From Legionella shakespearei DSM 23087 (lineage in GTDB: Bacteria; Pseudomonadota; Gammaproteobacteria; Legionellales; Legionellaceae), in the NCBI RefSeq assembly GCF_000373765.1, contig NZ_KB892437.1:1-64000 (forward strand): a stretch of DNA of 64,000 nucleotides, in the 5' to 3' direction. The position numbers were made by a program, and so were the translations under genes. Numbering within the stretch: the first letter of the stretch is position 1; every line of letters begins with the position of its first letter. The notes beneath the pieces are model-generated. The model was not told where the DNA came from. It did no database searches and saw nothing but the letters and a program-made list of their open reading frames with translations. Shown one piece after another: positions 1 through 64,000 of the stretch.

Positions 1-90
1 CACGTTATTCCGATTCACGTTATTCCGATTCACGTTATTCCGATTCACGTTATTCCGATTCACGTTATTCCGATTCACGTTATTCCGATT
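1..90. repeat. 15-bp tandem repeat array
   Basis: Six perfect head-to-tail copies of the 15-mer CACGTTATTCCGATT fill the first 90 bases. The array probably continues beyond the window edge. It runs directly into a family A palindrome whose first bases (CACG) equal the start of the repeat unit. The array contains no long ORF and no spacers, so it is not a CRISPR. Confidence 0.95.
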
Positions 91-91
91 C

Positions 92-184
92 ACGTCGTCC
101 TGAGCGCGTCTTTTTGCGCGAAGGATCTCCTGAAAGCGGCATGGTGCCGATCCTTCGTGCAAAAAGACGCACTCAGGACGACGT
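92..184. repeat. Family A palindromic element, copy 1
   Basis: Long imperfect inverted repeat. The outer arm reads CGTCGTCCTGAGCGCGTC and continues to GCGAAGGATCTCC; the mirror image lies on the other side of a short centre containing GGCATGGTGCC. The right arm of this copy carries small changes. The same unit recurs in seven other gaps of the window, always between genes. Confidence 0.92.
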
Positions 185-196
185 AGAGCGTTCTAC

Positions 197-439
197 TCAA
201 GGTCGCGACTGCGATTGCTCTTTTTCCTCTGTTTCATTAGTTGATTTACGTTTCTCATTGAGTATTTTATAAGGAACATAAAACACGCCAAAGAACAGAA
301 CCCCCAGCTCTATTAATTCAAAACAGGGGAATGAGGTTTTCTGCACCTGAGGGTTAGGGCTGTCATGAGATGTGCATAAAGAACGCCGGCCAAACAAAGT
401 ATTAGCAGTTCGATACTGATTTTTTAAGATGCCTAACAT
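197..439 (-). CDS. Small putative membrane protein
   Basis: About 80 residues from the ATG at 439, which has a good AAGGGGA Shine-Dalgarno 7 bases upstream. An in-frame start 24 bases further upstream has no such site. The middle holds one hydrophobic stretch (GVLFFGVFYVP), and the tail is rich in Lys, Glu and Gln. I recognise no family. The ribosome-binding site and the membrane segment favour a real gene, but there is no partner gene to give it a role; the fusion gene at 614 is divergent from it. Confidence 0.45.
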   Translation of the reverse strand: MLGILKNQYRTANTLFGRRSLCTSHDSPNPQVQKTSFPCFELIELGVLFFGVFYVPYKILNEKRKSTNETEEKEQSQSRP

Positions 440-613
440 ATAATCCCCTTTAGATTTGTCCAAATCCTGTCACAAATTGTAAATTAATGCAATATGTGGC
501 ATTATATTTGTCATTTTGTTTGGCTCTATTTCAATACCCCGTAGTTGTTACGGGAGGTGTACTAATCAATAGTACTTGATAATGCACCTTTAAATATCAA
601 GAGAGATGTAACC

Positions 614-3085
614 ATGAAGATTGTATTATTAGCAGGTGCACCCGGCAGCGGTAAAAGTACACAGGGTGCTGCATTGATGAAAATGAATGCCAATATTAAG
701 CATCTTTCATTGGGTGAGGTAGTCCGTAACATTATAAAAGATCCTGAACATCCTCTTGCGCAAAAGTACCATGCGGTTATCAGCAGTGGAACATTATTAC
801 CCGATCATGTCATTGCTGAAATTTTAGCAAATGAACTGGAACAAATTGCAGATCAAAATACCGTAGTTTTGCTTGATGGTTATCCAAGAACGAGTGCACA
901 ATACCAAAATTTTAAAGAACACTGGGGAAATCCTGCTGGCATTATTCATTTGGATGTTTCTGAGCAAGAGTTAGCGGAGCGCATGGAACATCGACAGGAC
1001 TCACGTAGCGATGACAATGAAGCAGCAATTGCCAGACGATTGGATTTTTACAAAACCACAACATTACCTGTTCTTGAACTGATAAAAAAGGAACTCGATA
1101 AGAACTCAGTGACTGTCAGTTCGAGTGACTCTATAGAAGCAACCAGTATCTTGTTGTATGCAAGCCTGCAGCATATGCAAGATCTTCATACTCTATTAAG
1201 TACCGCAAGTACCACAATACCTGAAGAAAAAACAGTTGATCCGGTTGTTACACCTGTCTGGTTTCATTCTGTAGTCTCTCCATTATGGCAAACTTATAGT
1301 GAATATCAGACTGTTGCGGCAGTGCAGGAAACTTATGAGACCACAAATTTTTCCTTTTCTCTCTTAGGTAAAAAAATAGTCTATCTTGAAACTGCTGCAG
1401 AAATTGAAACTATTTTGCGAGCGCGTAGCAGCCTGGGTCATGTATATCGACACTTCTCTATGGCAGCAGGTTTAAAGCATGACTTTGTTGCTACAGACAG
1501 TCATAATCCTGCATCATATCGTCGGGAGGATGGACAGATTAATACCTGGAAACTGATTCATAATGCTTTTGGTATGGCGGTGAAAGGTGACAAGGCACGT
1601 ATTGAACATTTGATAGACGTCCACTTGGATCAGACTTTTCTGGCTGAAAAGACCTTTGAACTGGATACCACTTTTGATAGATTTTTTTGCTCCTTTTGGT
1701 CTGATTACCTCTTCGGATCCACTGTTTCTCCTCAAAGTTATATGGAAAACCGCGAGGCCATATTAGCGGTGATGAGGCAATGCTTTTACAGTAATAACTA
1801 CAAGGCTCTGGATCCAACCGGCTTATCAAGCCTTTTGTACAGTTATACTGTGAGCAATGAGCTCAAGGAAGCTAAAGAAAAGATTAAATCGTTCATTAGC
1901 AACTCAACTGCTACGTCATTCACTCAGCGCTTTAAAGCAGCGTTAAGGCAATTAAATGAATCTGAAGGACTGGAACTTTCGGAAGATACATTAATGGACA
2001 TGGTCGCCGACAACGTATTCGATCTCTTTTTTGAACCCGATTTTCTTGAAAATGTAATGTATGAAACCTTGGCAATTGCAATAAAGGAACATGTTGACTT
2101 GCGTGAAGGCAAAGAGCGAAGCAAAGTGTATTCGCAAGGCATGAAACAAGGATACCTTTTTCCTATGCGTTCTCGTATTTTAGAAGAGGCTGTAACTCTG
2201 CCAGACGGCACAAGCATTGCCGCGGGAAGTCATGTTTATTTCAACTTAAAAAAAGCAGGGCTTTACCATTCATCAGGCCCAAGGCGTTGTGTTGGTCAGG
2301 CTTATACACACTACTTCAAAGAGCACTTTTTCAATCGTATAGAAGGCATAGATTTTAAAGTGAAAAGTGTCAGCTTTCCTGAAGAGAGAATGGCAATGGT
2401 GGCGAATGAAAATGTACCAGGATCTCCTGAGAGATATCAGGTGAGTTGGAATTTAAAGCGTGATGAGGCAATGCGGCATTTACCTTACCATAATTATAAA
2501 GGAAATAAATTTTTTAATGTTTTAGCCCTACATCAAAAACCAGATCTCAATGAGCAAATGGTGAAACAATGTAAACTAAAAATTAAACACTTTTTGGACA
2601 AACGCGAGATAGACATAGACAAGGTAGTCATTGTAACTCCCGAAGTCAGAGGCCTTCCATTAGCTGCCCAGGTAGCAAAAGAACTGCGAGTCCCTCTTTA
2701 TACTATACGCAAAAAGGGTGGCTACAAAATGGCTGAAAGCGAAGTGTACACCGAGAGTTATGATAAAGGTTATGGCGATCCTGATGTGGTGGAATTACCG
2801 GTAAAGGAAATCAAAGACTTAGCCGGTAAAAAGGTAATTTTTCTTGATGATGGTCTTGCAAGCGGACAAAGCGCACTGGCTTGTATCAAACTGATTGAGA
2901 GACAAGTGAGTGACGAGGATGAGGCGGCACAAGTCCTTATGGTCTTGACTTCATTGAAGCATGATTATGTGGAAACGACACCCAAACTCTCTGAGCATTG
3001 CAAAGTGAAAACATTATTCGACTGCCATGGTGGAAAAATGCCTGCCGAGCAAGAAGAAGCAAAGATTCAAATCAAGTTGGGCTAG
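614..3085 (+). CDS. Adenylate kinase / cytochrome P450-like / phosphoribosyltransferase fusion
   Basis: An 823-residue protein that appears to join three enzyme parts. Residues 1-190 resemble adenylate kinase: P-loop GAPGSGKST (8-16), then DGYPRT and an RLDFY stretch. Residues about 210-600 look like a divergent cytochrome P450: LFPMRSRILEEAVTLPDG followed by an AGSHVYFNL segment, then SGPRRCVGQAY, whose Cys559 would be the haem thiolate. A classical ExxR pair is hard to place. Residues about 640-800 resemble a type I phosphoribosyltransferase of the adenine-PRT kind, with the PRPP loop FLDDGLASGQSA near 744-755. The start at 614 has a GAGAG ribosome-binding site. The gene stands alone, convergent with an MFS exporter. 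The fusion suggests purine-nucleotide modification, but that is inference. Confidence 0.75.
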   Translation: MKIVLLAGAPGSGKSTQGAALMKMNANIKHLSLGEVVRNIIKDPEHPLAQKYHAVISSGTLLPDHVIAEILANELEQIADQNTVVLLDGYPRTSAQYQNFKEHWGNPAGIIHLDVSEQELAERMEHRQDSRSDDNEAAIARRLDFYKTTTLPVLELIKKELDKNSVTVSSSDSIEATSILLYASLQHMQDLHTLLSTASTTIPEEKTVDPVVTPVWFHSVVSPLWQTYSEYQTVAAVQETYETTNFSFSLLGKKIVYLETAAEIETILRARSSLGHVYRHFSMAAGLKHDFVATDSHNPASYRREDGQINTWKLIHNAFGMAVKGDKARIEHLIDVHLDQTFLAEKTFELDTTFDRFFCSFWSDYLFGSTVSPQSYMENREAILAVMRQCFYSNNYKALDPTGLSSLLYSYTVSNELKEAKEKIKSFISNSTATSFTQRFKAALRQLNESEGLELSEDTLMDMVADNVFDLFFEPDFLENVMYETLAIAIKEHVDLREGKERSKVYSQGMKQGYLFPMRSRILEEAVTLPDGTSIAAGSHVYFNLKKAGLYHSSGPRRCVGQAYTHYFKEHFFNRIEGIDFKVKSVSFPEERMAMVANENVPGSPERYQVSWNLKRDEAMRHLPYHNYKGNKFFNVLALHQKPDLNEQMVKQCKLKIKHFLDKREIDIDKVVIVTPEVRGLPLAAQVAKELRVPLYTIRKKGGYKMAESEVYTESYDKGYGDPDVVELPVKEIKDLAGKKVIFLDDGLASGQSALACIKLIERQVSDEDEAAQVLMVLTSLKHDYVETTPKLSEHCKVKTLFDCHGGKMPAEQEEAKIQIKLG

Positions 3086-3100
3086 TCTGTCACTATGAGA

Positions 3101-4495
3101 TTATGAGGAGATAGTTGGCGCACGAATTAACTCATCACCATCTTCGTTCTTAAGGGTGAGAAAGGTAGTGCCCGCTAATAACGTGAGTATGCCCAGTGCA
3201 ATGAACGTGTGTTGGAACGTACTAATAGTCAACGTATGGTTGTTAGAAAATTCATAGGTAAAAAGGCTGACCAGGATTGCCGAGATGGCGACCCCAAAGC
3301 TTTGTGCCAGTTGTTGTATTGTGCTCATAATACTTGTTGCCGCACTGACATCATCGTCATTCACATTGGCATAAGCCAGAGAATTCATCCCGGTATATTG
3401 GAGCGCAATCAAAAATCCGTACATGAAGGTTAAAAAGGCGATTTGATAAGTTGATGTGTCTGGATTAATGGCTGCAAAAGAACATAAGGAAAGGCTGACC
3501 AGAATGGTGTTTAAAATAAGCAATTTTTTATAACCTAAAAAGCGTAATATATAAATTGCCAAAGGTTTTACTAATAAGACTCCCAAGGCAACGGGTGTGA
3601 TAAGCAATCCTGATAGGCGAGGGGAAAAGCCCAGAATAATCTGCAGCAATAAGGGTAACAGAAATGGGATACCGCCAAAGCTTAATCGTGCCAGTAAATT
3701 GCCTAATATAGAAACACGAAAGGTGCGTAAGGATAATAAATCTACTTTAACAATAGGGTGTTTTTTATCACGTGAATGACGTACATATCCGAACAGAAGA
3801 ACCACGGCAACAATAATCGTTAAAACAGACTGGCTTAACGCAACATCTGATTCACTGAATATAGATAGTCCATAGGTTAGGGTTGCCAAACCGGAACCAA
3901 AGAGGATAAAACCAGTCTTATCCAATGAGTGAACGGGGCGGGGCGGCATTTCTGGCAATAGTTTCAGCGATAAAAGCACAGTTAGAATGCCGAAAGGGAC
4001 ATTAACCCAGAAAATCCACCGCCATGAAAAATGTTCGGTAATGACGCCACCTAGCAGAGGGCCTAACATCATCCCTAATGATGCAACCATGACTACTATA
4101 CTCATCTTGGAAATCAATTCACTTCGTTCACAGGTCCGTAAAATAATGAGGCGACCTACCGGCATAGTAAGCGAACCACCAAGCCCCTGAACAATGCGAG
4201 CGAGAATCAGCTCCCATAGATTTTGGGTAAAACCGCACCAGATGGAACTTAGAGTAAACACGCTAACTGCAAGAATAAACACTTTCTTGACGCCGAATTT
4301 ATCAGCTATCCAACCGCTAATAGGAATAAAAATAGCAAGGCTTAAGAGATAGCTAATCAGAGCCAGTTTAAGATTAACCGGATAAACGTTTAAACTATGC
4401 GCCATCACTGGAATAGCCGTGTTGATGATGGTCGTATCCACGGCCTCCATAAACATGGCAAAAGCTACTATGATGAGAATGATATTTTTCTTCAT
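3101..4495 (-). CDS. MFS multidrug exporter, DHA2 (EmrB/QacA) type
   Basis: A 464-residue inner-membrane protein with about 14 hydrophobic segments. Motif A (GWIADKFGVKK) follows the second segment and a motif C-like GPLLGGVI lies in the fifth. The early acidic/Thr stretch EAVDTTIINTAIP is typical of DHA2 proton antiporters that export drugs or small toxic metabolites. There is no adjacent membrane-fusion (EmrA) or regulator gene, so it probably works alone. It ends 15 bases from the stop of the convergent fusion gene at 614-3085. The substrate cannot be predicted. Confidence 0.85.
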   Translation of the reverse strand: MKKNIILIIVAFAMFMEAVDTTIINTAIPVMAHSLNVYPVNLKLALISYLLSLAIFIPISGWIADKFGVKKVFILAVSVFTLSSIWCGFTQNLWELILARIVQGLGGSLTMPVGRLIILRTCERSELISKMSIVVMVASLGMMLGPLLGGVITEHFSWRWIFWVNVPFGILTVLLSLKLLPEMPPRPVHSLDKTGFILFGSGLATLTYGLSIFSESDVALSQSVLTIIVAVVLLFGYVRHSRDKKHPIVKVDLLSLRTFRVSILGNLLARLSFGGIPFLLPLLLQIILGFSPRLSGLLITPVALGVLLVKPLAIYILRFLGYKKLLILNTILVSLSLCSFAAINPDTSTYQIAFLTFMYGFLIALQYTGMNSLAYANVNDDDVSAATSIMSTIQQLAQSFGVAISAILVSLFTYEFSNNHTLTISTFQHTFIALGILTLLAGTTFLTLKNEDGDELIRAPTISS

Positions 4496-4593
4496 GTATT
4501 GATTATAAAGATTTTTTATTGTGAAACAATCGCTTATAACGGCTACGATAGAATATATTTAACAACACACAAACATCGGTACCAAGCCTTTCT

Positions 4594-4662
4594 CGGTTGC
4601 AAGCAACCGGGCTACAGCCCTGACGTGGTACGGTACCGTAGCCCGGCCTGCTTGCAGCCGGG
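4594..4662. repeat. Family C palindrome, degenerate copy 2
   Basis: Two opposed arms of the family C unit (GTAGCCCGG...TTGCAGCCGGG and its reverse) around a short centre. The left arm has several substitutions. It lies in the 467-bp gap between the MFS and phospholipase genes, which otherwise holds only family A and family F repeats and no credible gene. Confidence 0.8.
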
Positions 4663-4687
4663 ATCAAATAGACACCATGCCACTTTC

Positions 4688-4858
4688 GGGAGATCCTTCG
4701 CGCAAAAAGACGCGCTCAGGACGACGTGGATCTTCCTGAGCCTACAAGCCCCCTCCATGAACTAATCTTAAAGTGTAGTCCGTTCTGCTTGCACCGAAAT
4801 CTTTGCCCATCCCCGATCTACGTCGTCCTGAGCGCGTCTTTTTGCGCGAAGGATCTCC
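4688..4858. repeat. Family A element split or rearranged, copy 2
   Basis: A right-hand arm (4688-4728) and a left-hand arm (4819-4858) of family A lie back to back, separated by about 90 bases. In the other copies the arms face each other around a short loop. This suggests an inversion, or two half-elements. The centre-like piece GGCATTATGCC follows the second arm. Confidence 0.8.
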
Positions 4859-4888
4859 AAATATTGGCATTATGCCGCTTTCAGGATC

Positions 4889-4962
4889 GTAGCCCGTATT
4901 AGGCGTCAGCCGTAATACGGGATCGAAGTTGTAATAAACCCATTCCCGTATTACGGCTACGG
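4889..4962. repeat. Family F palindrome, copy 1
   Basis: GTAGCCCGTATTAGGCG then AGCCGTAATACGGG, with the reverse complement after about 20 bases. It abuts the stop codon of the phospholipase gene and could act as its transcription terminator. Confidence 0.85.
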
Positions 4963-6216
4963 TTAATTACTCACCTGAAAGCGAATCAACGTAATCAAAC
5001 CACTCCAGTATTTGGTCCAATGGTGATCGTAGTAATCGTTGTTTTTCACTCGCTTCAATACAACACCATTTTCTACCTTGAATAGTGGTGCAGTATCATT
5101 CATTTCCGGGATTTTGGAATAATCAGGAAGAAGATCCATTTCTGGAAATTTATCAGGAATTTGTCCAGTCAAGAAGGCATTATACACACCATCAGCAGAG
5201 CGCTGCATGGCATCCAGCATGACCAGTCTTTGCATCTCAGCTTCAGGTTTGTACAAGTAACCGTCACCATAAGCTACCCAACTCGTGCCTTCAGCATTGA
5301 CTACGTTTAAACCATGCCTGTTGTCTTCATTATGCATTAAATTGGCGATAAGAAGATTTAACGCTGCAGGCAAAAATACGCCTTTCGCAATCGCACGGCG
5401 AGGTGTTCGCATGTGTCCTGCAGAAAATGAATCAGTGAGATAATGATTGGCAAACGCATTTTGTGCATAGGCCAATTCCAACAGGCGATTTGCTTCCTGC
5501 TGATCACCTGCCTGCATTTTGGTAAAACCTTCTCTTGCCGTTTCCATGGCATAGCGGTGTCCTGTCCTGTATGCCGTCAACGAGTCGGGGGCAAAATGGT
5601 CAAAGTTAGCCTGAGCTAATTTGATGTAACTGCCAAAAGGGATAAACGCACTGATTACACTGCCACCGCAAGTCAGCTTGTTGAGTTCCTTTGTAATAGT
5701 CACATCGTGCTTATCATAAAAATCCCAATCATTAACACCTTCGCTACGTGCTATTTCGAGATCCTTTTCGACACTGCCCATATATTTATCCAGAGTTTTA
5801 GCCTGATTTAATGGGTTGGAACAACGTTTATTATTCGCCTCACCCTTAACACCCAGGGCATCGAATTGGGCTTTAAAGCAATTGGCCTGATCTGCTGGTT
5901 TGCAATTGGAAATAGGGTGTGATGCGTCACCAAACATATCACCACCATACATAACAATCTCACCGTAGCTTAATTTAAGCCCGTTAGGTAAAGTCAGCTT
6001 TACAAGTTCATTGGCAGAGTCAGTTCCTGACAAGTGAAGTTTTACATTGTCTCCTATGTTTTTATGTTCAAGGCTTGAAAAGCCGGGGCCATATTTTTCC
6101 ATGAGTTGGGTCGTTGTTTCGGCTTTAAACGCTATACTGGAAGATGAACTATGAGCATGACAATGAAGAGCAACGAACAATGACAAAGGTAATGCCTGTG
6201 TGATATTCTTTAACAT
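4963..6216 (-). CDS. plcB: Secreted zinc-dependent phospholipase C
   Basis: A 417-residue exported enzyme expected to cleave phosphatidylcholine or related lipids. The N-terminus MLKNITQALPLSLFVALHCH is a signal peptide with likely cleavage near HCHA. The zinc-site motif HYLTDSFSAGH (H-x3-D-x5-H) lies in the middle, in the manner of zinc phospholipases C and S1/P1 nucleases. Several Cys residues fit periplasmic or secreted folding. As I remember it, in L. pneumophila plcB precedes rumA (rlmD) and relA, the same order as here, so the symbol rests partly on synteny. PlcA is the alternative. Export by the Lsp type II system is known for the family, not shown here. Confidence 0.75.
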   Translation of the reverse strand: MLKNITQALPLSLFVALHCHAHSSSSSIAFKAETTTQLMEKYGPGFSSLEHKNIGDNVKLHLSGTDSANELVKLTLPNGLKLSYGEIVMYGGDMFGDASHPISNCKPADQANCFKAQFDALGVKGEANNKRCSNPLNQAKTLDKYMGSVEKDLEIARSEGVNDWDFYDKHDVTITKELNKLTCGGSVISAFIPFGSYIKLAQANFDHFAPDSLTAYRTGHRYAMETAREGFTKMQAGDQQEANRLLELAYAQNAFANHYLTDSFSAGHMRTPRRAIAKGVFLPAALNLLIANLMHNEDNRHGLNVVNAEGTSWVAYGDGYLYKPEAEMQRLVMLDAMQRSADGVYNAFLTGQIPDKFPEMDLLPDYSKIPEMNDTAPLFKVENGVVLKRVKNNDYYDHHWTKYWSGLITLIRFQVSN

Positions 6217-6336
6217 TATGTATTCCCTTGATTAGAATGTTAATTTTGTGGTCATAACTTGTTGATTGCTTCCGTGCAATACATAAAAAGTAGCACATAA
6301 ATGGCATAAAGTAATAGTTTTGTGAGAATAATTTAG

Positions 6337-7671
6337 ATGAGAAGAGTTAGAGCCAGACCCGATCAAGCACCACAAACAGCACATATTGTAAATCTGAGTC
6401 ATGATGGAAAAGGAGTAGCCAGAATTGATGGCAAAGCGACTTTTATCCCCGGTGCCTTACCCGATGAAGAAGTTGAGTTTCAATATACACGAGTAAAAAA
6501 GGATTTTGATGAGGGGCGACTTTTATCGATCAAAGTACCTTCTCCTTTACGTGTAGATCCCAAATGCCCACACTATGCAATGTGCGGTGGATGCTCCTTG
6601 CAGCATATGAGTGAAGAAGAACAAATTCATTTTAAGCAGGAACAATTACTCGATTTGTTAACTCGTTTTGGGCATACATCTCCTCAGTCAGTTATTCCCC
6701 CATTGCTTAGCAAGCACTGGAATTACAGGAACAAAGCGCGTTTAAGTGTGCGTTTTGTGGAAAAAAAACAAGTGGCTATGGTGGGTTTCAGAGAGAGAAA
6801 TAACCCGCGTTATATTACTGAAATTACCCAGTGTCCGGTACTAAATGCAAAGCTTGATGCAGACATCATCCCATTGCGGACTCTAATTGATGCGATGGAA
6901 GACAAACATTGTATTGCGCAAATTGAAGTGGCTGCCGGTGATGATGAAATCGGCCTGATATTTCGCAACCTGTCTCCATTAAGCACAAATGACGAATTGA
7001 AAATAAAGCAATTTGCAGAGCAATTTCATTATAAAATTTTTCTTCAACCAGGTGGACCTGATACCGTTCATTGCTTTTATCCTGAACATGCCAGCGAGTA
7101 CCTGACCTATCAACTGCCTGACTTTGGCATTACCTTTCAATTTCACCCTACAGATTTTACTCAGGTCAATGCCGAACTCAATCGTAAAATGGTAAGCCTG
7201 GCTTTGCAGCTAATGGAGCTGAAAAGTGATGATTTAGTGCTAGACTTATTTTGTGGTCTTGGAAATTTTTCACTCCCTATGGCAAAAAAATGCGCCAGAG
7301 TAATTGGTGTGGAAGGCAGTAAAACCATGGTTGATCGTGCTTATATGAATGCCAAAGCCAATCAACTGGATAATGTAGACTTTTATGCTGCAAATCTGGA
7401 TGATGTAGTGGAAGTGAATAATCTGGTGCAACAGCGATTTAATAAAGTACTTATCGATCCTCCACGTTCCGGGGCTTTGGAAATTGTAAAGCAAATTGAT
7501 GCAATTAACCCTGAGCGTATTGTATATGTATCTTGTAATCCCGTAACATTGGCCAGAGATACTGATATTTTAGTGAATCAAAAAGGATATGTTTTGATTA
7601 AAGCAGGAGTTATGGATATGTTTCCTCATACCGCTCATGTGGAGTCAATCGCCTTGTTCGAAAAAGGATAA
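6337..7671 (+). CDS. rlmD: 23S rRNA (uracil-1939-C5)-methyltransferase RlmD
   Basis: A 444-residue SAM-dependent RNA methyltransferase (formerly RumA). It starts with a TRAM-like domain (about 15-70). The iron-sulfur cysteines follow as [10 protein letters not shown] plus a later Cys in TQCPVL. The methyltransferase domain has the SAM motif [10 protein letters not shown], the IDPPRSGA loop and the catalytic-Cys motif YVSCNP near the C-terminus. Length is normal. It is followed after only 5 bases by relA, so the two are co-transcribed. Confidence 0.95.
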
Positions 7672-7676
7672 ATCTC

Positions 7677-9875
7677 ATGGTCAAAGTAAAAGATACCACT
7701 CCCTTAGCCTCCGATGGCAGTATCGATGTAGAGTTGTGGCTGCATCAATTATGCAGTAAAGGGTATTTGGACAATCTTGAACTGATCCGTAGTGCCTGCA
7801 CACTGAGTCAACTTGCAGGACAAGACCATGCTACAGAAACAGGGCAAACCTGTTTACAGCAAGGCTTGTCTATGGCTGATTTGTTGGCTGACCTTGAAGT
7901 GGATCAGGAAACATTAGCCGCAGCGATCATTTTTGAAAATGTTCACTATGCCGATTTATCAATAGATGATGTTGAAGAGCAGCTAGGTCATAACATTGCC
8001 AAGCTGGTAAAAGGCATAGAAAAAATGAGTGCGATGAACAACGTACAGGCACTCAACAAATACCCGCAAAATAAAAACCAAATCGATAACATCCGCAAAA
8101 TGCTTTTGGCAATGGTGGATGATGTCCGTGTAGTATTGATTAAATTGGCTGAGCGTTTATGCGTTTTGCGCACGGCTGGCCATCTGTCTGAAGAGGCGCG
8201 CCGACAATTGGCAACCGAAGCAATGGAAATTTATGCGCCTCTGGCTAACCGCCTGGGTATAGGGGCAATTAAATGGGAAATGGAAGATTTGGCGTTCCGC
8301 TTTTTGTATCCGGATGAATATAAAGCCATAGCGAAGGGATTAAAGGCGAAACGTTTGGATCGGGATAATTTTGTAAATGGAATTGTTGAACAGCTGAATC
8401 ATCGAATTAAAGAAACCGGCGCTCACCATTTTGCTGTCTATGGCCGTTCGAAACATATCAACAGTATCCATAAGAAGATGCAGAGAAAGAATGTATCTCT
8501 TGATGAAATTTATGACGCTACTGCGGTACGGGTCCTTGTTGATACCGAGGCTCAATGCTATGAAGTTTTGGGCATGGTTCATACCTTATGGAAGCAAATT
8601 CCCGCTGAGTTTGATGACTATATATTCAATCCAAAACCCAATGGATATCAATCGTTGCATACTGCAGTGGAAGGCCCGGAAGGGCGGGTTTTTGAGGTTC
8701 AGATTAGAACATTCCATATGCATGATCTTGCTGAAATGGGTGTTGCTGCACATTGGAAATATAAAGAAGGCGGCGTGCAACAAAAAGAAAGCCATGAACG
8801 CAAGATTGAATGGCTTCGTGATGTATTGGCCTGGCATCAGGAAATGGCTGCCAATAAAGGCGTTGCTGAAAATAGTGCTACAGAGTTTCTTGAAGACAGA
8901 GTGTATGTATTTACTCCGGATGGTGATGTTCTGGATATGCAACAAGGGGTCACACCACTCGATTTTGCCTACCATGTCCATAGTGATCTGGGGCACAGAT
9001 GCCGTGGTGCAAAAATTAATGGCCATATCGTGCCGTTAACCTATCAGTTGAAAACGGGTGATAAAGTTGAAGTATTAACCGGAAAGGAAATTAAACCCTC
9101 GCGAGACTGGATCAACCCGCATTTGAATTATTTGAAAACTGCTCGAGCCAAGGCAAAGGTCTTGCATTGGTTTAAGATGCAGGATTATGACGATAATGTT
9201 CGTGATGGACGTGAGATCCTTGAGAAAGAGTTAAAATCTCTAGGAATTAAATCCGACCGTCTAAATGAAGCCGTTACCGCTTTGCAATTTAAAAAGCTGG
9301 ATGATCTGTATGCCAATCTCGGACGGGGTGATATAAAAATAGGCCAGATCGTTAATCGCCTGACTCCTCCGGAATCGTCAGAACAAAATATTTTAAAATT
9401 CGTTAAGCCCAAAAGTGAGGTGACTGGCAGTGATTTGCGTATAGAAGGTGTCGGTAATTTGTTGACCTTTATGGCTCGCTGTTGCCAGCCAGTGCCTGGT
9501 GACGATGTTATTGGTTACATCACAATTGGTCGTGGCGTTTCCATCCACCGTCGTGATTGCCCCAATATTATTCATGCAAGCGAAAAGCAAAAACAGCGTT
9601 TTTTACAAGTCAACTGGGGATCTAAAACTCGGGAAAATTATGTGGTTGATGTATTAATCAAAGCCTTTGATCGCTCTGAATTATTGAAGGATGTTACTTC
9701 ATTATTGTCCAGTGAAAAGGCTCATGTGTTTGCACTGCAAACAAGCAGTAACAAACACGAGAATATGGCTTATATTACATTAACCATAGAAATAGATGGC
9801 TTAAACAGTCTGTCTCGCTTATTAGCTAAACTGGAACAAATTCCCAATGTCATTGAGGCCAGAAGACAGCTTTAG
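7677..9875 (+). CDS. relA: GTP pyrophosphokinase RelA
   Basis: A 732-residue (p)ppGpp synthetase of the stringent response, which binds stalled ribosomes. The N-terminal pseudo-hydrolase domain has FENVHYAD where a working HD hydrolase would have its His-Asp pair, as expected for RelA rather than SpoT. The synthetase follows with YGRSKHINSIHKKM and the FNPKPNGYQSLHT segment. Then come the TGS domain (VFTPDGDVLDM), a Cys-containing zinc-finger region (MARCCQPVPGDD) and a C-terminal ACT domain. In Legionella, RelA links amino-acid starvation to transmissive traits. The gene is coupled to rlmD. Confidence 0.96.
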   Translation: MVKVKDTTPLASDGSIDVELWLHQLCSKGYLDNLELIRSACTLSQLAGQDHATETGQTCLQQGLSMADLLADLEVDQETLAAAIIFENVHYADLSIDDVEEQLGHNIAKLVKGIEKMSAMNNVQALNKYPQNKNQIDNIRKMLLAMVDDVRVVLIKLAERLCVLRTAGHLSEEARRQLATEAMEIYAPLANRLGIGAIKWEMEDLAFRFLYPDEYKAIAKGLKAKRLDRDNFVNGIVEQLNHRIKETGAHHFAVYGRSKHINSIHKKMQRKNVSLDEIYDATAVRVLVDTEAQCYEVLGMVHTLWKQIPAEFDDYIFNPKPNGYQSLHTAVEGPEGRVFEVQIRTFHMHDLAEMGVAAHWKYKEGGVQQKESHERKIEWLRDVLAWHQEMAANKGVAENSATEFLEDRVYVFTPDGDVLDMQQGVTPLDFAYHVHSDLGHRCRGAKINGHIVPLTYQLKTGDKVEVLTGKEIKPSRDWINPHLNYLKTARAKAKVLHWFKMQDYDDNVRDGREILEKELKSLGIKSDRLNEAVTALQFKKLDDLYANLGRGDIKIGQIVNRLTPPESSEQNILKFVKPKSEVTGSDLRIEGVGNLLTFMARCCQPVPGDDVIGYITIGRGVSIHRRDCPNIIHASEKQKQRFLQVNWGSKTRENYVVDVLIKAFDRSELLKDVTSLLSSEKAHVFALQTSSNKHENMAYITLTIEIDGLNSLSRLLAKLEQIPNVIEARRQL

Positions 9876-9935
9876 TTTCAATAGTTGTCCCGCATTAAGT
9901 TGGTGCTATTCGTAACCCGGCCTGCTTGCAGCTTA

Positions 9936-9970
9936 TTCCCGTATTACGGCTACGCCTAATACGGGCTACA
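9936..9970. repeat. Family F palindrome, copy 2 (short)
   Basis: A single CCCGTATTACGGC...GCCTAATACGGGC unit, with a family C fragment just before it. It opens a 696-bp stretch (9876-10571) that holds only repeats F, A, B and C in a row and no gene. Confidence 0.8.
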
Positions 9971-9991
9971 CTCGCTGACTCTTCTACACAC

Positions 9992-10112
9992 CCCGATCCA
10001 CGTCGTCCTGAGCGCGTCTTTTTGCGCGAAGGATCTCCCGAAAGCGGCATGGTGCCACAGTATTTAGAGATCCTTCGCGCAAAAAGACGCGCTCAGGACG
10101 ACGTAGATCGGG
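9992..10112. repeat. Family A palindromic element, copy 3
   Basis: Nearly perfect copy. Its ends read CCCGATCCACGTCGTCC and the mirror GGACGACGTAGATCGGG. This shows the unit extends a few bases beyond the core arm, with CCCGAT-type termini. Confidence 0.93.
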
Positions 10113-10213
10113 TAATGGCAAAGATGTGAAGCATCAGCTCCCGGCAGCAGTCGCCGTCTCCCAATCACCTCTTAGTTTATAATGCTAAATCAGGCTCTGT
10201 GCCGCAACAAAAA

Positions 10214-10306
10214 TTCCGCTTCCTGACGGTCGCGGCTCGGTTTCCGGTGCACAATGAAGTAGATGCGAACGCACGGAAACCGAGCCGCGACCGTCAGGAA
10301 GCGGAA
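10214..10306. repeat. Family B palindromic element, copy 1
   Basis: Opposed arms TTCCGCTTCCTGACGG then TCGCGGCTCGGTTT, and the reverse complement, around a loop containing GTGCACAATGAAGTAGATG. The flanks (GCAACAAAAA before, CAGTTAGACTGGCA after) are shared with copies 2, 4 and 6, so the unit is longer than the palindrome. Confidence 0.93.
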
Positions 10307-10315
10307 CAGTTAGAC

Positions 10316-10455
10316 TGGCACTTACTTAAGCTGTTTTTGTAGCCCGGTCTGCTTGCAGCCGGGAAAATGCGCTGGTTACACAGCCAAGTTCTAACTAAGT
10401 CTCCATTCCCGGCTGCAAGCAGACCGGGCTACAAAAACATTTTAAGCCAGTGCCA
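10316..10455. repeat. Family C palindromic element, copy 1 (full)
   Basis: The most complete family C copy, 140 bp. The outer inverted ends read TGGCACT...CTTAA, then TGTTTTTGTAGCCCGG; the inner part is CCCGGCTGCAAGCAGACCGG and its mirror. The first bases overlap the conserved flank of family B copy 1, so B and C may have been mobilised or copied together. Confidence 0.88.
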
Positions 10456-10571
10456 TTCAGATCTGGGCGAGTCTACAATTAAATGTTATAAAAATAGCCA
10501 GATGTGCTTTTATAAGTGGCACAATTGAAATATAATAGCTCACAATGATTAATTTATAACGAGTTGCTTTT

Positions 10572-11455
10572 ATGCCTTTAATTGAAGTTGAACATGAAGA
10601 ACCAGATGTTAAGAATAATGCCGGTCTTGTGTTTTCGTTTAAAATGTACTCCGCGCCTACATCTAAATTTGAGTTTGATGGCAGTTTTAATTACCTGACT
10701 AGTGGCAGGCTTATTAAAATCGATACGAGTGAGATTCCCAGGCTTATTTCAGAAGGGGCTATTACCCCATCTAAACAAACAGTCAAAGCTTTAAATTTTA
10801 TACCTGACTTAAAAGTGGATGGATTTGAAGTACATTCACTGCCAGACTCGATTCAAAGTATCTTAAGTAATTATAAAAAAACGATTCAGAATCTTACCGA
10901 AGCCAATTAAGACAGAATTTAAGAGTTGAGATTGAAACACTTTTGTCAGAGTATTTTGGTCTGCCTGCCGTGGCTCTTGATACGGTCTATAGAATTACTG
11001 ATGGCCAAAGCAAAAACCCTTTTAAAGCCTTGCATCTGGTTCATGTAGATTTTCCTGAAGCAGGAATAGATAGAACTTTGCAGGCATTTGAAGGTGAGTG
11101 GTCACCGCGTGCTTTAACCAAAGGCCATGAATATGATGCTGAAAATTTGGAGTTAATGGTAAATATCTGGATGCCTCTGGATACTGTCGTTGCCTCGCCT
11201 CTCACGCTTTGCTCAAGGAGAAAGGTGGATTCAGAGAGATTAGTGGAATATATTGGTGTCAGAAGAGATGAACGTACTTTTTCCGCAGTAGGAATGACTG
11301 CTCCCGCGCACGGAAAAAATGACTCCTGGTTTTTTAAGCCCGGAATGAAAGGAGAATGTTATCTTTTTGATTCCACCAGAGGAATACATTCAGCCACTGA
11401 GTTTCCTGGTGAAACAGAAGTAAGAGAAATAAGGGTAGGGATTTTTAAAAGATAA
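10572..11455 (+). pseudogene. CmcJ/NvfI-type Fe(II)/2OG dioxygenase gene, frameshifted
   Basis: Two ORFs (10572-10910 and an overlapping second frame open to 11455) look like two halves of one gene. The first half has FNYLTSGRL and DLKVDGFEVHSLPDSI. The second has HVD (candidate iron ligands), NIWMPLDTVVASPLTLCS, the YLFDSTRGIHSATEF segment with a distal His, and REIRVGIF. These resemble the start and end of the CmcJ/NvfI/GA4-desaturase-like oxygenases. Restoring one T after the AAT at 10905-10907 joins the frames smoothly (EAN-LRQNLRVEIETLLSEYFG) and gives about 290 residues, the normal family length. It could be a one-base deletion, a sequence error, or a -1 frameshift; no slippery heptamer is evident. 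It is convergent with the RiPP operon. Confidence 0.6.
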
Positions 11456-11495
11456 GCGCACGTAATAGGTCAGGGGGGATCTCCCTGGTAGGGAG

Positions 11496-11646
11496 CACTG
11501 CCATTAGGTTAAAGAGCTCCGCCGTCCCGCGGCTTGTCCGCGGGATCCAGGGATCTAAGTTCGGAGTGAGATTCCTGGATCCCGCGGACAAGCCGCGGGA
11601 CGGCGGAGTATCACTTAAGTTAACTCACGTTAACTTAACGGCAGTG
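11496..11646. mobile_element. Family D MITE, copy 1
   Basis: A 151-bp element with inverted ends CACTGCCATTAGGTTAA and TTAACTTAACGGCAGTG around the palindrome core CCGCGGCTTGTCCGCGG. It is flanked by an 11-bp target duplication: CTGGTAGGGAG at 11485-11495 and CTGGTAGGGTG at 11647-11657, one mismatch. It encodes no transposase. Its right end supplies the last codons and stop of the FAD monooxygenase gene. Confidence 0.85.
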
Positions 11647-13903
11647 CTGGTAGGGTGTGTAAATCGGAACGCTCATGTATCTCAGGTACCGGCTGTTTTC
11701 TATGAAACATGGACAAGCGAACTGTTTCAATAGCTTTTGTTTCGTCCCAGCGCCTGGCATAACACGTCACATATTTTCCTAATTCTTCAGTCATTTCTGA
11801 AACCTCATTGGAACGCCTTCTGAGCACTTCATCATAGTCCTGTAACGTAATCCTTTGAGGCTTGCTCATCAGATGCGCAATCAGTTCCGCGGTAAACAGG
11901 GCATCGTTAATCCCATGGCTGATATGAAAGAAGGGGCGTCTGAATGCATCACCCAAAAGTAAAAATATTTTGCCAGAGGGTGTTTGTACGTAGGCTTTAT
12001 TTGCACAGGTAATCTGGGTGTTAAAAAGGAAAAATTTCACCTGATCTTTATTGGGGCCACTTTTTTTACTTGGGGTAGTGCAAACCACTTCAAATTCATC
12101 TGGATTGAACCCGTGTTGTGACAGCCTTTCGAACAGACCAGTCTCTATGTATTTGATGATTTCGACGATAGCATCTTCACGCTTGGTAGTCGGTTTCTTT
12201 AAGTGTTCGTATAAAGATTGAGGAAGTTCAATCCCGGCGTTAAATTTTGCTTTAGTCACTTCCTGATTGGTATAGCTGTGAGCAAACATAAGGTAATAAA
12301 GACAATAAGCAAAGGGTGGTTCATCGTCTGTGGTCTTTGCTCCTGGCAGGGCTATAAACTGAATGAAAGGAAATTTAAAGGGTTTGCCATCTTTACGCCT
12401 CAATTCCGCATAGAGTGATGCATTTCGCCAGTTTCTTGGGGTGTAAATAGTGTGATGTGCATCACTTTCTGTCAGATATTCAATAGTACTTTGATCTTTT
12501 CTGCTTAACACATCTGCCAAATAATGATTCGAACCATCCGCACCAATCACCATGTCAAAAGAAAATTCTTTCCAAAGATGGTCTGGCTTATAATCAGGCT
12601 CAGCAACCAGGCGTCCGGCATCAAGTGAAACTTCTGCTATACGATGCTTGCGAAGAAAGCTCACTTTCACACCAGGTGATGTCATTCTTTTTTCTAACTG
12701 GGCATGCAAAAAGCGCTCAATGTCTTTTATACCTATTCCCCAACTTTTTTGCATATAGGTTAAGAACTTTTCATCAGCTTTGGTTTTTTCCCCAATCAGT
12801 AATGATTTTAAATATTCTCTTGAACCTTTAGTCAGATAAACAATCTGTGGCCTAAGGTATGCCGCATCACGTTTATCGACCAACATAACAGAATAACCTA
12901 AATCCACCAGTTCAATAGCAGTAGCAAGACCGGATGGTCCCATACCTGAAATGATCACATCATAGTGATTTAATTTAAGCTTTAATTCTGCTTCGCCGGT
13001 CGAAATTCCACCGGTAAATGTATAATCTGCAGTAACAAAATGGTCTTCATTTATTTTCGGATCGTAGACAAATTGAATTTGGGTAGCCAGTGATTCATTA
13101 AGAATAAAATACTGTTCCCCAATATAAGATATAGCATTTACCAATGCTTTAGGTGGTGTACGATAATGACCACTGCGGTTGTCTATTTTACGTATTTTCC
13201 CCTGCTCAACCACAAACTTTCCAGCAAAGTACAAGGGAGCAGCCGCTGTAAAGCTGGAATGATAAAATGCACATTCTTTTGTTGAGCCGGCAAAGAGATC
13301 CCCATTCGGGGTAATCACAATAATAGAACTTCCTGACTCTCCGTGACCGCGGTATCGTCCCGTGTCGAAAGGTGTTAACTCATAAGTACCACCCTGCGGG
13401 GAGCGAGAAAAAGACAATCTTTTTATTAATCCATCACCGGCTCGTACTATTCTGTAAGTTTCCCTTTCCTCTGGTTTGTCGAGATAAACCACATTATCAG
13501 CCTTATCAGCAACCACTTCTTCTTCAGGTACTCTCAGGAGCAGTTCTTCTGGCAGATCGGATCTTTTTTGCCATGGCATGAAATCGGGTATGGCCATTTT
13601 GCATTGTGTGCGTAATGCCATTTGCTTTTTTATATACTCTGGATCATTGCTGCCTATAATAGCCATTACCATTGCTTCTGCACGATGCGCCAAATCATCA
13701 AGTAAAACTTTTTGTTCTGGCTCAGTCCCTTCCTCCAGAAGGTATTTGCATTGAAGCAAGAGCTGATAAAAGCAATCCAGGCGTTCATGGATGAGATTTG
13801 CCGCCATTAACTTTTCGATTATTTGCCTGATGATTTCATCATTAATGACTTCGCCGTCTTTGTAAGATATGGAAATAATCTTCATCTCGTTCTCTGGCTT
13901 CAT
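11630..13903 (-). CDS. Large FAD-dependent monooxygenase of the RiPP operon
   Basis: A 757-residue protein. The C-terminal part (from about 305) is a flavin monooxygenase of the aromatic-hydroxylase/halogenase-like class: dinucleotide motif GMGPSGLATAIEL near 315, an MVIGADGSNHYLAD stretch (the GD-type motif) and LLLGDAFRRPFFHISHGIND (FAD ribityl-binding GD motif). The first 300 residues are a separate part with ITPNGDLFAGSTKECAFYHS and FAGKFVVEQGKIRKIDNRSG, reminiscent of the HHSSFLAGGPV-type segments seen in other bacterial proteins. It begins 20 bases after the YcaO gene with an AGAGAG ribosome-binding site and is the last gene of the operon. It probably oxidises the peptide product or a partner, but that is inference. 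The last four residues and the stop come from an inserted MITE. Confidence 0.75.
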   Translation of the reverse strand: MKPENEMKIISISYKDGEVINDEIIRQIIEKLMAANLIHERLDCFYQLLLQCKYLLEEGTEPEQKVLLDDLAHRAEAMVMAIIGSNDPEYIKKQMALRTQCKMAIPDFMPWQKRSDLPEELLLRVPEEEVVADKADNVVYLDKPEERETYRIVRAGDGLIKRLSFSRSPQGGTYELTPFDTGRYRGHGESGSSIIVITPNGDLFAGSTKECAFYHSSFTAAAPLYFAGKFVVEQGKIRKIDNRSGHYRTPPKALVNAISYIGEQYFILNESLATQIQFVYDPKINEDHFVTADYTFTGGISTGEAELKLKLNHYDVIISGMGPSGLATAIELVDLGYSVMLVDKRDAAYLRPQIVYLTKGSREYLKSLLIGEKTKADEKFLTYMQKSWGIGIKDIERFLHAQLEKRMTSPGVKVSFLRKHRIAEVSLDAGRLVAEPDYKPDHLWKEFSFDMVIGADGSNHYLADVLSRKDQSTIEYLTESDAHHTIYTPRNWRNASLYAELRRKDGKPFKFPFIQFIALPGAKTTDDEPPFAYCLYYLMFAHSYTNQEVTKAKFNAGIELPQSLYEHLKKPTTKREDAIVEIIKYIETGLFERLSQHGFNPDEFEVVCTTPSKKSGPNKDQVKFFLFNTQITCANKAYVQTPSGKIFLLLGDAFRRPFFHISHGINDALFTAELIAHLMSKPQRITLQDYDEVLRRRSNEVSEMTEELGKYVTCYARRWDETKAIETVRLSMFHRKQPVPEIHERSDLHTLPALPLS

Positions 13904-13923
13904 AAATCTCTCTCTTTTCAGGA

Positions 13924-15294
13924 TTAAGGGTAGGGATGTGGATCGGGAAACAACCTGGAACCATAGTCTTTAAAACGGGGATTGCCCAAGGGCGGGGTGC
14001 TTGGCAAGCACAAAGTCAGTAAATCAGGCGACCATACTCTCGGAACCTTGAGTCCAAAATTCTGGACTTCAGACGAGGTGAGATCCACGTAATATAATTG
14101 TTTGTCATTTTCTCTAAATGCAGAAATTAGATAACGTAATTGTCCGTCAATGTTATTAAACATCAGGTCTTCACTTAGTGAAGATGCCTGAACAGCTTCT
14201 GCGTTTAAAAAGTTTCTTGCAATAGCGTCTTTACCCTTTCCAAGTGAGTAATAAGTGATGTTGGCATTAAGATCAAACATCTGTTCTGTACAAAACTCAT
14301 CTTGCTCATCAACAGACTCAGACATGTATTGCCGTTTGTAAATCAACATTCTTGCCAAATTAACAATGCTATACCCTTCAAGATACGCTTTAAACATAGC
14401 CTGTTCGAGTGATAATTCAATCCCCAGGCCAATAGATACATAAGGAGGGCCCTGATCGTGATCCCGATACCACAAACAGGCAACACTAAAGCCAGGCATA
14501 TCCGGATTAGGTAATAAATAAAACTTTTGCTTAAAGGCGCTTTTCCTGGCGTGTTTTGACATGAATTTTGCCAAATGTGATGTTCTGTCATCGAGTTTAA
14601 TTTCATAGCAGGGTGAGTCGGTGTACCAGTGCCCCATGGTGGAATCCAGTTGTATCAGTTCCAGGATGGCGCTATTTAATGCTAATTTGTAATTAATATG
14701 GGCAGCAGTTCCTGTTGAAGCGGCTGAGTTGACTAATAACTCCTGAGGCTGGCAATTATATCCAACAAAAAGAAGCTGGGCAGGGCACCATGCCGGTTCA
14801 TTATCAAGCATAGAGGAAAGCTTGATCCACTGAATACTATCATCCTGATTGAATCGTTTGAAAATAAATTCAGGATCATCATATTGGTTGTCTGAAAATT
14901 GTGAAAAGAAACGTTCACTGACAACTTGCTCACCTTTTTTTACCAGTTCCGCATAGGAACAAAAACGTGTTGGATAATTTTGGCTGGCAGTACTCCAGGC
15001 CATCAATTGACAGTAGCGTTCGATTGTTTCAGCTAAAGACTTAATAAGGGTTTCATTACTACCCGTTCCTATACCACCGACATGATATCCACCTCTACCC
15101 GGATCTGGACGATTAAGCAAATGATGCACACCAGTCAGATATACACCTGAGGTAATAATATTGGGGTCGGCGCTATTAGGGGAGAGAAAACCAATATCCA
15201 CGCCTATCCCGCAAAGTTTACCGATTAATTGATTAAGTAATCTGTGGGTCTGATAGCGAATTCCTGTGCCTTTTTGTAAGTGAGAAATATTCAT
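13924..15294 (-). CDS. YcaO-domain cyclodehydratase
   Basis: A 456-residue YcaO protein, the ATP-using half of a split cyclodehydratase that turns Cys, Ser and Thr of a peptide into azolines. The first ATP/Mg motif is SLAETIERYC. A second acidic helix is NSAILELIQLD and the third is AMFKAYLEGYS. The protein ends PDPHPYP, the PxPxP tail typical of azoline-forming YcaO enzymes, and this separates it from thioamide or amidine types. It starts only 2 bases after the E1-like gene stops, which implies translational coupling and a working complex. With the SagB-like enzyme it should give azoles. Confidence 0.88.
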   Translation of the reverse strand: MNISHLQKGTGIRYQTHRLLNQLIGKLCGIGVDIGFLSPNSADPNIITSGVYLTGVHHLLNRPDPGRGGYHVGGIGTGSNETLIKSLAETIERYCQLMAWSTASQNYPTRFCSYAELVKKGEQVVSERFFSQFSDNQYDDPEFIFKRFNQDDSIQWIKLSSMLDNEPAWCPAQLLFVGYNCQPQELLVNSAASTGTAAHINYKLALNSAILELIQLDSTMGHWYTDSPCYEIKLDDRTSHLAKFMSKHARKSAFKQKFYLLPNPDMPGFSVACLWYRDHDQGPPYVSIGLGIELSLEQAMFKAYLEGYSIVNLARMLIYKRQYMSESVDEQDEFCTEQMFDLNANITYYSLGKGKDAIARNFLNAEAVQASSLSEDLMFNNIDGQLRYLISAFRENDKQLYYVDLTSSEVQNFGLKVPRVWSPDLLTLCLPSTPPLGNPRFKDYGSRLFPDPHPYP

Positions 15295-15296
15295 AG

Positions 15297-16334
15297 CTAC
15301 TCATCCTGCAATAAAGCTTGCACATCAAAATACAATTGCTGGTTGTCACGATGATGCACTGAGCCACAGGTGTCACAACTGGCTAAAGGTTGAACTTCAT
15401 TGTATTTGAATTCCATGGTCGGTATATATATCGAAAACACTTTCCGCTGAGTAAATGTTGTACCCAATATAGAAAAATTCAGTATTTCCTGAGACGCATA
15501 ACTGGCAGCGATATGGCTTATCACCTTATGCAATGGCATAGCAGGAAGAAGTACATTTCCGTTTGCAATGGCCTTTTTATAGCTTAAATAATTTTCTTTG
15601 TATTTAAGATTCATTAAAGCACGCTGTTCAAAACAGTCGTAACAGGGAGAACCCTGAGGTGTAATGGTTGGTCCAATAAACAAATAGGGTCCATCAATAC
15701 TCACAGGAAGCCAGGTTACTTTGAGTTTGCGGCAAATAATATTGAAATAATGTGCTCGAACAGGGTTCATGCGATCCTGGGCGTACAGAACATACTTACC
15801 CGATAAATCAGAAAACAAAGAACAGGTTTTTTCTATTGCAAAAGCATCAAAGAAATCATTTTCACTTAATGACGCCAGTGTTTCCGTCATGCTTTTTGGT
15901 GCATTGGATATGCTGAGAACTTCTGCAGCCAATTCATCTTTCAATATATAAGAAACAGCCTTGGTTATTTCATTATCACCAAAAAGAACAATATCTTTTA
16001 GTACTTTATTGGAGGAAGAATAACGGTTCAAAGTGCTATTGTATAAAGAGGAGTAATAATCAAGCAGCGATTCGGAGCCATCGGCTAAAAGATCAAGCTG
16101 AGCCAGCTCATCGATTAATCCGCAGATTTGTTCGGGTGATGTATCAGTAGCATCGGCTATCTCATCAACCGAAGACTTGCCATCAAACAAGGCAATCACT
16201 TTGGATAAAAGCCCGGTATTCTCATCATCGTTCAGATAATGTGAACGGGACTCAAGACAACAATCGCGGATTTCGATGTGATTGGCATCATGGAAGATAA
16301 CTGAAAATTGTGACTTTATTTTAGGATAGTACAT
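15297..16334 (-). CDS. E1-like partner of the YcaO cyclodehydratase (SagC/TOMM type)
   Basis: A protein of about 345 residues related to the ThiF/E1-like proteins that bind the leader peptide and present the substrate to YcaO. The N-terminal third, including ALFDGKSSVDEIADATDTSP, resembles the winged-helix leader-binding part. The C-terminal half has two Cys pairs, SPCYDC and SCDTCG, which form the zinc tetracysteine common in these proteins. No ATP-binding E1 site is obvious, as usual. The start is uncertain: the ATG at 16334 gives a family-like N-terminus, while an in-frame TTG at 16352 would add six residues. It lies between the SagB and YcaO genes. Confidence 0.8.
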   Translation of the reverse strand: MYYPKIKSQFSVIFHDANHIEIRDCCLESRSHYLNDDENTGLLSKVIALFDGKSSVDEIADATDTSPEQICGLIDELAQLDLLADGSESLLDYYSSLYNSTLNRYSSSNKVLKDIVLFGDNEITKAVSYILKDELAAEVLSISNAPKSMTETLASLSENDFFDAFAIEKTCSLFSDLSGKYVLYAQDRMNPVRAHYFNIICRKLKVTWLPVSIDGPYLFIGPTITPQGSPCYDCFEQRALMNLKYKENYLSYKKAIANGNVLLPAMPLHKVISHIAASYASQEILNFSILGTTFTQRKVFSIYIPTMEFKYNEVQPLASCDTCGSVHHRDNQQLYFDVQALLQDE

Positions 16335-16465
16335 CTTATTCTCTGGTTCCAAGGTAACTGTATACTCTGTAGCAAGAAAGAAGCATCATTTTTGTTTCTT
16401 ACCTGCGCTTCAATTTGATTCGTTTCCATAACTCAATCCTGAGACAGGCATTTCATCCTTGAAAT

Positions 16466-17392
16466 TCAAGCTTTACCTACTACAACTGCATGTAAAAAAG
16501 TTTGATATAAACCATCTATTTTCAGGATTTCATGAAGTTCCTCATCATAAAAACCACCGGCATCAACACTCGCTAACCCTTGAGCTACTGCGGCCAGATG
16601 AATATTCTGTGACATTGAACCACATTCCTGAAGAATAAAACGCAAACCTCTGGGGCCATACTTGCGCATGGAACGCCAGGGATTAGCTATCATAATCAAA
16701 AGTAAATTGGCTTTGACATAGGAGTTGGCGTCCGCTGAATTCACATGAGCATCGCGAAACAAACGAGCCGCTATATCAGCATCCTGTTCGGGGATTAAGG
16801 TATTCGCCAGCGGATCATACCCATACACGCCATTATTTATATGTTCAATGTTTTGGGTGGCAACATATAAATCTATGGGATAAAGAGCACCAGCACTTGC
16901 CGCTGCTCTGAAGTGTAATTCTACCTCAACACCATTGTTCAGCGTTGAATCACCAGTGCCTGTTATGCCCGCGGCAACTTGTATGATTTGAGCCATTTCT
17001 TTAAATGAAAGGAGTTCTGCTCTAAAATTGCGGCTACTACGTCTGTTTAATATCACCTGGTCTAAAGACATTCCCAGTTGCATTGACTCAACTGGCGGTA
17101 ATTGTATCGCTAGCTCGGTTGCGTGAGTTCTTTTGCCTATTTGTGACAGAGTGCAAATGCCAGCATCATCCAGATAAATTTCATTTGTATTCAATTGTTC
17201 GGCATCATGACGATGAAAAATTGATGACTTAAGAAAATCAAAAGCATATTGCGGATTTTTTTGTTCAGTGAAGCGATAGGTATTTGTTTTAAAACCAACG
17301 GTCATTGACGTATCGCGGTAATCGTACGTATTACCCCAGACAGAACGATTGATGATTTCCTTTAATTGCACTGTTTTATTGGTTGGCTTCAT
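16466..17392 (-). CDS. SagB-type FMN dehydrogenase (azoline oxidase)
   Basis: A 308-residue nitroreductase-fold protein of the SagB/McbC group, which oxidises thiazolines and oxazolines to thiazoles and oxazoles with FMN. Visible features are NRRSSRNF (FMN phosphate contact), the hallmark SAGALYPIDLYVATQN, NNGVYGYDP and the late LLLIMIANPWRSMRKYGPRG and HLAAVAQGLASVDAGGFYDE stretches. It follows the precursor gene by about 90 bases that can fold into competing hairpins. Its presence predicts a product with at least some full azole rings. Confidence 0.85.
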   Translation of the reverse strand: MKPTNKTVQLKEIINRSVWGNTYDYRDTSMTVGFKTNTYRFTEQKNPQYAFDFLKSSIFHRHDAEQLNTNEIYLDDAGICTLSQIGKRTHATELAIQLPPVESMQLGMSLDQVILNRRSSRNFRAELLSFKEMAQIIQVAAGITGTGDSTLNNGVEVELHFRAAASAGALYPIDLYVATQNIEHINNGVYGYDPLANTLIPEQDADIAARLFRDAHVNSADANSYVKANLLLIMIANPWRSMRKYGPRGLRFILQECGSMSQNIHLAAVAQGLASVDAGGFYDEELHEILKIDGLYQTFLHAVVVGKA

Positions 17393-17483
17393 AGTAAGGC
17401 TTAAAACCTGAACGTAAAAGATGAGTTAACTGAGCTGCATCAGATTAAAACAATCAGTTGCAGCTCATGAGCTGCTGTTCTAA

Positions 17484-17654
17484 TTATTTATTTTTAGATG
17501 TTTTTCTGGAAACAGAGATACTGCAGGTTGAAGCGCCAGGCATAATCATGCTTTTGTTCAGGCTATCCTGACCAGCCAGGTGACGCGCTGTATCACGATT
17601 TTCTACAGAAGTTTCCTTTTTGATGTTCCAGGATTTGATGATACGATTGTTCAT
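17484..17654 (-). CDS. LAP/TOMM precursor peptide, 56 residues
   Basis: A small gene read on the minus strand, starting MNNRIIKSWNIKKETS and ending SRKTSKNK. A strong AAGGAG ribosome-binding site lies 6-7 bases before the ATG at 17654. The first 41 residues are charged and leader-like. The last 15 begin with STCSISVS and contain one Cys, five Ser and two Thr (residues 42-53), a plausible core for heterocyclisation. A likely leader/core junction is near PGA (39-41), but no protease site is certain. It is the first gene after a good promoter and directly precedes the modifying enzymes, the usual place for a RiPP precursor. It is too short for many gene callers. Confidence 0.75.
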   Translation of the reverse strand: MNNRIIKSWNIKKETSVENRDTARHLAGQDSLNKSMIMPGASTCSISVSRKTSKNK

Positions 17655-17690
17655 AATATTACTCCTTAAATTTATTGAATCGCCGCGGTC

Positions 17691-17718
17691 ATTATATCTG
17701 GCTTTTTTATAAGATCAA
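17691..17718 (-). promoter_or_regulatory. Promoter of the RiPP operon
   Basis: On the minus strand, -35 TTGATC and a perfect -10 TATAAT are separated by 16 bases. The -10 lies 36 bases before the precursor start codon. It sits in the 79-bp gap after the Mth938-like gene, so the RiPP operon can be transcribed on its own. Confidence 0.7.
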
Positions 17719-17733
17719 TTAAAAAACTTCTTG

Positions 17734-18099
17734 TTAAAAAATAAATCCCGCAACTACTGATCGCATCTCAGCAAGCAAGACATTATAGGTACGGCAAGCC
17801 GCACCTATAGACATGCATTCAATGCCTATCCGTTGCCGGGATAATTGGCTGATTATCTCATAAGGCGGAAATTTTCCTGTGTTTTCATGACCAATAATGA
17901 TTAATTCCGGCTTGCATTGCAGTAACAGCTTAAGATATTCATCATCGATTTCCTGAATATTTTTTATTGCCAAATCAGCGATAATTTCCTCTCTGGAAAC
18001 AATTAAACTGTTTTCATAAACTGTGGAATTGATTTGAATCTGTTTCTCATCATATGCCTGAACCGCGTGTTGTTCTGCTGCTTCTAAATTGATATTCAT
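17734..18099 (-). CDS. Mth938-like domain protein (DUF498 family)
   Basis: A 121-residue protein of the Mth938/NDUFAF3-like fold. The diagnostic part is PELIIIGHENTGKFPPYEII, followed by a GIECMSIGAACRTYNVL segment close to the family signature. No enzyme activity is established for bacterial members. It runs in the same direction as the RiPP operon and lies just upstream, but this is a widespread gene and the operon has its own promoter, so a shared role is unlikely. It is divergent from alaC. Confidence 0.8.
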   Translation of the reverse strand: MNINLEAAEQHAVQAYDEKQIQINSTVYENSLIVSREEIIADLAIKNIQEIDDEYLKLLLQCKPELIIIGHENTGKFPPYEIISQLSRQRIGIECMSIGAACRTYNVLLAEMRSVVAGFIF

Positions 18100-18211
18100 G
18101 ATTTGGATACTTTATTGTGAAAGTTGTTATTTCTTCATTCAAAACAGTAGAAATGGCAACAGCCTCTAAGTTAGAATGCAATAATCAGCGTATATTACAG
18201 AGGTCAATATT

Positions 18212-19405
18212 ATGAGTCAATTTCCGCGCATTAAACGATTACCGCCTTATGTATTTAACACATTGAATCAGTTAAAAACCGAGGCACGAGCGCGTGGGGA
18301 AGACATTATTGACTTTGGTATGGGTAATCCTGATCAGCCAACGCCACCTCATATAGTTAATAAACTGATTGAGGCGGCACAACGGCCTGATACGCACCGA
18401 TACTCTATGTCTAAAGGCATACCCAGATTACGCCGTGCCATGTCGCAATGGTATATGCGCCATTATGATGTCCATTTAAATCCCGATACCCAGATACTGG
18501 CCACTATTGGTTCCAAAGAAGGTTTGGCACATTTGGCTTTAGCCATCAGCGGGCCTGGTGATACCGTACTTGTACCCGATCCTGCTTATCCCATTCATAC
18601 TTACGGTTTTATCATTGCTGGTGCAAACGTAAAACAAATTCCCTTAATTGATGAAACTCAATTTTTAGCCGCGGTTGAAGAGGCAATCAACCAAACCTGG
18701 CCCAAACCTAAGGCTCTGGTTATTAATTTTCCGGCAAATCCAAGCACTCATTGTGTTGAGTATCCTTTTTTTGAAAAAGTGGTTGATTTGGCCAAGCGGA
18801 ATAAAATCTGGATCATCCATGATTTGGCTTACGCTGATATAGTTTTTGATGGCTATAAAGCACCATCCATATTACAAGTTCCTGGAGCAATCGATATTGC
18901 TATAGAAACTTACTCCATGTCCAAATCGTATAATATGCCGGGTTGGCGTGTCGGCTTTGCCTGTGGTAATGAAGAGCTGGTCGCAGCACTCACACGCATC
19001 AAATCTTATCTTGATTATGGAACCTTTACTCCAATTCAGGTTGCGGCAATAGCAGCGCTTGAAGGGCCTGATGATTGTGTGAAAGAAATCAGGGATTTGT
19101 ATGAGCGACGCCGTAATTTCCTTTGTGAAGGTCTGAATGATCTGGGGTGGGAAGTAACACCACCTAAAGCCACTATGTTCGTCTGGGCGCCGATTCCCGC
19201 CCATTATTTGTCTATGGGATCACTGGAGTTTAGCAAATACCTGCTTAAAGAGGCCCATGTTGCTGTGTCACCAGGAATAGGTTTTGGACAACAAGGTGAT
19301 GGTTATGTGCGCTTTGGCCTCATAGAAAATAAAGACAGAATGCGTCAGGCTTTAAAAAACCTGAAAGCACTGTTTAAACGCGATGGTATATTGAAGGCAA
19401 GCTAA
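18212..19405 (+). CDS. alaC: Alanine-type aminotransferase (AlaC family)
   Basis: A 397-residue class I/II PLP aminotransferase close to AlaC/YfdZ, which moves the amino group between glutamate and pyruvate. Visible are [10 protein letters not shown] at the N-terminus, the NFPANPSTH segment, and the PLP-lysine motif [15 protein letters not shown]; a late Arg ([14 protein letters not shown]) binds the substrate carboxylate. Length is normal for the family. It is followed after 2 bases by the unknown gene and then recJ, forming an operon. Confidence 0.88.
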
Positions 19406-19407
19406 AC

Positions 19408-20217
19408 ATGGATGTCATTATTGATGCTGAGTGCGCCAGTGTTCCTGTGGATGCAGAATTACTTACATCACAAGGTTCGCTAGCCCTGAATTTATTAGCG
19501 CAACTCAATTATGACCCACTTAATCCTCCTGTGGCAGATTTGCTTGCATCTGCTCATCATCTGGATGGCGATTGGCTTGTTGTAACGCCAATCCATTGGG
19601 AGGCAAGCCATAATGATGCGCTGATCGTTGCCGCAGGACAGACTTTAAATCTTGAAGAGACTCAAGCAAAACACTTGTTTGAGTTATTATCCGCTTTCCT
19701 TGCTGTCGAAGGAATGACTCTTTATTACTGTGATAAAGACACATGGTTATTGTCCAACCCAGCCAGGCCTGAAATCCATGCCAAGCCCGTTTTTCGGATT
19801 ATAAATCACTCGCTGATGCCTGAATTATCTCAATTGGATGCAAGCATGTATTGGCAAAAGTTTTTTACCGAATGCCAAATGTTTTTTGCATCTCAGTCTG
19901 ATACATCGCCTGTTAATGGAGTGTGGATCTGGGGTGGGGCAAAGCTTGGAAGCAAAAAGGCCGTTTCAATATGTGCTGATGAGGATTCCTTGTCTTTAGC
20001 TCAAATTTGCACTAAGGATGCCACATTATATAACCCGGATATAGAACTTAAAAAATTTCAAATTCTTCTTATGAAGAATGGAGATAATCTGAGCATGAAA
20101 CACCAGACGGAAATAAACCGGATTTCTGCACGATGGTATTGGAATAACTCAGCTTATAAAACACGTAGCCTCAATTGGTTTACCCGTATTTGGAGAACTC
20201 TGATTCATGCTCATTAA
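19408..20217 (+). CDS. recJ-linked protein, annotated elsewhere as phosphoglycerate mutase-like
   Basis: A 269-residue protein of a family often found just upstream of recJ and often labelled cofactor-independent phosphoglycerate mutase-like. I see the conserved VNGVWIWGGAKL segment, GDWLVVTPIHWEASHNDA and the YWQKFFTECQMFF helix. No phosphatase active-site motif is visible, so the enzyme label is doubtful. It starts 2 bases after alaC and overlaps recJ by 11 bases, implying tight coupling with recJ. The role is unknown. Confidence 0.7.
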   Translation: MDVIIDAECASVPVDAELLTSQGSLALNLLAQLNYDPLNPPVADLLASAHHLDGDWLVVTPIHWEASHNDALIVAAGQTLNLEETQAKHLFELLSAFLAVEGMTLYYCDKDTWLLSNPARPEIHAKPVFRIINHSLMPELSQLDASMYWQKFFTECQMFFASQSDTSPVNGVWIWGGAKLGSKKAVSICADEDSLSLAQICTKDATLYNPDIELKKFQILLMKNGDNLSMKHQTEINRISARWYWNNSAYKTRSLNWFTRIWRTLIHAH

Positions 20218-21943
20218 ACAAAGGCCACAACCGCAGCACCTTCCTGAACTAACCAATGTTCCTGATGTACTAAAGCGTATTTATGCAACGCGTGGAATTA
20301 CCCATGAATCGCAGCTGGATAAGCAATTGCAAACCTTGCTTCCTTTTACTTCCCTGAAAGGGATTAATGACGCCTGTGTACGTTTGGAAGTGGCATTAAG
20401 AGAACAACAGCGCATTTTAATTATTGGTGATTTTGATGCCGATGGTGCAACGTCAACTGCCCTGGCTATCAGCGCATTGAAAGCAATGGGTGCCAGACAT
20501 GTAGAGTTTTTGGTTCCTAATCGCTTTGAATTTGGCTATGGCCTGACACCTGCAATAGTCGAAGTCGCACATAAATGGCAGCCTAAACTTATCATTACTG
20601 TGGATAATGGAATTGCCAGTATTGATGGAGTCGACACAGCGAATAAATTGGGCATTGATGTGTTGATTACTGACCATCACTTGCCCGCAGAACAAATTCC
20701 TGATGCTTGCGCCATAGTGAATCCTAATCAGCTGGGTTGTTCTTTTCCCAGCAAGTCTATTGCTGGAGTTGGGGTGATTTTTTATGTCATGCTGGCTTTA
20801 AGGCGGCATCTGGTTAACTCCAACTGGTTTAGTGAAATGAATATTCCTGAACCTAATATGGCGAGTTTTCTTGATCTCGTTGCCTTGGGGACTGTAGCAG
20901 ATGTAGTCGGACTGGATCAGAATAATCGCATTATGGTGAATCAGGGCATGGCAAGAATCCGTCAAGGTTTATGTCGTGAGGGGATTAAAGCCTTAATTGA
21001 AGTTTCCGGCAGAGAGTGTTCGCGCTTGCGGGAATCTGATCTGGGTTTTGCTATTGCACCCAGACTGAATGCAGCAGGACGCCTGGATGATATGGCTTTG
21101 GGAATAGAATGTCTGATTACCACTGACAGGCAACAAGCTGTCAACTTTTGCAAACAACTGGATGATTTAAACCAGGAGCGAAAACAAATCGAATTAGAGA
21201 TGAAAGAACAAGCCATGCTGGCCTTGGATAAATTATCTTTAAGTCCGGATAAGGACAATCATTTGCCTATTGCTTTGTGCCTGTTCGACAAAACCTGGCA
21301 TCAGGGGGTTATTGGCATTTTGGCAGGGCGTATGAAAGAGCGTTATCATCGTCCGGTTATTGCTTTTGCCTGGGTGAGTGAAGAGGAGTTGAAAGGCTCT
21401 GCGCGTTCGGTTCCTGATTTGAATATTCGTGATGTTTTAGCGGCTGTCGATAAGGATCATCCTGGTCTGATTACCAAATTTGGCGGTCATGCTATGGCGG
21501 CAGGGTTGAGCATTAAACCAGACGACCTGAAAGCGTTTAAAGAAGCATTGGTCGTTGAAGTAAATAAGCACCTTGAGTTGTCTCAATGTGAAGGGGAATT
21601 ATTAACAGACGGTCCTTTAGCACCTCATGAGTTTAATCTGGAAACAGCCCAAATCATTCAACAGGCCGGCCCTTGGGGACAACAGTTTGCAGAGCCTGTT
21701 TTTGATAATGTTTTTGAGATTCTTGATCAAAGGCTGGTTGGAAAAAGCCATCTGAAAATGACGCTGGTTTCAGTAAAAGGTGGTGCGCAGGTAGATGCGA
21801 TTGCCTTTAATGTTGATTTAAAGGCTTGGCCTAATCATCGGGTAAAGACCATACATGCGGCTTACAAGCTGGATATTAATTATTATCAGGGCAGAAGCAA
21901 GTTGCAGTTGTTGATTCAGACTATGAATACGGTCAGTGAGTGA
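20207..21943 (+). CDS. recJ: Single-stranded-DNA exonuclease RecJ
   Basis: A 578-residue 5'-3' exonuclease of DNA repair and mismatch repair. DHH-family metal motifs are visible: GDFDADGATSTALA (motif I), TVDNGIAS, TDHHLPAE (DHH) and the ALGTVADVVGL segment (motif IV), followed by the DHHA1 domain with GGHAMAAGLSI. The C-terminal OB-fold region is complete. It overlaps the preceding gene by 11 bases. A family A palindrome follows 14 bases after the stop and may end transcription. Confidence 0.95.
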   Translation: MLIKQRPQPQHLPELTNVPDVLKRIYATRGITHESQLDKQLQTLLPFTSLKGINDACVRLEVALREQQRILIIGDFDADGATSTALAISALKAMGARHVEFLVPNRFEFGYGLTPAIVEVAHKWQPKLIITVDNGIASIDGVDTANKLGIDVLITDHHLPAEQIPDACAIVNPNQLGCSFPSKSIAGVGVIFYVMLALRRHLVNSNWFSEMNIPEPNMASFLDLVALGTVADVVGLDQNNRIMVNQGMARIRQGLCREGIKALIEVSGRECSRLRESDLGFAIAPRLNAAGRLDDMALGIECLITTDRQQAVNFCKQLDDLNQERKQIELEMKEQAMLALDKLSLSPDKDNHLPIALCLFDKTWHQGVIGILAGRMKERYHRPVIAFAWVSEEELKGSARSVPDLNIRDVLAAVDKDHPGLITKFGGHAMAAGLSIKPDDLKAFKEALVVEVNKHLELSQCEGELLTDGPLAPHEFNLETAQIIQQAGPWGQQFAEPVFDNVFEILDQRLVGKSHLKMTLVSVKGGAQVDAIAFNVDLKAWPNHRVKTIHAAYKLDINYYQGRSKLQLLIQTMNTVSE

Positions 21944-21956
21944 TTTAAAACCTTTC

Positions 21957-22055
21957 CACGTCATCCTGAGCTGCGAAGGATCTCCAAATACTGGCACCAT
22001 GCCGCTTTCAGGAGATCCTTCGCGCAAAAAGACGCGCTCAGGACGACGTAGATCG
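21957..22055. repeat. Family A element, copy 4, left arm deleted
   Basis: The right arm is complete (ending GGACGACGTAGATCGG). The left arm lacks the CGCGTCTTTTTGCG part, reading CATCCTGAGCTGCGAAGG. It lies in the recJ-dusA gap. Confidence 0.88.
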
Positions 22056-22155
22056 GAGCGAAGCAGGCTACAGTTTTATATATTTTAAGTAATATTTTTA
22101 CACAAAAAGTTTACATGAGTGTATAATCTCTTCTTTTTAAAATTTTAAATCTACT

Positions 22156-23145
22156 GTGTCCATTTTATCTGCAAAAATATCCATAGCCCCAATGATTGAT
22201 TGGACTTACAGCCATTTCCGCGTTTTTATGCGCTTTTTGGCACCACAGGCGCTTTTGTATACTGAAATGCAGACTACTGGGGCGATACGTAATAATTCGG
22301 CAAAGGCCTTGCATTATATTCCTGTTGAACATCCTATTGCGATGCAACTGGGTGGTTCTGATCCGCAGGCACTGGCTGAATCTGCAAAAATTTCTGAACA
22401 GGCAGGGTATGATGAAGTAAATCTCAATCTTGGTTGTCCCAGTGATAAGGTACAAGCGGGACGTTTTGGTGCTTGCCTTATGAATGAACCGCAGCAGGTA
22501 TCAGAGTGCATAAAAGCAATGAAGCAAGCTGTTTCAATTCCTGTTACAACAAAGACCCGCATCGGTATCGATAACCAGGACAGCTACGCTTTTTTCAGCG
22601 ATTTCACTCACAGATTAGTTGAGGCAGGCAGTGACAAACTGATCGTTCATGCCCGCAAAGCCTGGTTGAATGGCCTGAACCCCAAACAAAATCGGACTAT
22701 CCCTCCAGTAAATTATGATTACGTATACCAAATCAAACAGGACATTCCCCATCTTCCGGTAATCATTAATGGCAATATACTGACCCTCAATGAAATAAAA
22801 GAGCATTTAAAACATATTGATGGAGTGATGCTTGGTCGTCTGGCTTGTGATAACCCATATCTTATAGCAGAAATTCATCATGCACTTTATCCAGACTCAC
22901 TCCAAATAACGCGCAGTAACCTGTTTGCCCGATATCTGGATTATTTATTAGCAGAACACGGCCAGGGAGCTCCTTTAAGTTTGTTAATCAAACCCATTTT
23001 TAACCTGGCTCATGGCATGCCCGGGGCAAGTCAATGGAAGAAGAAACTGATGCACATCATGCAATCAAAAGATATTAGCCTGTTCAGTGAATTAAAAGGC
23101 TATCTCTCAGAACTTGAATTAATAAAGGACTATGAACCCTCATGA
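22156..23145 (+). CDS. dusA: tRNA-dihydrouridine synthase DusA
   Basis: A 329-residue flavoprotein that reduces uridines in the tRNA D-loop. It has the FMN-barrel motifs ISIAPMIDWTYSHFR, MQLGGSDPQALAESA, NLNLGCPSDKVQAGRFGACLM (with the catalytic Cys) and IVHARKAWLNGLNPKQNR; the last is typical of DusA rather than DusB/C. The start is a GTG at 22156 with a weak ribosome-binding site. It overlaps the following small membrane-protein gene by 4 bases. Confidence 0.92.
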   Translation: MSILSAKISIAPMIDWTYSHFRVFMRFLAPQALLYTEMQTTGAIRNNSAKALHYIPVEHPIAMQLGGSDPQALAESAKISEQAGYDEVNLNLGCPSDKVQAGRFGACLMNEPQQVSECIKAMKQAVSIPVTTKTRIGIDNQDSYAFFSDFTHRLVEAGSDKLIVHARKAWLNGLNPKQNRTIPPVNYDYVYQIKQDIPHLPVIINGNILTLNEIKEHLKHIDGVMLGRLACDNPYLIAEIHHALYPDSLQITRSNLFARYLDYLLAEHGQGAPLSLLIKPIFNLAHGMPGASQWKKKLMHIMQSKDISLFSELKGYLSELELIKDYEPS

Positions 23146-23492
23146 ATTCCTCGTTAACAACGATAATACTGTTAATTTGTTCTAATGCGTTTATGACTTT
23201 TGCCTGGTATGGTCATTTAAAAGCATTTTCAAACAAATCGATTATTTTTGTTATCATCGTCAGCTGGCTAATCGCCTTTTTCGAATATTCCCTGCAGATT
23301 CCAGCCAATAGAATTGGCTATACTCAGGCTCACTTTAGTTTGTCACAATTAAAAATCATGCAGGAAGTGATTTCCCTGTCAGTTTTTGTCCCTTTCGTCA
23401 TGCTGTACATGGGGCAAAAAATGACCTTGAATTATCTATGGGCTGGTTTTTGTATTCTTGGTGCCGTCTATTTTATTTTCAAACCCTCTTAG
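23142..23492 (+). CDS. DMT-family small membrane protein (DUF486)
   Basis: A 116-residue protein with four predicted membrane helices, matching the DUF486 group of drug/metabolite transporter-like proteins. Conserved parts are FAWYGHLK, FEYSLQIPANRIGY and a last helix with YLWAGFCILGAVYFIF. The ATGA overlap with dusA implies translational coupling, a common neighbour pair in gammaproteobacteria, but the substrate is unknown. Confidence 0.85.
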   Translation: MNSSLTTIILLICSNAFMTFAWYGHLKAFSNKSIIFVIIVSWLIAFFEYSLQIPANRIGYTQAHFSLSQLKIMQEVISLSVFVPFVMLYMGQKMTLNYLWAGFCILGAVYFIFKPS

Positions 23493-23699
23493 GATGAGTC
23501 GTCGAACTGCTGGATTTACTGTGTCATTTTTTTGAACATGAAACGACTTGATGGATCACTATGTACACATTGAATCAAAGCCAGTTTGACCAAAATCATA
23601 GAAATGTCAACAGACACTAATCTATTCGTGGCATTTTACCTAAAATTCTAGTACATTAATGAGTTTGTTATTAAGAACATCCAGAGGATTATCCCAGCC

Positions 23700-26387
23700 A
23701 TGCTGAATACGTTGATCAAGAAAATGTTTGGAAGCCGAAATGAGCGTACATTACGGCGTATGGAAAAGGCAATAATGGCTGTCAATGCATTTGAAGCGCA
23801 AATGCAGTCTTTAACTGACGCTGAATTAGCTGCAAAAACACAACAATTCAAAGCACGTTACGCTGAGGGTGAAAGCCTTGATGAACTGCTTGCTGAAGCC
23901 TTTGCTACAGTAAGGGAAGTTTCAGTCAGAACTTTAGGTCTTCGCCATTTTGATGTTCAGCTGATTGGGGGAATGGTTCTTCATGAAGGCAACATTGCCG
24001 AAATGCGCACAGGGGAAGGTAAAACTCTGGTTGCCACTTTGCCGGCGTATTTAAACGCTATTAGTGGCCGCGGTGTTCATGTGGTAACGGTGAATGATTA
24101 CCTTGCCAAGCGTGACAGCCAATGGATGAAACCTATCTTTGAATTTTTAGGTTTGACTGTAGGCGTTATTTATCCTGACATGTCGCATGGCGAAAAGCAG
24201 GAAGCCTATAAGGCGGATATCGTTTACGGTACCAATAATGAGTTTGGCTTTGATTATTTGCGCGATAACATGGCGTTTAGCCTGGCTGATAAAGTTCAAA
24301 GAGAATTGAATTTTGCTATTGTGGACGAGGTCGATTCGATCCTCATCGATGAGGCACGTACTCCGTTAATTATTTCCGGTGCGGCTGAAGACAGCTCAGA
24401 GCTTTATATTAAAATTAATACACTTATCCCTCAATTGAAAAAGCAGGAAGAAGAGGGCGGCGAGGGTGATTTTACCATCGATGAAAAGCAGAAGCAGGCT
24501 CACCTGACTGAAGCTGGTCATATGCATATCGAAGAATTACTGATTAAAGCGAAATTACTAGATCAAGGTGAAAGCCTTTATCATGCAAGCAACATCATGT
24601 TAATGCATCATGTGAATGCGGCCTTAAAAGCGCATGCCATGTTCCATCGCGATATAGATTACATTGTAAAAGACAATCAGGTTGTTATTGTTGATGAACA
24701 CACTGGACGAACCATGCCAGGACGCCGTTGGTCTGAAGGCTTGCATCAGGCGGTCGAAGCCAAAGAGGGCGTGTCCATTCAAAATGAAAACCAGACTCTC
24801 GCGTCCATTACATTCCAGAACTTTTTCCGTATGTATAACAAGTTATCGGGAATGACTGGTACTGCAGATACTGAAGCATATGAATTCCAGCAGATTTACA
24901 ATCTTGAAGTAGTCGTTATTCCTACAAACAAACCTATGCAGCGTAAAGATGAAGCTGATCTGGTTTACCTGAATCAGGCTGATAAATATCAGGCTATTAT
25001 TGAAGACATCCGTGAGTGCAGCACCAGAAAGCAACCTGTCCTTGTCGGTACCGCATCAATTGAAGCATCTGAATTCTTAAGCCAGTTGCTTAAAAAAGCC
25101 AATATCAAACATCAGGTTCTGAATGCCAAATTCCATGAGAAAGAAGCTCAGATTATTGCTGAAGCTGGCAGACCAGGTGCTGTAACTATTGCGACCAACA
25201 TGGCCGGTAGAGGAACGGATATTGTTCTTGGCGGTAGTCTTTCTGCTGATATGGCGCAACTGCCTGAAACCGCTACAGATGCAGAAAAGAATGCATTAAA
25301 AGCTGAGTGGCAAAAGCGTCATGACGAAGTATTGTCTTATGGCGGTTTACGCATTATTGGTTCAGAGCGTCATGAATCCAGACGTATTGATAATCAGCTA
25401 CGTGGTCGTTCCGGACGTCAGGGTGATGCTGGAAGCAGCCGCTTTTATTTATCTCTTGAAGATAATTTGATGCGAATCTTTGCCTCTGAGCGTGTTGCGT
25501 CTATGATGCGCCGTTTGGGAATGAAACCAGGTGAACCTATTGAACACAGCCTGGTCACACGTGCCATTGAAAATGCCCAACGCAAACTTGAAGGACATCA
25601 TTTTGATGTGCGTAAGCAATTACTTGACTACGATAATGTGGCTAATGATCAACGTCAGGTTATCTATACCCAACGTGCTTCAATCATGGAAATGACGGAT
25701 ACTGAAGAAGTTGTGAACATGATGCGTGATGAAGTTCTGGAGGGTCTGGTGGATACTTACATTCCACCTCAAAGTCTGGAAGACCAGTGGGAGCCAAAAG
25801 CTTTGAGCGATGCCCTTGCTGATGAGTTTAAAATTAAAGCGCCTGTCGCTGAATGGATTGAAGCCGATCACAGTATTCAACCAGAACAAATCAAAGAGAA
25901 AATTTTAGCTCTGGCAATTGAACATTATGATGAAAAAGTTAGAAAAACCGGTCGTCCTGTAATCGCGCAATTTGAAAAGTCGGTGATTTTACAGACTTTG
26001 GACAATCAATGGCGTGAACATTTGGCATCGATGGATCAACTGCGCCAGGGAATTCATCTGCGTGGTTACGCTCAAAAAGATCCCAAGCAGGAATACAAAA
26101 AAGAAGCATTCAGTTTATTCACCATGATGCTCGATAATTTGAAATTTGATGTCATCAAATTACTTTCTTCAGTTGAAATTCAAACTGAAGAAGATGCAAA
26201 TGCGGTTGAAGAACAACGCCGTGCAGAGCAGATTAAAAAAATGAGCCTGACTCATGAAAATCCGGATGGTGAAGAGGAACCAACCAATCAGACATTCCGC
26301 CGCCAGGAAAAGAAGACAGGACGCAATGATCCTTGCCCTTGTGGTTCTGGTAAAAAGTTCAAATCCTGCCACGGTAGTCTGGCGTGA
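23700..26387 (+). CDS. secA: Preprotein translocase ATPase SecA
   Basis: An 895-residue motor that drives secretory proteins through SecYEG. The Walker A region is [14 protein letters not shown], the Walker B/DEAD region is [16 protein letters not shown], and [15 protein letters not shown] and [14 protein letters not shown] are helicase motifs. The C-terminal zinc tail [14 protein letters not shown], which binds SecB and lipid, is intact. Length is normal. The 207 bases upstream hold no secM-like ORF that I can support. The stop overlaps the mutT start. Confidence 0.97.
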
Positions 26388-26770
26388 AAGTAGCCGTTGC
26401 AGTTATTACTAATGCCGAGCAGCATATTTTAATAACCCAACGTCCATTCCATGTTCCTCATGGTGGATGTTGGGAGTTTCCTGGTGGTAAAGTTGAAGAA
26501 AACGAAACTGCTGAATCAGCTTTGGTCAGGGAAATTAAAGAAGAAGTTGGAATTGATATCATTCAATACCATTATTTAGGTACTGTTGAACATCAGTATT
26601 CAGATAAAGTGGTGCAACTCATTGTTTTTCATGTCAGCCAGTTCTCTGGCGTTCCATCGTGCCGTGAAGGACAGCTGGACATGAAATGGATTGATAAAAC
26701 TCATCTGAATGTAAATGATTTTCCAGAGGCTAATCATAAGATTTTTGATTTGATAGCAGTGCCAGCCTGA
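26384..26770 (+). CDS. mutT: 8-oxo-dGTP diphosphatase MutT
   Basis: A 128-residue NUDIX hydrolase that removes oxidised dGTP from the pool. The complete NUDIX box runs [19 protein letters not shown] to EEVGI. The start is a GTG overlapping the secA stop, so it is coupled to secA, a gene order also common in other gammaproteobacteria. There is no fused second domain. Confidence 0.92.
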
Positions 26771-26790
26771 TATTAAATATATAAAAAACT

Positions 26791-26826
26791 GTAGCCTTGA
26801 TTCCGCTATCGCTGCATCAAGGCTAC
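26791..26826. repeat. Family G palindrome, copy 1
   Basis: GTAGCCTTGAT and its mirror ATCAAGGCTAC around a short loop, 20 bases after mutT; a likely terminator. The leading AAATATATAAAAAACT is shared with copy 4. The 404-bp gap up to 27174 then contains families E, B and C and no gene. Confidence 0.85.
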
Positions 26827-26849
26827 GCCTATTTTAAATTAACCCCCTG

Positions 26850-26950
26850 CGTGAGTTATGGATAAGAAGAGTGTTTTATCCAGTCGTTACTTCGATGCCG
26901 TTCGGGCTGAGGAGAGGCGGTAGCCTCGTCTCGAAGCCTTAGCACCATGC
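26850..26950. repeat. Family E element, half copy 1
   Basis: It starts GCGTGAGTTATGGATAAGAA, followed by TTCGATGCCGTTCGGGCTGA and a GAGGCGGTAGCCTCGTCTCGAAGCC hairpin. The right half seen in copies 3 and 4 is missing, so this copy is truncated. Confidence 0.85.
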
Positions 26951-26994
26951 CATAGGCACAGGAATCGCCATACAGCTCTCTTGAATAACAAAAG

Positions 26995-27087
26995 TTCCGC
27001 TTCCTGACGGTCGCGGCTCGGTTTTCGGTGCACGATGAAGTAAATACGAACGTACGAAAACCGAGCCGCGACCGTCAGGAAGCGGAA
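26995..27087. repeat. Family B palindromic element, copy 2
   Basis: Full arms around CGGTGCACGATGAAGTA, with conserved flanks (AACAAAAG before, CAGTTATACTG after). Confidence 0.92.
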
Positions 27088-27127
27088 CAGTTATACTGAC
27101 CCTGAACCCGAGATCGTGCCAGTATAA

Positions 27128-27154
27128 TCCCGGCTGCAAGCAGACCGGGCTACA
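27128..27154. repeat. Family C single arm, copy 3
   Basis: One half of the family C palindrome (CCCGGCTGCAAGCAGACCGG then GCTACA), just before the stop of the phosphatase-family gene. Confidence 0.85.
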
Positions 27155-27174
27155 AAACCAGGTGCAATCAAGAT

Positions 27175-27903
27175 TTAACAAAAATCGAGAAAAAGAGGGG
27201 AGTGATCGGATACTTCATCGGACATAACGGAAAATTCATTCACTGTAATTTCTGGTGATGTCAGAATGTAATCAGCGAATTGCTCTTCCTTTTTATAATA
27301 ACTGGTTCTCGTACTGCGGACTTGATGGGACGTTACAAGGTTATTCATACCTTGCTCCAGAATCTTCATACTTTCAGTATCTGGCCTGAGGTTAAAATCG
27401 CCACATAATACTTTAGGAGTATTGATTGTATCCATAAATTGGCGAATTCGTTCTGATTGCAGGATACGTTCTGGTGTATCTTTCTTGCCTTGTCCATTCC
27501 ATAAACCATGGACATTCAAAACGGAATAAATTTTATTATTCCACTGACACTCAATCCACTGCAAATTGCGATCATGATTGACGCCAATGCCGGGATAATG
27601 CTGCTTTTGATGAATATTGATTTCCCCTTCACCCAGAATATCAATAGTGTTCTTAACCAGAATTGCCACCCCATATACATTTTCTACAGCGGGTTTGAAT
27701 ATGGCATGATGATTAGGTAGTAATTTTTGCAGATCGGCAAAGAAATTCAGGCTAAGTTCCAGATTTTCATTCGTTATGGTGCGATGGGCATTGTAATAAA
27801 CTTCTTGCAGGCAAAAAATATCTATATCTTTGTGAGTATGAATAAATTTTAATAATGGATTTCTAACGCGTCCGCCCCAGACATTTAAGGTAATTAATTT
27901 CAT
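27175..27903 (-). CDS. Endonuclease/exonuclease/phosphatase-family protein
   Basis: A 242-residue EEP-fold hydrolase. Motifs in order: TLNVWGG at the N-terminus, CLQEVYYNAHRT (metal-binding Glu), LNVHGLWNGQGKKDT, VLCGDFNLRPD (catalytic Asp/Asn) and VSDHSPLFLDF (terminal Asp-His). There is no signal peptide, so it is probably cytoplasmic. The substrate may be DNA, a phospholipid or a sugar phosphate; the family does not allow a choice. It lies 22 bases after zapD on the same strand. Confidence 0.85.
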   Translation of the reverse strand: MKLITLNVWGGRVRNPLLKFIHTHKDIDIFCLQEVYYNAHRTITNENLELSLNFFADLQKLLPNHHAIFKPAVENVYGVAILVKNTIDILGEGEINIHQKQHYPGIGVNHDRNLQWIECQWNNKIYSVLNVHGLWNGQGKKDTPERILQSERIRQFMDTINTPKVLCGDFNLRPDTESMKILEQGMNNLVTSHQVRSTRTSYYKKEEQFADYILTSPEITVNEFSVMSDEVSDHSPLFLDFC

Positions 27904-27925
27904 TGATATGTCTACTCAGCTATTT

Positions 27926-28672
27926 CTATATCTGACAAAATGCAATTTCCATCTCAACTGCCTTGTCTATTATTTCATGAGAGGTGAGCAGTTCATACAA
28001 ACGTATGGTTAAACTGTGATGTCCTAACTGTAATTTTGGAGTGATACCTAATGACTTGTCCATTTTTAATAAAATTAAATGATTGACGGCTTTGGGGGAT
28101 ACACTGTGTTGATAAAAGCCATTATGTGCAGTTATGGGAATGTATTCACTGGTTTCACGCAATAGGGATAAATAAATGGTAACTGTTTCTTCCAGATCTT
28201 TGAGTAAGCTCACCCATTGAGTAATGGCCTTTTGCCTGACTAATGCATCTGAATCAAACCATAAGACCAGATGCGGTGAGTTAAACTCACATTCCTTGGT
28301 GTTGGGATGATGTATTTGCCTTAGTGTTTTTAAAAATTCATCTTCAAGAATTACATTACTAAATCGTCCGGGAACATGGTTCAGAACATGAATTTGTGTT
28401 TCCAGACGGTCGAATAATTCCATATTATTAAGCACGCATGGCCTTTTTAATACATGCTCTATGCGGATTAATTCTTTAATAAAACGACTTTTAAGCTCCG
28501 GTTTTTCAATGATATCAATTATTTCTATAATGTTTTTTAAAGCGAAGCGATGAATCACTTCATGAGATTCATTACAGGCTTGATTGATGGTTTTAAATAG
28601 AAATTCCAGCCGTAAAGCGATGCGCGACAAAAAGTGAGTCGCCAGTTGAAAAGTAATTTTATCTTTATACAT
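27926..28672 (-). CDS. zapD: Cell division protein ZapD
   Basis: A 248-residue protein matching ZapD (YacF, DUF1342), which bundles FtsZ filaments at the division ring. Typical parts are ITFQLATHFLSRIALRLEFLF near the N-terminus in helix-rich form, NSPHLVLWFDSD, and GFYQHSVSP near residue 195. In many gammaproteobacteria zapD neighbours coaE, as here (346 bases away), supporting the call. Confidence 0.9.
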   Translation of the reverse strand: MYKDKITFQLATHFLSRIALRLEFLFKTINQACNESHEVIHRFALKNIIEIIDIIEKPELKSRFIKELIRIEHVLKRPCVLNNMELFDRLETQIHVLNHVPGRFSNVILEDEFLKTLRQIHHPNTKECEFNSPHLVLWFDSDALVRQKAITQWVSLLKDLEETVTIYLSLLRETSEYIPITAHNGFYQHSVSPKAVNHLILLKMDKSLGITPKLQLGHHSLTIRLYELLTSHEIIDKAVEMEIAFCQI

Positions 28673-28900
28673 ATAATAAGGCCATCCTTAGCATCATCCG
28701 CCCCTTGCATGTCAGTATTTGTAAATCACTCTGCAAAATATATCGATTCATGGGATAATTTCTGCATCAAACAAAAATACTATAATGCAAAAGGTTGGTA
28801 CAAGGGCTAAGACTAACACAAAAGCTATTGAAAATAAAAGAGATCTGCATGGTTTTTGTAGCCGATATTAGAGAAGCGTACTATTGGAATGTTCCACCCT

Positions 28901-28926
28901 CCCAGATCTACGACGTGGATCCGGGA
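28901..28926. repeat. Family A remnant: ends only
   Basis: CCCAGATCTACGACGTGGAT plus CCGGGA looks like the two outer ends of a family A element joined with the whole centre missing. The rest of the 346-bp gap (28673-29018) holds a family F copy and no gene that I can support. Confidence 0.5.
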
Positions 28927-28957
28927 GAGGAAGGAGGCTGTTGCTCAAATTAGCGCC

Positions 28958-28993
28958 GTAGCCCGTATTAGGCGATAGCCGTAATACGGGAAA
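28958..28993. repeat. Family F palindrome, copy 3 (single unit)
   Basis: GTAGCCCGTATTAGGCGATA then GCCGTAATACGGG, located 25 bases after the coaE stop; a possible terminator. Confidence 0.85.
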
Positions 28994-29018
28994 TTGCTAC
29001 TTCGATCATGTAACAACG

Positions 29019-29636
29019 CTAATATGCTCCACGATTTTTGAGACGTGCCTCGGCCAAATAGTTCTGATGCAGTTGCTCTACTTTATACTTCAATTCCTCA
29101 AAACCACTGTCGTTCACCAGAGTATCATCAGCACTGTTTAAACGTGTGGCTAAATCCGGTTGCGAAGACAAGATTGCCAGTGCTTGCTCCTTTGTACAAT
29201 GATCTCTCTGCATCACTCGGGCAATTTGTACGTCTTCTGGCGCTGTGACCAAAAGAATTTTATCAAGATATGGGTAATTGGTTTTATCGGTCAGTAGCGC
29301 TATTTCCAAAATACAATAAGCACTGGTACAGTTCTTTATTTGCTCTTCCAATTGCTTTCGGATTAACGGATGTAACAACTGTTCCAACCAGGCACGTTCT
29401 TCGCTATGACTAAATATGAGTTCACGTAAATATTTTCTGTTAAGAGTGCCATCTTCTGATAAAACACTTGAGCCAAAATGATTTACTATTTCCCTGAGTA
29501 CAGGACTGCCCATGACAGTTAAATCCCGGGAGATTTGATCTGCATTAATGACATGAATGCCAAGCTCTGCAAAAATTGTCGCAACAGTACTCTTGCCACT
29601 AGCAATATTGCCCGTCAATCCTACACTAAAAACCAT
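29019..29636 (-). CDS. coaE: Dephospho-CoA kinase CoaE
   Basis: A 205-residue kinase for the last step of coenzyme A synthesis. The P-loop is GLTGNIASGKST at the N-terminus; INADQISRDLT, LHPLIRKQLE and VTAPEDVQIARVMQRD (lid region) are family hallmarks. The start codon overlaps the stop of the upstream Cys-rich protein gene by one base (TAATG arrangement), implying coupling. Confidence 0.94.
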   Translation of the reverse strand: MVFSVGLTGNIASGKSTVATIFAELGIHVINADQISRDLTVMGSPVLREIVNHFGSSVLSEDGTLNRKYLRELIFSHSEERAWLEQLLHPLIRKQLEEQIKNCTSAYCILEIALLTDKTNYPYLDKILLVTAPEDVQIARVMQRDHCTKEQALAILSSQPDLATRLNSADDTLVNDSGFEELKYKVEQLHQNYLAEARLKNRGAY

Positions 29637-30082
29637 TATAACGAGTTTCCTTCATTCAGATTTCTGCAGGTCACCATATTAACATAACACGTTTCGGGAA
29701 CAGTGCTGTTATTTTTACAAAAAGCTTGTGCAGCTAAAGCGGCATCATCACGTTGAGAGTAAAAATTGCTTTGCCAGGGGATAGCAGTCCTGTCGAGGGC
29801 AGTACATCGCCATAAAGGTTTAGTACTCATCCCAAGATAAAACCCTTCACAATTACTATTGCTGGCTTTACAACTTTCGGGATACTGGCTTTGCTTTTTA
29901 CAGGAATCATAAGACAAATTAAGTGCCATTTTCTGATACTCACTCTTGGCAGTCCATTGTTTGTTGGCCTTATCTTCAGTGGTACATTGCCAATAGGAAT
30001 TGTTTCCAGTCAAGGGAGCACTAAAGGCAATGCCTGACACAATAGTGGATAACCAGATAAAACAGTTCAAATAATGCTTCAT
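29636..30082 (-). CDS. Secreted Cys-rich protein with two internal repeats
   Basis: A 148-residue protein with a signal peptide (IWLSTIVSGIAFSA, probable cleavage before PLTG). The mature part has two repeats of about 55 residues with the pattern W-x-C-T...D...W...Y...A...C...C: one begins YWQCTTEDKANKQW, the other LWRCTALDRTAIPW. Four Cys per repeat suggest periplasmic disulfides. I recognise no family. It overlaps the upstream EAL gene by 4 bases (ATGA) and coaE by one base, so it is inside an operon with a c-di-GMP enzyme. Confidence 0.7.
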   Translation of the reverse strand: MKHYLNCFIWLSTIVSGIAFSAPLTGNNSYWQCTTEDKANKQWTAKSEYQKMALNLSYDSCKKQSQYPESCKASNSNCEGFYLGMSTKPLWRCTALDRTAIPWQSNFYSQRDDAALAAQAFCKNNSTVPETCYVNMVTCRNLNEGNSL

Positions 30083-31701
30083 TCCTTTTCTCCCTCTAAC
30101 AACTGTTTTAATTTTTTAATCGTTAAGGATTTAGAGAAATACCAACCCTGAAGAAATTGTACCCCATTTTCTGAGAGGTAATTCGCTTGCTCTTTTGTTT
30201 CTACACCTTCAGCTATAATTTTTAGCTGTATGCCTTTTGCCATTTGAATAATGGCATCGTTCAGTGATTCCGTTATCGCGTTGGTACCAATAGACTGGAC
30301 AAACAATTTATCAATTTTTAAATAGTTAAAAGGAAAATGCTGTAAATAACTGATGCTGGCGTGTCCCGTTCCATAATCATCTACCGCAAGGGAATACCCC
30401 TTTGCTCTTAACTCTTTCATAGTCCCGGAAAAGATAGAATCATTCTTGTCTAATAAATCCCGTTCAGTAACTTCAAAAATAATTTGTTCTGGCTTTACAG
30501 AATATTTCTCAAGAAATTGCTCAAATTGAGGGAAAAAAGAAGGATCAGTAAAGTGCAGAGCAGAAAGATTAATCGCCAGATGAAACTGCGGATCCTGATG
30601 TAAAATGCTTTGGGTTTCTGCAAAGGTAGTTTCAACAATTTGCAGTGTCATAGGCACAATTAAACCAGATTGTTCCGCTTCCGGTATAAAGAGATCAGGC
30701 ATGATGATTTGTTCGTTATTATCTTTCCATCTCAATAAAACCTCTACGCCGCTAAAGCCTTTTCTTTTACAATCATAAACAGGCTGGTATTCAGGAAAAA
30801 ACTCGCCATTTTTCAATGCCTGTTTCATAGAACCCAGCAATGAATAATGCCTGGTCATTGTGTTCTTTAGCAGGGTATACAAAAAATAGGATATCAGTAA
30901 GGTCAGGAGGGCAGCATATAACTCACTGTAGAACAGATTTGACATAATGGTCTTATGATTTTCAAAAACCACAACCAAAACCCCTTCAATACTTTGTAAT
31001 TTATCAAGGGCAAACATAAATTGTGAATTAACAGGGGAGTGATCATCAGGCCTGTGACTTAAAATCCAGGCATCATTGTGCTCATTGTATTCGATTCTTA
31101 TTATATTTTTCTTTTCAAACTGATTATGAAGTGCTACCGAATTAGAGCTGTCATACTCGGTTTTTAATATATTTTGCAGCACAGAGGCAACAACAAAAAT
31201 ACCAATGTAGTAATGCCCCATCTTTTGCTGGACTAAGTATACCGGTTGTTCAAATAAGGACAATTTAAATGGGCCCAGAATAGTTCGTGCATGAACGGTG
31301 GTTGAAATCACTGCCTCATTATGAGGCAAGGTCGAACACAATAATTTATGATCATTGTCGCTAATCGTTAATCCTGCGATATTGGGGTTATTTAAGGTGA
31401 TGTGTTCCAGATAGGGATAGATTCCGTTTTTACAATCGGTAAAATTTTTTCCATATATCGGCAGGGTATAGACTTCTTGAAACAAGTCTTCAATAAAGCC
31501 ATCAACATTGTTACTGAGATCCGTGGCAACACCTGAAATATCTTTATACGAGCGGCTAAGACTGAGATTCCAGTTAATCCATAAAGCCAAAATCAGCGCA
31601 ATGACCGTTAAAACAAGCCAAAACAATTTGAAATGTTTGTAGAGTAACAGCGAAATTTTTGGCAATATTTTACTCATGTCCCTGAATTGTTCTATAGGCA
31701 T
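30079..31701 (-). CDS. CSS-motif EAL-domain c-di-GMP phosphodiesterase
   Basis: A 540-residue inner-membrane protein. The first membrane helix is at about 25-45, then a periplasmic CSS-type domain (Cys-Ser at LLCSTLPHN, plus an earlier Cys in FTDCKNG), and a second membrane segment at about 255-275. The EAL domain fills 290-540. Catalytic parts look intact: GVEVLLRW (EVL in place of EAL), INLSALHF, FEVTERD, AVDDYGTGHASISYL, LKIDKLF and IAEGVETKEQA. In enterobacteria such proteins sense periplasmic thiol state through the Cys pair. The gene's start overlaps the end of bioA by 32 bases. Confidence 0.9.
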   Translation of the reverse strand: MPIEQFRDMSKILPKISLLLYKHFKLFWLVLTVIALILALWINWNLSLSRSYKDISGVATDLSNNVDGFIEDLFQEVYTLPIYGKNFTDCKNGIYPYLEHITLNNPNIAGLTISDNDHKLLCSTLPHNEAVISTTVHARTILGPFKLSLFEQPVYLVQQKMGHYYIGIFVVASVLQNILKTEYDSSNSVALHNQFEKKNIIRIEYNEHNDAWILSHRPDDHSPVNSQFMFALDKLQSIEGVLVVVFENHKTIMSNLFYSELYAALLTLLISYFLYTLLKNTMTRHYSLLGSMKQALKNGEFFPEYQPVYDCKRKGFSGVEVLLRWKDNNEQIIMPDLFIPEAEQSGLIVPMTLQIVETTFAETQSILHQDPQFHLAINLSALHFTDPSFFPQFEQFLEKYSVKPEQIIFEVTERDLLDKNDSIFSGTMKELRAKGYSLAVDDYGTGHASISYLQHFPFNYLKIDKLFVQSIGTNAITESLNDAIIQMAKGIQLKIIAEGVETKEQANYLSENGVQFLQGWYFSKSLTIKKLKQLLEGEKE

Positions 31702-33007
31702 CTTCTATAGAGTTTAGTGTTATTTCAGCTAATTTCCCAATTATTTCTTTGCTGCTGTTTAATGGTGGAAGCCAGTAAAGAGTATTGCCTATAGGCCTTA
31801 TCAGTGCCCCATGCTTCAAAGCATGTTGATATACGGCATTACCTATTCTATGGGGTTCCTGAACACTCACAAGATCCGCTGCAACTACTGCACCAATACC
31901 GCGAACATTAATTAATTTGTCACAAGAAGCTGCAATAGTATTCATGGCATCGAGCATCCCTTCACCTAAAGTCCTGGACTGCGCAATAATGTGTTCCTTT
32001 TGCATCGTTTTTATGGTTGCCAAAGCGGCACTGACAGCGAGTGGATTACAACTGTATGTATTTGAATGCAAAAAGGAATTTCCCTTTCTATAATCATCAT
32101 AAAATAATGCAAATATTGAGTTGTCAATCATCACACAGCTTAAGGGAAGTGCACCAGAGGTTAAGCCTTTGGACAAACAAACCATATCTGCCCGTATTCC
32201 GGCATGATCGCAGGCCAGCCATTCCCCGGTTCGTCCTATGCCCGTCATGATTTCATCTGCTATCAAATACACCTCATTTGCTCTGGCCCACAAGGCGATT
32301 CTTTTTAAGAAATCGGCACTGTAACACAACATGCCGCCTGCGCCTTGTATAACAGGTTCAAGAATAATGGCGCAGGTTTTTTCTTTTAATTTATTCAAAT
32401 AAAGTTCAACAGCAGGCCAATAGAGTTCGCAATTATCCCAAAGAGGATCCCTTACTCCGGACAAATAAGGAATATTCTCAATAAAATGACAGGTCACGCC
32501 AAAAGATTCATAAGGTTTTTTGTAAATCCCCAAGTCACTGACACTCATGGTGCCTAAAGTTTCGCCGTGATAACCATTTTTTAAGGCTATAAACTGATTT
32601 TTTTCCTGTCGTCCCATAATTTGGTTGGCATGTATTGCCAGTTTCATAGCGATTTCAACAGCAGTTGCACCATCGCTGGCAAAAAAGGCATGTTGCTTTC
32701 CCGTGATTTCTGCAAGCTGTTCCCCCAGCTCTGCCAAAGCGGTATGCGTAGTGTTGGCACCAATGACATGCTCAAAGCGATCCGCCTGGTGCTTTATCGC
32801 TGCAAGCACCTCAGGATGGCCATGACCAAGAGATTTGCACCACCAACTGGAAATAGCATCAATAAGTGGTCCTTTATCAGTATATAAATAGCTACCTTGA
32901 GCGCGCTCTATAACAAGAGGAGGAGAGGCTTCAAAATCCTTCATTTGCGAACAGGGGTGCCAAATATGTTTTAAGTCTTTTGAAATGAGTTGATCCACGT
33001 TGACCAT
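31670..33007 (-). CDS. bioA: Adenosylmethionine-8-amino-7-oxononanoate aminotransferase BioA
   Basis: A 445-residue PLP aminotransferase that makes DAPA in biotin synthesis, using S-adenosylmethionine as amino donor. Features are HIWHPCSQMKDF at the N-terminus, SWWCKSLGHGHPEV, the FIALKNGYHGETLGTMSVSD segment and the PLP Lys in LSKGLTSGALPLS. It is divergent from bioBFHD across a 74-bp gap, the classical arrangement. The end overlaps the EAL gene. Confidence 0.95.
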   Translation of the reverse strand: MVNVDQLISKDLKHIWHPCSQMKDFEASPPLVIERAQGSYLYTDKGPLIDAISSWWCKSLGHGHPEVLAAIKHQADRFEHVIGANTTHTALAELGEQLAEITGKQHAFFASDGATAVEIAMKLAIHANQIMGRQEKNQFIALKNGYHGETLGTMSVSDLGIYKKPYESFGVTCHFIENIPYLSGVRDPLWDNCELYWPAVELYLNKLKEKTCAIILEPVIQGAGGMLCYSADFLKRIALWARANEVYLIADEIMTGIGRTGEWLACDHAGIRADMVCLSKGLTSGALPLSCVMIDNSIFALFYDDYRKGNSFLHSNTYSCNPLAVSAALATIKTMQKEHIIAQSRTLGEGMLDAMNTIAASCDKLINVRGIGAVVAADLVSVQEPHRIGNAVYQHALKHGALIRPIGNTLYWLPPLNSSKEIIGKLAEITLNSIEDAYRTIQGHE

Positions 33008-33009
33008 TA

Positions 33010-33050
33010 TTGTAAATTCTGGTTGACAAGCATGGGCGTGACTTTATCAT
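33010..33050 (+). promoter_or_regulatory. bioB promoter with possible biotin operator
   Basis: -35 TTGACA (33023-33028) and -10 TATCAT (33045-33050), 16 bases apart, drive bioBFHD. An imperfect inverted repeat TTGTAAA...TTGACAA (33010-33029) overlaps the -35. Its half-sites resemble the outer half-sites of the E. coli BirA operator, but the spacing is much shorter, so the repressor is uncertain. Confidence 0.5.
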
Positions 33051-33081
33051 GTTCTCCAATATAAATTAAAGAGGAATAGTC

Positions 33082-34029
33082 GTGGCAGAAAAGAAAAAAA
33101 ACTGGACAACTTCTGAAATTTCAAAGATATACGAACAACCATTTAATGATTTATTGCATCAGGCCCACACTGTTCATAAAGAATTCCATGATTCCAACTC
33201 ATTGCAGTTCGCGACTTTGCTCAGTATCAAAACGGGTGCATGTCCAGAAGATTGCGGCTATTGCTCCCAAAGCGGCCACGTAAAGACTCATGTGGAAAAG
33301 GAAAAACTGATGTCTGTTGCTGAAGTGCTTAAAAGTGCTCAGGAAGCCAAAGATGGTGGCGCCAAACGCTTTTGTATGGGAGCTGCATGGCGCTGCCCTC
33401 CTGATAAGGTCATGCCTGAATTACAGGAAATGATTGCAGGTGTAAAAGCTATGGGTATGGAAACCTGCATGACGTTAGGTATGTTAAATCAAGAGCAGGC
33501 CACCTGTTTAAAAGACGCCGGGTTGGACTATTACAACCACAATATAGACACCTCACCGTCTTATTATGAAAAGGTAGTAACCACACGCAAATTCAGTGAG
33601 CGCCTGGATACTTTAAACAATGTACGAGCGGCAGGAATTAACGTCTGTTGCGGTGGCATTCTGGGCTTGGGTGAAACACGCGAAGACCGGATTGAATTTT
33701 TGCTGACCCTTGCCAATATGGAAACACCACCAGAAAGTGTTCCAATCAACAGACTTATCCCGGTTGAAGGGACACGATTGGCCAAAGCCGAACCTGTTGA
33801 GGGGATAGAACTGGTACGTACCATAGCGACAGCAAGAATACTCATGCCACAAAGTGCTGTCCGTCTGACCGCCGGCAGAACAGAGATGAGTGATGAGCTG
33901 CAGGCACTTTGTTATTACGCCGGTGCCAATTCTGTTTTTATCGGTGATAAGTTACTTACAGAAGAAAATCCGCAGCGCGAGAAAGATAAAGTCTTGTTTA
34001 ACAAGCTTGGTTTAACCGAGATGGTTTAA
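33082..34029 (+). CDS. bioB: Biotin synthase BioB
   Basis: A 315-residue radical-SAM enzyme that inserts sulfur into dethiobiotin. The cluster motif CPEDCGYC (C-x3-C-x2-C) follows LLSIKTGA. Further hallmarks are YYNHNIDTSPSYY, GGILGLGET and NSVFIGDKLLT. The ribosome-binding site is AGAGGA. Its stop overlaps the bioF start, as in a tightly packed operon. Confidence 0.97.
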   Translation: MAEKKKNWTTSEISKIYEQPFNDLLHQAHTVHKEFHDSNSLQFATLLSIKTGACPEDCGYCSQSGHVKTHVEKEKLMSVAEVLKSAQEAKDGGAKRFCMGAAWRCPPDKVMPELQEMIAGVKAMGMETCMTLGMLNQEQATCLKDAGLDYYNHNIDTSPSYYEKVVTTRKFSERLDTLNNVRAAGINVCCGGILGLGETREDRIEFLLTLANMETPPESVPINRLIPVEGTRLAKAEPVEGIELVRTIATARILMPQSAVRLTAGRTEMSDELQALCYYAGANSVFIGDKLLTEENPQREKDKVLFNKLGLTEMV

Positions 34030-35180
34030 TGATTCTTGAAGGCAAAATCAGAGAATTTACTGCAGATTTAGAGCGTCAAGGATTACTACGCACCAGGCAA
34101 ATCAGGAACACCGTTACTACACAGCGGGTTTCTTTTGACAGCAATGATTATTTGTCTTTGGCCTCAGATGAACGTATTGGGCAGGCGTATCAGCGCGGTT
34201 ATGCCCTGTATCCAAGCGGCAGCGGGGCGTCTATGCTGCTTAGTGGTTATCATGAAAACCACCGGGCAGTTGAACAGGCCTTTTCGCAGTTTTTAGCAGT
34301 GGATGATTGCCTGTTATTTTCATCTGGCTATGCGGCTAATCTTGCTGTAACTGCTTTGCTGGGACGGATACAGTCTGAATGTCTTATTGATAAAGGCATC
34401 CACGCATCCATTTATGATGGTCTTTCTTCATCACAAGTAAAATACACTCGTTATATTCATAATAATATCAATGAGTTAAATAAAAAATTAACAGAAAATA
34501 TTACATCAGTTATTACTGAAGGCATTTTCAGTATGAGTGGCCAGATTGCTCCTTTATCTGATATTTCTCCGTTGTGCCAAAAGCAAGGCAGTGCTTTAAT
34601 CGTTGATGAAGCTCATTCTTTTGGCGTTTTGGGTGATCAGGGACGCGGTTCTGTTGCACATCATGGCTTGACTCAAGCAGAAGTGCCACTAAGAATAATC
34701 CCGCTTGGTAAGGTATTTGCGGCGCAAGGGGCTATAGTTGCAGGGCGAAGGAGCTGGATAAATGGTTTATTACAAGCAGGGCGCTCACTTATATATTCCA
34801 CTGCCATTAGTCCTGCTCTAAGTTATGGTCTGCTAAAAACACTGGAGGTAGTCGCAGAGTCTGATCATAGAAGAGTAAGATTGATTGAGTTAATTGATTT
34901 ATTTAAAGGTCAGATAAAAAAATCACCATTACAGTGGGCTCAATCTCATACAGCAATTCAACAGCTGCAATTGGGTTGTCCTCATTTGGCTCAATATTAT
35001 GCCCAACAATTGGAGGCAGAAGGCTTTGGTTGTTCCCCCATACGCTCTCCTACTGTGGCTCCTAAAAATACAGGATTACGCATCATATTGAACTCAGGTC
35101 ATCAGCCTGAGCAAATCCATCAATTATTCAATAAGTTAGATAAAATTTATGAACAAAGTACATCTTACGCAACACGGTAA
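34029..35180 (+). CDS. bioF: 8-amino-7-oxononanoate synthase BioF
   Basis: A 383-residue PLP enzyme that condenses pimeloyl-ACP/CoA with alanine. [13 protein letters not shown] near the N-terminus, the [16 protein letters not shown] loop, [16 protein letters not shown] (PLP ring contact) and [12 protein letters not shown] (PLP lysine region) are visible. It shares one base with the end of bioB and overlaps bioH by 32 bases. Confidence 0.94.
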
Positions 35181-35871
35181 AGGCAAACCTTTGGTTTTAT
35201 TTCATGGCTGGGGATTTGACAGTGAGATCTGGCGGCCTTTAATACCGCATCTTGAACACTGCTGTGAGGTATATTTAGTAGATTTACCAGGTTTTGGTCA
35301 CACGCCAATGATGGATTGGGAGTCGTTTAAAGGGATGCTGTTATCTCACTTACCAGAACAATTTGCCTTAGCTGGTTGGTCCATGGGCGGTCTTTATGCT
35401 ACCCGCCTGGCTATAGAAGCAACGGAGCGACTGTCTTGTTTAATTAATATAAACTCATCACCGCGCTTTATAATGGATGATGCATGGCCTGGTGTTTCTA
35501 AAGAAGTATTTATCAATTTTTATAACAATTTATCTACCAATCTGGATACCACTTTGAATGAGTTTATTGCCTTGCAATTGAAGAAAACCAAAGCTCACTT
35601 TTCTTTAGGCAAGAAGCCATCACAAGAAGGACTGGCTTCCGGTTTGCATATTTTAGATCACTGGGACTTTCGTGAGTCGCTCAAGAAGCTCAGCTTGCCG
35701 ACATGTTACATGTTCGGAAGACTGGATCCCATTACTCCAGCAAAAACGATGGCAACCATGCAGCTGCTTTATCCTGATTTTAAATATATTCTTTTTAATA
35801 AATCTGCTCATATGCCTTTTTTGTCTCATACAGAAGATTTTATTAGCGAGATTAAGGGATTCATACAATGA
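35149..35871 (+). CDS. bioH: Pimeloyl-ACP methyl ester carboxylesterase BioH
   Basis: A 240-residue alpha/beta hydrolase that frees pimeloyl-ACP from its methyl ester. The oxyanion segment is LFHGWGFDS, the nucleophile elbow [11 protein letters not shown], the acid is in [10 protein letters not shown], and the His is in SAHMPFLSH. It lies within the bio operon with overlaps on both sides. No bioC is present in this window, so the methylating partner must be elsewhere. Confidence 0.93.
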
Positions 35872-36503
35872 AACGCTTTTTTATTACGGGAACCGATACA
35901 GATTGTGGTAAAACGTACGTAACCCGGAAATTGCTCCAGCATTTCTCCCGAGCAGCCGCCATTAAACCCGTGGCCAGCGGATGCTCTGTCGTTAATGGGG
36001 AATTGATTAACTCCGATGCGCAACATTTAATTCAATACAGCGCTATGAGTATGGGACAAATCAATCCCTGGCGATTTTCTATGCCGGTATCTCCTCATAT
36101 TGCGGCCTTTCATGAAAACAAGCGGTTGTCTGCAAACGAAATTGCGGATTATTGCCTTAATGTGCAAGTGGACAATGCTGATACTTTATTCATAGAAGGA
36201 GCAGGGGGCTTGTGTGTTCCCTTAAATGAAGAGGAAACGTGGATGGATTTTTTAAAATACAGCGACATTCCTGTGATTTTAGTGGTTGGAATGAAATTGG
36301 GATGTCTCAATCATGCCTTACTTACAGAATCAGCCCTTGCTGCACATAACATACCTTGTGTGGGATGGATTGCAAATTGCATTGATCCAGACATGCTGGC
36401 ATTAGCAGAAAATCTTGAAACTTTAAAAAATAAGTTAAAAATCCCATTATTAGCGACAATCCCTTTTGCAGGCGAGTTATCAACAAAGATCCATTTTGGT
36501 TAG
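35868..36503 (+). CDS. bioD: Dethiobiotin synthetase BioD
   Basis: A 211-residue ATPase that closes the ureido ring. The P-loop is [22 protein letters not shown] and [12 protein letters not shown] are the substrate and catalytic motifs. It overlaps the bioH end by 4 bases (ATGA). It is the last gene of bioBFHD; after it comes a 451-bp repeat-filled gap. Confidence 0.95.
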
Positions 36504-36539
36504 CTGATGCGTAGATTTTTAGTGGCCATTCCCAGATCC

Positions 36540-36663
36540 ACTAAGGATTTCCGCCGTCCCGCGGCTTGTCCGCGGGATCCAGAGTTCTGAGCTCAGAGTG
36601 ACATTCCTGGATCCCGCGGACAAGCCGCGGGACGGCGGAGTAGTGCTTAACTTAATGGCAGTA
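36540..36663. mobile_element. Family D MITE, copy 2
   Basis: A 124-bp element with a shortened left end (CACTAAGG) and a typical right end (TTAACTTAATGGCAGTA) around the CCGCGGCTTGTCCGCGG core. It is flanked by a perfect 11-bp duplication ATTCCCAGATC (36529-36539 and 36664-36674). The target lay immediately beside the family A copy that follows. Confidence 0.88.
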
Positions 36664-36674
36664 ATTCCCAGATC

Positions 36675-36780
36675 CACGTCGTCCTGAGCGCGTCTTTTGG
36701 CGCGAAGGATCTCCACATACTGGCACCATGCCGCTGGAAGGAGATCCTTCGCGCCAAAAGACGCGCTCAGGACGACATAG
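36675..36780. repeat. Family A palindromic element, copy 5
   Basis: Nearly perfect arms of the GTCTTTTGGCGCG variant, shared with copy 7, around GGCACCATGCC. The matching change in both arms shows that the arms evolve together. Confidence 0.92.
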
Positions 36781-36818
36781 ATCTGAGGAATCAGCGATTT
36801 TTTTAATATAAAAAAACT

Positions 36819-36855
36819 GTAGCCTTGATTTCGCTGTCGCTGCATCAAGGCTACG
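36819..36855. repeat. Family G palindrome, copy 2
   Basis: GTAGCCTTGAT...ATCAAGGCTACG, preceded by an A-rich run. No gene in this part of the gap. Confidence 0.85.
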
Positions 36856-36954
36856 GCCGTTAAATATTCTGAAAACATTGTTCATTTCGTGCCAATTCGT
36901 TATAATGCAATGTTAGATTAATTCCTTTTATTGAAGTTTACGGAGCAGCGTTCG

Positions 36955-37254
36955 ATGCCAATTTATGAATACCAATGCACAAGTTGTCATCATCATTTTG
37001 ACTTGATGCAAAAAATCACTGATGCACCGGCAAAACAGTGCCCTAAATGCTTTGAAGATACCGTGATCAAACTCGTTTCTGCCGCAGGTTTTCAGCTAAA
37101 AGGTACTGGATGGTATGCTACTGATTTTAAAGATAAGGGCAGCTCTGAGAAATCAGCAAATACAAAACCGGCTAAGACTGATACATCCTCTGCAGACAGC
37201 ACTTCAACAACAACTACGGACTCGACCAAATCAACCAAAGGTGATTCTGATTGA
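36955..37254 (+). CDS. FmdB-family zinc-ribbon protein
   Basis: A 99-residue protein starting MPIYEYQC, the usual start of FmdB-type putative regulators. The zinc ribbon has CTSCHHHF and CPKC pairs. The tail is low-complexity Ser/Thr/Lys. The ATG at 36955 has a GGAG site 9 bases upstream; an in-frame TTG at 36931 is less likely. It precedes the DUF502 gene and aspS, a common proteobacterial neighbourhood. The function is not established. Confidence 0.88.
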
Positions 37255-37877
37255 AATCCAAATCGTTAAGAAGCTATTTACTGGCTGGACTCGTTGTCTG
37301 GTTGCCAATACTGGTAACCATAGGTGTTCTGCGCTTTATTATTGATCTTTTGGACAATACCCTGGCACTTGTTCCCAAAGCGTATCAACCAGAGCAGTTG
37401 CTGGGTATTCATATACCAGGCCTGGGTGTTGTTTTATCCTTATTATTACTATTAGCAACGGGCATATTCGCAACTAACTTTTTTGGCCAAAGATTGGTAA
37501 GCTGGGGTGAATCCATACTGTCACGTATTCCACTGGTTCGCTCTATTTACAATGCAGTAAAACAGGTGATGAATGCCGTATTGTCTACTAATAGTGAAGC
37601 CTTTCGCAAAGTACTACTGATAGAGTATCCAAGAAAAGGCATGTGGACGATAGCCTTTCAAACGGGGGCAACGAATACAGAAATTAATACCAAGTCCAAT
37701 GAGGAAATGGTTTCTCTGTTTATACCGACAACGCCAAACCCGACATCAGGTTTTCTGATGATGCTTCCCAAGAGGGAAGTGACAGAATTGAATATGAGTA
37801 TTGATGAAGCTTTAAAATTTATAATTTCTCTGGGTGTAATGCAACCAACCAGCGCGGTTACATTAGCCACAACATAA
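37251..37877 (+). CDS. DUF502-family membrane protein
   Basis: A 208-residue inner-membrane protein with two N-terminal helices ([18 protein letters not shown] and [14 protein letters not shown]). The soluble part has VPLVRSIY-like [26 protein letters not shown] and a helix with [14 protein letters not shown], all typical of DUF502. It starts with a TTG overlapping the stop of the fmdB-like gene, so it is coupled to it, and aspS follows 17 bases later. The role is unknown. Confidence 0.88.
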
Positions 37878-37894
37878 TAAAAATAGGTGATTTT

Positions 37895-39676
37895 ATGCGC
37901 ACACACTACTGTTCAGCAGTGAACGAATCAAGTTTAAACAAGGAAGTCACCGTATGTGGATGGGTTCATCATAGACGCGACCATGGCGGCGTAGTGTTTT
38001 TGGATGTGCGCGATCGCTCTGGATTGCTCCAGGTGGTTTACGAGCCTGAGAATAAAGAAACTTTTGCTGTAGCTGAAAAGTTAAGATCAGAGTTTGTTGT
38101 TCGTGTGACAGGAATTGTACGCAACCGTCCAGAAGGCATGGTTAACGATAAAATGGCTACCGGAAAAGTCGAAGTGATTGGTACTCAACTGGAAATATTG
38201 AATCAGTCACCCACACCACCATTTTTACCAGACGATCACCAAATGGTGAATGAAGATTTGCGCTACAAATACCGCTATATCGATTTGCGCCGAACAGCAA
38301 TGCAAAATAAAATGACTTTAAGGCATAATCTGAATCGCTGTATTCGTAACTATCTGAATGATCAGGATTTTCTTGATATAGAAACGCCCATGTTAACCAA
38401 GGCTACCCCTGAGGGCGCGCGTGATTACCTGGTTCCATCAAGAGTTCATCCCGGACAGTTTTATGCTTTGCCTCAATCACCGCAATTGTTTAAGCAGATG
38501 CTCATGGTATCTGGTTTCGATAAATACTATCAGATAGTACGTTGTTTCAGAGACGAAGATTTGCGTGCTGACCGACAACCCGAATTCACCCAGCTTGATA
38601 TCGAGATGGCATTTATCGATGAAGAAGACATCTTAAAACTCATTGAGGGATTACTGCAGGTTGTCTTCAAGCAAATCCTTAATATTGATTTACCAGGAAA
38701 GCTGCCGCGCATGTCTTATGCCGAAGCCATGTCACGCTTTGGTAGCGATAAACCGGATTTGCGTAACCCATTGGAATTAATCGATGTAGCTGATTTAGTA
38801 AAAGACTGTGACTTTAACGTGTTTTCTTCTGCTGCGAATGATGCCGGTGGACGTGTTGTTGCCCTGAAATTACCTGATGGATGTGATTTAAGCCGTAAAG
38901 ATTTAGATGGTTATGGCCAATTTGTTGGAATTTACGGAGCTAAAGGCCTGGCTTACATCAAAGTCAATGATTTGGCCGCAGGAAGTACCGGCCTGCAATC
39001 ACCTATATTAAAATTCCTTTCTGAAGAATCGGTTCAGGCAATTTTAAAACGAGTTGAAGCAAAGACTGGGGACGTTGTATTCTTTGGTGCAGACAAGACT
39101 CACATTGTTAATGAGTCTATGGGCGCATTAAGAATTAAATTAGGTCATGACAGAAAGCTGCTAACTGCTGACTGGAAATTATTATGGGTGGTTGACTGGC
39201 CCATGTTTGAAATGGATCACCAGCATAACAGGCTGCAATCCATGCACCATCCATTCACTTCACCGCAGAATCTTTCGCCTGAAACGCTGCGCGCAGAACC
39301 CACACAATCACTGGCCAAGGCTTATGATATAGTGATTAACGGTTATGAGATTGGTGGCGGTTCCATACGAATACATCAGCCAGAATTACAACAAACTGTC
39401 TTCGATTTGCTTGGAATTAAGGAAGAGGAAGCCCAGGAAAAGTTTGGCTTTTTATTGGATGCATTACAATATGGCGCGCCACCTCACGGTGGAATCGCGT
39501 TGGGTATAGACCGTTTGGCTATGTTACTTACTGATTCAACGTCAATAAGAGACGTAATTGCCTTCCCCAAAACCCAGACTGCGTCCTGTCTCTTAACCAG
39601 CGCACCATCACCAACGGGCAATGCGCAATTAAATGAATTGGGAATACGACTTGCACCCACTAGTCCGCAAAAATAA
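37895..39676 (+). CDS. aspS: Aspartyl-tRNA synthetase
   Basis: A 593-residue class II synthetase of the bacterial type. The N-terminal anticodon-binding OB fold has [20 protein letters not shown]. The class II motif 2 region is [20 protein letters not shown]. The bacterial GAD insertion lies in the middle, and motif 3 is [14 protein letters not shown]. Length is normal. The tail of the gene overlaps the predicted start of the downstream channel gene. Confidence 0.97.
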
Positions 39677-42623
39677 TGTAAGAGCCAACCCCACACGCAA
39701 AATAACAGGGTGGGGTTTTGGCTTAATTTTTCTCCTGTTGGCTTTTTGCTTTAGCCAACAGCTTAACGCTGCGCCTGTAAAAGAAACTGTCAAAGAAAAC
39801 ACAGCTACTCTGGTAGAGTATTTAGCACAGGAAAAAACAAATTTAACTATAACTATTAACGATGGCAAACTTCACAGCTCGCCAAAGGATGAAGAGCAAT
39901 ACAAATTAAGAATGCAGCAAATTTCAACCATGCTGTCCATGATCAGTGCCAAAATTGAGACACTGGAAGGTTTTCTCGATAATCAGAACAAACAGCAAGT
40001 CAATCTGAATCTGAGGTTAAAGCATTTACAACAACTCCCCTTGGCCAGTGGCGAATTAAGCATACAAGAACGTGTTGCAAAGGTTGAAACCTTATTAACG
40101 GTTAACAAGAAAACAATAGAACTTATTAATGAAAATCTTGAGCTGGCAAAACAATTACAATTGATCCTCAATGATGAAATAAAAGATTTGCAATTATGGA
40201 AGGCAAATTTTGACCTGGAACAAAAGCTGGTCCAAATCAAACAGCAAAAGGATCAGTTAAATCTCGAACTCGGCAAACTGTACCAAAACAATATCACTAG
40301 CGGAAATGTACCTAAAGCACAAGATGACAAAGGGCAGTCACAGATTGAACGCGAAGCGCAACTGTTCGTTAATAATGAGCATATTGCACTCATTCATCAT
40401 CATCTCAACTCGCTGGCACTGCAAAAAAGAACAATAAAAGCCAATATGATGCTTTTAAAATTGGCTGATGCCAAAAACCTGCAATTGGCCACTGATACGT
40501 ACAAAGACACAATGAACCAATATAACGGGATTGAAAAATCACTGAACCAGATGTTGGTTGTTCTCAGCAATGAAGCGAATATTTTATCCACACCAGCATT
40601 GAAAAAATCGATTAGTACTTTGGAGCTGAAGGTCAAAGAGCACATTGCTGAAATAAAAACGCAAAAAACTGTTTTGGCTAAAAACCTGGATGACTATCAA
40701 AACCAACTGAAACGTCTCATTTCCTCACGTCAAAGTCTGGCTGAATACAAGATCAATAGCTGGCCTATTATCATTCAGAAAATAATTAATATACCTAATT
40801 TATTTTATAAGTATGTCAAAACTCTGACCCTGAAGGTTTACGATAGTTATACCTGGCTAGATGCCTTGCCAGCGGCCATCCTGTGGGTTCTTCTTGGCAT
40901 GATTGCCACGCTTTTTTACCTGTTGAACCGATTTCTAAAGACCTTAAGCAGTGATAAAGAACGCTCACGATTAACCGGTTATCTCTACGATGGCGCAATG
41001 ACCATTGTACAAAGAAATATTCCCTATTTATGTTTGTTGGCCATGTTATGGGTTGTACTTTATATAACCAATATTTCCTATGCTAATTATCAGTTATTAT
41101 TTAATTTAATTGTAGTCTGGATCACGTTCAGAGTACTGGTTTTGATTGCCCGTCTGGTATTACTGGAGAGGATTTCCGACTCTTCCGGGAAAGACGTCAA
41201 ATTATATTATCGTTTGAAATGGCTCTTTCTGTTTGGGGGATGGACAACAGCATTAATGGTATTTAGTCATATATTGCCATTGTCCATTTTGCTGCAAGAT
41301 ATATTCAATCGCTTGTTTATGCTCTTTATACTAGCCTTGTCACTGGTCGCCTGGAAGAGTAAAGACGTTATTCCCTATCTTTTGAGACCCGTTTTGAAAG
41401 GCAAGAAGCGTTACTATAAAAATGCCATTTCAGTTTTGGTTGTCCTTGTCCCCATTACTTTATTCACTACGGCAGTAATTGGACTTATAGGCTTTGTCAA
41501 TTTGGCATGGACCATGAGTCGTTATCAGGCCTATATTCTGATTGTTCTGGTCGGATACATCCTCGCCCGAGGTCTGGTCTTCGATGCTTTGGAACTGTTC
41601 TCTGAGTGGATGATTTCTTCATTGAAAAATGGCTGGCTTTGGATTGAAGTGTTTTTAAAGCCTGTTGATGGAATTCTTCGCATTGTTCTGTTTTTGCTGA
41701 GTATTTTAGTGTTATTCCAACTGTTTGGCTGGCACTCCGATTCAATGGTCATCGTAGGCATAGAAAAAATTGCTCAATACAGTATTGTTAATTTTACCGG
41801 CATTCACATTACTGTTGCCAGTGTGATTGAATTCTTCATTCTGCTCGCTATTTTCGTCTGGGCTTCAAAATGGACTCGTGAATTCTGTTATCGCTGGTTA
41901 TTTCGAAACACTAAGGACGTTGGAATTCGTAACAGCTTGTCCGTGTTTGCCCAATATTCAGTAATATTATTGGGAACTTTTATTACCCTACATGTTCTGG
42001 GGCTTGATTTTAGCGGCATGTCAATGATTCTTGGCGGACTTGCTGTTGGTATGGGATTTGGCTTAAGAGATTTTGCCAGTAATATTGTCGGTGGAATTAT
42101 GCTGTTGATTGAGCGCCCCGTAAGAGAAGGGGACTTAATCACTATTGGTGAATACGAAGGGCAGGTAGCACATATTGGTATTCGCTCCATGCGCGTTTCC
42201 TCCTGGGATAATACTCAGGTGCTGATACCCAATGCAGAAACTTTTAATAAGCCATTTACTAACTGGACGCATCAGGACGGAATTGTAAGAACGGTGATTC
42301 CGATTAAAGTGAGCAGGGCGGATGATCCGGTCATGATTCAGCAGTTAATCCTGGATGTATTGGCGATTATTCCTGAAATTGTTGCAGATCCTCCGGCGCA
42401 GGTATTCCTGAAAAAAATTGATGCAGCTCTGATTGAATTTGAAGCCAGATACTTTATTAATGTGCAGTCTCATAATCGCGTTGAAATTCGCTCAAAAGTT
42501 CTGTTTGCTATCACAGCGCAGTTTAAAGCAGCGGGAATAAAACCACCAATCGAACCGATTAAAGTTGAGTTTAAGGATGGACATGGAGATTTCTATTCAA
42601 AAAGTGCTCCCTCCCAAGACTGA
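39633..42623 (+). CDS. MscK/KefA-type mechanosensitive channel
   Basis: A large protein of 996 residues at most. It has a signal peptide or first helix ([20 protein letters not shown]), a long coiled-coil periplasmic part (about 60-370) and about ten membrane helices. The C-terminal MscS core has the pore helix [21 protein letters not shown], then [15 protein letters not shown] and [16 protein letters not shown]. It protects against hypo-osmotic shock. The ATG at 39633 overlaps aspS by 44 bases; an in-frame TTG at 39651 is the alternative, and the true start is uncertain. Confidence 0.88.
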
Positions 42624-43266
42624 AGATGAATTAATCAGTCGTTGTTATGCAATACAAGGCTTAAGCTTTTCGCAACTGGCTGTCAGGCTGGGGCTTGAAA
42701 TTCCGCGCAACGCAACTCAGCGCAAGGGGTGGGTAGGGCTCGCTCTGGAACTGGCTTTGGGAACTGACGCATGCAATAAATCAGCCCCCGATTTTCAGCA
42801 GTTAGGAATCGAACTTAAAACACTTCCTCTGGCAAAATCAGGCAAGCCCGCCGAATCAACGTTTATTACCTCTATACCATTACTAACGATTCACCAGCAA
42901 AATTGGAAATCCTCTCAATGCTTTGCAAAGCTTAAGCGAATGCTTTGGATTCCTGTTGAGGGTGACACAGACCTTCCTTTTGAACAAAGAAGAGTAGGCT
43001 GCGGTTTTTTATGGTCTCCGGATGCCTTACAGGAAGAGGTGTTAGCCACAGACTGGAATTATTTAACCCTGCAAATCAGCACAGGCCAACTCGAAACACT
43101 GGATTCGACAGCCGGTGACTATTTACAGGTACGGCCTAAAGCCGCTAACGGCAAATCACTCTGTTATGCATACGACCATGAAGGCAATAAAATACAAACC
43201 CTGCCACGAGGATTTTATTTACGTAGCAAATTTACCGCAGCAATAATGGCCAGTACTTTATCTTAG
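42583..43266 (+). CDS. mutH: DNA mismatch repair endonuclease MutH
   Basis: About 227 residues. MutH nicks the unmethylated strand at hemimethylated GATC sites. The catalytic signature is in ALGTDACNKSAPDFQQLGIE, continuing into ELKTLPL (D...ELK), preceded by GWVGLALE. The ATG at 42583 has AAGGA five bases upstream; in-frame starts at 42565 and 42577 are less well placed. It overlaps the channel gene by 41 bases. Its presence implies Dam-directed repair in this organism. Confidence 0.9.
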   Translation: MEISIQKVLPPKTEDELISRCYAIQGLSFSQLAVRLGLEIPRNATQRKGWVGLALELALGTDACNKSAPDFQQLGIELKTLPLAKSGKPAESTFITSIPLLTIHQQNWKSSQCFAKLKRMLWIPVEGDTDLPFEQRRVGCGFLWSPDALQEEVLATDWNYLTLQISTGQLETLDSTAGDYLQVRPKAANGKSLCYAYDHEGNKIQTLPRGFYLRSKFTAAIMASTLS

Positions 43267-43267
43267 C

Positions 43268-43724
43268 GTGAGTTATGGATAAGAATCTTGATTTACCCAG
43301 CCGTTACTTCGATGCCGTTCGGGCTGAGGAAGCGCGATAGCGCTGTCTCGAAGCCTTGGCATGGTGCTAAGGTTTTGAGACCTGAAGTATTCCCACGAAA
43401 ATGATTTATTTATCAGCACTACCTCTTCTGTTTCCTTATGCTCTCTCATAACCTAAAGAAAACCGAGCCGCGACCGTTAGGAAGCGGAAATTTTGGATTT
43501 ACACCTAATGAGTAATCCACAATGGAGTGCATCGAACTGTTCCGCTTCCTTACGGTCGCGGCTCGGTTTTCTTAGCATGATGCTCTTTTGTACTCTTGAT
43601 TAGCGAGTCACAATACAGGCTCAAGGGGAAATTTCGTGGGGATTCCTCAGTTCGAGACAGCGCTATCGCGCTTCCTCAGCCCAAACGGCCGACTGGATAA
43701 ACACTCTTCTTATCCTTACTCACA
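43268..43724. repeat. Family E element (copy 2) interrupted by a family B element (copy 3)
   Basis: A family E left half (43268-43390) and right half (about 43630-43724, ending CTTATCCTTACTCAC) flank a family B pair of arms (43456-43573) whose orientation is inside-out relative to the other B copies. The whole gap is one large nested palindrome and contains no gene. Confidence 0.82.
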
Positions 43725-45053
43725 TTATCTCATGGATAATGAAGAATCATGATCCGAATCACTGTCACTCAACTCAAAAATTAAGTCTTTGTCCGACAGA
43801 TCAAAATCATGCAATAAATTTCTTTCGGTTTTATCCGTTCTCATTTTAGCTTGAATGGATTTGGGATTACTGTTTAAAGCAGCGGTGATCGAAGACCTTC
43901 CCTGCCTTGGAGGGGTCAAGGGGGCTTCAAGTCCGAAGAAATTCAAGGTGTCCCTATACAGATGTCCGTGCCCACCGCGCAACATCACAGGAAGTAGCTT
44001 TAAATTATTTTCACAACTTTTACAGCACAATTTCAGTACACCAATTTGCAAAGGCTGCTCCGAGGTATATTGCTGCTCATCCATTCTTCCTAAAACATAT
44101 TTAGCCAATAACTGTTCAGCATGCACACTCTTAACTGATACCAAACCTTTAAATTCTGGTATGGGCAATACCTCCTCAGTAGAGCTTTCTTGTGAATATG
44201 CCATGAAGGTAATTTTTTTATCCTGTGCACTTACAGGCAATAAAATGGTGAAATTTAATTGTTCCTGTTTCCACATCAATCTGATTTCTTCAGAAAAGGT
44301 TTCTTTATCACAAATCATTGCATGAGCAAATTTTGAAAATGCGGTATTGAATACATCACCAGGGAGCGAAATACCACCAATGGCTTTCATTTTATCAGCA
44401 CACAGATCGGTAAGAGTTTTAAAATCATCGTAATTGTCATGTAGATTTTCTGGAAAGCTTTTGATGAATTCATGCATGAGGGCCAGACGCGCGGTTATTA
44501 TAAAAATAATTTTTTGTTGATCATCTGGCTGTGACATATTAGCGCTAATAATAATTTTTCCCTGATGAAAAGCACTGGCAGCACAAACAGAAAGAGAAAG
44601 GGGCAGGGAGAACAGACGTGCCAAAGAATCCATTCTGCGAATGGAGAGAACACCATCATTTTGATGCCGATGATCATCAACGCCGAATAGTTTATCCATT
44701 AATTCATCGATTTCATTATGAAGCCTCTCTTGCGTACAATCAAACTGTACGTCAGAAGCTAACTCTGAGCTCGCTGATTCAATCTTGCCTTCTATAAAAT
44801 TAATAAACTCAGCTAATGACTCTATAGAATTAAGATGTTTCTTTACCGTGCTTGCAGACTTTTGTGCAAGGTTTAACGACAGCAACTCTGCACTGAGCAT
44901 GCTGATAAAATGATGAATCCCCGGATGCATTTTTACCAGATTTTGTACGTAAAGAAATCCTTCATAACCACTAAAACCATCCTTTTGTTTGGCTCTTATA
45001 CTTGCAAGTAAAATGTTGGTAATAATTATTTCAAGCTCTTGAACAAAAAACAT
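43725..45053 (-). CDS. Putative effector with OTT_1508-like deaminase signature
   Basis: A 442-residue protein without a signal peptide. Residues 311-313 read HAE (in SVKSVHAEQLLAKYV) and residues 344-347 read CKSC (in LKLCCKSCENN), the zinc-ligand spacing of the cytidine-deaminase fold. The preceding LARLFSLPLSLSVCAASAFH and ANMSQP stretch also recalls the OTT_1508-like deaminases known from intracellular bacteria. The C-terminus is acidic and Ser-rich (DLSDKDLIFELSDSDSDHDS), compatible with a Dot/Icm translocation signal. The substrate could be a nucleic acid, nucleotide or protein. Effector status and activity are inference from motifs and neighbourhood. Confidence 0.55.
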   Translation of the reverse strand: MFFVQELEIIITNILLASIRAKQKDGFSGYEGFLYVQNLVKMHPGIHHFISMLSAELLSLNLAQKSASTVKKHLNSIESLAEFINFIEGKIESASSELASDVQFDCTQERLHNEIDELMDKLFGVDDHRHQNDGVLSIRRMDSLARLFSLPLSLSVCAASAFHQGKIIISANMSQPDDQQKIIFIITARLALMHEFIKSFPENLHDNYDDFKTLTDLCADKMKAIGGISLPGDVFNTAFSKFAHAMICDKETFSEEIRLMWKQEQLNFTILLPVSAQDKKITFMAYSQESSTEEVLPIPEFKGLVSVKSVHAEQLLAKYVLGRMDEQQYTSEQPLQIGVLKLCCKSCENNLKLLPVMLRGGHGHLYRDTLNFFGLEAPLTPPRQGRSSITAALNSNPKSIQAKMRTDKTERNLLHDFDLSDKDLIFELSDSDSDHDSSLSMR

Positions 45054-45196
45054 AAGATTTTAAAAGATTAACAAATGAACTAGAAGGGTATTATATATAC
45101 AGAGCGCGGTATTGCAAGTGTTCTCTTGCATAAATGTGCCATCAAATGCAATTTATAATCAAATTCATCTTAGTTTATGCTCTCGCCGCAACAAAA

Positions 45197-45290
45197 ATTC
45201 CGCTCCCTCACGGTCGCGGCTCGGTTTTCAGTGCACAATGAAGTAGATACGAACGCACGAAAACCGAGCCGCGACCGTGAGGAAGCGGAA
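45197..45290. repeat. Family B palindromic element, copy 4
   Basis: Full arms in the GCTCCCTCACGG/CCGTGAGGAAGC variant, with conserved flanks GCAACAAAAA and CAGTTAGACTGGCA. It fills most of the 302-bp gap between two minus-strand genes; nothing else is visible there. Confidence 0.92.
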
Positions 45291-45355
45291 CAGTTAGACT
45301 GGCAGGGACTGTGTTTCTGTCTACCCCCGAGATTGCAGACCGGCTACAAATGGAG

Positions 45356-46345
45356 TTAAAAAGACCTTAACTCAGTGCCATTCATTACATGCCTGGCATT
45401 GTCTTCGTCTGTCTCATTGCTTGAAAGAGAGTTCTCCGAGGAACTGGCAGTCAAATTCCATGTACTATTATGAAAGGGAGCTTCCTCAGAATTCTTTTCA
45501 ATCTGATTATTATGGCTTATTTCACTGTTTATTGCTGAATGCGATTCATTAATTTTAATTACATCACCCTGTACAGGCTCATTCGGCAAAGTAGTCCACC
45601 ATATAATTCCACTAATTGTTGCAATTAGAAGCAAGGCAATGATTGCTGTTGAAATAATAGTGAGCAGGCTGGTGGCTCCTGCCGTAAAAATGAGAGGAAG
45701 GATCATGCATCCACCTGCAACAAGAGCGGCGGAAATGTAAAGCAAAGTAGTTTTTAATTGATTGGATTTCTCTTTGGGTAACCAGTTAGTAAAAATATTC
45801 CCGTTCGGAATAACAGAATTTCCCTTTAAGTAAAAAAGAGTAATATTGGACTGTTGTTCGGGAAATACTAAATCACAAAACACTCTTTGCTTGTTTAATT
45901 TGATTGCATTTTGAATGGTAAGAAATGGCGTTATTAATTCCAGCTCATGAATAGCGTCAATCTCCGTTTGCCATTCTTTATCTATATTGACCTGATCTTG
46001 ACTATATTCTGTTGCAAAGCGAATCATCAGAGTAGCGATAATATCAAAATGGACAGCATCCAGAATAAGGCGATCAGCAACACGTATTTTGCTATCGCGG
46101 TCGTCAGGAAATTGCGGAACACCAAAAAAGTTTCTGATGCGCGATTCGTTATGAGAACCAATAAAGTCAAAAATAGCTTTATGGTTATTGGAAAGTATTT
46201 TCCTGAGCGTCTCATCAGAAATGTCTTTTTTATCATATCGAGCCTTTATGGCTTCTTTCAATTCATCAAGATGAGATAACTTATTCAAAAAAAGACGTTT
46301 GTATTCGGCATCAAGCAATGCCTTGCTAGCAAATATACTGTTCAT
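45356..46345 (-). CDS. Putative effector with a membrane hairpin
   Basis: A 329-residue protein of unknown family. Residues 1-200 are soluble and helical with many charged residues. Two closely spaced hydrophobic helices follow at about 205-255 (TTLLYISAALVAGGCMILPL, and LLTIISTAIIALLLIATISG into WW), then an 80-residue Ser/Asn/Glu-rich tail (SEEAPFHNSTW, SSENSLSSNETDED). A soluble head, hairpin and polar tail without signal peptide is common among Legionella effectors that sit on host membranes. The neighbours are other effector candidates. No function can be given. Confidence 0.5.
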   Translation of the reverse strand: MNSIFASKALLDAEYKRLFLNKLSHLDELKEAIKARYDKKDISDETLRKILSNNHKAIFDFIGSHNESRIRNFFGVPQFPDDRDSKIRVADRLILDAVHFDIIATLMIRFATEYSQDQVNIDKEWQTEIDAIHELELITPFLTIQNAIKLNKQRVFCDLVFPEQQSNITLFYLKGNSVIPNGNIFTNWLPKEKSNQLKTTLLYISAALVAGGCMILPLIFTAGATSLLTIISTAIIALLLIATISGIIWWTTLPNEPVQGDVIKINESHSAINSEISHNNQIEKNSEEAPFHNSTWNLTASSSENSLSSNETDEDNARHVMNGTELRSF

Positions 46346-46462
46346 AAAATAAGACTCGATTTATTCAATAAAATGTGAGTGAATATTTTGGGGTATCGTT
46401 TTCCCGGTTACAAGCAACTGTCTTGTCTGCGTATCTTTCCGATTTACGTCGTCACCCGATCT

Positions 46463-46565
46463 ACGTCGTCCTGAGCGCGTCTTTTTGCGCGAAGGATCTC
46501 CTGAAAGCGGCACGGTGCCAGTATTTGGAGATCCTTCGCGCAAAAAGACGCGCTCAGGACGACGT
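46463..46565. repeat. Family A palindromic element, copy 6
   Basis: Nearly perfect arms around GGCACGGTGCC. A partial extra end (TTTACGTCGTCACCCGATC) lies just to the left, as if a second copy had been cut short. Confidence 0.92.
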
Positions 46566-46600
46566 ATGCAGGAGTCATTGCCATCAACCGGTAAATTTAA

Positions 46601-47398
46601 CTACGACATCATTGCCTTTGGAATATATTCTTTAACACTTTGAATAGGCTGTGATATTTTGTCTCTAAGTATGGTTCTGAATTCAGTATTCGTCGCAAAA
46701 TATTTAATAGACTGCTCTAGTCCTGTATAAATTCCAACATCAAAAGCTCGTGTTTCTACATTAACTTTAAGTTCACGAATACGAGCTAACTGATCCTGAC
46801 TTGGCTTGGACGAAGAAGAGGAAAAGAAAGAAGCTGCTGAAGAAACCGCAGCATATCCCCAAGACAGCGTATTGGAAAACATATTGCTGCTTTCTTCCGT
46901 CTGTGTGGTAATTTTAGGCCATACCTGCATAAAATCAGTACTACACAATGGTGCCATGAGTTTAACCATTCTTTGTACATCAGGATAAGCCAGATTATCC
47001 AGAGAATTCTCTACTTCAGCACTGAGACACCAGTTATATACAGTCTTCATTTCAGCTAATTGCTCGTAAAAATCAGTCATACTGAAGCGTTCAAGAATCA
47101 TGCCCGCGACACCGAGATATAGAAAACTGGTAAGAAAATAATTAACAAAATCCGGAACGGGTAAAAAGAACCCCACAAGCCAGGAACCACCATAAGCCGT
47201 TAAACCTGTACTTAAAGCCTGGTATAAGTACATTTCATTGACACTAAGTTCGAATTGATCTGTATACTCCTTTAACGCTTTTGCATGAGTTTTATTATTT
47301 AAGTCAAATGGTGCTGCGGTGAGTGCTCTCAGAGCTTCTGCTCTTTTCGCACGAGCCGCTTCGACTTCTGCCATTCCTACTGCACTTAGTTTACTCAC
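46601..47398 (-). CDS. Hypothetical protein with central membrane segments
   Basis: About 265 residues. The GTG at 47398 is preceded by AAGGAGAG five bases upstream, which decides the start; a TTG 21 bases further up is in frame but has no site. An N-terminal charged helix (AEVEAARAKRAEALRALT) is followed by a hydrophobic hairpin at about 85-125 (YGGSWLVGFFLPVPDFVNYF and LTSFLYLGVAGMIL). A Ser-rich linker (AASFFSSSSSKPS) and a soluble C-terminus follow. I recognise no family; it is divergent from the LegK1 gene. An effector role is possible but unproven. Confidence 0.55.
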   Translation of the reverse strand: MSKLSAVGMAEVEAARAKRAEALRALTAAPFDLNNKTHAKALKEYTDQFELSVNEMYLYQALSTGLTAYGGSWLVGFFLPVPDFVNYFLTSFLYLGVAGMILERFSMTDFYEQLAEMKTVYNWCLSAEVENSLDNLAYPDVQRMVKLMAPLCSTDFMQVWPKITTQTEESSNMFSNTLSWGYAAVSSAASFFSSSSSKPSQDQLARIRELKVNVETRAFDVGIYTGLEQSIKYFATNTEFRTILRDKISQPIQSVKEYIPKAMMS

Positions 47399-47542
47399 AA
47401 TGTCTCTCCTTGAGATCAAAAAATTATTTATACTATAAAATCATTCATTATTGGAAGAGAATTTATTAGGATGTTTAAATTAATTAACAACAGGTTTGTG
47501 TTGTGTTAAAATGAGGCCATTTAATCAAAATAGTTTCAAATA

Positions 47543-49129
47543 ATGGTTCGCACGGTTGCACTACATGTCAGACCTACACATCTCACTTCATGGAGTCATG
47601 ATGACATTCTAAAGCGAGAAGCCTTGAATTTTCTGTTACATAACGGAAAAAATAACAGCGTATGGCATGCTGATGCCAGTTATGAATCTACTTATAAATC
47701 AGTAAAATACAATTTCACTTTTTCCCAATCCATTATAAAACTGCCACCTCGCAAGGGAAAAGATCGCAGCCGATATAAAATATTTGATCCATCCGTTACA
47801 CCTAAAGGGAAGGGGGGCTATGGAATTACCTATCCGCTGACAGGTTCTATTACGTTTCAATCAGCAGATTTTTCAGTCAAAATTAGCAGTAAAAAGGTGG
47901 TTAAAGTTCAGGAACATCCGACCAATCTCCGTCTTGGTTCTGTTTACAACGAGTATAATGCATTGAATAAAGCTGGGCATTTAAATGCCTGTTCTCCTGT
48001 TTTTTCTGAGGATCCTAAAGGCAAAAAAAGCTATTTAATTATGGATTGCGCTAAAGGAATTCCTTTGGAAAAAATTCTTCATCCCGAAAAATATTCACAT
48101 ATTGCTGAAAATCTGCCAGAACTCACCGTCGAAAAGCGCATTGAATTGAGTTTGGCTATCTTACAGGCAATCAAAACTCAGGTGACTGACAGAGGACTGA
48201 TACATAGAGATATTAAACCAGGAAATATACTGGTTGACTTAAATACCAGTCCTCCTACAGTTACTGTAATCGACTATGGCTTTGCCATCACAATGGAACA
48301 TCAGGATTATCGTAAGCTGGGAACACGAGCATACAGGGCACCAGAATCGTTTGTTGATCATCCCGTATATACTTCGAAAGCTGATATTTATTCTGCTGGC
48401 AGACTATTAAGCTATTTATGGGGCGATGATTATCATAACTATTATATAGATCGCCAGAAAAGCCCGGAATATATAAAAAGCAAATCTACAAACGAACAGC
48501 TGTTTTCACTATCTGAAATTGCTTTATTTCTTGGAGATAAAGAACAACAAGAAATCCGCTCTTGCCTGGCAAGTATGATAGAACAACGGCCAGAGAAACG
48601 CTCTTCTCTGGATGAAACTATCAGACAATTTAGCGAGATTAAGGCTCAATACAGTAAGTTTATCCCTTTAACTAATGAACCCTGTTATTCATCCAGGTTT
48701 GAGCGTCAACTGGATGATAAGCTATCAGCTATTCACGGCAAAATAAGGCATTTGCGAACTAAAGAATACGAGTTACGCCAAAGAGGACATACGCAAACAG
48801 CTGATGCCATGAAAAATCTGGTGGATAGACTGAGCAAAAATACTGAATATTTACAATCACATCGCACACCAGTTATCCTGGATCGATATCAGAACGCATG
48901 CTTAAGAGAAATTGACAGGGTTAAAGATGTCTTTGAGGAACATCGTAACATTCGCTGGTTGATCGCCGAAGTTGCTACAGCAATCGGTTTACTAGGCGTT
49001 GGCTATCTTGTTGCGCTTGGCATTAATTATCATCAAACAGGTCGGTTGGGATTATTTGCTCAAACGCAATCATCTCGATTGTTAGATGATTTTAAGGACA
49101 CTGTTAGTGCAGATTTTCTTCCTGTATAA
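47543..49129 (+). CDS. legK1: LegK1-type serine/threonine protein kinase effector
   Basis: A 528-residue eukaryote-like kinase, nearly the size of L. pneumophila LegK1 (529), which is translocated by Dot/Icm and activates host NF-kappaB by phosphorylating IkappaB-type proteins. The Gly-rich loop is GKGGYGITYPL and the catalytic loop HRDIKPGN (221-228). The metal motif is DYG (244-246) instead of DFG, the APE-type segment is YRAPESF, and KADIYSAGRLL is subdomain IX. The C-terminal 100 residues form a helical region with one hydrophobic segment (EVATAIGLLGVGYLVAL). The symbol rests on remembered similarity and synteny; another LegK paralogue is possible. Confidence 0.75.
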   Translation: MVRTVALHVRPTHLTSWSHDDILKREALNFLLHNGKNNSVWHADASYESTYKSVKYNFTFSQSIIKLPPRKGKDRSRYKIFDPSVTPKGKGGYGITYPLTGSITFQSADFSVKISSKKVVKVQEHPTNLRLGSVYNEYNALNKAGHLNACSPVFSEDPKGKKSYLIMDCAKGIPLEKILHPEKYSHIAENLPELTVEKRIELSLAILQAIKTQVTDRGLIHRDIKPGNILVDLNTSPPTVTVIDYGFAITMEHQDYRKLGTRAYRAPESFVDHPVYTSKADIYSAGRLLSYLWGDDYHNYYIDRQKSPEYIKSKSTNEQLFSLSEIALFLGDKEQQEIRSCLASMIEQRPEKRSSLDETIRQFSEIKAQYSKFIPLTNEPCYSSRFERQLDDKLSAIHGKIRHLRTKEYELRQRGHTQTADAMKNLVDRLSKNTEYLQSHRTPVILDRYQNACLREIDRVKDVFEEHRNIRWLIAEVATAIGLLGVGYLVALGINYHQTGRLGLFAQTQSSRLLDDFKDTVSADFLPV

Positions 49130-49206
49130 ATAATACCGAACGTTTCTGGCATTTTCCTTTCTGTGCAGTATAGAATTAATGAATAATATTAAACCCGAGT
49201 CAGCAC

Positions 49207-49665
49207 ATGAAATTTGCCACTTTATTAAAATTAATGCGTTTTTGGCCGCCTTTCTGGGGCGCCGGAATTCGGGTAAAAAGTTTTAACGAGGATTTTACCT
49301 GCATTATTGTGCAAATGAAGATGAGGTTTTGGAACAAGAATTATGTCGGAACTCATTTCGGTGGTTCTTTATATGCCATGACCGATCCCTTTTATATGCT
49401 GATGTTAATGACACTATTGGGAAAGGATTATATTGTCTGGGATAAATCAGCCAGTATCCGTTATAAAATCCCTGCCAAAGGAACTGTTTACGCCAAATTT
49501 GAACTCAGTCCAGAGCAAATTGCGTCAATAAAATCACAACTACAGCAAAGCAATAAGATAGAACCTGAGTTTTTAGTTCAGATAACAGATGAAAGCGGCA
49601 ATGTCATCTGTGACATCAATAAAGTGCTCCATATTTCGAAAAAAGTAAGGAAAAAGGAGCAATAA
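49207..49665 (+). CDS. DUF4442 hotdog-fold protein
   Basis: A 152-residue protein of the DUF4442 group, related to acyl-CoA thioesterases. Family features are FWPPFWGAGIRV, MRFWNKNYVGTHFGGSLYAM (the hotdog helix with the catalytic-type Asn/Gly/Thr) and VWDKSASIRYKIPAKG. There is no signal peptide. It stands between legK1 and small unknown genes, with a family G palindrome right after its stop. The substrate is unknown. Confidence 0.8.
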   Translation: MKFATLLKLMRFWPPFWGAGIRVKSFNEDFTCIIVQMKMRFWNKNYVGTHFGGSLYAMTDPFYMLMLMTLLGKDYIVWDKSASIRYKIPAKGTVYAKFELSPEQIASIKSQLQQSNKIEPEFLVQITDESGNVICDINKVLHISKKVRKKEQ

Positions 49666-49667
49666 TT

Positions 49668-49702
49668 GTAGCCTTGATGCAACGTAGCGAAATCAAGGCT
49701 AC
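49668..49702. repeat. Family G palindrome, copy 3
   Basis: GTAGCCTTGATGC...GAAATCAAGGCTACG, 2 bases after the DUF4442 stop; a likely terminator. Confidence 0.85.
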
Positions 49703-49782
49703 GCTTAAATATTAAATCCAACTATCGACTCATTAGCAATTTATGCTTATAGTAATGCCCAAAATAACAGTGGAAGACATTT

Positions 49783-50016
49783 ATGGTTCACTTTAAAATT
49801 GGCGATCAAATATGGATTATCAGCTTTGAAACTGAGGAAGAGTTTTATTTATTATCCCGACAAACGGTCACTGAATTGCTGGAAGACGGGGTAGAGTGTG
49901 AAGATGAATTTAATACCTTCCATGTTTCTTATGAAGATATTTATAATACGAAAGCAGAAGCAGTTAATGCAATGATTCAGCGGCTGAACATGTTGCGTGA
50001 AGATAAAAAGAATTAA
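49783..50016 (+). CDS. Small acidic hypothetical protein
   Basis: 77 residues, rich in Glu and Asp (FETEEEFYLLSRQ, LEDGVECEDEFNTFHVSYED). No signal peptide or membrane helix. It ends 25 bases before the beta-lactamase gene on the same strand and may be co-transcribed with it. I recognise no family. Confidence 0.6.
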   Translation: MVHFKIGDQIWIISFETEEEFYLLSRQTVTELLEDGVECEDEFNTFHVSYEDIYNTKAEAVNAMIQRLNMLREDKKN

Positions 50017-50041
50017 GTGTGTACCTCTGGAGATGTTGTAA

Positions 50042-50887
50042 ATGAAAAGGCTTATATCCCTGTTTTTAATATTAATGAGCGCGCATGCTGTTGCTCATGA
50101 CATAAGCAAGAAAGAATATGCAGAACAATTTAAAAAATATAATGCCTGTTTCATCCTTTATAACCTCAATGAACATAAAATAGTAAGTGAATATAATCCG
50201 GCCAATCGCTGTAACGAGCGTCTTTCACCGGATTCAACCTTCAAAGTCCCTTTGTCATTAATGGCTTTTAACCAAGGTATTATCAATCAAAAAACCGTTT
50301 TTAAATGGAATGGCGCCAAAGGTGTTTTGCCAGAACACGATCAAGATCAAACCGCGGCAAGCTGGATCAAATACTCAGTGCTCTGGGTGTCACAAGTGCT
50401 GACTCCACAACTGGGAAATGCCCGTATTAAACATTATTTAGCCGGATTCTCTTATGGAAATCAGGACTTTAGTGGTGATCCAGGAGCCAATAATGGCTTG
50501 ACTCATGCCTGGTTATCCAGCAGTTTAAAAATCTCTGCAAAAGAGCAACTGCAATTTTTAAGCGCTATGTTAAGCAATGAATTACCAGTAAGCCAATCAG
50601 CTGTTCAGCAAACTGTTGATAACATGTTTCTTGGTAAACTGGCAAATGGCGCCCAATATTACGGCAAAACGGGTTCAGGACGCCACGGACGCAATGAGAG
50701 ATTAAGTAACCCAAGTAAATTGCGTGATGGTTGGTTCGTAGGTTTTATTGAGCAGGGTGATCAACACTATATTTTTGTGAGCAACCTCACTGATAAAAAA
50801 GAACCTGAGGCAACAGACAAAGCCTTCGGCAGCTTCCTGCTTAAGCCAATAGTTATGAGCTTGTTGAATGAATATTTCAGTAATTGA
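50042..50887 (+). CDS. bla: Class D (OXA-type) beta-lactamase
   Basis: A 281-residue periplasmic enzyme that hydrolyses beta-lactams. The signal peptide is MKRLISLFLILMSAHAVA. Active-site motifs are STFK (acyl-enzyme Ser and carboxylated Lys), YSVLWVSQ (the S-x-V position has Leu in place of Val), FSYGNQD (YGN) and YYGKTGSG (KTG), followed by GWFVGF. The arrangement recalls the intrinsic Legionella OXA-29/LoxA-type enzymes. No mobile cassette or insertion sequence is next to it, so it looks chromosomal and resident. The spectrum cannot be told from sequence. Confidence 0.92.
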   Translation: MKRLISLFLILMSAHAVAHDISKKEYAEQFKKYNACFILYNLNEHKIVSEYNPANRCNERLSPDSTFKVPLSLMAFNQGIINQKTVFKWNGAKGVLPEHDQDQTAASWIKYSVLWVSQVLTPQLGNARIKHYLAGFSYGNQDFSGDPGANNGLTHAWLSSSLKISAKEQLQFLSAMLSNELPVSQSAVQQTVDNMFLGKLANGAQYYGKTGSGRHGRNERLSNPSKLRDGWFVGFIEQGDQHYIFVSNLTDKKEPEATDKAFGSFLLKPIVMSLLNEYFSN

Positions 50888-50913
50888 TTAGGGATCCAAG
50901 ACGACGTTAGGGA

Positions 50914-51242
50914 CACTGTCATTAAGTTAAGGAGTTCCGCCGTCCCGCGGCTTGTCCGCGGGATCCAGGAATGTCACTCCGAACTTAGATCTCTGGATAC
51001 CGCGGACAAGCTGCGGTACGGTGGAGTATCGCTTAACTCAACGAGTTTTGGATAAGAAAGTTGTTTATCCAGTCGTTACTTCGATGCCGTTCGGGCTGAG
51101 GAGAGGCGGTAGCCTCGTCTCGAAGCCTTAGCACCATGCCAAGGCTTCGAGACAGCGCTATCGCGCTTCCTCAGCCCGAACGGATCGAGGTAAACATCAA
51201 ACAACTTTCTTATCCGAAACTCACGTTAACTTAATGGTAATA
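50914..51242. mobile_element. Family D MITE, copy 3, carrying a nested family E element
   Basis: The left end CACTGTCATTAAGTTAAG and right end TTAACTTAATGGTAATA enclose the D core and, inside it, a complete family E element (about 51047-51225). The flanking 11-mers GACGTTAGGGA (50903-50913) and AGCGTTAGGGA (51243-51253) match at 9 of 11 positions, an older target duplication. It is part of a 592-bp gene-free stretch. Confidence 0.8.
51047..51225. repeat. Family E element, copy 3 (full, nested)
   Basis: Ends GAGTTTTGGATAAGAA and TTCTTATCCGAAACTC. Inside are TTCGATGCCGTTCGGGCTGA and a near-mirror with CAGCGCTATCGCGCTTCC. The two halves carry different hairpin sequences (GGCGGTAGCC versus GCGCTATCGC). 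Confidence 0.85.
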
Positions 51243-51264
51243 AGCGTTAGGGAGTCCCCGATCC

Positions 51265-51367
51265 ACGTCGTCCTGAGCGCGTCTTTTGGCGCGAAGGATC
51301 TCCTGAAAGCGGCATGGTGCCAGTATTTGGAGATCCTTCGCGCCAAAAGACGCGCTCAGGACGACGT
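51265..51367. repeat. Family A palindromic element, copy 7
   Basis: Nearly perfect arms, GTCTTTTGGCGCG variant, centre GGCATGGTGCC. Confidence 0.92.
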
Positions 51368-51479
51368 GAATAACTGGAGGACTACGCTCCAACTTGGCAT
51401 ATTTTACCACTAACACTATAATGGACTTAATATAAACATTTTGCTCATGATTTTTCTTACAATTTAATTCAAAGGTGAT

Positions 51480-52208
51480 ATGATGAAATTTAGCCCTAGT
51501 ACGAATCAACAACATTTAGCAGCGATTATCAAACAAATTCCCAGTGGTTTTATATTAAAATCTGATTCAGAAATGTTACAAGGACTTAAAGCGCTTCCTG
51601 AAGATGTTGATTTCAACCAAGCTGATGGAGATTTTAATACCGTTTTATATTTAGCTGCTGCGAATAATTGCTCAGATACTATTGATTATTTACTTGAAGT
51701 AAGAAAAGTTGATCCTAATATTACTGTATCTGACGGTCTCACTGCTGCCCATATTGCTGCTATGACAGGTAACTTAAAAGCTCTGCAAGCATTAATGAAA
51801 AGTGAACAAATAGAACTATCCATCCAGGATGATTTCGGAGAGACCCCGTTGTTTCGTGCATTAGGAAATCTTGCAGAAGCAAAAGGTATGGATATCGTGA
51901 GTCTGTTAATTGAAAAAGATCAGACTGCGGTTTTAATTCCTAATGAGGATAACACTGATCCGCTTGAACTTGCACTTCAAGGAAAACGACCAGGTTATGT
52001 TGAGATTCTGCTGGACAATGGTGCACAGGTAAGTGAGCGTTGCAGAGATATGTCTGTGGCCATGATGTTAGAGAGAAGCAAGCCTTCACCTCATTTTGGT
52101 GGTGCGAATGTATTATTTACAGGAGACATAGAGAACGCCAACCTCCGTGCCTGTGCCAAGCTGATCACCGAAGCCTATGATAAGCAACAAAAGGGCGCCA
52201 AACCGTAG
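51480..52208 (+). CDS. Ankyrin-repeat protein, candidate effector
   Basis: A 242-residue protein with at least four ankyrin-like repeats between about 50 and 190: DGDFNTVLYLAAANNCSDTI, DGLTAAHIAAMTGNLKALQA, DDFGETPLFRALGNLAEAKG and EDNTDPLELALQGKRPGYVE. There is no signal peptide. The start has a good AAGGTGA site. Ankyrin proteins of this size are common Dot/Icm substrates, and this one lies among other effector candidates. The partner is unknown. Confidence 0.75.
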   Translation: MMKFSPSTNQQHLAAIIKQIPSGFILKSDSEMLQGLKALPEDVDFNQADGDFNTVLYLAAANNCSDTIDYLLEVRKVDPNITVSDGLTAAHIAAMTGNLKALQALMKSEQIELSIQDDFGETPLFRALGNLAEAKGMDIVSLLIEKDQTAVLIPNEDNTDPLELALQGKRPGYVEILLDNGAQVSERCRDMSVAMMLERSKPSPHFGGANVLFTGDIENANLRACAKLITEAYDKQQKGAKP

Positions 52209-52215
52209 GCCGCGT

Positions 52216-52299
52216 GTAGCCCGTATTAGGCGCTAGCCGTAATACGGGACAGTTCATGCGTCGATCCCGTATTACGGCTAGCGCCTAATACGGGCTACA
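52216..52299. repeat. Family F palindrome, copy 4 (two opposed units)
   Basis: Perfectly mirrored GTAGCCCGTATTAGGCGCTA units around ACAGTTCATGCGTCGAT. It starts 8 bases after the ankyrin gene stop, a likely strong terminator. Confidence 0.9.
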
Positions 52300-52367
52300 A
52301 TGAATGTTTCTTGCTGCACATATTTAAACTAAACTTATAAAAACAATTCACTTACATGGAGCCTGTA

Positions 52368-52736
52368 ATGAATAAAAATGCTTTGCTATCAGCCAGATCC
52401 GGCAAAATAATTGCAATTCTTTTATTCAGTTTTGCCTTGCTCGGTAAAAGCTGGGCATCTCAATATAGCTGTGATGAGAGTGACTCGCAACAAATACAGG
52501 CAGCCGTTATAGCTTACATAGAAGCAGACTCTAAAGGTGCTTCGCAAGGAGCGTCAATGTCTTCGCTCCGTTGTCTTTCTTCCTATGCGTCAGTGATTGT
52601 CCACTATGCCCAACCAAATTTTGATGATCAGGTTGGCTATTTGCAAAAAAGCAACGGCGAATGGAGCGTTATAGGATTAGCCACAGGTTTTGATGGTGAA
52701 ACACTTGATAAAATCCCGGAACAAATACTGCAATAA
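52368..52736 (+). CDS. Small secreted hypothetical protein
   Basis: About 122 residues with a signal peptide (KIIAILLFSFALLGKSWA, cleavage near WAS). The ATG at 52368 has GGAG six bases upstream, better than the in-frame ATG at 52356. The mature part has two Cys (YSCDESD, LRCLSSY) and an ending pattern with VGYLQKSNGEWSVIGLATGF. It is probably periplasmic. No family recognised. Confidence 0.65.
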   Translation: MNKNALLSARSGKIIAILLFSFALLGKSWASQYSCDESDSQQIQAAVIAYIEADSKGASQGASMSSLRCLSSYASVIVHYAQPNFDDQVGYLQKSNGEWSVIGLATGFDGETLDKIPEQILQ

Positions 52737-52854
52737 GAGCTTGCATAAAGACTCGATAACGGATATTAAGCGATTTTTGAGGCATTACAGCTCGCCCCAC
52801 AGTTACATGAATCGGAGGTCGGGATTCATGCTCGGCAAGGTCTGGAGCGAAACG

Positions 52855-52922
52855 GTAGCCCGGTCTGCTTGCAGCCGGGATCGAAGTGGCACAAATTCCC
52901 GGCTGCAAGCAGGCCGAGCTAC
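52855..52922. repeat. Family C palindrome, copy 4
   Basis: GTAGCCCGGTCTGCTTGCAG...CCGGCTGCAAGCAGGCCGAGCTAC, two facing arms with a short loop, between convergent genes. Confidence 0.9.
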
Positions 52923-52941
52923 AGGAGCCCAACACAATAAC

Positions 52942-53652
52942 TTAAATATAATACCTTAAACCCAATTGGACTTGATTGCTATAAAGGGTATTAAACGTTG
53001 TTGGTGTGCCTGTCAAACCAATATTAAATGGGCCACCCGTATCATATTGTCCGGTATTGGAAAATTTACCTAAATCAACAAACTGATAATTTAAGTCAAT
53101 CAAGAAGTTATCCTGCAGGGCATAAGACATTCCTGCACCTACTTGCCAGGCGAAATGATTTACTGAACGACCAAATTCACTCTGCTGGACAAAAGGCCAA
53201 TAAATAATACCAGTTGAATTGGAACTTACCCCTAAACCTCCCATGATATAAGGAGTAACAGGGGCATTAAAGTCCATATCATAATAAGCATTAGCCATTA
53301 TCGTATAATTTCTAAGTTTTGCAGCACCGATCTCCGGCGCATCATCTGTAGCCTGGAAGGAGATAGAAGGGCGGTAAGTAAAAGTAAGGTCCGTTCTTAA
53401 TTGGGGAATAAAACGATAACCAACGCCTACATTGTAGCCTACGCTGTTTTTGACATCTGAATCCAGGGCATTGATTGAATCATTCGACAGATAACTTGCC
53501 GTGATAGCAGAAGGATTATTATAAAAATTATATCCAACATCTCCCCTGAGATAAAAATTTTTCATATCAGCAACTGGCCCCATAGTGCCCGCAAATAGAC
53601 TTCCTGAAAAAACAGCGGCACTTACGGCAATAGAAACAAGATTTTTTTTCAT
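52942..53652 (-). CDS. Outer-membrane beta-barrel protein (Opa/OmpA-like barrel)
   Basis: 236 residues with a signal peptide (MKKNLVSIAVSAAVFSGSLF, cleavage near AG). The mature protein alternates polar and hydrophobic residues in about eight strands: NFYLRGDVGYNFY, VGYNVGVGYRFIP, LRTDLTFTYRPSI, NYTIMANAYYDMD, TPYIMGGLGVS, AWQVGAGMSYAL, NFLIDLNYQFVDLG and NQVQLGLRYYI. This fits a small surface barrel without an OmpA peptidoglycan domain. It is divergent from the ankyrin gene. The role may be adhesion or membrane stability. Confidence 0.82.
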   Translation of the reverse strand: MKKNLVSIAVSAAVFSGSLFAGTMGPVADMKNFYLRGDVGYNFYNNPSAITASYLSNDSINALDSDVKNSVGYNVGVGYRFIPQLRTDLTFTYRPSISFQATDDAPEIGAAKLRNYTIMANAYYDMDFNAPVTPYIMGGLGVSSNSTGIIYWPFVQQSEFGRSVNHFAWQVGAGMSYALQDNFLIDLNYQFVDLGKFSNTGQYDTGGPFNIGLTGTPTTFNTLYSNQVQLGLRYYI

Positions 53653-53886
53653 TCGTTATCCTTAACTTAAAGAATTAGAAAATGGAGAGGCAAATAAAAA
53701 TTCCGCTCGCAAGTTTTTAATATACCTCAGATTAGATTTTTTGTCAGTTCTACAAAATGTCCTGAAAAAAACAAATATTGATTCAGCAATAACAGAAAAG
53801 GGTGCAAATATCGGGGTTTTACCCGGTTATTTTGCAACCTAACCATCAAATATAATTACAATATTTCCAATAACAGGACAAATTAA

Positions 53887-55476
53887 ATGAAAGATGAAAA
53901 TAAGACCCTTCTTATAACCCATGAAGAGATGCAAATCGTTTCCCTGGCTTTATTAATGGCTCATGAACAAGGCAGTACAGCAAAACTTCTTGATGTTTTA
54001 AAACATTTTATTGATGAAGAAGTAGAACGTAAAATTAAAAAGGATTTGCTAGAGGCTTATGAACAAAACGATACAGAAAAGCTGGTTAGCATATTGGACA
54101 AGCCTGAATGTACAAAGGAAATTCTGTTACAGGAGTTGAAACACGACTCAACTCTTTTAACACTCGCTGCTCGAAAGGGCCGTACTAACATAGTTAAAGC
54201 GATATTGGACCATAAAAAATGTACTCATGAAGTCTTTTTACATCAAGATAAATGGGGAGGCAGTGCATTGAATCAGGCAACCTTGTGTGACCATCCTGAA
54301 ACTGTCAGCGTAATACTTAATCATCCCAAATGTACAAGAGAAGCCCTGACACAAACCTGTCATGAGGGAGAAATTCCATTACATATTGCTGCCAAAAGGG
54401 CGTATACGGACATTGTTTTGATGTTGCTTGACAGTCCTCTCTGTCTGGATGAAGATTTATTGCAGGAAGATCATGAGGGATACACGCCCATGACTCAGGT
54501 ATCTAGCAGAGGTCATAGAAACAGTCACAAAGATCATCGTATTACTCTTAGAGCAATAATTAATCATGCAAAGTGTACAAAAGAAATTTTATATCAAAGC
54601 TCTGCTTTGCTTGTAGCTGTCGCCGATGAAAACCTGGCTGCTGCACAAATCATACTAGCGGATGAAAAGTGTACTCCAGAGATGGTAACCAAAACCTGGG
54701 GCCAGGAGGACAAGAATATTTTGATGCTTACCTTATACCATCGCCCCAAGAATGAAATGCTTTCATTTTTATTAAATCATCCCAAATTCGATAAAAAACT
54801 GTTACTCCAGGAAAACGATCAAGGCTATAACGTTTTAATGCTGGCGGCATGGGCAGAGCCTTTGGAGGTTCCTTTAGATACTTTCGCCAGATTACTGAAC
54901 AGCCCCTTATGTAATGAGGAAATCCTGAGTGCTCAAAATGATTCCGGGTACACCGCCTTGATGCTAGCGGTCTTGAATTATAGAAAAGATAAAGTTCTTG
55001 CCCTGTTAAACAGCCCTCATTGTACAGATGCTGTTATTCAAATGACAACACCAGACGGAAAGAGGGCAGACCAATTATCCCCAAGGCATCGGGATATTAC
55101 TCTGCTGATAAAAATCGTTCCAATGCTTCGCCAAATCTGGGATTGTTCCGCAAGCGATTCTACTAATCTGATTCATTTAATGAACACATTTTGTGAAACT
55201 AATAGCAGTCTATCATCTTATTTCTTTAGTGAAGATAAAACCTTAACCAGCGTTCGCTTTCTTATAAAGCAATACAAAGAAAATGGTTGCACTTCACATC
55301 TGTCACTAATGAGCGAATTAAAAGAGTTAGTCAATGACAGTTCAGATTACAAAAGCACTATGGAAATCACTCTATCATGTTACATAGAATTTATAGAGTC
55401 ACAACTTGCTGTGAATCAAGTGCCTAATGAAGACCATAGTGAAGAAGATGAAAAGGCATACCTTTTGGGTTATTAA
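53887..55476 (+). CDS. Large divergent ankyrin-type repeat protein, candidate effector
   Basis: A 529-residue protein built from about nine to ten repeats of roughly 35-45 residues with a recurring Cys-Thr junction: LDKPECTKEILLQEL, LDHKKCTHEVFLHQD, LNHPKCTREALTQTC, INHAKCTKEILYQSS, LADEKCTPEMVTKTW, LNHPKFDKKLLLQEN, LNSPLCNEEILSAQN and LNSPHCTDAVIQMTT. Ankyrin-like helices (STLLTLAARKGRTNIVKAIL, YTALMLAVLNYRKDKVLALL) lie between. The last 130 residues are helical and not repeated. No signal peptide. It lies in the effector-rich region; function unknown. Confidence 0.7.
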   Translation: MKDENKTLLITHEEMQIVSLALLMAHEQGSTAKLLDVLKHFIDEEVERKIKKDLLEAYEQNDTEKLVSILDKPECTKEILLQELKHDSTLLTLAARKGRTNIVKAILDHKKCTHEVFLHQDKWGGSALNQATLCDHPETVSVILNHPKCTREALTQTCHEGEIPLHIAAKRAYTDIVLMLLDSPLCLDEDLLQEDHEGYTPMTQVSSRGHRNSHKDHRITLRAIINHAKCTKEILYQSSALLVAVADENLAAAQIILADEKCTPEMVTKTWGQEDKNILMLTLYHRPKNEMLSFLLNHPKFDKKLLLQENDQGYNVLMLAAWAEPLEVPLDTFARLLNSPLCNEEILSAQNDSGYTALMLAVLNYRKDKVLALLNSPHCTDAVIQMTTPDGKRADQLSPRHRDITLLIKIVPMLRQIWDCSASDSTNLIHLMNTFCETNSSLSSYFFSEDKTLTSVRFLIKQYKENGCTSHLSLMSELKELVNDSSDYKSTMEITLSCYIEFIESQLAVNQVPNEDHSEEDEKAYLLGY

Positions 55477-55526
55477 TCCGTAGGATGTACATTGAGTGAA
55501 TGTACATCCGAGAATGGCACAATGTC

Positions 55527-55608
55527 GTAGCCCGTATTAGGCGATAGCCGTAATACGGGAAATTTTGCCACCTCAATCCTGTATTACGCTCCGCTAATAC
55601 AGGCTACA
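55527..55608. repeat. Family F palindrome, copy 5
   Basis: A good left unit (GTAGCCCGTATTAGGCGATA) and a decayed right unit (CTGTATTACGCTCCGCTAAT) between convergent genes. Confidence 0.85.
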
Positions 55609-55648
55609 AAACCTAAATGACCGAATTTAACCGATGTAGCAGGGGGTA

Positions 55649-56173
55649 TTACAGAAAGTTTAGCTTGCCCATTTTATCTAACTGCTGCTGTTGATATTCA
55701 GGTTTAATACAACTGAGAAAGAGAATATCGGCAGTAGTAATTGTTTGTCCACCAGTGATTTTATTCAAACGTGAGTCTAAAATTTTAAAAGCAGCGCTGG
55801 ATTGAGGTGTCTTTTCAATCTTCAATCGTTCTTCAATTAATTCCCGCTCTTTCTTTGGTAATAGTTCCAACATGCTGAGGCCAAGTAAAACGATATCGGG
55901 ATAATTGGTAGTAAACGTAACTTTTATGTTCGTTTCATCTGCGGAAGTATAAAATCGTGTACCAGCAAAACAATTTGCGGCAAATACATCAATAATTTCC
56001 CTGCATGTATGCAGTACATTTTGATGAAACACAAGCTCAAAAGTGTAATTTCTGGGTTTACTTCCCTCATCAAGGGAAATCTTGAAATAGTTAAATGATT
56101 TTATACGTGCCGTCTGTTGAATTGACTTTTCAAATTCCCTTACTGAGAGTTCGGTTAACATATTTAATTCCAT
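55649..56173 (-). CDS. Hypothetical protein
   Basis: 174 residues, soluble, mixed alpha/beta in appearance, no signal peptide or recognised motif. The ITGGQTITTADILFLSCIKP segment near the end stands out but matches nothing I know. It lies between the ankyrin protein and ralF, convergent with the former. It has no recognised operon partner. Confidence 0.55.
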   Translation of the reverse strand: MELNMLTELSVREFEKSIQQTARIKSFNYFKISLDEGSKPRNYTFELVFHQNVLHTCREIIDVFAANCFAGTRFYTSADETNIKVTFTTNYPDIVLLGLSMLELLPKKERELIEERLKIEKTPQSSAAFKILDSRLNKITGGQTITTADILFLSCIKPEYQQQQLDKMGKLNFL

Positions 56174-56341
56174 ATTTTATACAACTACACTAGTTTATAT
56201 GATAAATTCAAATGCCACAATATGAACAATATGCTTCCTGTATTGCTTTTAAAGCAGGTCGCGCTCTTGGCACATATCTGATTTCGTAGCTGTAATACGG
56301 AATTAGCTCATTGCCACTTCGATCCCGGCTGCGAGCAGACC

Positions 56342-56477
56342 CACTGCCATTAAGTTAAGCGCTACTCCGCCGTACCGCGGCTTGTCCGCGGTATCCAGAG
56401 ATCTAAGTTCGGAGTGAGATTCCTGGATCCCGCGGACAAGCCGCGGGACGACGGAATTCCTTAACTTAATGGTAGTG
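56342..56477. mobile_element. Family D MITE, copy 4, inserted in a family C palindrome
   Basis: A 136-bp element with ends CACTGCCATTAAGTTAAG and CTTAACTTAATGGTAGTG. It is flanked by a perfect 11-bp duplication GCGAGCAGACC (56331-56341 and 56478-56488). Removing the element and one copy of the duplication restores an unbroken family C arm (from CCCGGCTGCG to CCGGGCTAC, about 56324-56495). This defines the element's exact boundaries. Decayed family F and C pieces fill the rest of the 459-bp gap before ralF. Confidence 0.93.
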
Positions 56478-56632
56478 GCGAGCAGACCGGGCTACGCATG
56501 TGCTATTCCGGATCAACTTCACCCCAATCCGCGTCGTCGGTCTATAGCCTAACCGAAATCATTCGCCTTTATCATTATTCTGTCTATAATTTACTCATAA
56601 ACCTTGAAATAGTAATATCACAGGAGCATTTA

Positions 56633-57754
56633 ATGCATCCAAAAATTGAAGAAGCCAGCCGAGAAATTATTGAACTTTTTAATGCAAAAGCCAAAAATGG
56701 TATCGCCAGAATAAAAGAGATATGTGATAAAGAGAACATTTCTTCCGCAGAAACGATTGGAGAATTTCTTTACCAGCAAAGGCAAAATCTGGATTTGGAA
56801 TCAGTTGGTGATTATCTGAGTGGGCCAGAAGAAGAAAACAAAGAAGCATTACAGGCATTTACTGGTCAATTAAATTTCGAAGGACAAAGCTTTGTTAATG
56901 GGTTAAGAATTTTTCTAAAAGCCTTTAAACTGCCAGGAGAGGCCCAAAAAATCGATAGGCTTGTTAAAAGCTTTAGCGAGGCTTATTGTCAGCAAAATCC
57001 TGATGTAATTGCCAATGAAGATGCGGCCTATCTTTTAGCATTTCAAACCATAATGCTTAATACTGATTTGCATAATCCCAGTATAGCAGAGCAGAATAAA
57101 ATGACGCTGGATGGCCTCGTAAGAAACCTCAAAGGAACTAATAATGGCGGTGATTTTAATCCGGAATTTCTAAGGACAATATACAATGAGATTAAAGCTA
57201 AACCTTTTGAATTCAATTTCGTTAAAGTGAATCCAGGATACGAAATTAATTTTGGTGCCTCCGATAACGATCCTGCTTTTGAAAAATTAAATTCGATAAT
57301 GGGTTCATCTGTGATAGATCCTAAAAATCTTATTCCAGGAATTAGTGATAGCGTTAAGGCAACCGTTGCCAAACCCAAGCCATGGTTAGCATTTTTGACT
57401 GGATATGAAGGAACTATACTCTTGGCAGATGAAAAAACGAAGGGTGAAGCAAGCATCCAGATTTATAAACCTGGTATCTTTTCAAAATTGTTCTTTGGAG
57501 AACAGCCTAAGGTAATCGTACAACCAGCAGGAACAAATAAAGCATCAATTGATTTGGCAGCCAAAGTGGCTGCTGGTTTTAAAACACCAGTAAGCAGTAT
57601 TAAAGCTACTTATGACTATGAGCACAAAGATTTAGAAAGTGCTTATCAACATGAGAAAAAGCTCGCTAGTATTGAACAAACCAAAAACTACAAAGAACAA
57701 ATACCAAGAGAGTCTCAACCTGAAATAGGGAATATCAACACTCCCAGACAATAG
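56633..57754 (+). CDS. ralF: Dot/Icm effector RalF, Sec7-domain Arf exchange factor
   Basis: A 373-residue protein aligning along its whole length with my memory of L. pneumophila RalF (374). It recruits and activates host Arf1 on the Legionella vacuole. The Sec7 domain fills 1-200, with GDYLSGPEEENKEAL, FKLPGEAQKIDRLV including the catalytic Glu103, and AFQTIMLNTDLHNPSI. The capping domain follows at 205-350 (KPWLAFLTGYEGTI, FSKLFFGEQPKVI). The ATG at 56633 has AGGAG six bases upstream; an in-frame upstream ATG at 56498 would start inside a repeat and is rejected. The C-terminus carries the expected Glu/Pro-rich translocation tail. It stands alone, beside a decayed recombinase. Confidence 0.96.
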   Translation: MHPKIEEASREIIELFNAKAKNGIARIKEICDKENISSAETIGEFLYQQRQNLDLESVGDYLSGPEEENKEALQAFTGQLNFEGQSFVNGLRIFLKAFKLPGEAQKIDRLVKSFSEAYCQQNPDVIANEDAAYLLAFQTIMLNTDLHNPSIAEQNKMTLDGLVRNLKGTNNGGDFNPEFLRTIYNEIKAKPFEFNFVKVNPGYEINFGASDNDPAFEKLNSIMGSSVIDPKNLIPGISDSVKATVAKPKPWLAFLTGYEGTILLADEKTKGEASIQIYKPGIFSKLFFGEQPKVIVQPAGTNKASIDLAAKVAAGFKTPVSSIKATYDYEHKDLESAYQHEKKLASIEQTKNYKEQIPRESQPEIGNINTPRQ

Positions 57755-57763
57755 TCTTAAGTC

Positions 57764-57785
57764 TGATTATTGTGATAATCAGACC
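57764..57785 (+). terminator. Hairpin after ralF
   Basis: TCTGATTAT and ATAATCAGA form a perfect 9-bp stem with a four-base loop, 10 bases after the ralF stop. There is no U-run behind it, so it may be a processing or stability hairpin and not a classical terminator. Confidence 0.5.
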
Positions 57786-57821
57786 ATTAAGCTTAACCGT
57801 TCAGATCGTTCACAACGTTAA

Positions 57822-58013
57822 AGAAATCATTATATTACACAAACCAATGTTGGAGCGCATTTACCTAATCATAAAAAGCAATTAGATGAAACGGTAAAAA
57901 TCATCGATAATGCCAAACAAAATGGCTGGGATCGCATCGTTGAGATGAATACAGATGTTGTCAATAACCTTAAATCAATTATACAGACTTTAGAGAGTGA
58001 TAAAGATGAGTAG
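57822..58013 (+). pseudogene. C-terminal remnant of a Tn554-type recombinase (TnpB-like)
   Basis: An open frame of 63 codons with no start and a stop just upstream: YITQTNVGAHLP, then ETVKIIDNAKQNGWDRIVE and NLKSIIQTLESDKDE. It resembles the C-terminus of tyrosine-recombinase proteins that precede TnpC/DUF6262 genes in Tn554-like transposons. Its stop overlaps the start of the next gene, the native coupling of such operons. The N-terminal catalytic part is missing; the upstream sequence is ralF. Confidence 0.55.
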
Positions 58014-58380
58014 TACTGATTCAAAACAAATAACCGCCCTTAAAGAAGCAGCACGCCAAAAGCGTGCTGCCACTCTTGAACGTGTATTAATTGCCTTAAA
58101 AGTCATGGAGGAACAGCAGCTACCGATTAATTTTGAGTCGGTAGCTAATTTTGCTAAGGTTTCAAAAACTACTCTATATAAAGATCCTGCTTTAAAAAAG
58201 CATATAAATCAGTCCAGAGATAGTTTCAAGCGAAATCATTACGTACAAGAACAGGCATTGAAACTGAAATCAAAAGATAAGGAGATCAGCGTTCTTAAAA
58301 AACAAAATAAGAACTTACAACGACAAATTGAAGAGCTAAAAAAACAGTTGGAAGTTGCCTACTCAAGCATTTTTAAATAG
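58006..58380 (+). CDS. TnpC-like DUF6262 protein (transposon accessory)
   Basis: About 124 residues: an N-terminal helical DNA-binding-like part (ALKEAARQKRAATLERVLIA, NFAKVSKTTLYKDPALKKHI) followed by a coiled coil (KDKEISVLKKQNKNLQRQIE). This is the layout of DUF6262/TnpC proteins that accompany tyrosine recombinases in Tn554-like elements. The ATG at 58006 overlaps the recombinase remnant's stop. With its partner destroyed, it is a leftover and probably has no transposition role. Confidence 0.65.
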   Translation: MSSTDSKQITALKEAARQKRAATLERVLIALKVMEEQQLPINFESVANFAKVSKTTLYKDPALKKHINQSRDSFKRNHYVQEQALKLKSKDKEISVLKKQNKNLQRQIEELKKQLEVAYSSIFK

Positions 58381-58416
58381 ACACTGTTTAGATGCAAAAT
58401 ATAAACCCTAATCAGA

Positions 58417-58968
58417 CTAAAGGGGACAATATTTCACTACATCGAGTGTTTTGGTTGGGTTTTCTGTCTCTGCAATCGTCTTTTTTAATTCAGCAGTGAA
58501 TTGAGAAAGCCATGCTTCATGTCCTGGCAAGCCTTCAGGTTTAGGTAATTGACTATTAGGCAAACAAAACTCATCGGGTATGATGACCTCGGAGAAGAGA
58601 TCCCCATTATGTCTGACATCAATATTGAACGAAAGCAAAATGGGCTCAACCACTGTTAATACAAGGCTGTTTTGGACTAAAATTGAACCTTGACCAGTCG
58701 CAATTGCTTCTGCCAATTCATTAAGAAGATATTGTTTACTTTCATTATAACTTTCTACAGATTCTTGTTGATGGCGTAGATTCTGATCCGCAGTCTCCTC
58801 AGCGTATGCCCAATTGTTGTTGGTAAGTTGCTGGACTATGGTTTCGCGTGGTACAAAACTTGCTTCAAACAACCGTAAACGATTATCATAGGTAGTAGAT
58901 TGGATTCTCCAAGCGTTTCGACTTAATGTCGTTAATAATACCCCAGAACGCTCAAAAAATTTCATCAT
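58417..58968 (-). CDS. Hypothetical protein
   Basis: 183 residues, soluble, starting MMKFFERSG. A helical middle (NLRHQQESVESYNESKQYLL) and a Pro-rich loop (CLPNSQLPKPEGLPGHEAW) are visible; no motif is recognised. It is convergent with the DUF6262 gene and preceded by an 827-bp region without genes. It may be cargo of the vanished transposon or a small effector; neither is supported. Confidence 0.5.
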   Translation of the reverse strand: MMKFFERSGVLLTTLSRNAWRIQSTTYDNRLRLFEASFVPRETIVQQLTNNNWAYAEETADQNLRHQQESVESYNESKQYLLNELAEAIATGQGSILVQNSLVLTVVEPILLSFNIDVRHNGDLFSEVIIPDEFCLPNSQLPKPEGLPGHEAWLSQFTAELKKTIAETENPTKTLDVVKYCPL

Positions 58969-59179
58969 TTATAACCCCAAAGTCACATTCAATTTAATGT
59001 AAATGTCGAAAAATTGGTACTATATTATTCAAATTATATTTTGTCAATTTTTTTCCTTAGTGCCGTTTAAATTAGCAACACCTGTCGAAGCTTAAATAGT
59101 TTCTACTTTTAAGATAAGTTAAAAATGGGAGGATTACCGATCAAGAGGTAGAAAACATGATCCCCAGTATACCAATAAT

Positions 59180-59222
59180 GCACGCCTGAAAGATGATTCG
59201 ACAAGGGTATTTACAGGCGTGC
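59180..59222. other. Isolated stem-loop
   Basis: GCACGCCTG and CAGGCGTGC pair perfectly (9 bp, GC-rich) across a 25-base loop in an AT-rich background. A T-rich run follows about 15 bases later on the plus strand. It may be a small RNA terminator or a transposon end; neither is proven. Confidence 0.4.
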
Positions 59223-59500
59223 AAAAATATAAGACTATTTTTTTATAATTATTTTATTTTAGAAATTAATGAAAAAGAGTACAATTAAAGCTACGTTATG
59301 AACGTTCCAAACGCTTACCTCGGGGCTCCTTTAATATATATAATCAGACTTAATGCTATAAGTGTAGTTAAGGAAGATAGGCATCAAAATTTTGCAATGA
59401 AGTACTAGCCATTCCGGCGCGCTCGAGAACGCCATTAGAGCGGAGTATTGTTTCTTAATGTATCATTAATTCTGTAATGCTCGAAATATTATCTGCTTGC

Positions 59501-59690
59501 TAACTGAGTTATGGATAAGAAGCTTGCTTTATCCAGTCGTTACTTCGATGCCGTTCGGGCTGAGGAAGCGCGATAGCGCTGTCTCGAAGCCTGGGCATGG
59601 TGCTAAGGCTTCGAGACGAGGCTATCGCCTCTCCTCAGCCCGAACGGCATCGAAGTAAATCAAGCTTCTCATCCATAACTTACGTTAAGG
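59501..59690. repeat. Family E element, copy 4 (full)
   Basis: TAACTGAGTTATGGATAAGA...CTTCTCATCCATAACTTACG with TTCGATGCCGTTCGGGCTGA inside each half. The left half has the GCGCGATAGCGC hairpin variant, the right half the GAGGCTATCGCCTC variant. Confidence 0.9.
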
Positions 59691-59795
59691 TAATATACAA
59701 AATCAATAAAGAATTTTATCCCATCTTAACTGATTGTTTTATATAAAAAATTGCGTTAACGAGTTGAATCCCCCCTTCTAATTTTTTAACCGTTG

Positions 59796-60374
59796 TTAGA
59801 GCTTTTCATTCATTATATATTTTTCAATGCTCTTAACCTGAAGTTCAGTAGAAAGCATTCCATCTATGATTATATCCGCCTCAGTTTTGAATTTCGTATC
59901 GTCAAATAGAGGTCTTGAGTTATTTAAATAAAAATCTATTTCAGAAATAAGCTCATCTTTTGTTCTATTTGTTTCTTTGTAATTTCTAAGTAACCATCTA
60001 CATAATGAAACATCCAGTGGCACGTCAAGATGAACCCATGTATCGATATACATTCCAGTTTGCGTATGAAATCGCCCTAAAGGAGCATCAAAAATAATAT
60101 ATTTTGTAGGATTAAGAGTAATTTGTAATGTTGGATGAACTATGGGTTGTTCCATTTTAAGAGATTCCAGAATGTCTGCCAACTTCTGATAATTCCATTC
60201 TGTATAGTTTTCTCCACGTTTATACCAATCAATGTAGTCCTCTGGTCCTGTGGAAATCGCATCGAAATCATCCCACATAAGAAAAGTACTATGCCACTCT
60301 TTTGCAAGCGCCCTAGTAAGGGTGGATTTTCCAGCCCCCATGTTTCCGCTAATACCAATAATATGAGATGTCAT
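59796..60374 (-). CDS. P-loop nucleoside/uridine kinase-like protein
   Basis: 192 residues. The P-loop GISGNMGAGKST at the N-terminus, MWDDFDAISTGPEDYIDWYK (phosphoacceptor side), YIIFDAPLGRFH (Walker B-like) and a lid with CRWLLRNYKE support a small-molecule kinase of the uridine-kinase/nucleoside-kinase type. It is too short for a complete uridine kinase and lacks UPRT. The same strand continues to the HAD-like gene upstream. The substrate is unknown. Confidence 0.7.
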   Translation of the reverse strand: MTSHIIGISGNMGAGKSTLTRALAKEWHSTFLMWDDFDAISTGPEDYIDWYKRGENYTEWNYQKLADILESLKMEQPIVHPTLQITLNPTKYIIFDAPLGRFHTQTGMYIDTWVHLDVPLDVSLCRWLLRNYKETNRTKDELISEIDFYLNNSRPLFDDTKFKTEADIIIDGMLSTELQVKSIEKYIMNEKL

Positions 60375-60455
60375 CGAATTTATCTTACTTTAAATTAATA
60401 AAAAGATTTTTTTGGGAATTTCATTACCATAAATTGATTAAAATATATAAAAAAC

Positions 60456-60475
60456 TGTAGCCTTGATGCAGCGCA
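60456..60475. repeat. Family G half-element, copy 4
   Basis: GTAGCCTTGATGCAGC with the same AT-rich leader as copy 1, but the mirror arm is missing, as if cut off next to the HAD-like gene. Confidence 0.6.
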
Positions 60476-60483
60476 TGAAACAA

Positions 60484-61905
60484 TTAACTCAGACTGGATT
60501 TTTTGCTTGATTCCAGATCTGTATTTAGAACAACTCTTTTTTCATTAATCATATGTTTCAGAGCCTTAACTGAATCTGTCTCTAAATGCAGTATTCTCGT
60601 GGTTAAGTCTTGGCTTGTTGCAAGGATTTTATAACTTTCTGATTTGTTTTTTATATTTTCTGTTTCGAACTTTTGTAACTCTTCTATAGTTGATATATTT
60701 TCAATCTGGCTTTTAAAATCCAACAAAATTTCGCGTTTCAAGTGATCCCCTTTCAACTGTTGGAACTCCTGCTTTATTGTTTTCATTGTTTCGGCACTAA
60801 CGCTATATCGATGTGCTCGTCCAGTTGATTTTTCATGACCAACGGCTTTAGCAAGAAGTTGTTGTTCAAGTCCCCCTTCAGTAAAAGCTTGTCGATCTGT
60901 AAAACTCACCTTTCTCAGATGTGTGGCAATTTGCTCTTGGGCCAGTTTTGGGATCTCATTTATAGTAATGGCTTCATTAGTATAGTGAGCAAGCAGTTTA
61001 CCAGGGTTAAATTGTCTGGCAACATTTATATGCGAAAGATCAGGATCGTTAGCTTCTGATATAATGGCAGCTCTCATGTGTTTATAAAAATCTGCCCACT
61101 CTTCGGTCGCTTTAGGAATAGTACCTTTACCTTGAATTTTTGCAATATCTTGTACTTTTCCATAAGGATAAACATCATCTCTTCTTTGGGTTTTATGCAC
61201 ACCTTCTGGCTGTGGGCCTGAATAGCCACGTAAGTTCAACACCACATTTTTTGGAATAAGATTGGGATTTTTTTCAAAAAAGCTCTGTAGCTCTTCGACG
61301 ATATCTTTTCTGTCGTCATGGAAATTAAACTCGATTTCATCATGAGGATGTTCCATGGATGCTTTTTGCATTTGTGCAAACAATAAGGAGACTTTACTGG
61401 AATCATCAACCAATTTGGCAAATCTGTCATCCGCATCCAGTTTACTCCATTTAGTGTCGGATTTATAACTGCCGTTGGATTCGAGAATCCCGCTATCAAG
61501 TATTGTATCAAATTCCGTACCAAATTTATTTCCAGACTCAAGATCGGCAAGGAGAAATTTATCAAATTTTGCATTTAATCTGGTGGCAAGAGCCTGAAGT
61601 CTTGGAAATGCAGAGCCTGGCGGCGTTACTCCTGCAGAGCCATTACCAAAATCCATGATAATATCCTGCCTGTTAGAGCCTACAATGACATAATCTTCGC
61701 TATCTCCACGTGTTAAAATAATCCCATCTAAGAAGTCCTTATTAGCCTTTAAAATGGCTTGGTCAGCTTGTTCTGCAGTCGCCTGATCTGTCCATTTCTG
61801 CCCTTTACTCTGGTCATGTACTGTTCGATCTAATTCGTCACAATAAGCTTCATTACTCAAACTACCATCAAAATCAAAAGAATGATACCTGATTTTCTTT
61901 CCCAT
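60484..61905 (-). CDS. HAD-like protein, candidate effector
   Basis: About 473 residues. The N-terminus KKIRYHSFDFDGSLSNEAYC has the DxDG motif of HAD-fold phosphatases, and EFNFHDDRKDIVEELQSFF near 200 fits the acidic motif IV (DD). A GDSEDYVIVGSNRQD stretch could hold motif II (GSNRQ). After about 260 residues comes a helical C-terminal half without known motifs, ending in a Ser/Lys tail. No signal peptide. The size, helical tail and neighbourhood fit a Dot/Icm effector. The ATG at 61905 is preferred over an in-frame TTG at 61917, though neither has a strong ribosome-binding site. A decayed MerR-type promoter lies just upstream. Confidence 0.55.
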   Translation of the reverse strand: MGKKIRYHSFDFDGSLSNEAYCDELDRTVHDQSKGQKWTDQATAEQADQAILKANKDFLDGIILTRGDSEDYVIVGSNRQDIIMDFGNGSAGVTPPGSAFPRLQALATRLNAKFDKFLLADLESGNKFGTEFDTILDSGILESNGSYKSDTKWSKLDADDRFAKLVDDSSKVSLLFAQMQKASMEHPHDEIEFNFHDDRKDIVEELQSFFEKNPNLIPKNVVLNLRGYSGPQPEGVHKTQRRDDVYPYGKVQDIAKIQGKGTIPKATEEWADFYKHMRAAIISEANDPDLSHINVARQFNPGKLLAHYTNEAITINEIPKLAQEQIATHLRKVSFTDRQAFTEGGLEQQLLAKAVGHEKSTGRAHRYSVSAETMKTIKQEFQQLKGDHLKREILLDFKSQIENISTIEELQKFETENIKNKSESYKILATSQDLTTRILHLETDSVKALKHMINEKRVVLNTDLESSKKSSLS

Positions 61906-61975
61906 GATGATTACCAAATAAAGTTCTATATGTCTAATTTTAGCATAGACAAATGGAATTATTTGTTACACATCC

Positions 61976-62030
61976 CCCTCCTCCTAATAACCAGGGTTTA
62001 CGTTGCGTTAGGGTCAAGCATTTTTCATTA
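61976..62030 (-). promoter_or_regulatory. Decayed second copy of the MerR promoter region
   Basis: On the minus strand TTGACC, a CTAACGCAACGTAAACC dyad and an AGGAGG site repeat the leader of the MerR gene at 62947-63012. About 13 bases including the -10 are deleted. It faces the HAD-like gene, 70 bases away, and follows a family B copy. Confidence 0.55.
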
Positions 62031-62034
62031 AAAA

Positions 62035-62128
62035 TTCCGCTCCTTAACAGTCGCGGCTCGGTTTTCTGGGGTACGATAAAGTAAATACGAACGCACGGAA
62101 ACCGAGCCGCGACCGTCAGGAAGCGGAA
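62035..62128. repeat. Family B palindromic element, copy 5
   Basis: Arms around GGGGTACGATAAAGTAAATAC. The left arm has the variant GCTCCTTAACAGTCGCGG, the right arm the common GACCGTCAGGAAGC, so the two arms do not match perfectly. Confidence 0.9.
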
Positions 62129-62178
62129 CAGTATCAATAAAAATAGATTTATCAGCAAGCAAAGCAGGCAGTCAAACT

Positions 62179-62940
62179 TTAAGTTAAATTATGTTTTGCA
62201 AATACCTTCATAGCAGCAACTATGTATTCAGCCAAATCCGGATGAAAGCGATTATAATATTCACGAAAATCAGGATGATCTAAATACACTTGTCCAAGTC
62301 CTAAATAGGTTTCCTTATTAGGAGTCCAAAAATTATTAACCCAGTCGTAGTGCTTTTGAATAAGTTCCTGAACCTCATCAGAATCTACTTTTTGCCCTTG
62401 CTGGAGTACGTTCACAAGCGCTAAGTTCAGTTGTTCACCAGCCTCTGTAAATTGCTCCCAATCAGGTTTTTTCCAATGGGCAACACGTTGCCAGCTTTCA
62501 TCAATTTGTTGTTGAGAAAGAACGCCAGTATCGAGCATGTATTGTTCATGTTCTTGTTGTTTCATTGGGTCAAAACCGTCAAAAATTTCTTCAATAGCCA
62601 TTTTATTTTGTCCTCTTAAGTGTGAAATGGTTTTATCAATCGTCTGGATGAGTGTTAGTGTTCGCTCAACATTAGATTGCAAAGAAGATTTATGCAGTTG
62701 CAATGAATTTATTTTATCGAAATCATCGCAATGCAAAATCCGCTTTATGTCATTAAGAGGAAATTCAAGTTCGCGGAAAAACAAGATTTGCTGCAGCAAA
62801 AGTAGTTGCTCTTCTTGATAATAGCGATACTGATTCTCGCCATAAAATGCTGGCTTTAGTAAACCAATCTCATCATAAAAGCGCAAAGTGCGACTGCTCA
62901 CACCAGAAAGTCTGGCTAATTGTTTAATCGTGTACTTCAT
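62179..62940 (-). CDS. MerR-family regulator with TipAS-like sensor domain
   Basis: 253 residues. The N-terminal MerR winged helix is TIKQLARLSGVSSRTLRFYD then EIGLLKPA and YRYYQEEQLLLLQQI. A dimerising coiled coil follows, then a TipAS-like domain (about 130-250) with EQYMLDTGVLSQQQIDESWQ, HYDWVNNFW and YLGLGQVYLDHPDFREYYNR, which in relatives binds thiopeptide-type drugs or other ligands. It probably activates its own promoter, which has the long spacer typical of MerR control. No efflux partner is adjacent. Confidence 0.88.
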   Translation of the reverse strand: MKYTIKQLARLSGVSSRTLRFYDEIGLLKPAFYGENQYRYYQEEQLLLLQQILFFRELEFPLNDIKRILHCDDFDKINSLQLHKSSLQSNVERTLTLIQTIDKTISHLRGQNKMAIEEIFDGFDPMKQQEHEQYMLDTGVLSQQQIDESWQRVAHWKKPDWEQFTEAGEQLNLALVNVLQQGQKVDSDEVQELIQKHYDWVNNFWTPNKETYLGLGQVYLDHPDFREYYNRFHPDLAEYIVAAMKVFAKHNLT

Positions 62941-62967
62941 ATTGCACTCCTCCTAATAACCAGATAC

Positions 62968-62998
62968 ACGATAAAGGTTTACGTGACGTTAAGGTCAA
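62968..62998 (-). promoter_or_regulatory. MerR-type autoregulated promoter
   Basis: -35 TTGACC and -10 TATCGT are separated by 19 bases on the minus strand, the over-long spacer diagnostic of MerR-activated promoters. The spacer holds an imperfect dyad (ACCTTAACGT, then C, then ACGTAAACCT). An AGGAGGAG ribosome-binding site precedes the merR-like ATG. Confidence 0.78.
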
Positions 62999-63113
62999 GC
63001 ATTTTTCATTAATCTTTGGTCGGATGCAACCATTTTGGTTTTCTGTATACAGCACGTGGCTGTCCTGTTTAATCTAAATCAATGCTCTGTGCCCCGACAA
63101 AAATTCCGCTCCT

Positions 63114-63197
63114 TAACAGTCGCGGCTCGGTTTCCGTGCGTTTGTATTGACTTTATCGTACACCAGAAAACCGAGCCGCGACTGTTAAGGAGCGGAA
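63114..63197. repeat. Family B palindromic element, copy 6
   Basis: TTCCGCTCCTTAACAGTCGC...GCGACTGTTAAGGAGCGGAA, a matched pair of arms with the variant seen in one arm of copy 5, and conserved flanks on both sides. Confidence 0.92.
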
Positions 63198-63229
63198 CAG
63201 TTATACTGGCACGTACTTTACACCGATAC

Positions 63230-63682
63230 TCAAATCGTGCTACACAAGGCTCCGTACCATAATTGCGGCACTCTATCCCGGCTGCAAGCAGACCGGGCTA
63301 CACGATGATTAACTCCTGTTAATCGTACGTTGAAACCAGTTTCTTCAAGCACTTCTCTTACAACAGATTCAGATGGAGATTCATTAACATCAACCCAGCC
63401 TCCCGGTAAAGTCCACAAGTTATCAGAGCGTTCCTTTGCAAGTAATAGTTGGCCATCTTTTAATATAAATGCTCTGACATCTAATTTTGGTGTGGCGTAA
63501 CCTTTTTCTAATGAAAAAAAATGTTCAACATCATCAATATTTTTATCAGAAAAATAAGCTGCCATTTCTTTAGCGACACGCTCAAGTTGATTATAACGTT
63601 CTATATCAAATTCATTCCTTGAGTAGGTAAGACCATTTTGCGAAATAGCATGTATTTCAGAAATCCATTTTAAAATGTACAT
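63230..63682 (-). pseudogene. NUDIX hydrolase truncated by a family C repeat
   Basis: The reading frame from the ATG at 63682 (AAGGAAATAG upstream) begins YILKWISEIHAISQNGLTYS, then FDIERYNQL, the N-terminal domain of this NUDIX group. The NUDIX box is GGWVDVNESPSESVVREVLE then ETGF. After NVRLTGVNHR the sequence runs into a family C arm (63276-63302), and the remaining residues (VARSACSRDR) are repeat-encoded. About 50-60 C-terminal residues of the fold are missing. An upstream in-frame ATG at 63784 is not needed. It is probably inactive. Confidence 0.78.
63276..63302. repeat. Family C single arm, copy 6
   Basis: CCCGGCTGCAAGCAGACCGG plus GCTAC lies inside the 3' end of the NUDIX reading frame and breaks it. 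Confidence 0.88.
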
Positions 63683-63870
63683 AACTATTTCCTTAAATGA
63701 AGTAATTCCGATTTCTATAGAATAAATAATAGACCATAAAATCACAAGGTCAGCTTGTTCCAATTTGTCCTTATCGGACAGCATGTTGTCCTTTTAGAAC
63801 CAAACCATAACTGCCCATATAAAGTACAATAAACTTTTGTAATACCTTTATATCACTTGAGGATGATTAA

Positions 63871-64000
63871 ATGAAACGTGGAGAGTTTGTAGAAACATGT
63901 AGCATTCGTGAAAAAGAATTGCAAAAATTGGTCAATCAAATAATGAGCAGACCAGATACCAGAGAAAATAGGATATTGCTTCAACACGCATTAAAAGGCG
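63871..64000 (+). CDS. Start of a gene cut by the window edge
   Basis: The first 43 codons of an open frame, starting MKRGEFVETCSIREKELQKL, with a GAGGA site eight bases upstream of the ATG. It continues past the window end. The visible part is charged and helical; no family can be assigned. Confidence 0.6.
   Translation, partial: MKRGEFVETCSIREKELQKLVNQIMSRPDTRENRILLQHALKG

What the first reader, a model, noticed from the sequence alone, without database searches (positions are those of the whole stretch)
11630..17718. Uncharacterised LAP/TOMM-type RiPP operon in a Legionella chromosome
One minus-strand unit encodes, in order: promoter, precursor peptide, SagB-like FMN dehydrogenase, E1-like partner with two Cys pairs, YcaO with a PxPxP end (PDPHPYP) and a large FAD monooxygenase. 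Spacing is 2 bases between E1-like and YcaO genes and 20 bases between YcaO and monooxygenase. The families are established azole-forming enzymes; that they act together on this precursor is inference. No transporter or protease is in the operon, so export and maturation must use other genes. A peptide of this kind could act on competitors, amoebae or host cells.
Basis: partly seen in the sequence, partly recalled or inferred. Interest (0 to 1): 0.86.

Follow-up and report, generated by a model that had tools for sequence, protein, structure and literature searches.

The report
Divergent azole-peptide gene cluster in Legionella
A Legionella chromosome carries a small set of genes that most likely makes a short ring-modified peptide distantly related to the streptolysin S group, but without the cutting and export genes that its relatives carry and with an unrelated oxygenase gene beside it.

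Summary
In detail: five intact minus-strand genes (56-aa precursor, SagB-, SagC- and SagD/YcaO-like enzymes, 757-aa FAD monooxygenase) lie at 11630-17654. A profile of 11 relatives' precursors, built without this one, ranks the 56-aa ORF first of 1843 window frames (E 1.9e-7, next 0.26). YcaO relatives were found in 14 loci, 9 of them gammaproteobacterial; 13 of 14 match two CPBP (CAAX-type) proteases. This cluster differs: no CPBP protease in it or detected in the genome, no exporter gene in it, one Cys in the core instead of 2-8 and a basic tail, and a changed motif in SagC's N-terminal part. The monooxygenase joins two modules that occur apart in other Legionellaceae proteins and is in 0 of 14 relatives, so it is probably effector-like cargo rather than an established tailoring enzyme. 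The cluster sits between relA/spoT and a DUF498 gene, a site holding under 0.7 kb in 24 of 40 congeners. Verdict: a divergent linear azole peptide cluster, distantly SLS/propionisin-like, function untested, probably not a classical cytolysin.

The parts
17691..17718 (-). promoter-like site TTGATC-16-TATAAT upstream of the precursor
   Evidence: not more frequent than chance in the region, so only consistent
17484..17654 (-). precursor peptide, 56 aa; leader about 1-40, boundary ...IMPG, core about 41-56 (ASTCSISVSRKTSKNK)
   Evidence: profile of 11 relatives' precursors ranks it 1 of 1843 frames, E 1.9e-7; P39, G40, C44 invariant in the window and 10 relatives
16466..17392 (-). SagB-like FMN dehydrogenase (308 aa)
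   Evidence: TIGR03605 7.8e-36, PF00881 4.3e-18; keeps 23 of 26 residues invariant in 10 relatives
15297..16334 (-). SagC/E1-like leader-binding cyclodehydratase partner (345 aa from ATG; TTG alternative at 16352)
   Evidence: TIGR03882 1.4e-11, TIGR03603 5.9e-16 but under its cut-off; four Cys invariant in 11 of 11; keeps 33 of 38 invariant residues, losing the G-x-W-N motif
13924..15294 (-). SagD/YcaO cyclodehydratase (456 aa), ends PHPYP
   Evidence: PF02624 4.4e-36, TIGR03604 2.2e-56; keeps 67 of 70 invariant residues
11630..13903 (-). FAD monooxygenase (757 aa): N-terminal HSSF/SGHY module about 117-270, then FAD monooxygenase part about 313-700 with GxGxxG 320, DG 455, GD 651
   Evidence: membership in the peptide pathway not shown
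17734..18099 (-). DUF498 gene, right border of the variable site (not part of the pathway)
   Evidence: PF04430 1e-25; found in 16 of 16 fetched gap loci
7677..9875 (+). relA/spoT-type gene, left border of the variable site (not part of the pathway)
   Evidence: matched in 45 of 45 genus genomes, own included

Best explanation
This is a divergent linear azol(in)e peptide (LAP/TOMM) cluster. The SagC-like protein should bind the leader of the 56-aa precursor; SagC and the ATP-using YcaO (SagD) should cyclise Cys44 and some of the neighbouring Ser/Thr of the core ASTCSISVS..., and the SagB-like enzyme should oxidise azolines to azoles. Shown: gene content, intact reading frames, precursor homology, conserved residues. 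Inferred: the chemistry, how many rings, where the leader is cut. The cluster belongs to a family found here in Gammaproteobacteria, Actinomycetota and Chloroflexota whose other members nearly always carry two CPBP proteases and often an exporter; this copy lacks them, and a two-module FAD monooxygenase stands where the proteases stand in relatives. Leader removal must therefore use an unrelated protease (TldD/E is a recalled guess, not searched for), or the leader stays on. The product would be a short, basic, Cys-poor azole peptide, probably not a classical cytolysin. The monooxygenase is more likely separate effector-like cargo at this variable site than a tailoring enzyme.
For: SagB/C/D family hits. 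Precursor profile built without the window: rank 1 of 1843 frames, E 1.9e-7; a second profile, with the window included, finds this place in the whole genome and next only E 1.37. The eight letters MPGASTCS at the start of the core are shared with L023, a gammaproteobacterial MAG. Residues invariant in 10 relatives are kept at 23/26, 33/38 and 67/70 in SagB, SagC, SagD; relatives scored the same way range 77-100%, 73-100% and 81-100%. Matches to two CPBP seeds at E up to 1e-4 in 13 of 14 relatives (the seeds come from one of them, L004), none in the own genome by PF02517 (control rings in 11 of 14 genomes) or by two family profiles without a positive control. Monooxygenase: of 133 genomes in the order sample only the own one has a full-length match; matches elsewhere cover one half or less; 0 of 14 relative loci match it.
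Against: No conspecific second copy, so selection on the precursor could not be tested. The core is poorer in Cys than in 11 relatives (1 versus 2-8) and its tail is unlike theirs, so it could be a decaying substrate. SagC lost three residues (G25, W27, N28) kept in 10 of 10 relatives, and in SagB and SagC the window stands towards the low end of residue retention (third and second lowest of 11). YcaO is below the TIGR03604 and SagC below the TIGR03603 curated cut-off. No protease or exporter is known for it. Promoter at chance level, intergenic hairpin weak (z -1.5).
Confidence: 0.72

Rival explanations
1. The FAD monooxygenase is a true tailoring enzyme of the pathway, for example hydroxylating the peptide or its N-terminal amine after cleavage at PG|AS, replacing the luciferase-like monooxygenase seen in some relatives.
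For: 20-base spacing on the same strand; an unrelated luciferase-like monooxygenase stands downstream in 4 of 14 relatives, one of them the seed, so oxidation may be a theme of the family. Azolemycin (recalled; only titles seen) is an azole peptide with an oxime; that a flavin monooxygenase makes it is from memory.
Against: Its partial relatives occur in many Legionellaceae genomes (43 of 133 genomes matched, own included), while a YcaO of this family was found in only 3 of 143 genomes of the order; it has an extra N-terminal module; 0 of 14 relative clusters match it.
Confidence: 0.25
2. A decaying remnant: a former SLS-like cluster that lost its proteases, its exporter and most of its Cys core and no longer makes a product.
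For: Missing proteases and exporter; Cys-poor core; motif loss in SagC.
Against: All reading frames intact; the three enzymes keep invariant residues within the range of the relatives; Shine-Dalgarno-like site and conserved boundary motif in the precursor.
Confidence: 0.17
3. A classical streptolysin S-like cytolysin.
For: SagB-C-D architecture; leader-core boundary of the same general kind; the best plasmid YcaO matches are Borreliella records at about 27% identity, and Borrelia carry SLS-like clusters (PMC4513790, passages).
Against: The run of 9-10 contiguous heterocyclisable residues given as defining (PMC4513790, passages) is absent: longest run is 4. No CAAX protease or ABC exporter, which all cytolysin clusters catalogued in PMC4603692 have (passage).
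Confidence: 0.04

Closest known systems
Streptolysin S-type (cytolysin) TOMM clusters
   Same: Discrete B, C and D proteins and a short precursor (criteria from passages of PMC4513790 and PMC4603692)
   Different: No run of 9-10 heterocyclisable residues, no CAAX protease, no ABC exporter, basic tail; added FAD monooxygenase
Propionisin TOMM clusters (PMC4603692, section 19)
   Same: Discrete cyclodehydratase with a D protein nearest to cytolysins; multiple CaaX-like proteases resemble the two CPBPs of the relatives found here
   Different: Window cluster has no CaaX protease or ABC exporter; no sequence comparison with propionisins was made here
The unnamed SagB-C-D plus two-CPBP family found here (L004, L005, L009, L022-L025, L028-L034)
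   Same: SagB, SagC and SagD matches in 13 of 14 loci (L033 is cut off) and the same precursor family
   Different: Relatives match two CPBPs (13 of 14) and some have MATE or ABC exporters; window has a Cys-poor core and a different oxygenase
Legionellaceae FAD monooxygenases (open frames of about 465-1300 aa; one of four scanned has ankyrin repeats over the cut-off, L014)
   Same: C-terminal half of the 757-aa protein, 21-27% identity for eight of them in the alignment
   Different: Window protein has the HSSF/SGHY module fused in front and lies beside a RiPP cluster
Azolemycin (recalled; only titles seen)
   Same: Azole peptide with oxime formation; a flavin monooxygenase in its pathway is recalled
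   Different: Its enzymes and cluster could not be compared; paper not held

Membership tests
LAP/TOMM (azol(in)e RiPP) cluster | YcaO cyclodehydratase of the TOMM type | tested here: met
   PF02624 above cut-off; TIGR03604 E 2e-56 but 28 bits under its curated cut-off
LAP/TOMM (azol(in)e RiPP) cluster | E1-like/leader-binding partner (C protein) | tested here: met
   TIGR03882 44.9 bits against cut-off 36.9
LAP/TOMM (azol(in)e RiPP) cluster | FMN dehydrogenase (B protein) | tested here: met
   TIGR03605 123 bits against cut-off 78.4
LAP/TOMM (azol(in)e RiPP) cluster | Precursor with heterocyclisable core | tested here: met
   profile E 1.9e-7, rank 1 of 1843; 8 of 16 core residues are C/S/T
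LAP/TOMM (azol(in)e RiPP) cluster | Azoles actually formed on the peptide | not testable with these tools
   needs mass spectrometry
SLS-like cytolysin | 9-10 contiguous heterocyclisable residues at the start of the core | tested here: not met
   longest C/S/T run is 4; in 11 relatives 5-8, so they too fall short (criterion from passages of PMC4513790)
SLS-like cytolysin | CAAX-type protease and ABC transporter in the cluster | tested here: not met
   neither among the proteins scanned at 10572-18099; PF02517 without a match in the whole genome
Two-CPBP SagB-C-D family found here | SagB-C-D with family precursor | tested here: met
Two-CPBP SagB-C-D family found here | two CPBP proteases downstream | tested here: not met
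   13 of 14 relatives match two, the window none
Dot/Icm-type effector (for the monooxygenase only) | translocation by the type IV system | not testable with these tools
   only resemblance in domain make-up to Legionellaceae proteins
TfuA-linked thioamide YcaO | TfuA partner beside the YcaO | tested here: not met
   no TfuA family in the listings for eight proteins at 10572-18099 (for the monooxygenase the NCBIfam list showed 25 of 58 families)

The most novel reading that the evidence does not exclude
A RiPP cluster that has left the CPBP-protease/exporter way of life of its family and been rebuilt in Legionella: a short basic azole peptide with re-tuned leader recognition, co-expressed with a fused, effector-like FAD monooxygenase that either oxidises the peptide in an unknown way or works with it inside the host cell.
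Probability: 0.12. Interest if true: 0.8.

Novelty: new variant of a known kind. Interest (0 to 1): 0.5.

Why it matters
No azole-peptide (LAP) pathway from Legionella showed up in the listings of five searches of the held papers (open-licence PubMed Central only; three of the listed papers were opened for Legionella or YcaO passages, the rest were judged from the listing). If this cluster makes a product, it would be a peptide of an intracellular amoeba-living genus whose role (rival bacteria, amoeba or none) can be asked, and whose maturation must work without the protease family matched in 13 of the 14 relatives. The wider family, 9 of 14 loci from Gammaproteobacteria and many of those from metagenomes, is itself a set of unexplored precursors.

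Tried and rejected
Single-protein scan of genome contigs with the window YcaO found no relative; the five-row alignment found 13. Plasmid records gave only distant YcaO matches (26 records, 20 listed, best about 27% identity), one 15%-coverage match to the monooxygenase, and for the precursor one match of no weight (E 0.2). PADLOC: no match for the five proteins. Solved-structure search with a relative of the N-terminal module: none; with the monooxygenase itself and a relative: mainly FAD-binding stretches. A paper search on Legionella flavin monooxygenase effectors listed 2 papers, neither opened. Rejected: a second precursor elsewhere in the genome (next best E 1.37); attenuator hairpin between precursor and sagB (z -1.5, 10 of 200 shuffles as good). 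A close sister relation to the two other Legionellaceae clusters is not supported: the YcaO tree leaves the window on a long branch of its own in an unresolved fork, so a separate origin is possible but not proven. A first alignment of the monooxygenase with its relatives misplaced the N-terminal module and was redone with trimmed rows. Leader removal by TldD/E was considered, from memory only; no genome search was left to test for it. Dropped rows: of 14 relatives, L032, L033 and L034 were left out of the precursor profile (L032's precursor-like stretch appeared only inside a long frame; L033 and L034 have partial YcaO matches and were not scanned for short ORFs beyond the motif search); in two rows (L029, L030) the precursor was cut to an inner ATG. 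In one search the seeds for SagB, SagC, SagD and the monooxygenase were left out by a script error; supply them.
Full report
What is there. On the minus strand at 11630-17654 stand five intact genes: a 56-aa precursor, a SagB-like dehydrogenase, an E1-like SagC protein, a YcaO (SagD) and a 757-aa FAD monooxygenase. Family searches confirm the three azole enzymes, with SagB and SagC over a curated cut-off (TIGR03605, TIGR03882) and YcaO over that of PF02624 but under that of TIGR03604. Spacings are 91, 131, 2 and 20 bases. The stated promoter letters exist, but such matches are at chance level in the region.

The precursor is real. In relatives, small ORFs upstream of SagB carry a related leader and a PG boundary followed by a Cys/Ser/Thr-rich core. 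A profile of 11 of these, without the window, scored the window's 56-aa ORF first of 1843 six-frame stop-to-stop frames (E 1.9e-7; the next was 0.26). P39, G40 and C44 are invariant in the window and 10 aligned relatives. The eight letters MPGASTCS are shared with L023.

How widespread. Own genome included, the YcaO was found in 2 of 45 genomes of the genus (E up to 1e-10), 3 of 143 of the order and 3 of 369 of a class sample (E up to 1e-20); the alignment found 13 loci in genome contigs. L026 and L027 of those are identical to the contigs of G025 and G135 (L004, L005), and L030 shares a 2-kb piece with that of G293 (L008), so with L009 from G171 there are 14 relatives: 9 gammaproteobacterial, the rest Streptomyces, Actinomadura and Chloroflexota. 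SagB and SagC matches are in 13 of 14; L033 is cut by its contig end. In the YcaO tree of 13 rows the window forms a long branch of its own in an unresolved fork; the two other Legionellaceae clusters pair with each other at full support.

What differs. Thirteen of the 14 relatives match two CPBP seeds at E up to 1e-4 (the exception is L032); 4 of 14 a luciferase-like monooxygenase, 4 of 14 a MATE transporter, 5 of 14 an ABC ATPase (the seeds come from L004 and L009, which count, and some contigs end early). The proteins scanned in the window's site match none of these. In its whole genome (57 contigs, given as 100% complete) PF02517 has no match, while the same search rings in 11 of 14 control genomes; the two CPBP family profiles also find nothing, without a positive control of their own. 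The core has 1 Cys, longest C/S/T run 4, net charge +4; 11 relatives have 2-8 Cys, runs of 5-8 and charge -1 to +2. In SagC, G25, W27 and N28, kept in 10 of 10 relatives, are changed; this lies in the N-terminal part that should bind the leader (inference from the family). The enzymes otherwise keep 23/26, 33/38 and 67/70 of the residues invariant in the relatives, within the relatives' own range (77-100%, 73-100%, 81-100%) though at its lower end for SagB and SagC.

The monooxygenase. Of 133 genomes in an order sample, 43 have a match at 1e-5 (own included), but only the own genome has a full-length one; the others cover residues within about 17-290 or about 260-730. The first part, with HSSF and SGHY motifs, is found in open frames mostly of 300-540 aa, some up to about 1000. 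A relative of that module (L017) also matches plasmid-borne proteins, among them LXG-domain proteins of Listeria innocua (3 of 11 records), but over 62 residues only and at E 2e-4 to 3e-4, a weak hint. The second part is a group-A-type FAD monooxygenase with GxGxxG, DG and GD motifs (the class and motif names are recalled); one of four scanned Legionellaceae relatives has ankyrin repeats over the cut-off. This looks like a two-module, effector-like protein of the host lineage (inference). Translocation was not tested. Its place 20 bases after YcaO makes co-transcription likely (inference), not a shared pathway; 0 of 14 relatives match it.

Where it sits. relA/spoT and the aminotransferase gene bound a site whose gap is 8336 bases here. 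In 40 other genus genomes with both genes on one contig it is 437-653 bases in 24 and 1.2-12.9 kb in 16. I fetched 16 of those 40 gaps, 4 short and 12 long; DUF498 is in all 16, and none matches the five operon proteins. Ten proteins from eight of the long gaps were scanned: six have matches (an MbnB/TglH/ChrH RiPP enzyme, two patatins, an ankyrin protein, a cyclase domain and a glycosyltransferase domain), four have none. So the site takes up varied cargo, another RiPP-type enzyme included.

How it most likely works. SagC binds the leader, SagC-SagD cyclise Cys44 and some of the neighbouring Ser/Thr, SagB oxidises; the leader is removed by a protease outside the CPBP family or not at all. Only the gene evidence is shown; the chemistry follows from the families. 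A classical cytolysin is unlikely, because the 9-10 residue run (PMC4513790, passages) and the CAAX protease and ABC exporter (PMC4603692, passages, sections 19 and 27) are missing. The relatives' cores also fall short of that run (5-8), so the whole family is SLS-related at most.

Literature. Held papers name a Legionella pneumophila graspetide (PMC9576775, one passage) and a ycaO-tfu pair in Legionella conjugative elements (PMC3218107, one passage), not this. PMC11278768 was seen in two passages. No Legionella LAP was seen in the listings.

Noticed in passing
window 11505-11612 (also about 36556-36633, 50942-51019, 56365-56455): A palindromic repeat of about 100 bases just downstream of the monooxygenase; 4 places in the window (8 half-site matches) and 82 strand-wise matches, about 41 places, in the genome, a lower bound because 40 of 151 candidates were scored.
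   Followed up: partly
window 10572-11455, + strand: Two adjacent small ORFs converging on the operon; the second matches part (96-219 of 263) of the CmcJ/NvfI oxidoreductase family, well under its cut-off, so it may be a partial gene.
   Followed up: no
L043 1275-2111 (G011), with like-sized ORFs in L046, L049, L050: The same relA/spoT-DUF498 site holds an MbnB/TglH/ChrH-type RiPP enzyme in L043; ORFs of nearly the same sizes stand in the three others (of these only one other ORF of L046 was scanned).
   Followed up: partly
window 16316-16429, - strand: A 37-aa ORF overlaps the start of sagC in the 131-base sagB-sagC gap; not compared further.
   Followed up: no
window 26850-59684: Seven matches to the Rfam family Legionella RNA 69 (LPR69), six of them in three opposite-strand pairs 29-306 bases apart.
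   Followed up: no
L004, L005, L023, L029: Relatives carry a luciferase-like monooxygenase, nearest to the MupA/Atu3671 type but under its cut-off in L004 and L005: a possible unexplored oxidation of azole peptides.
   Followed up: partly
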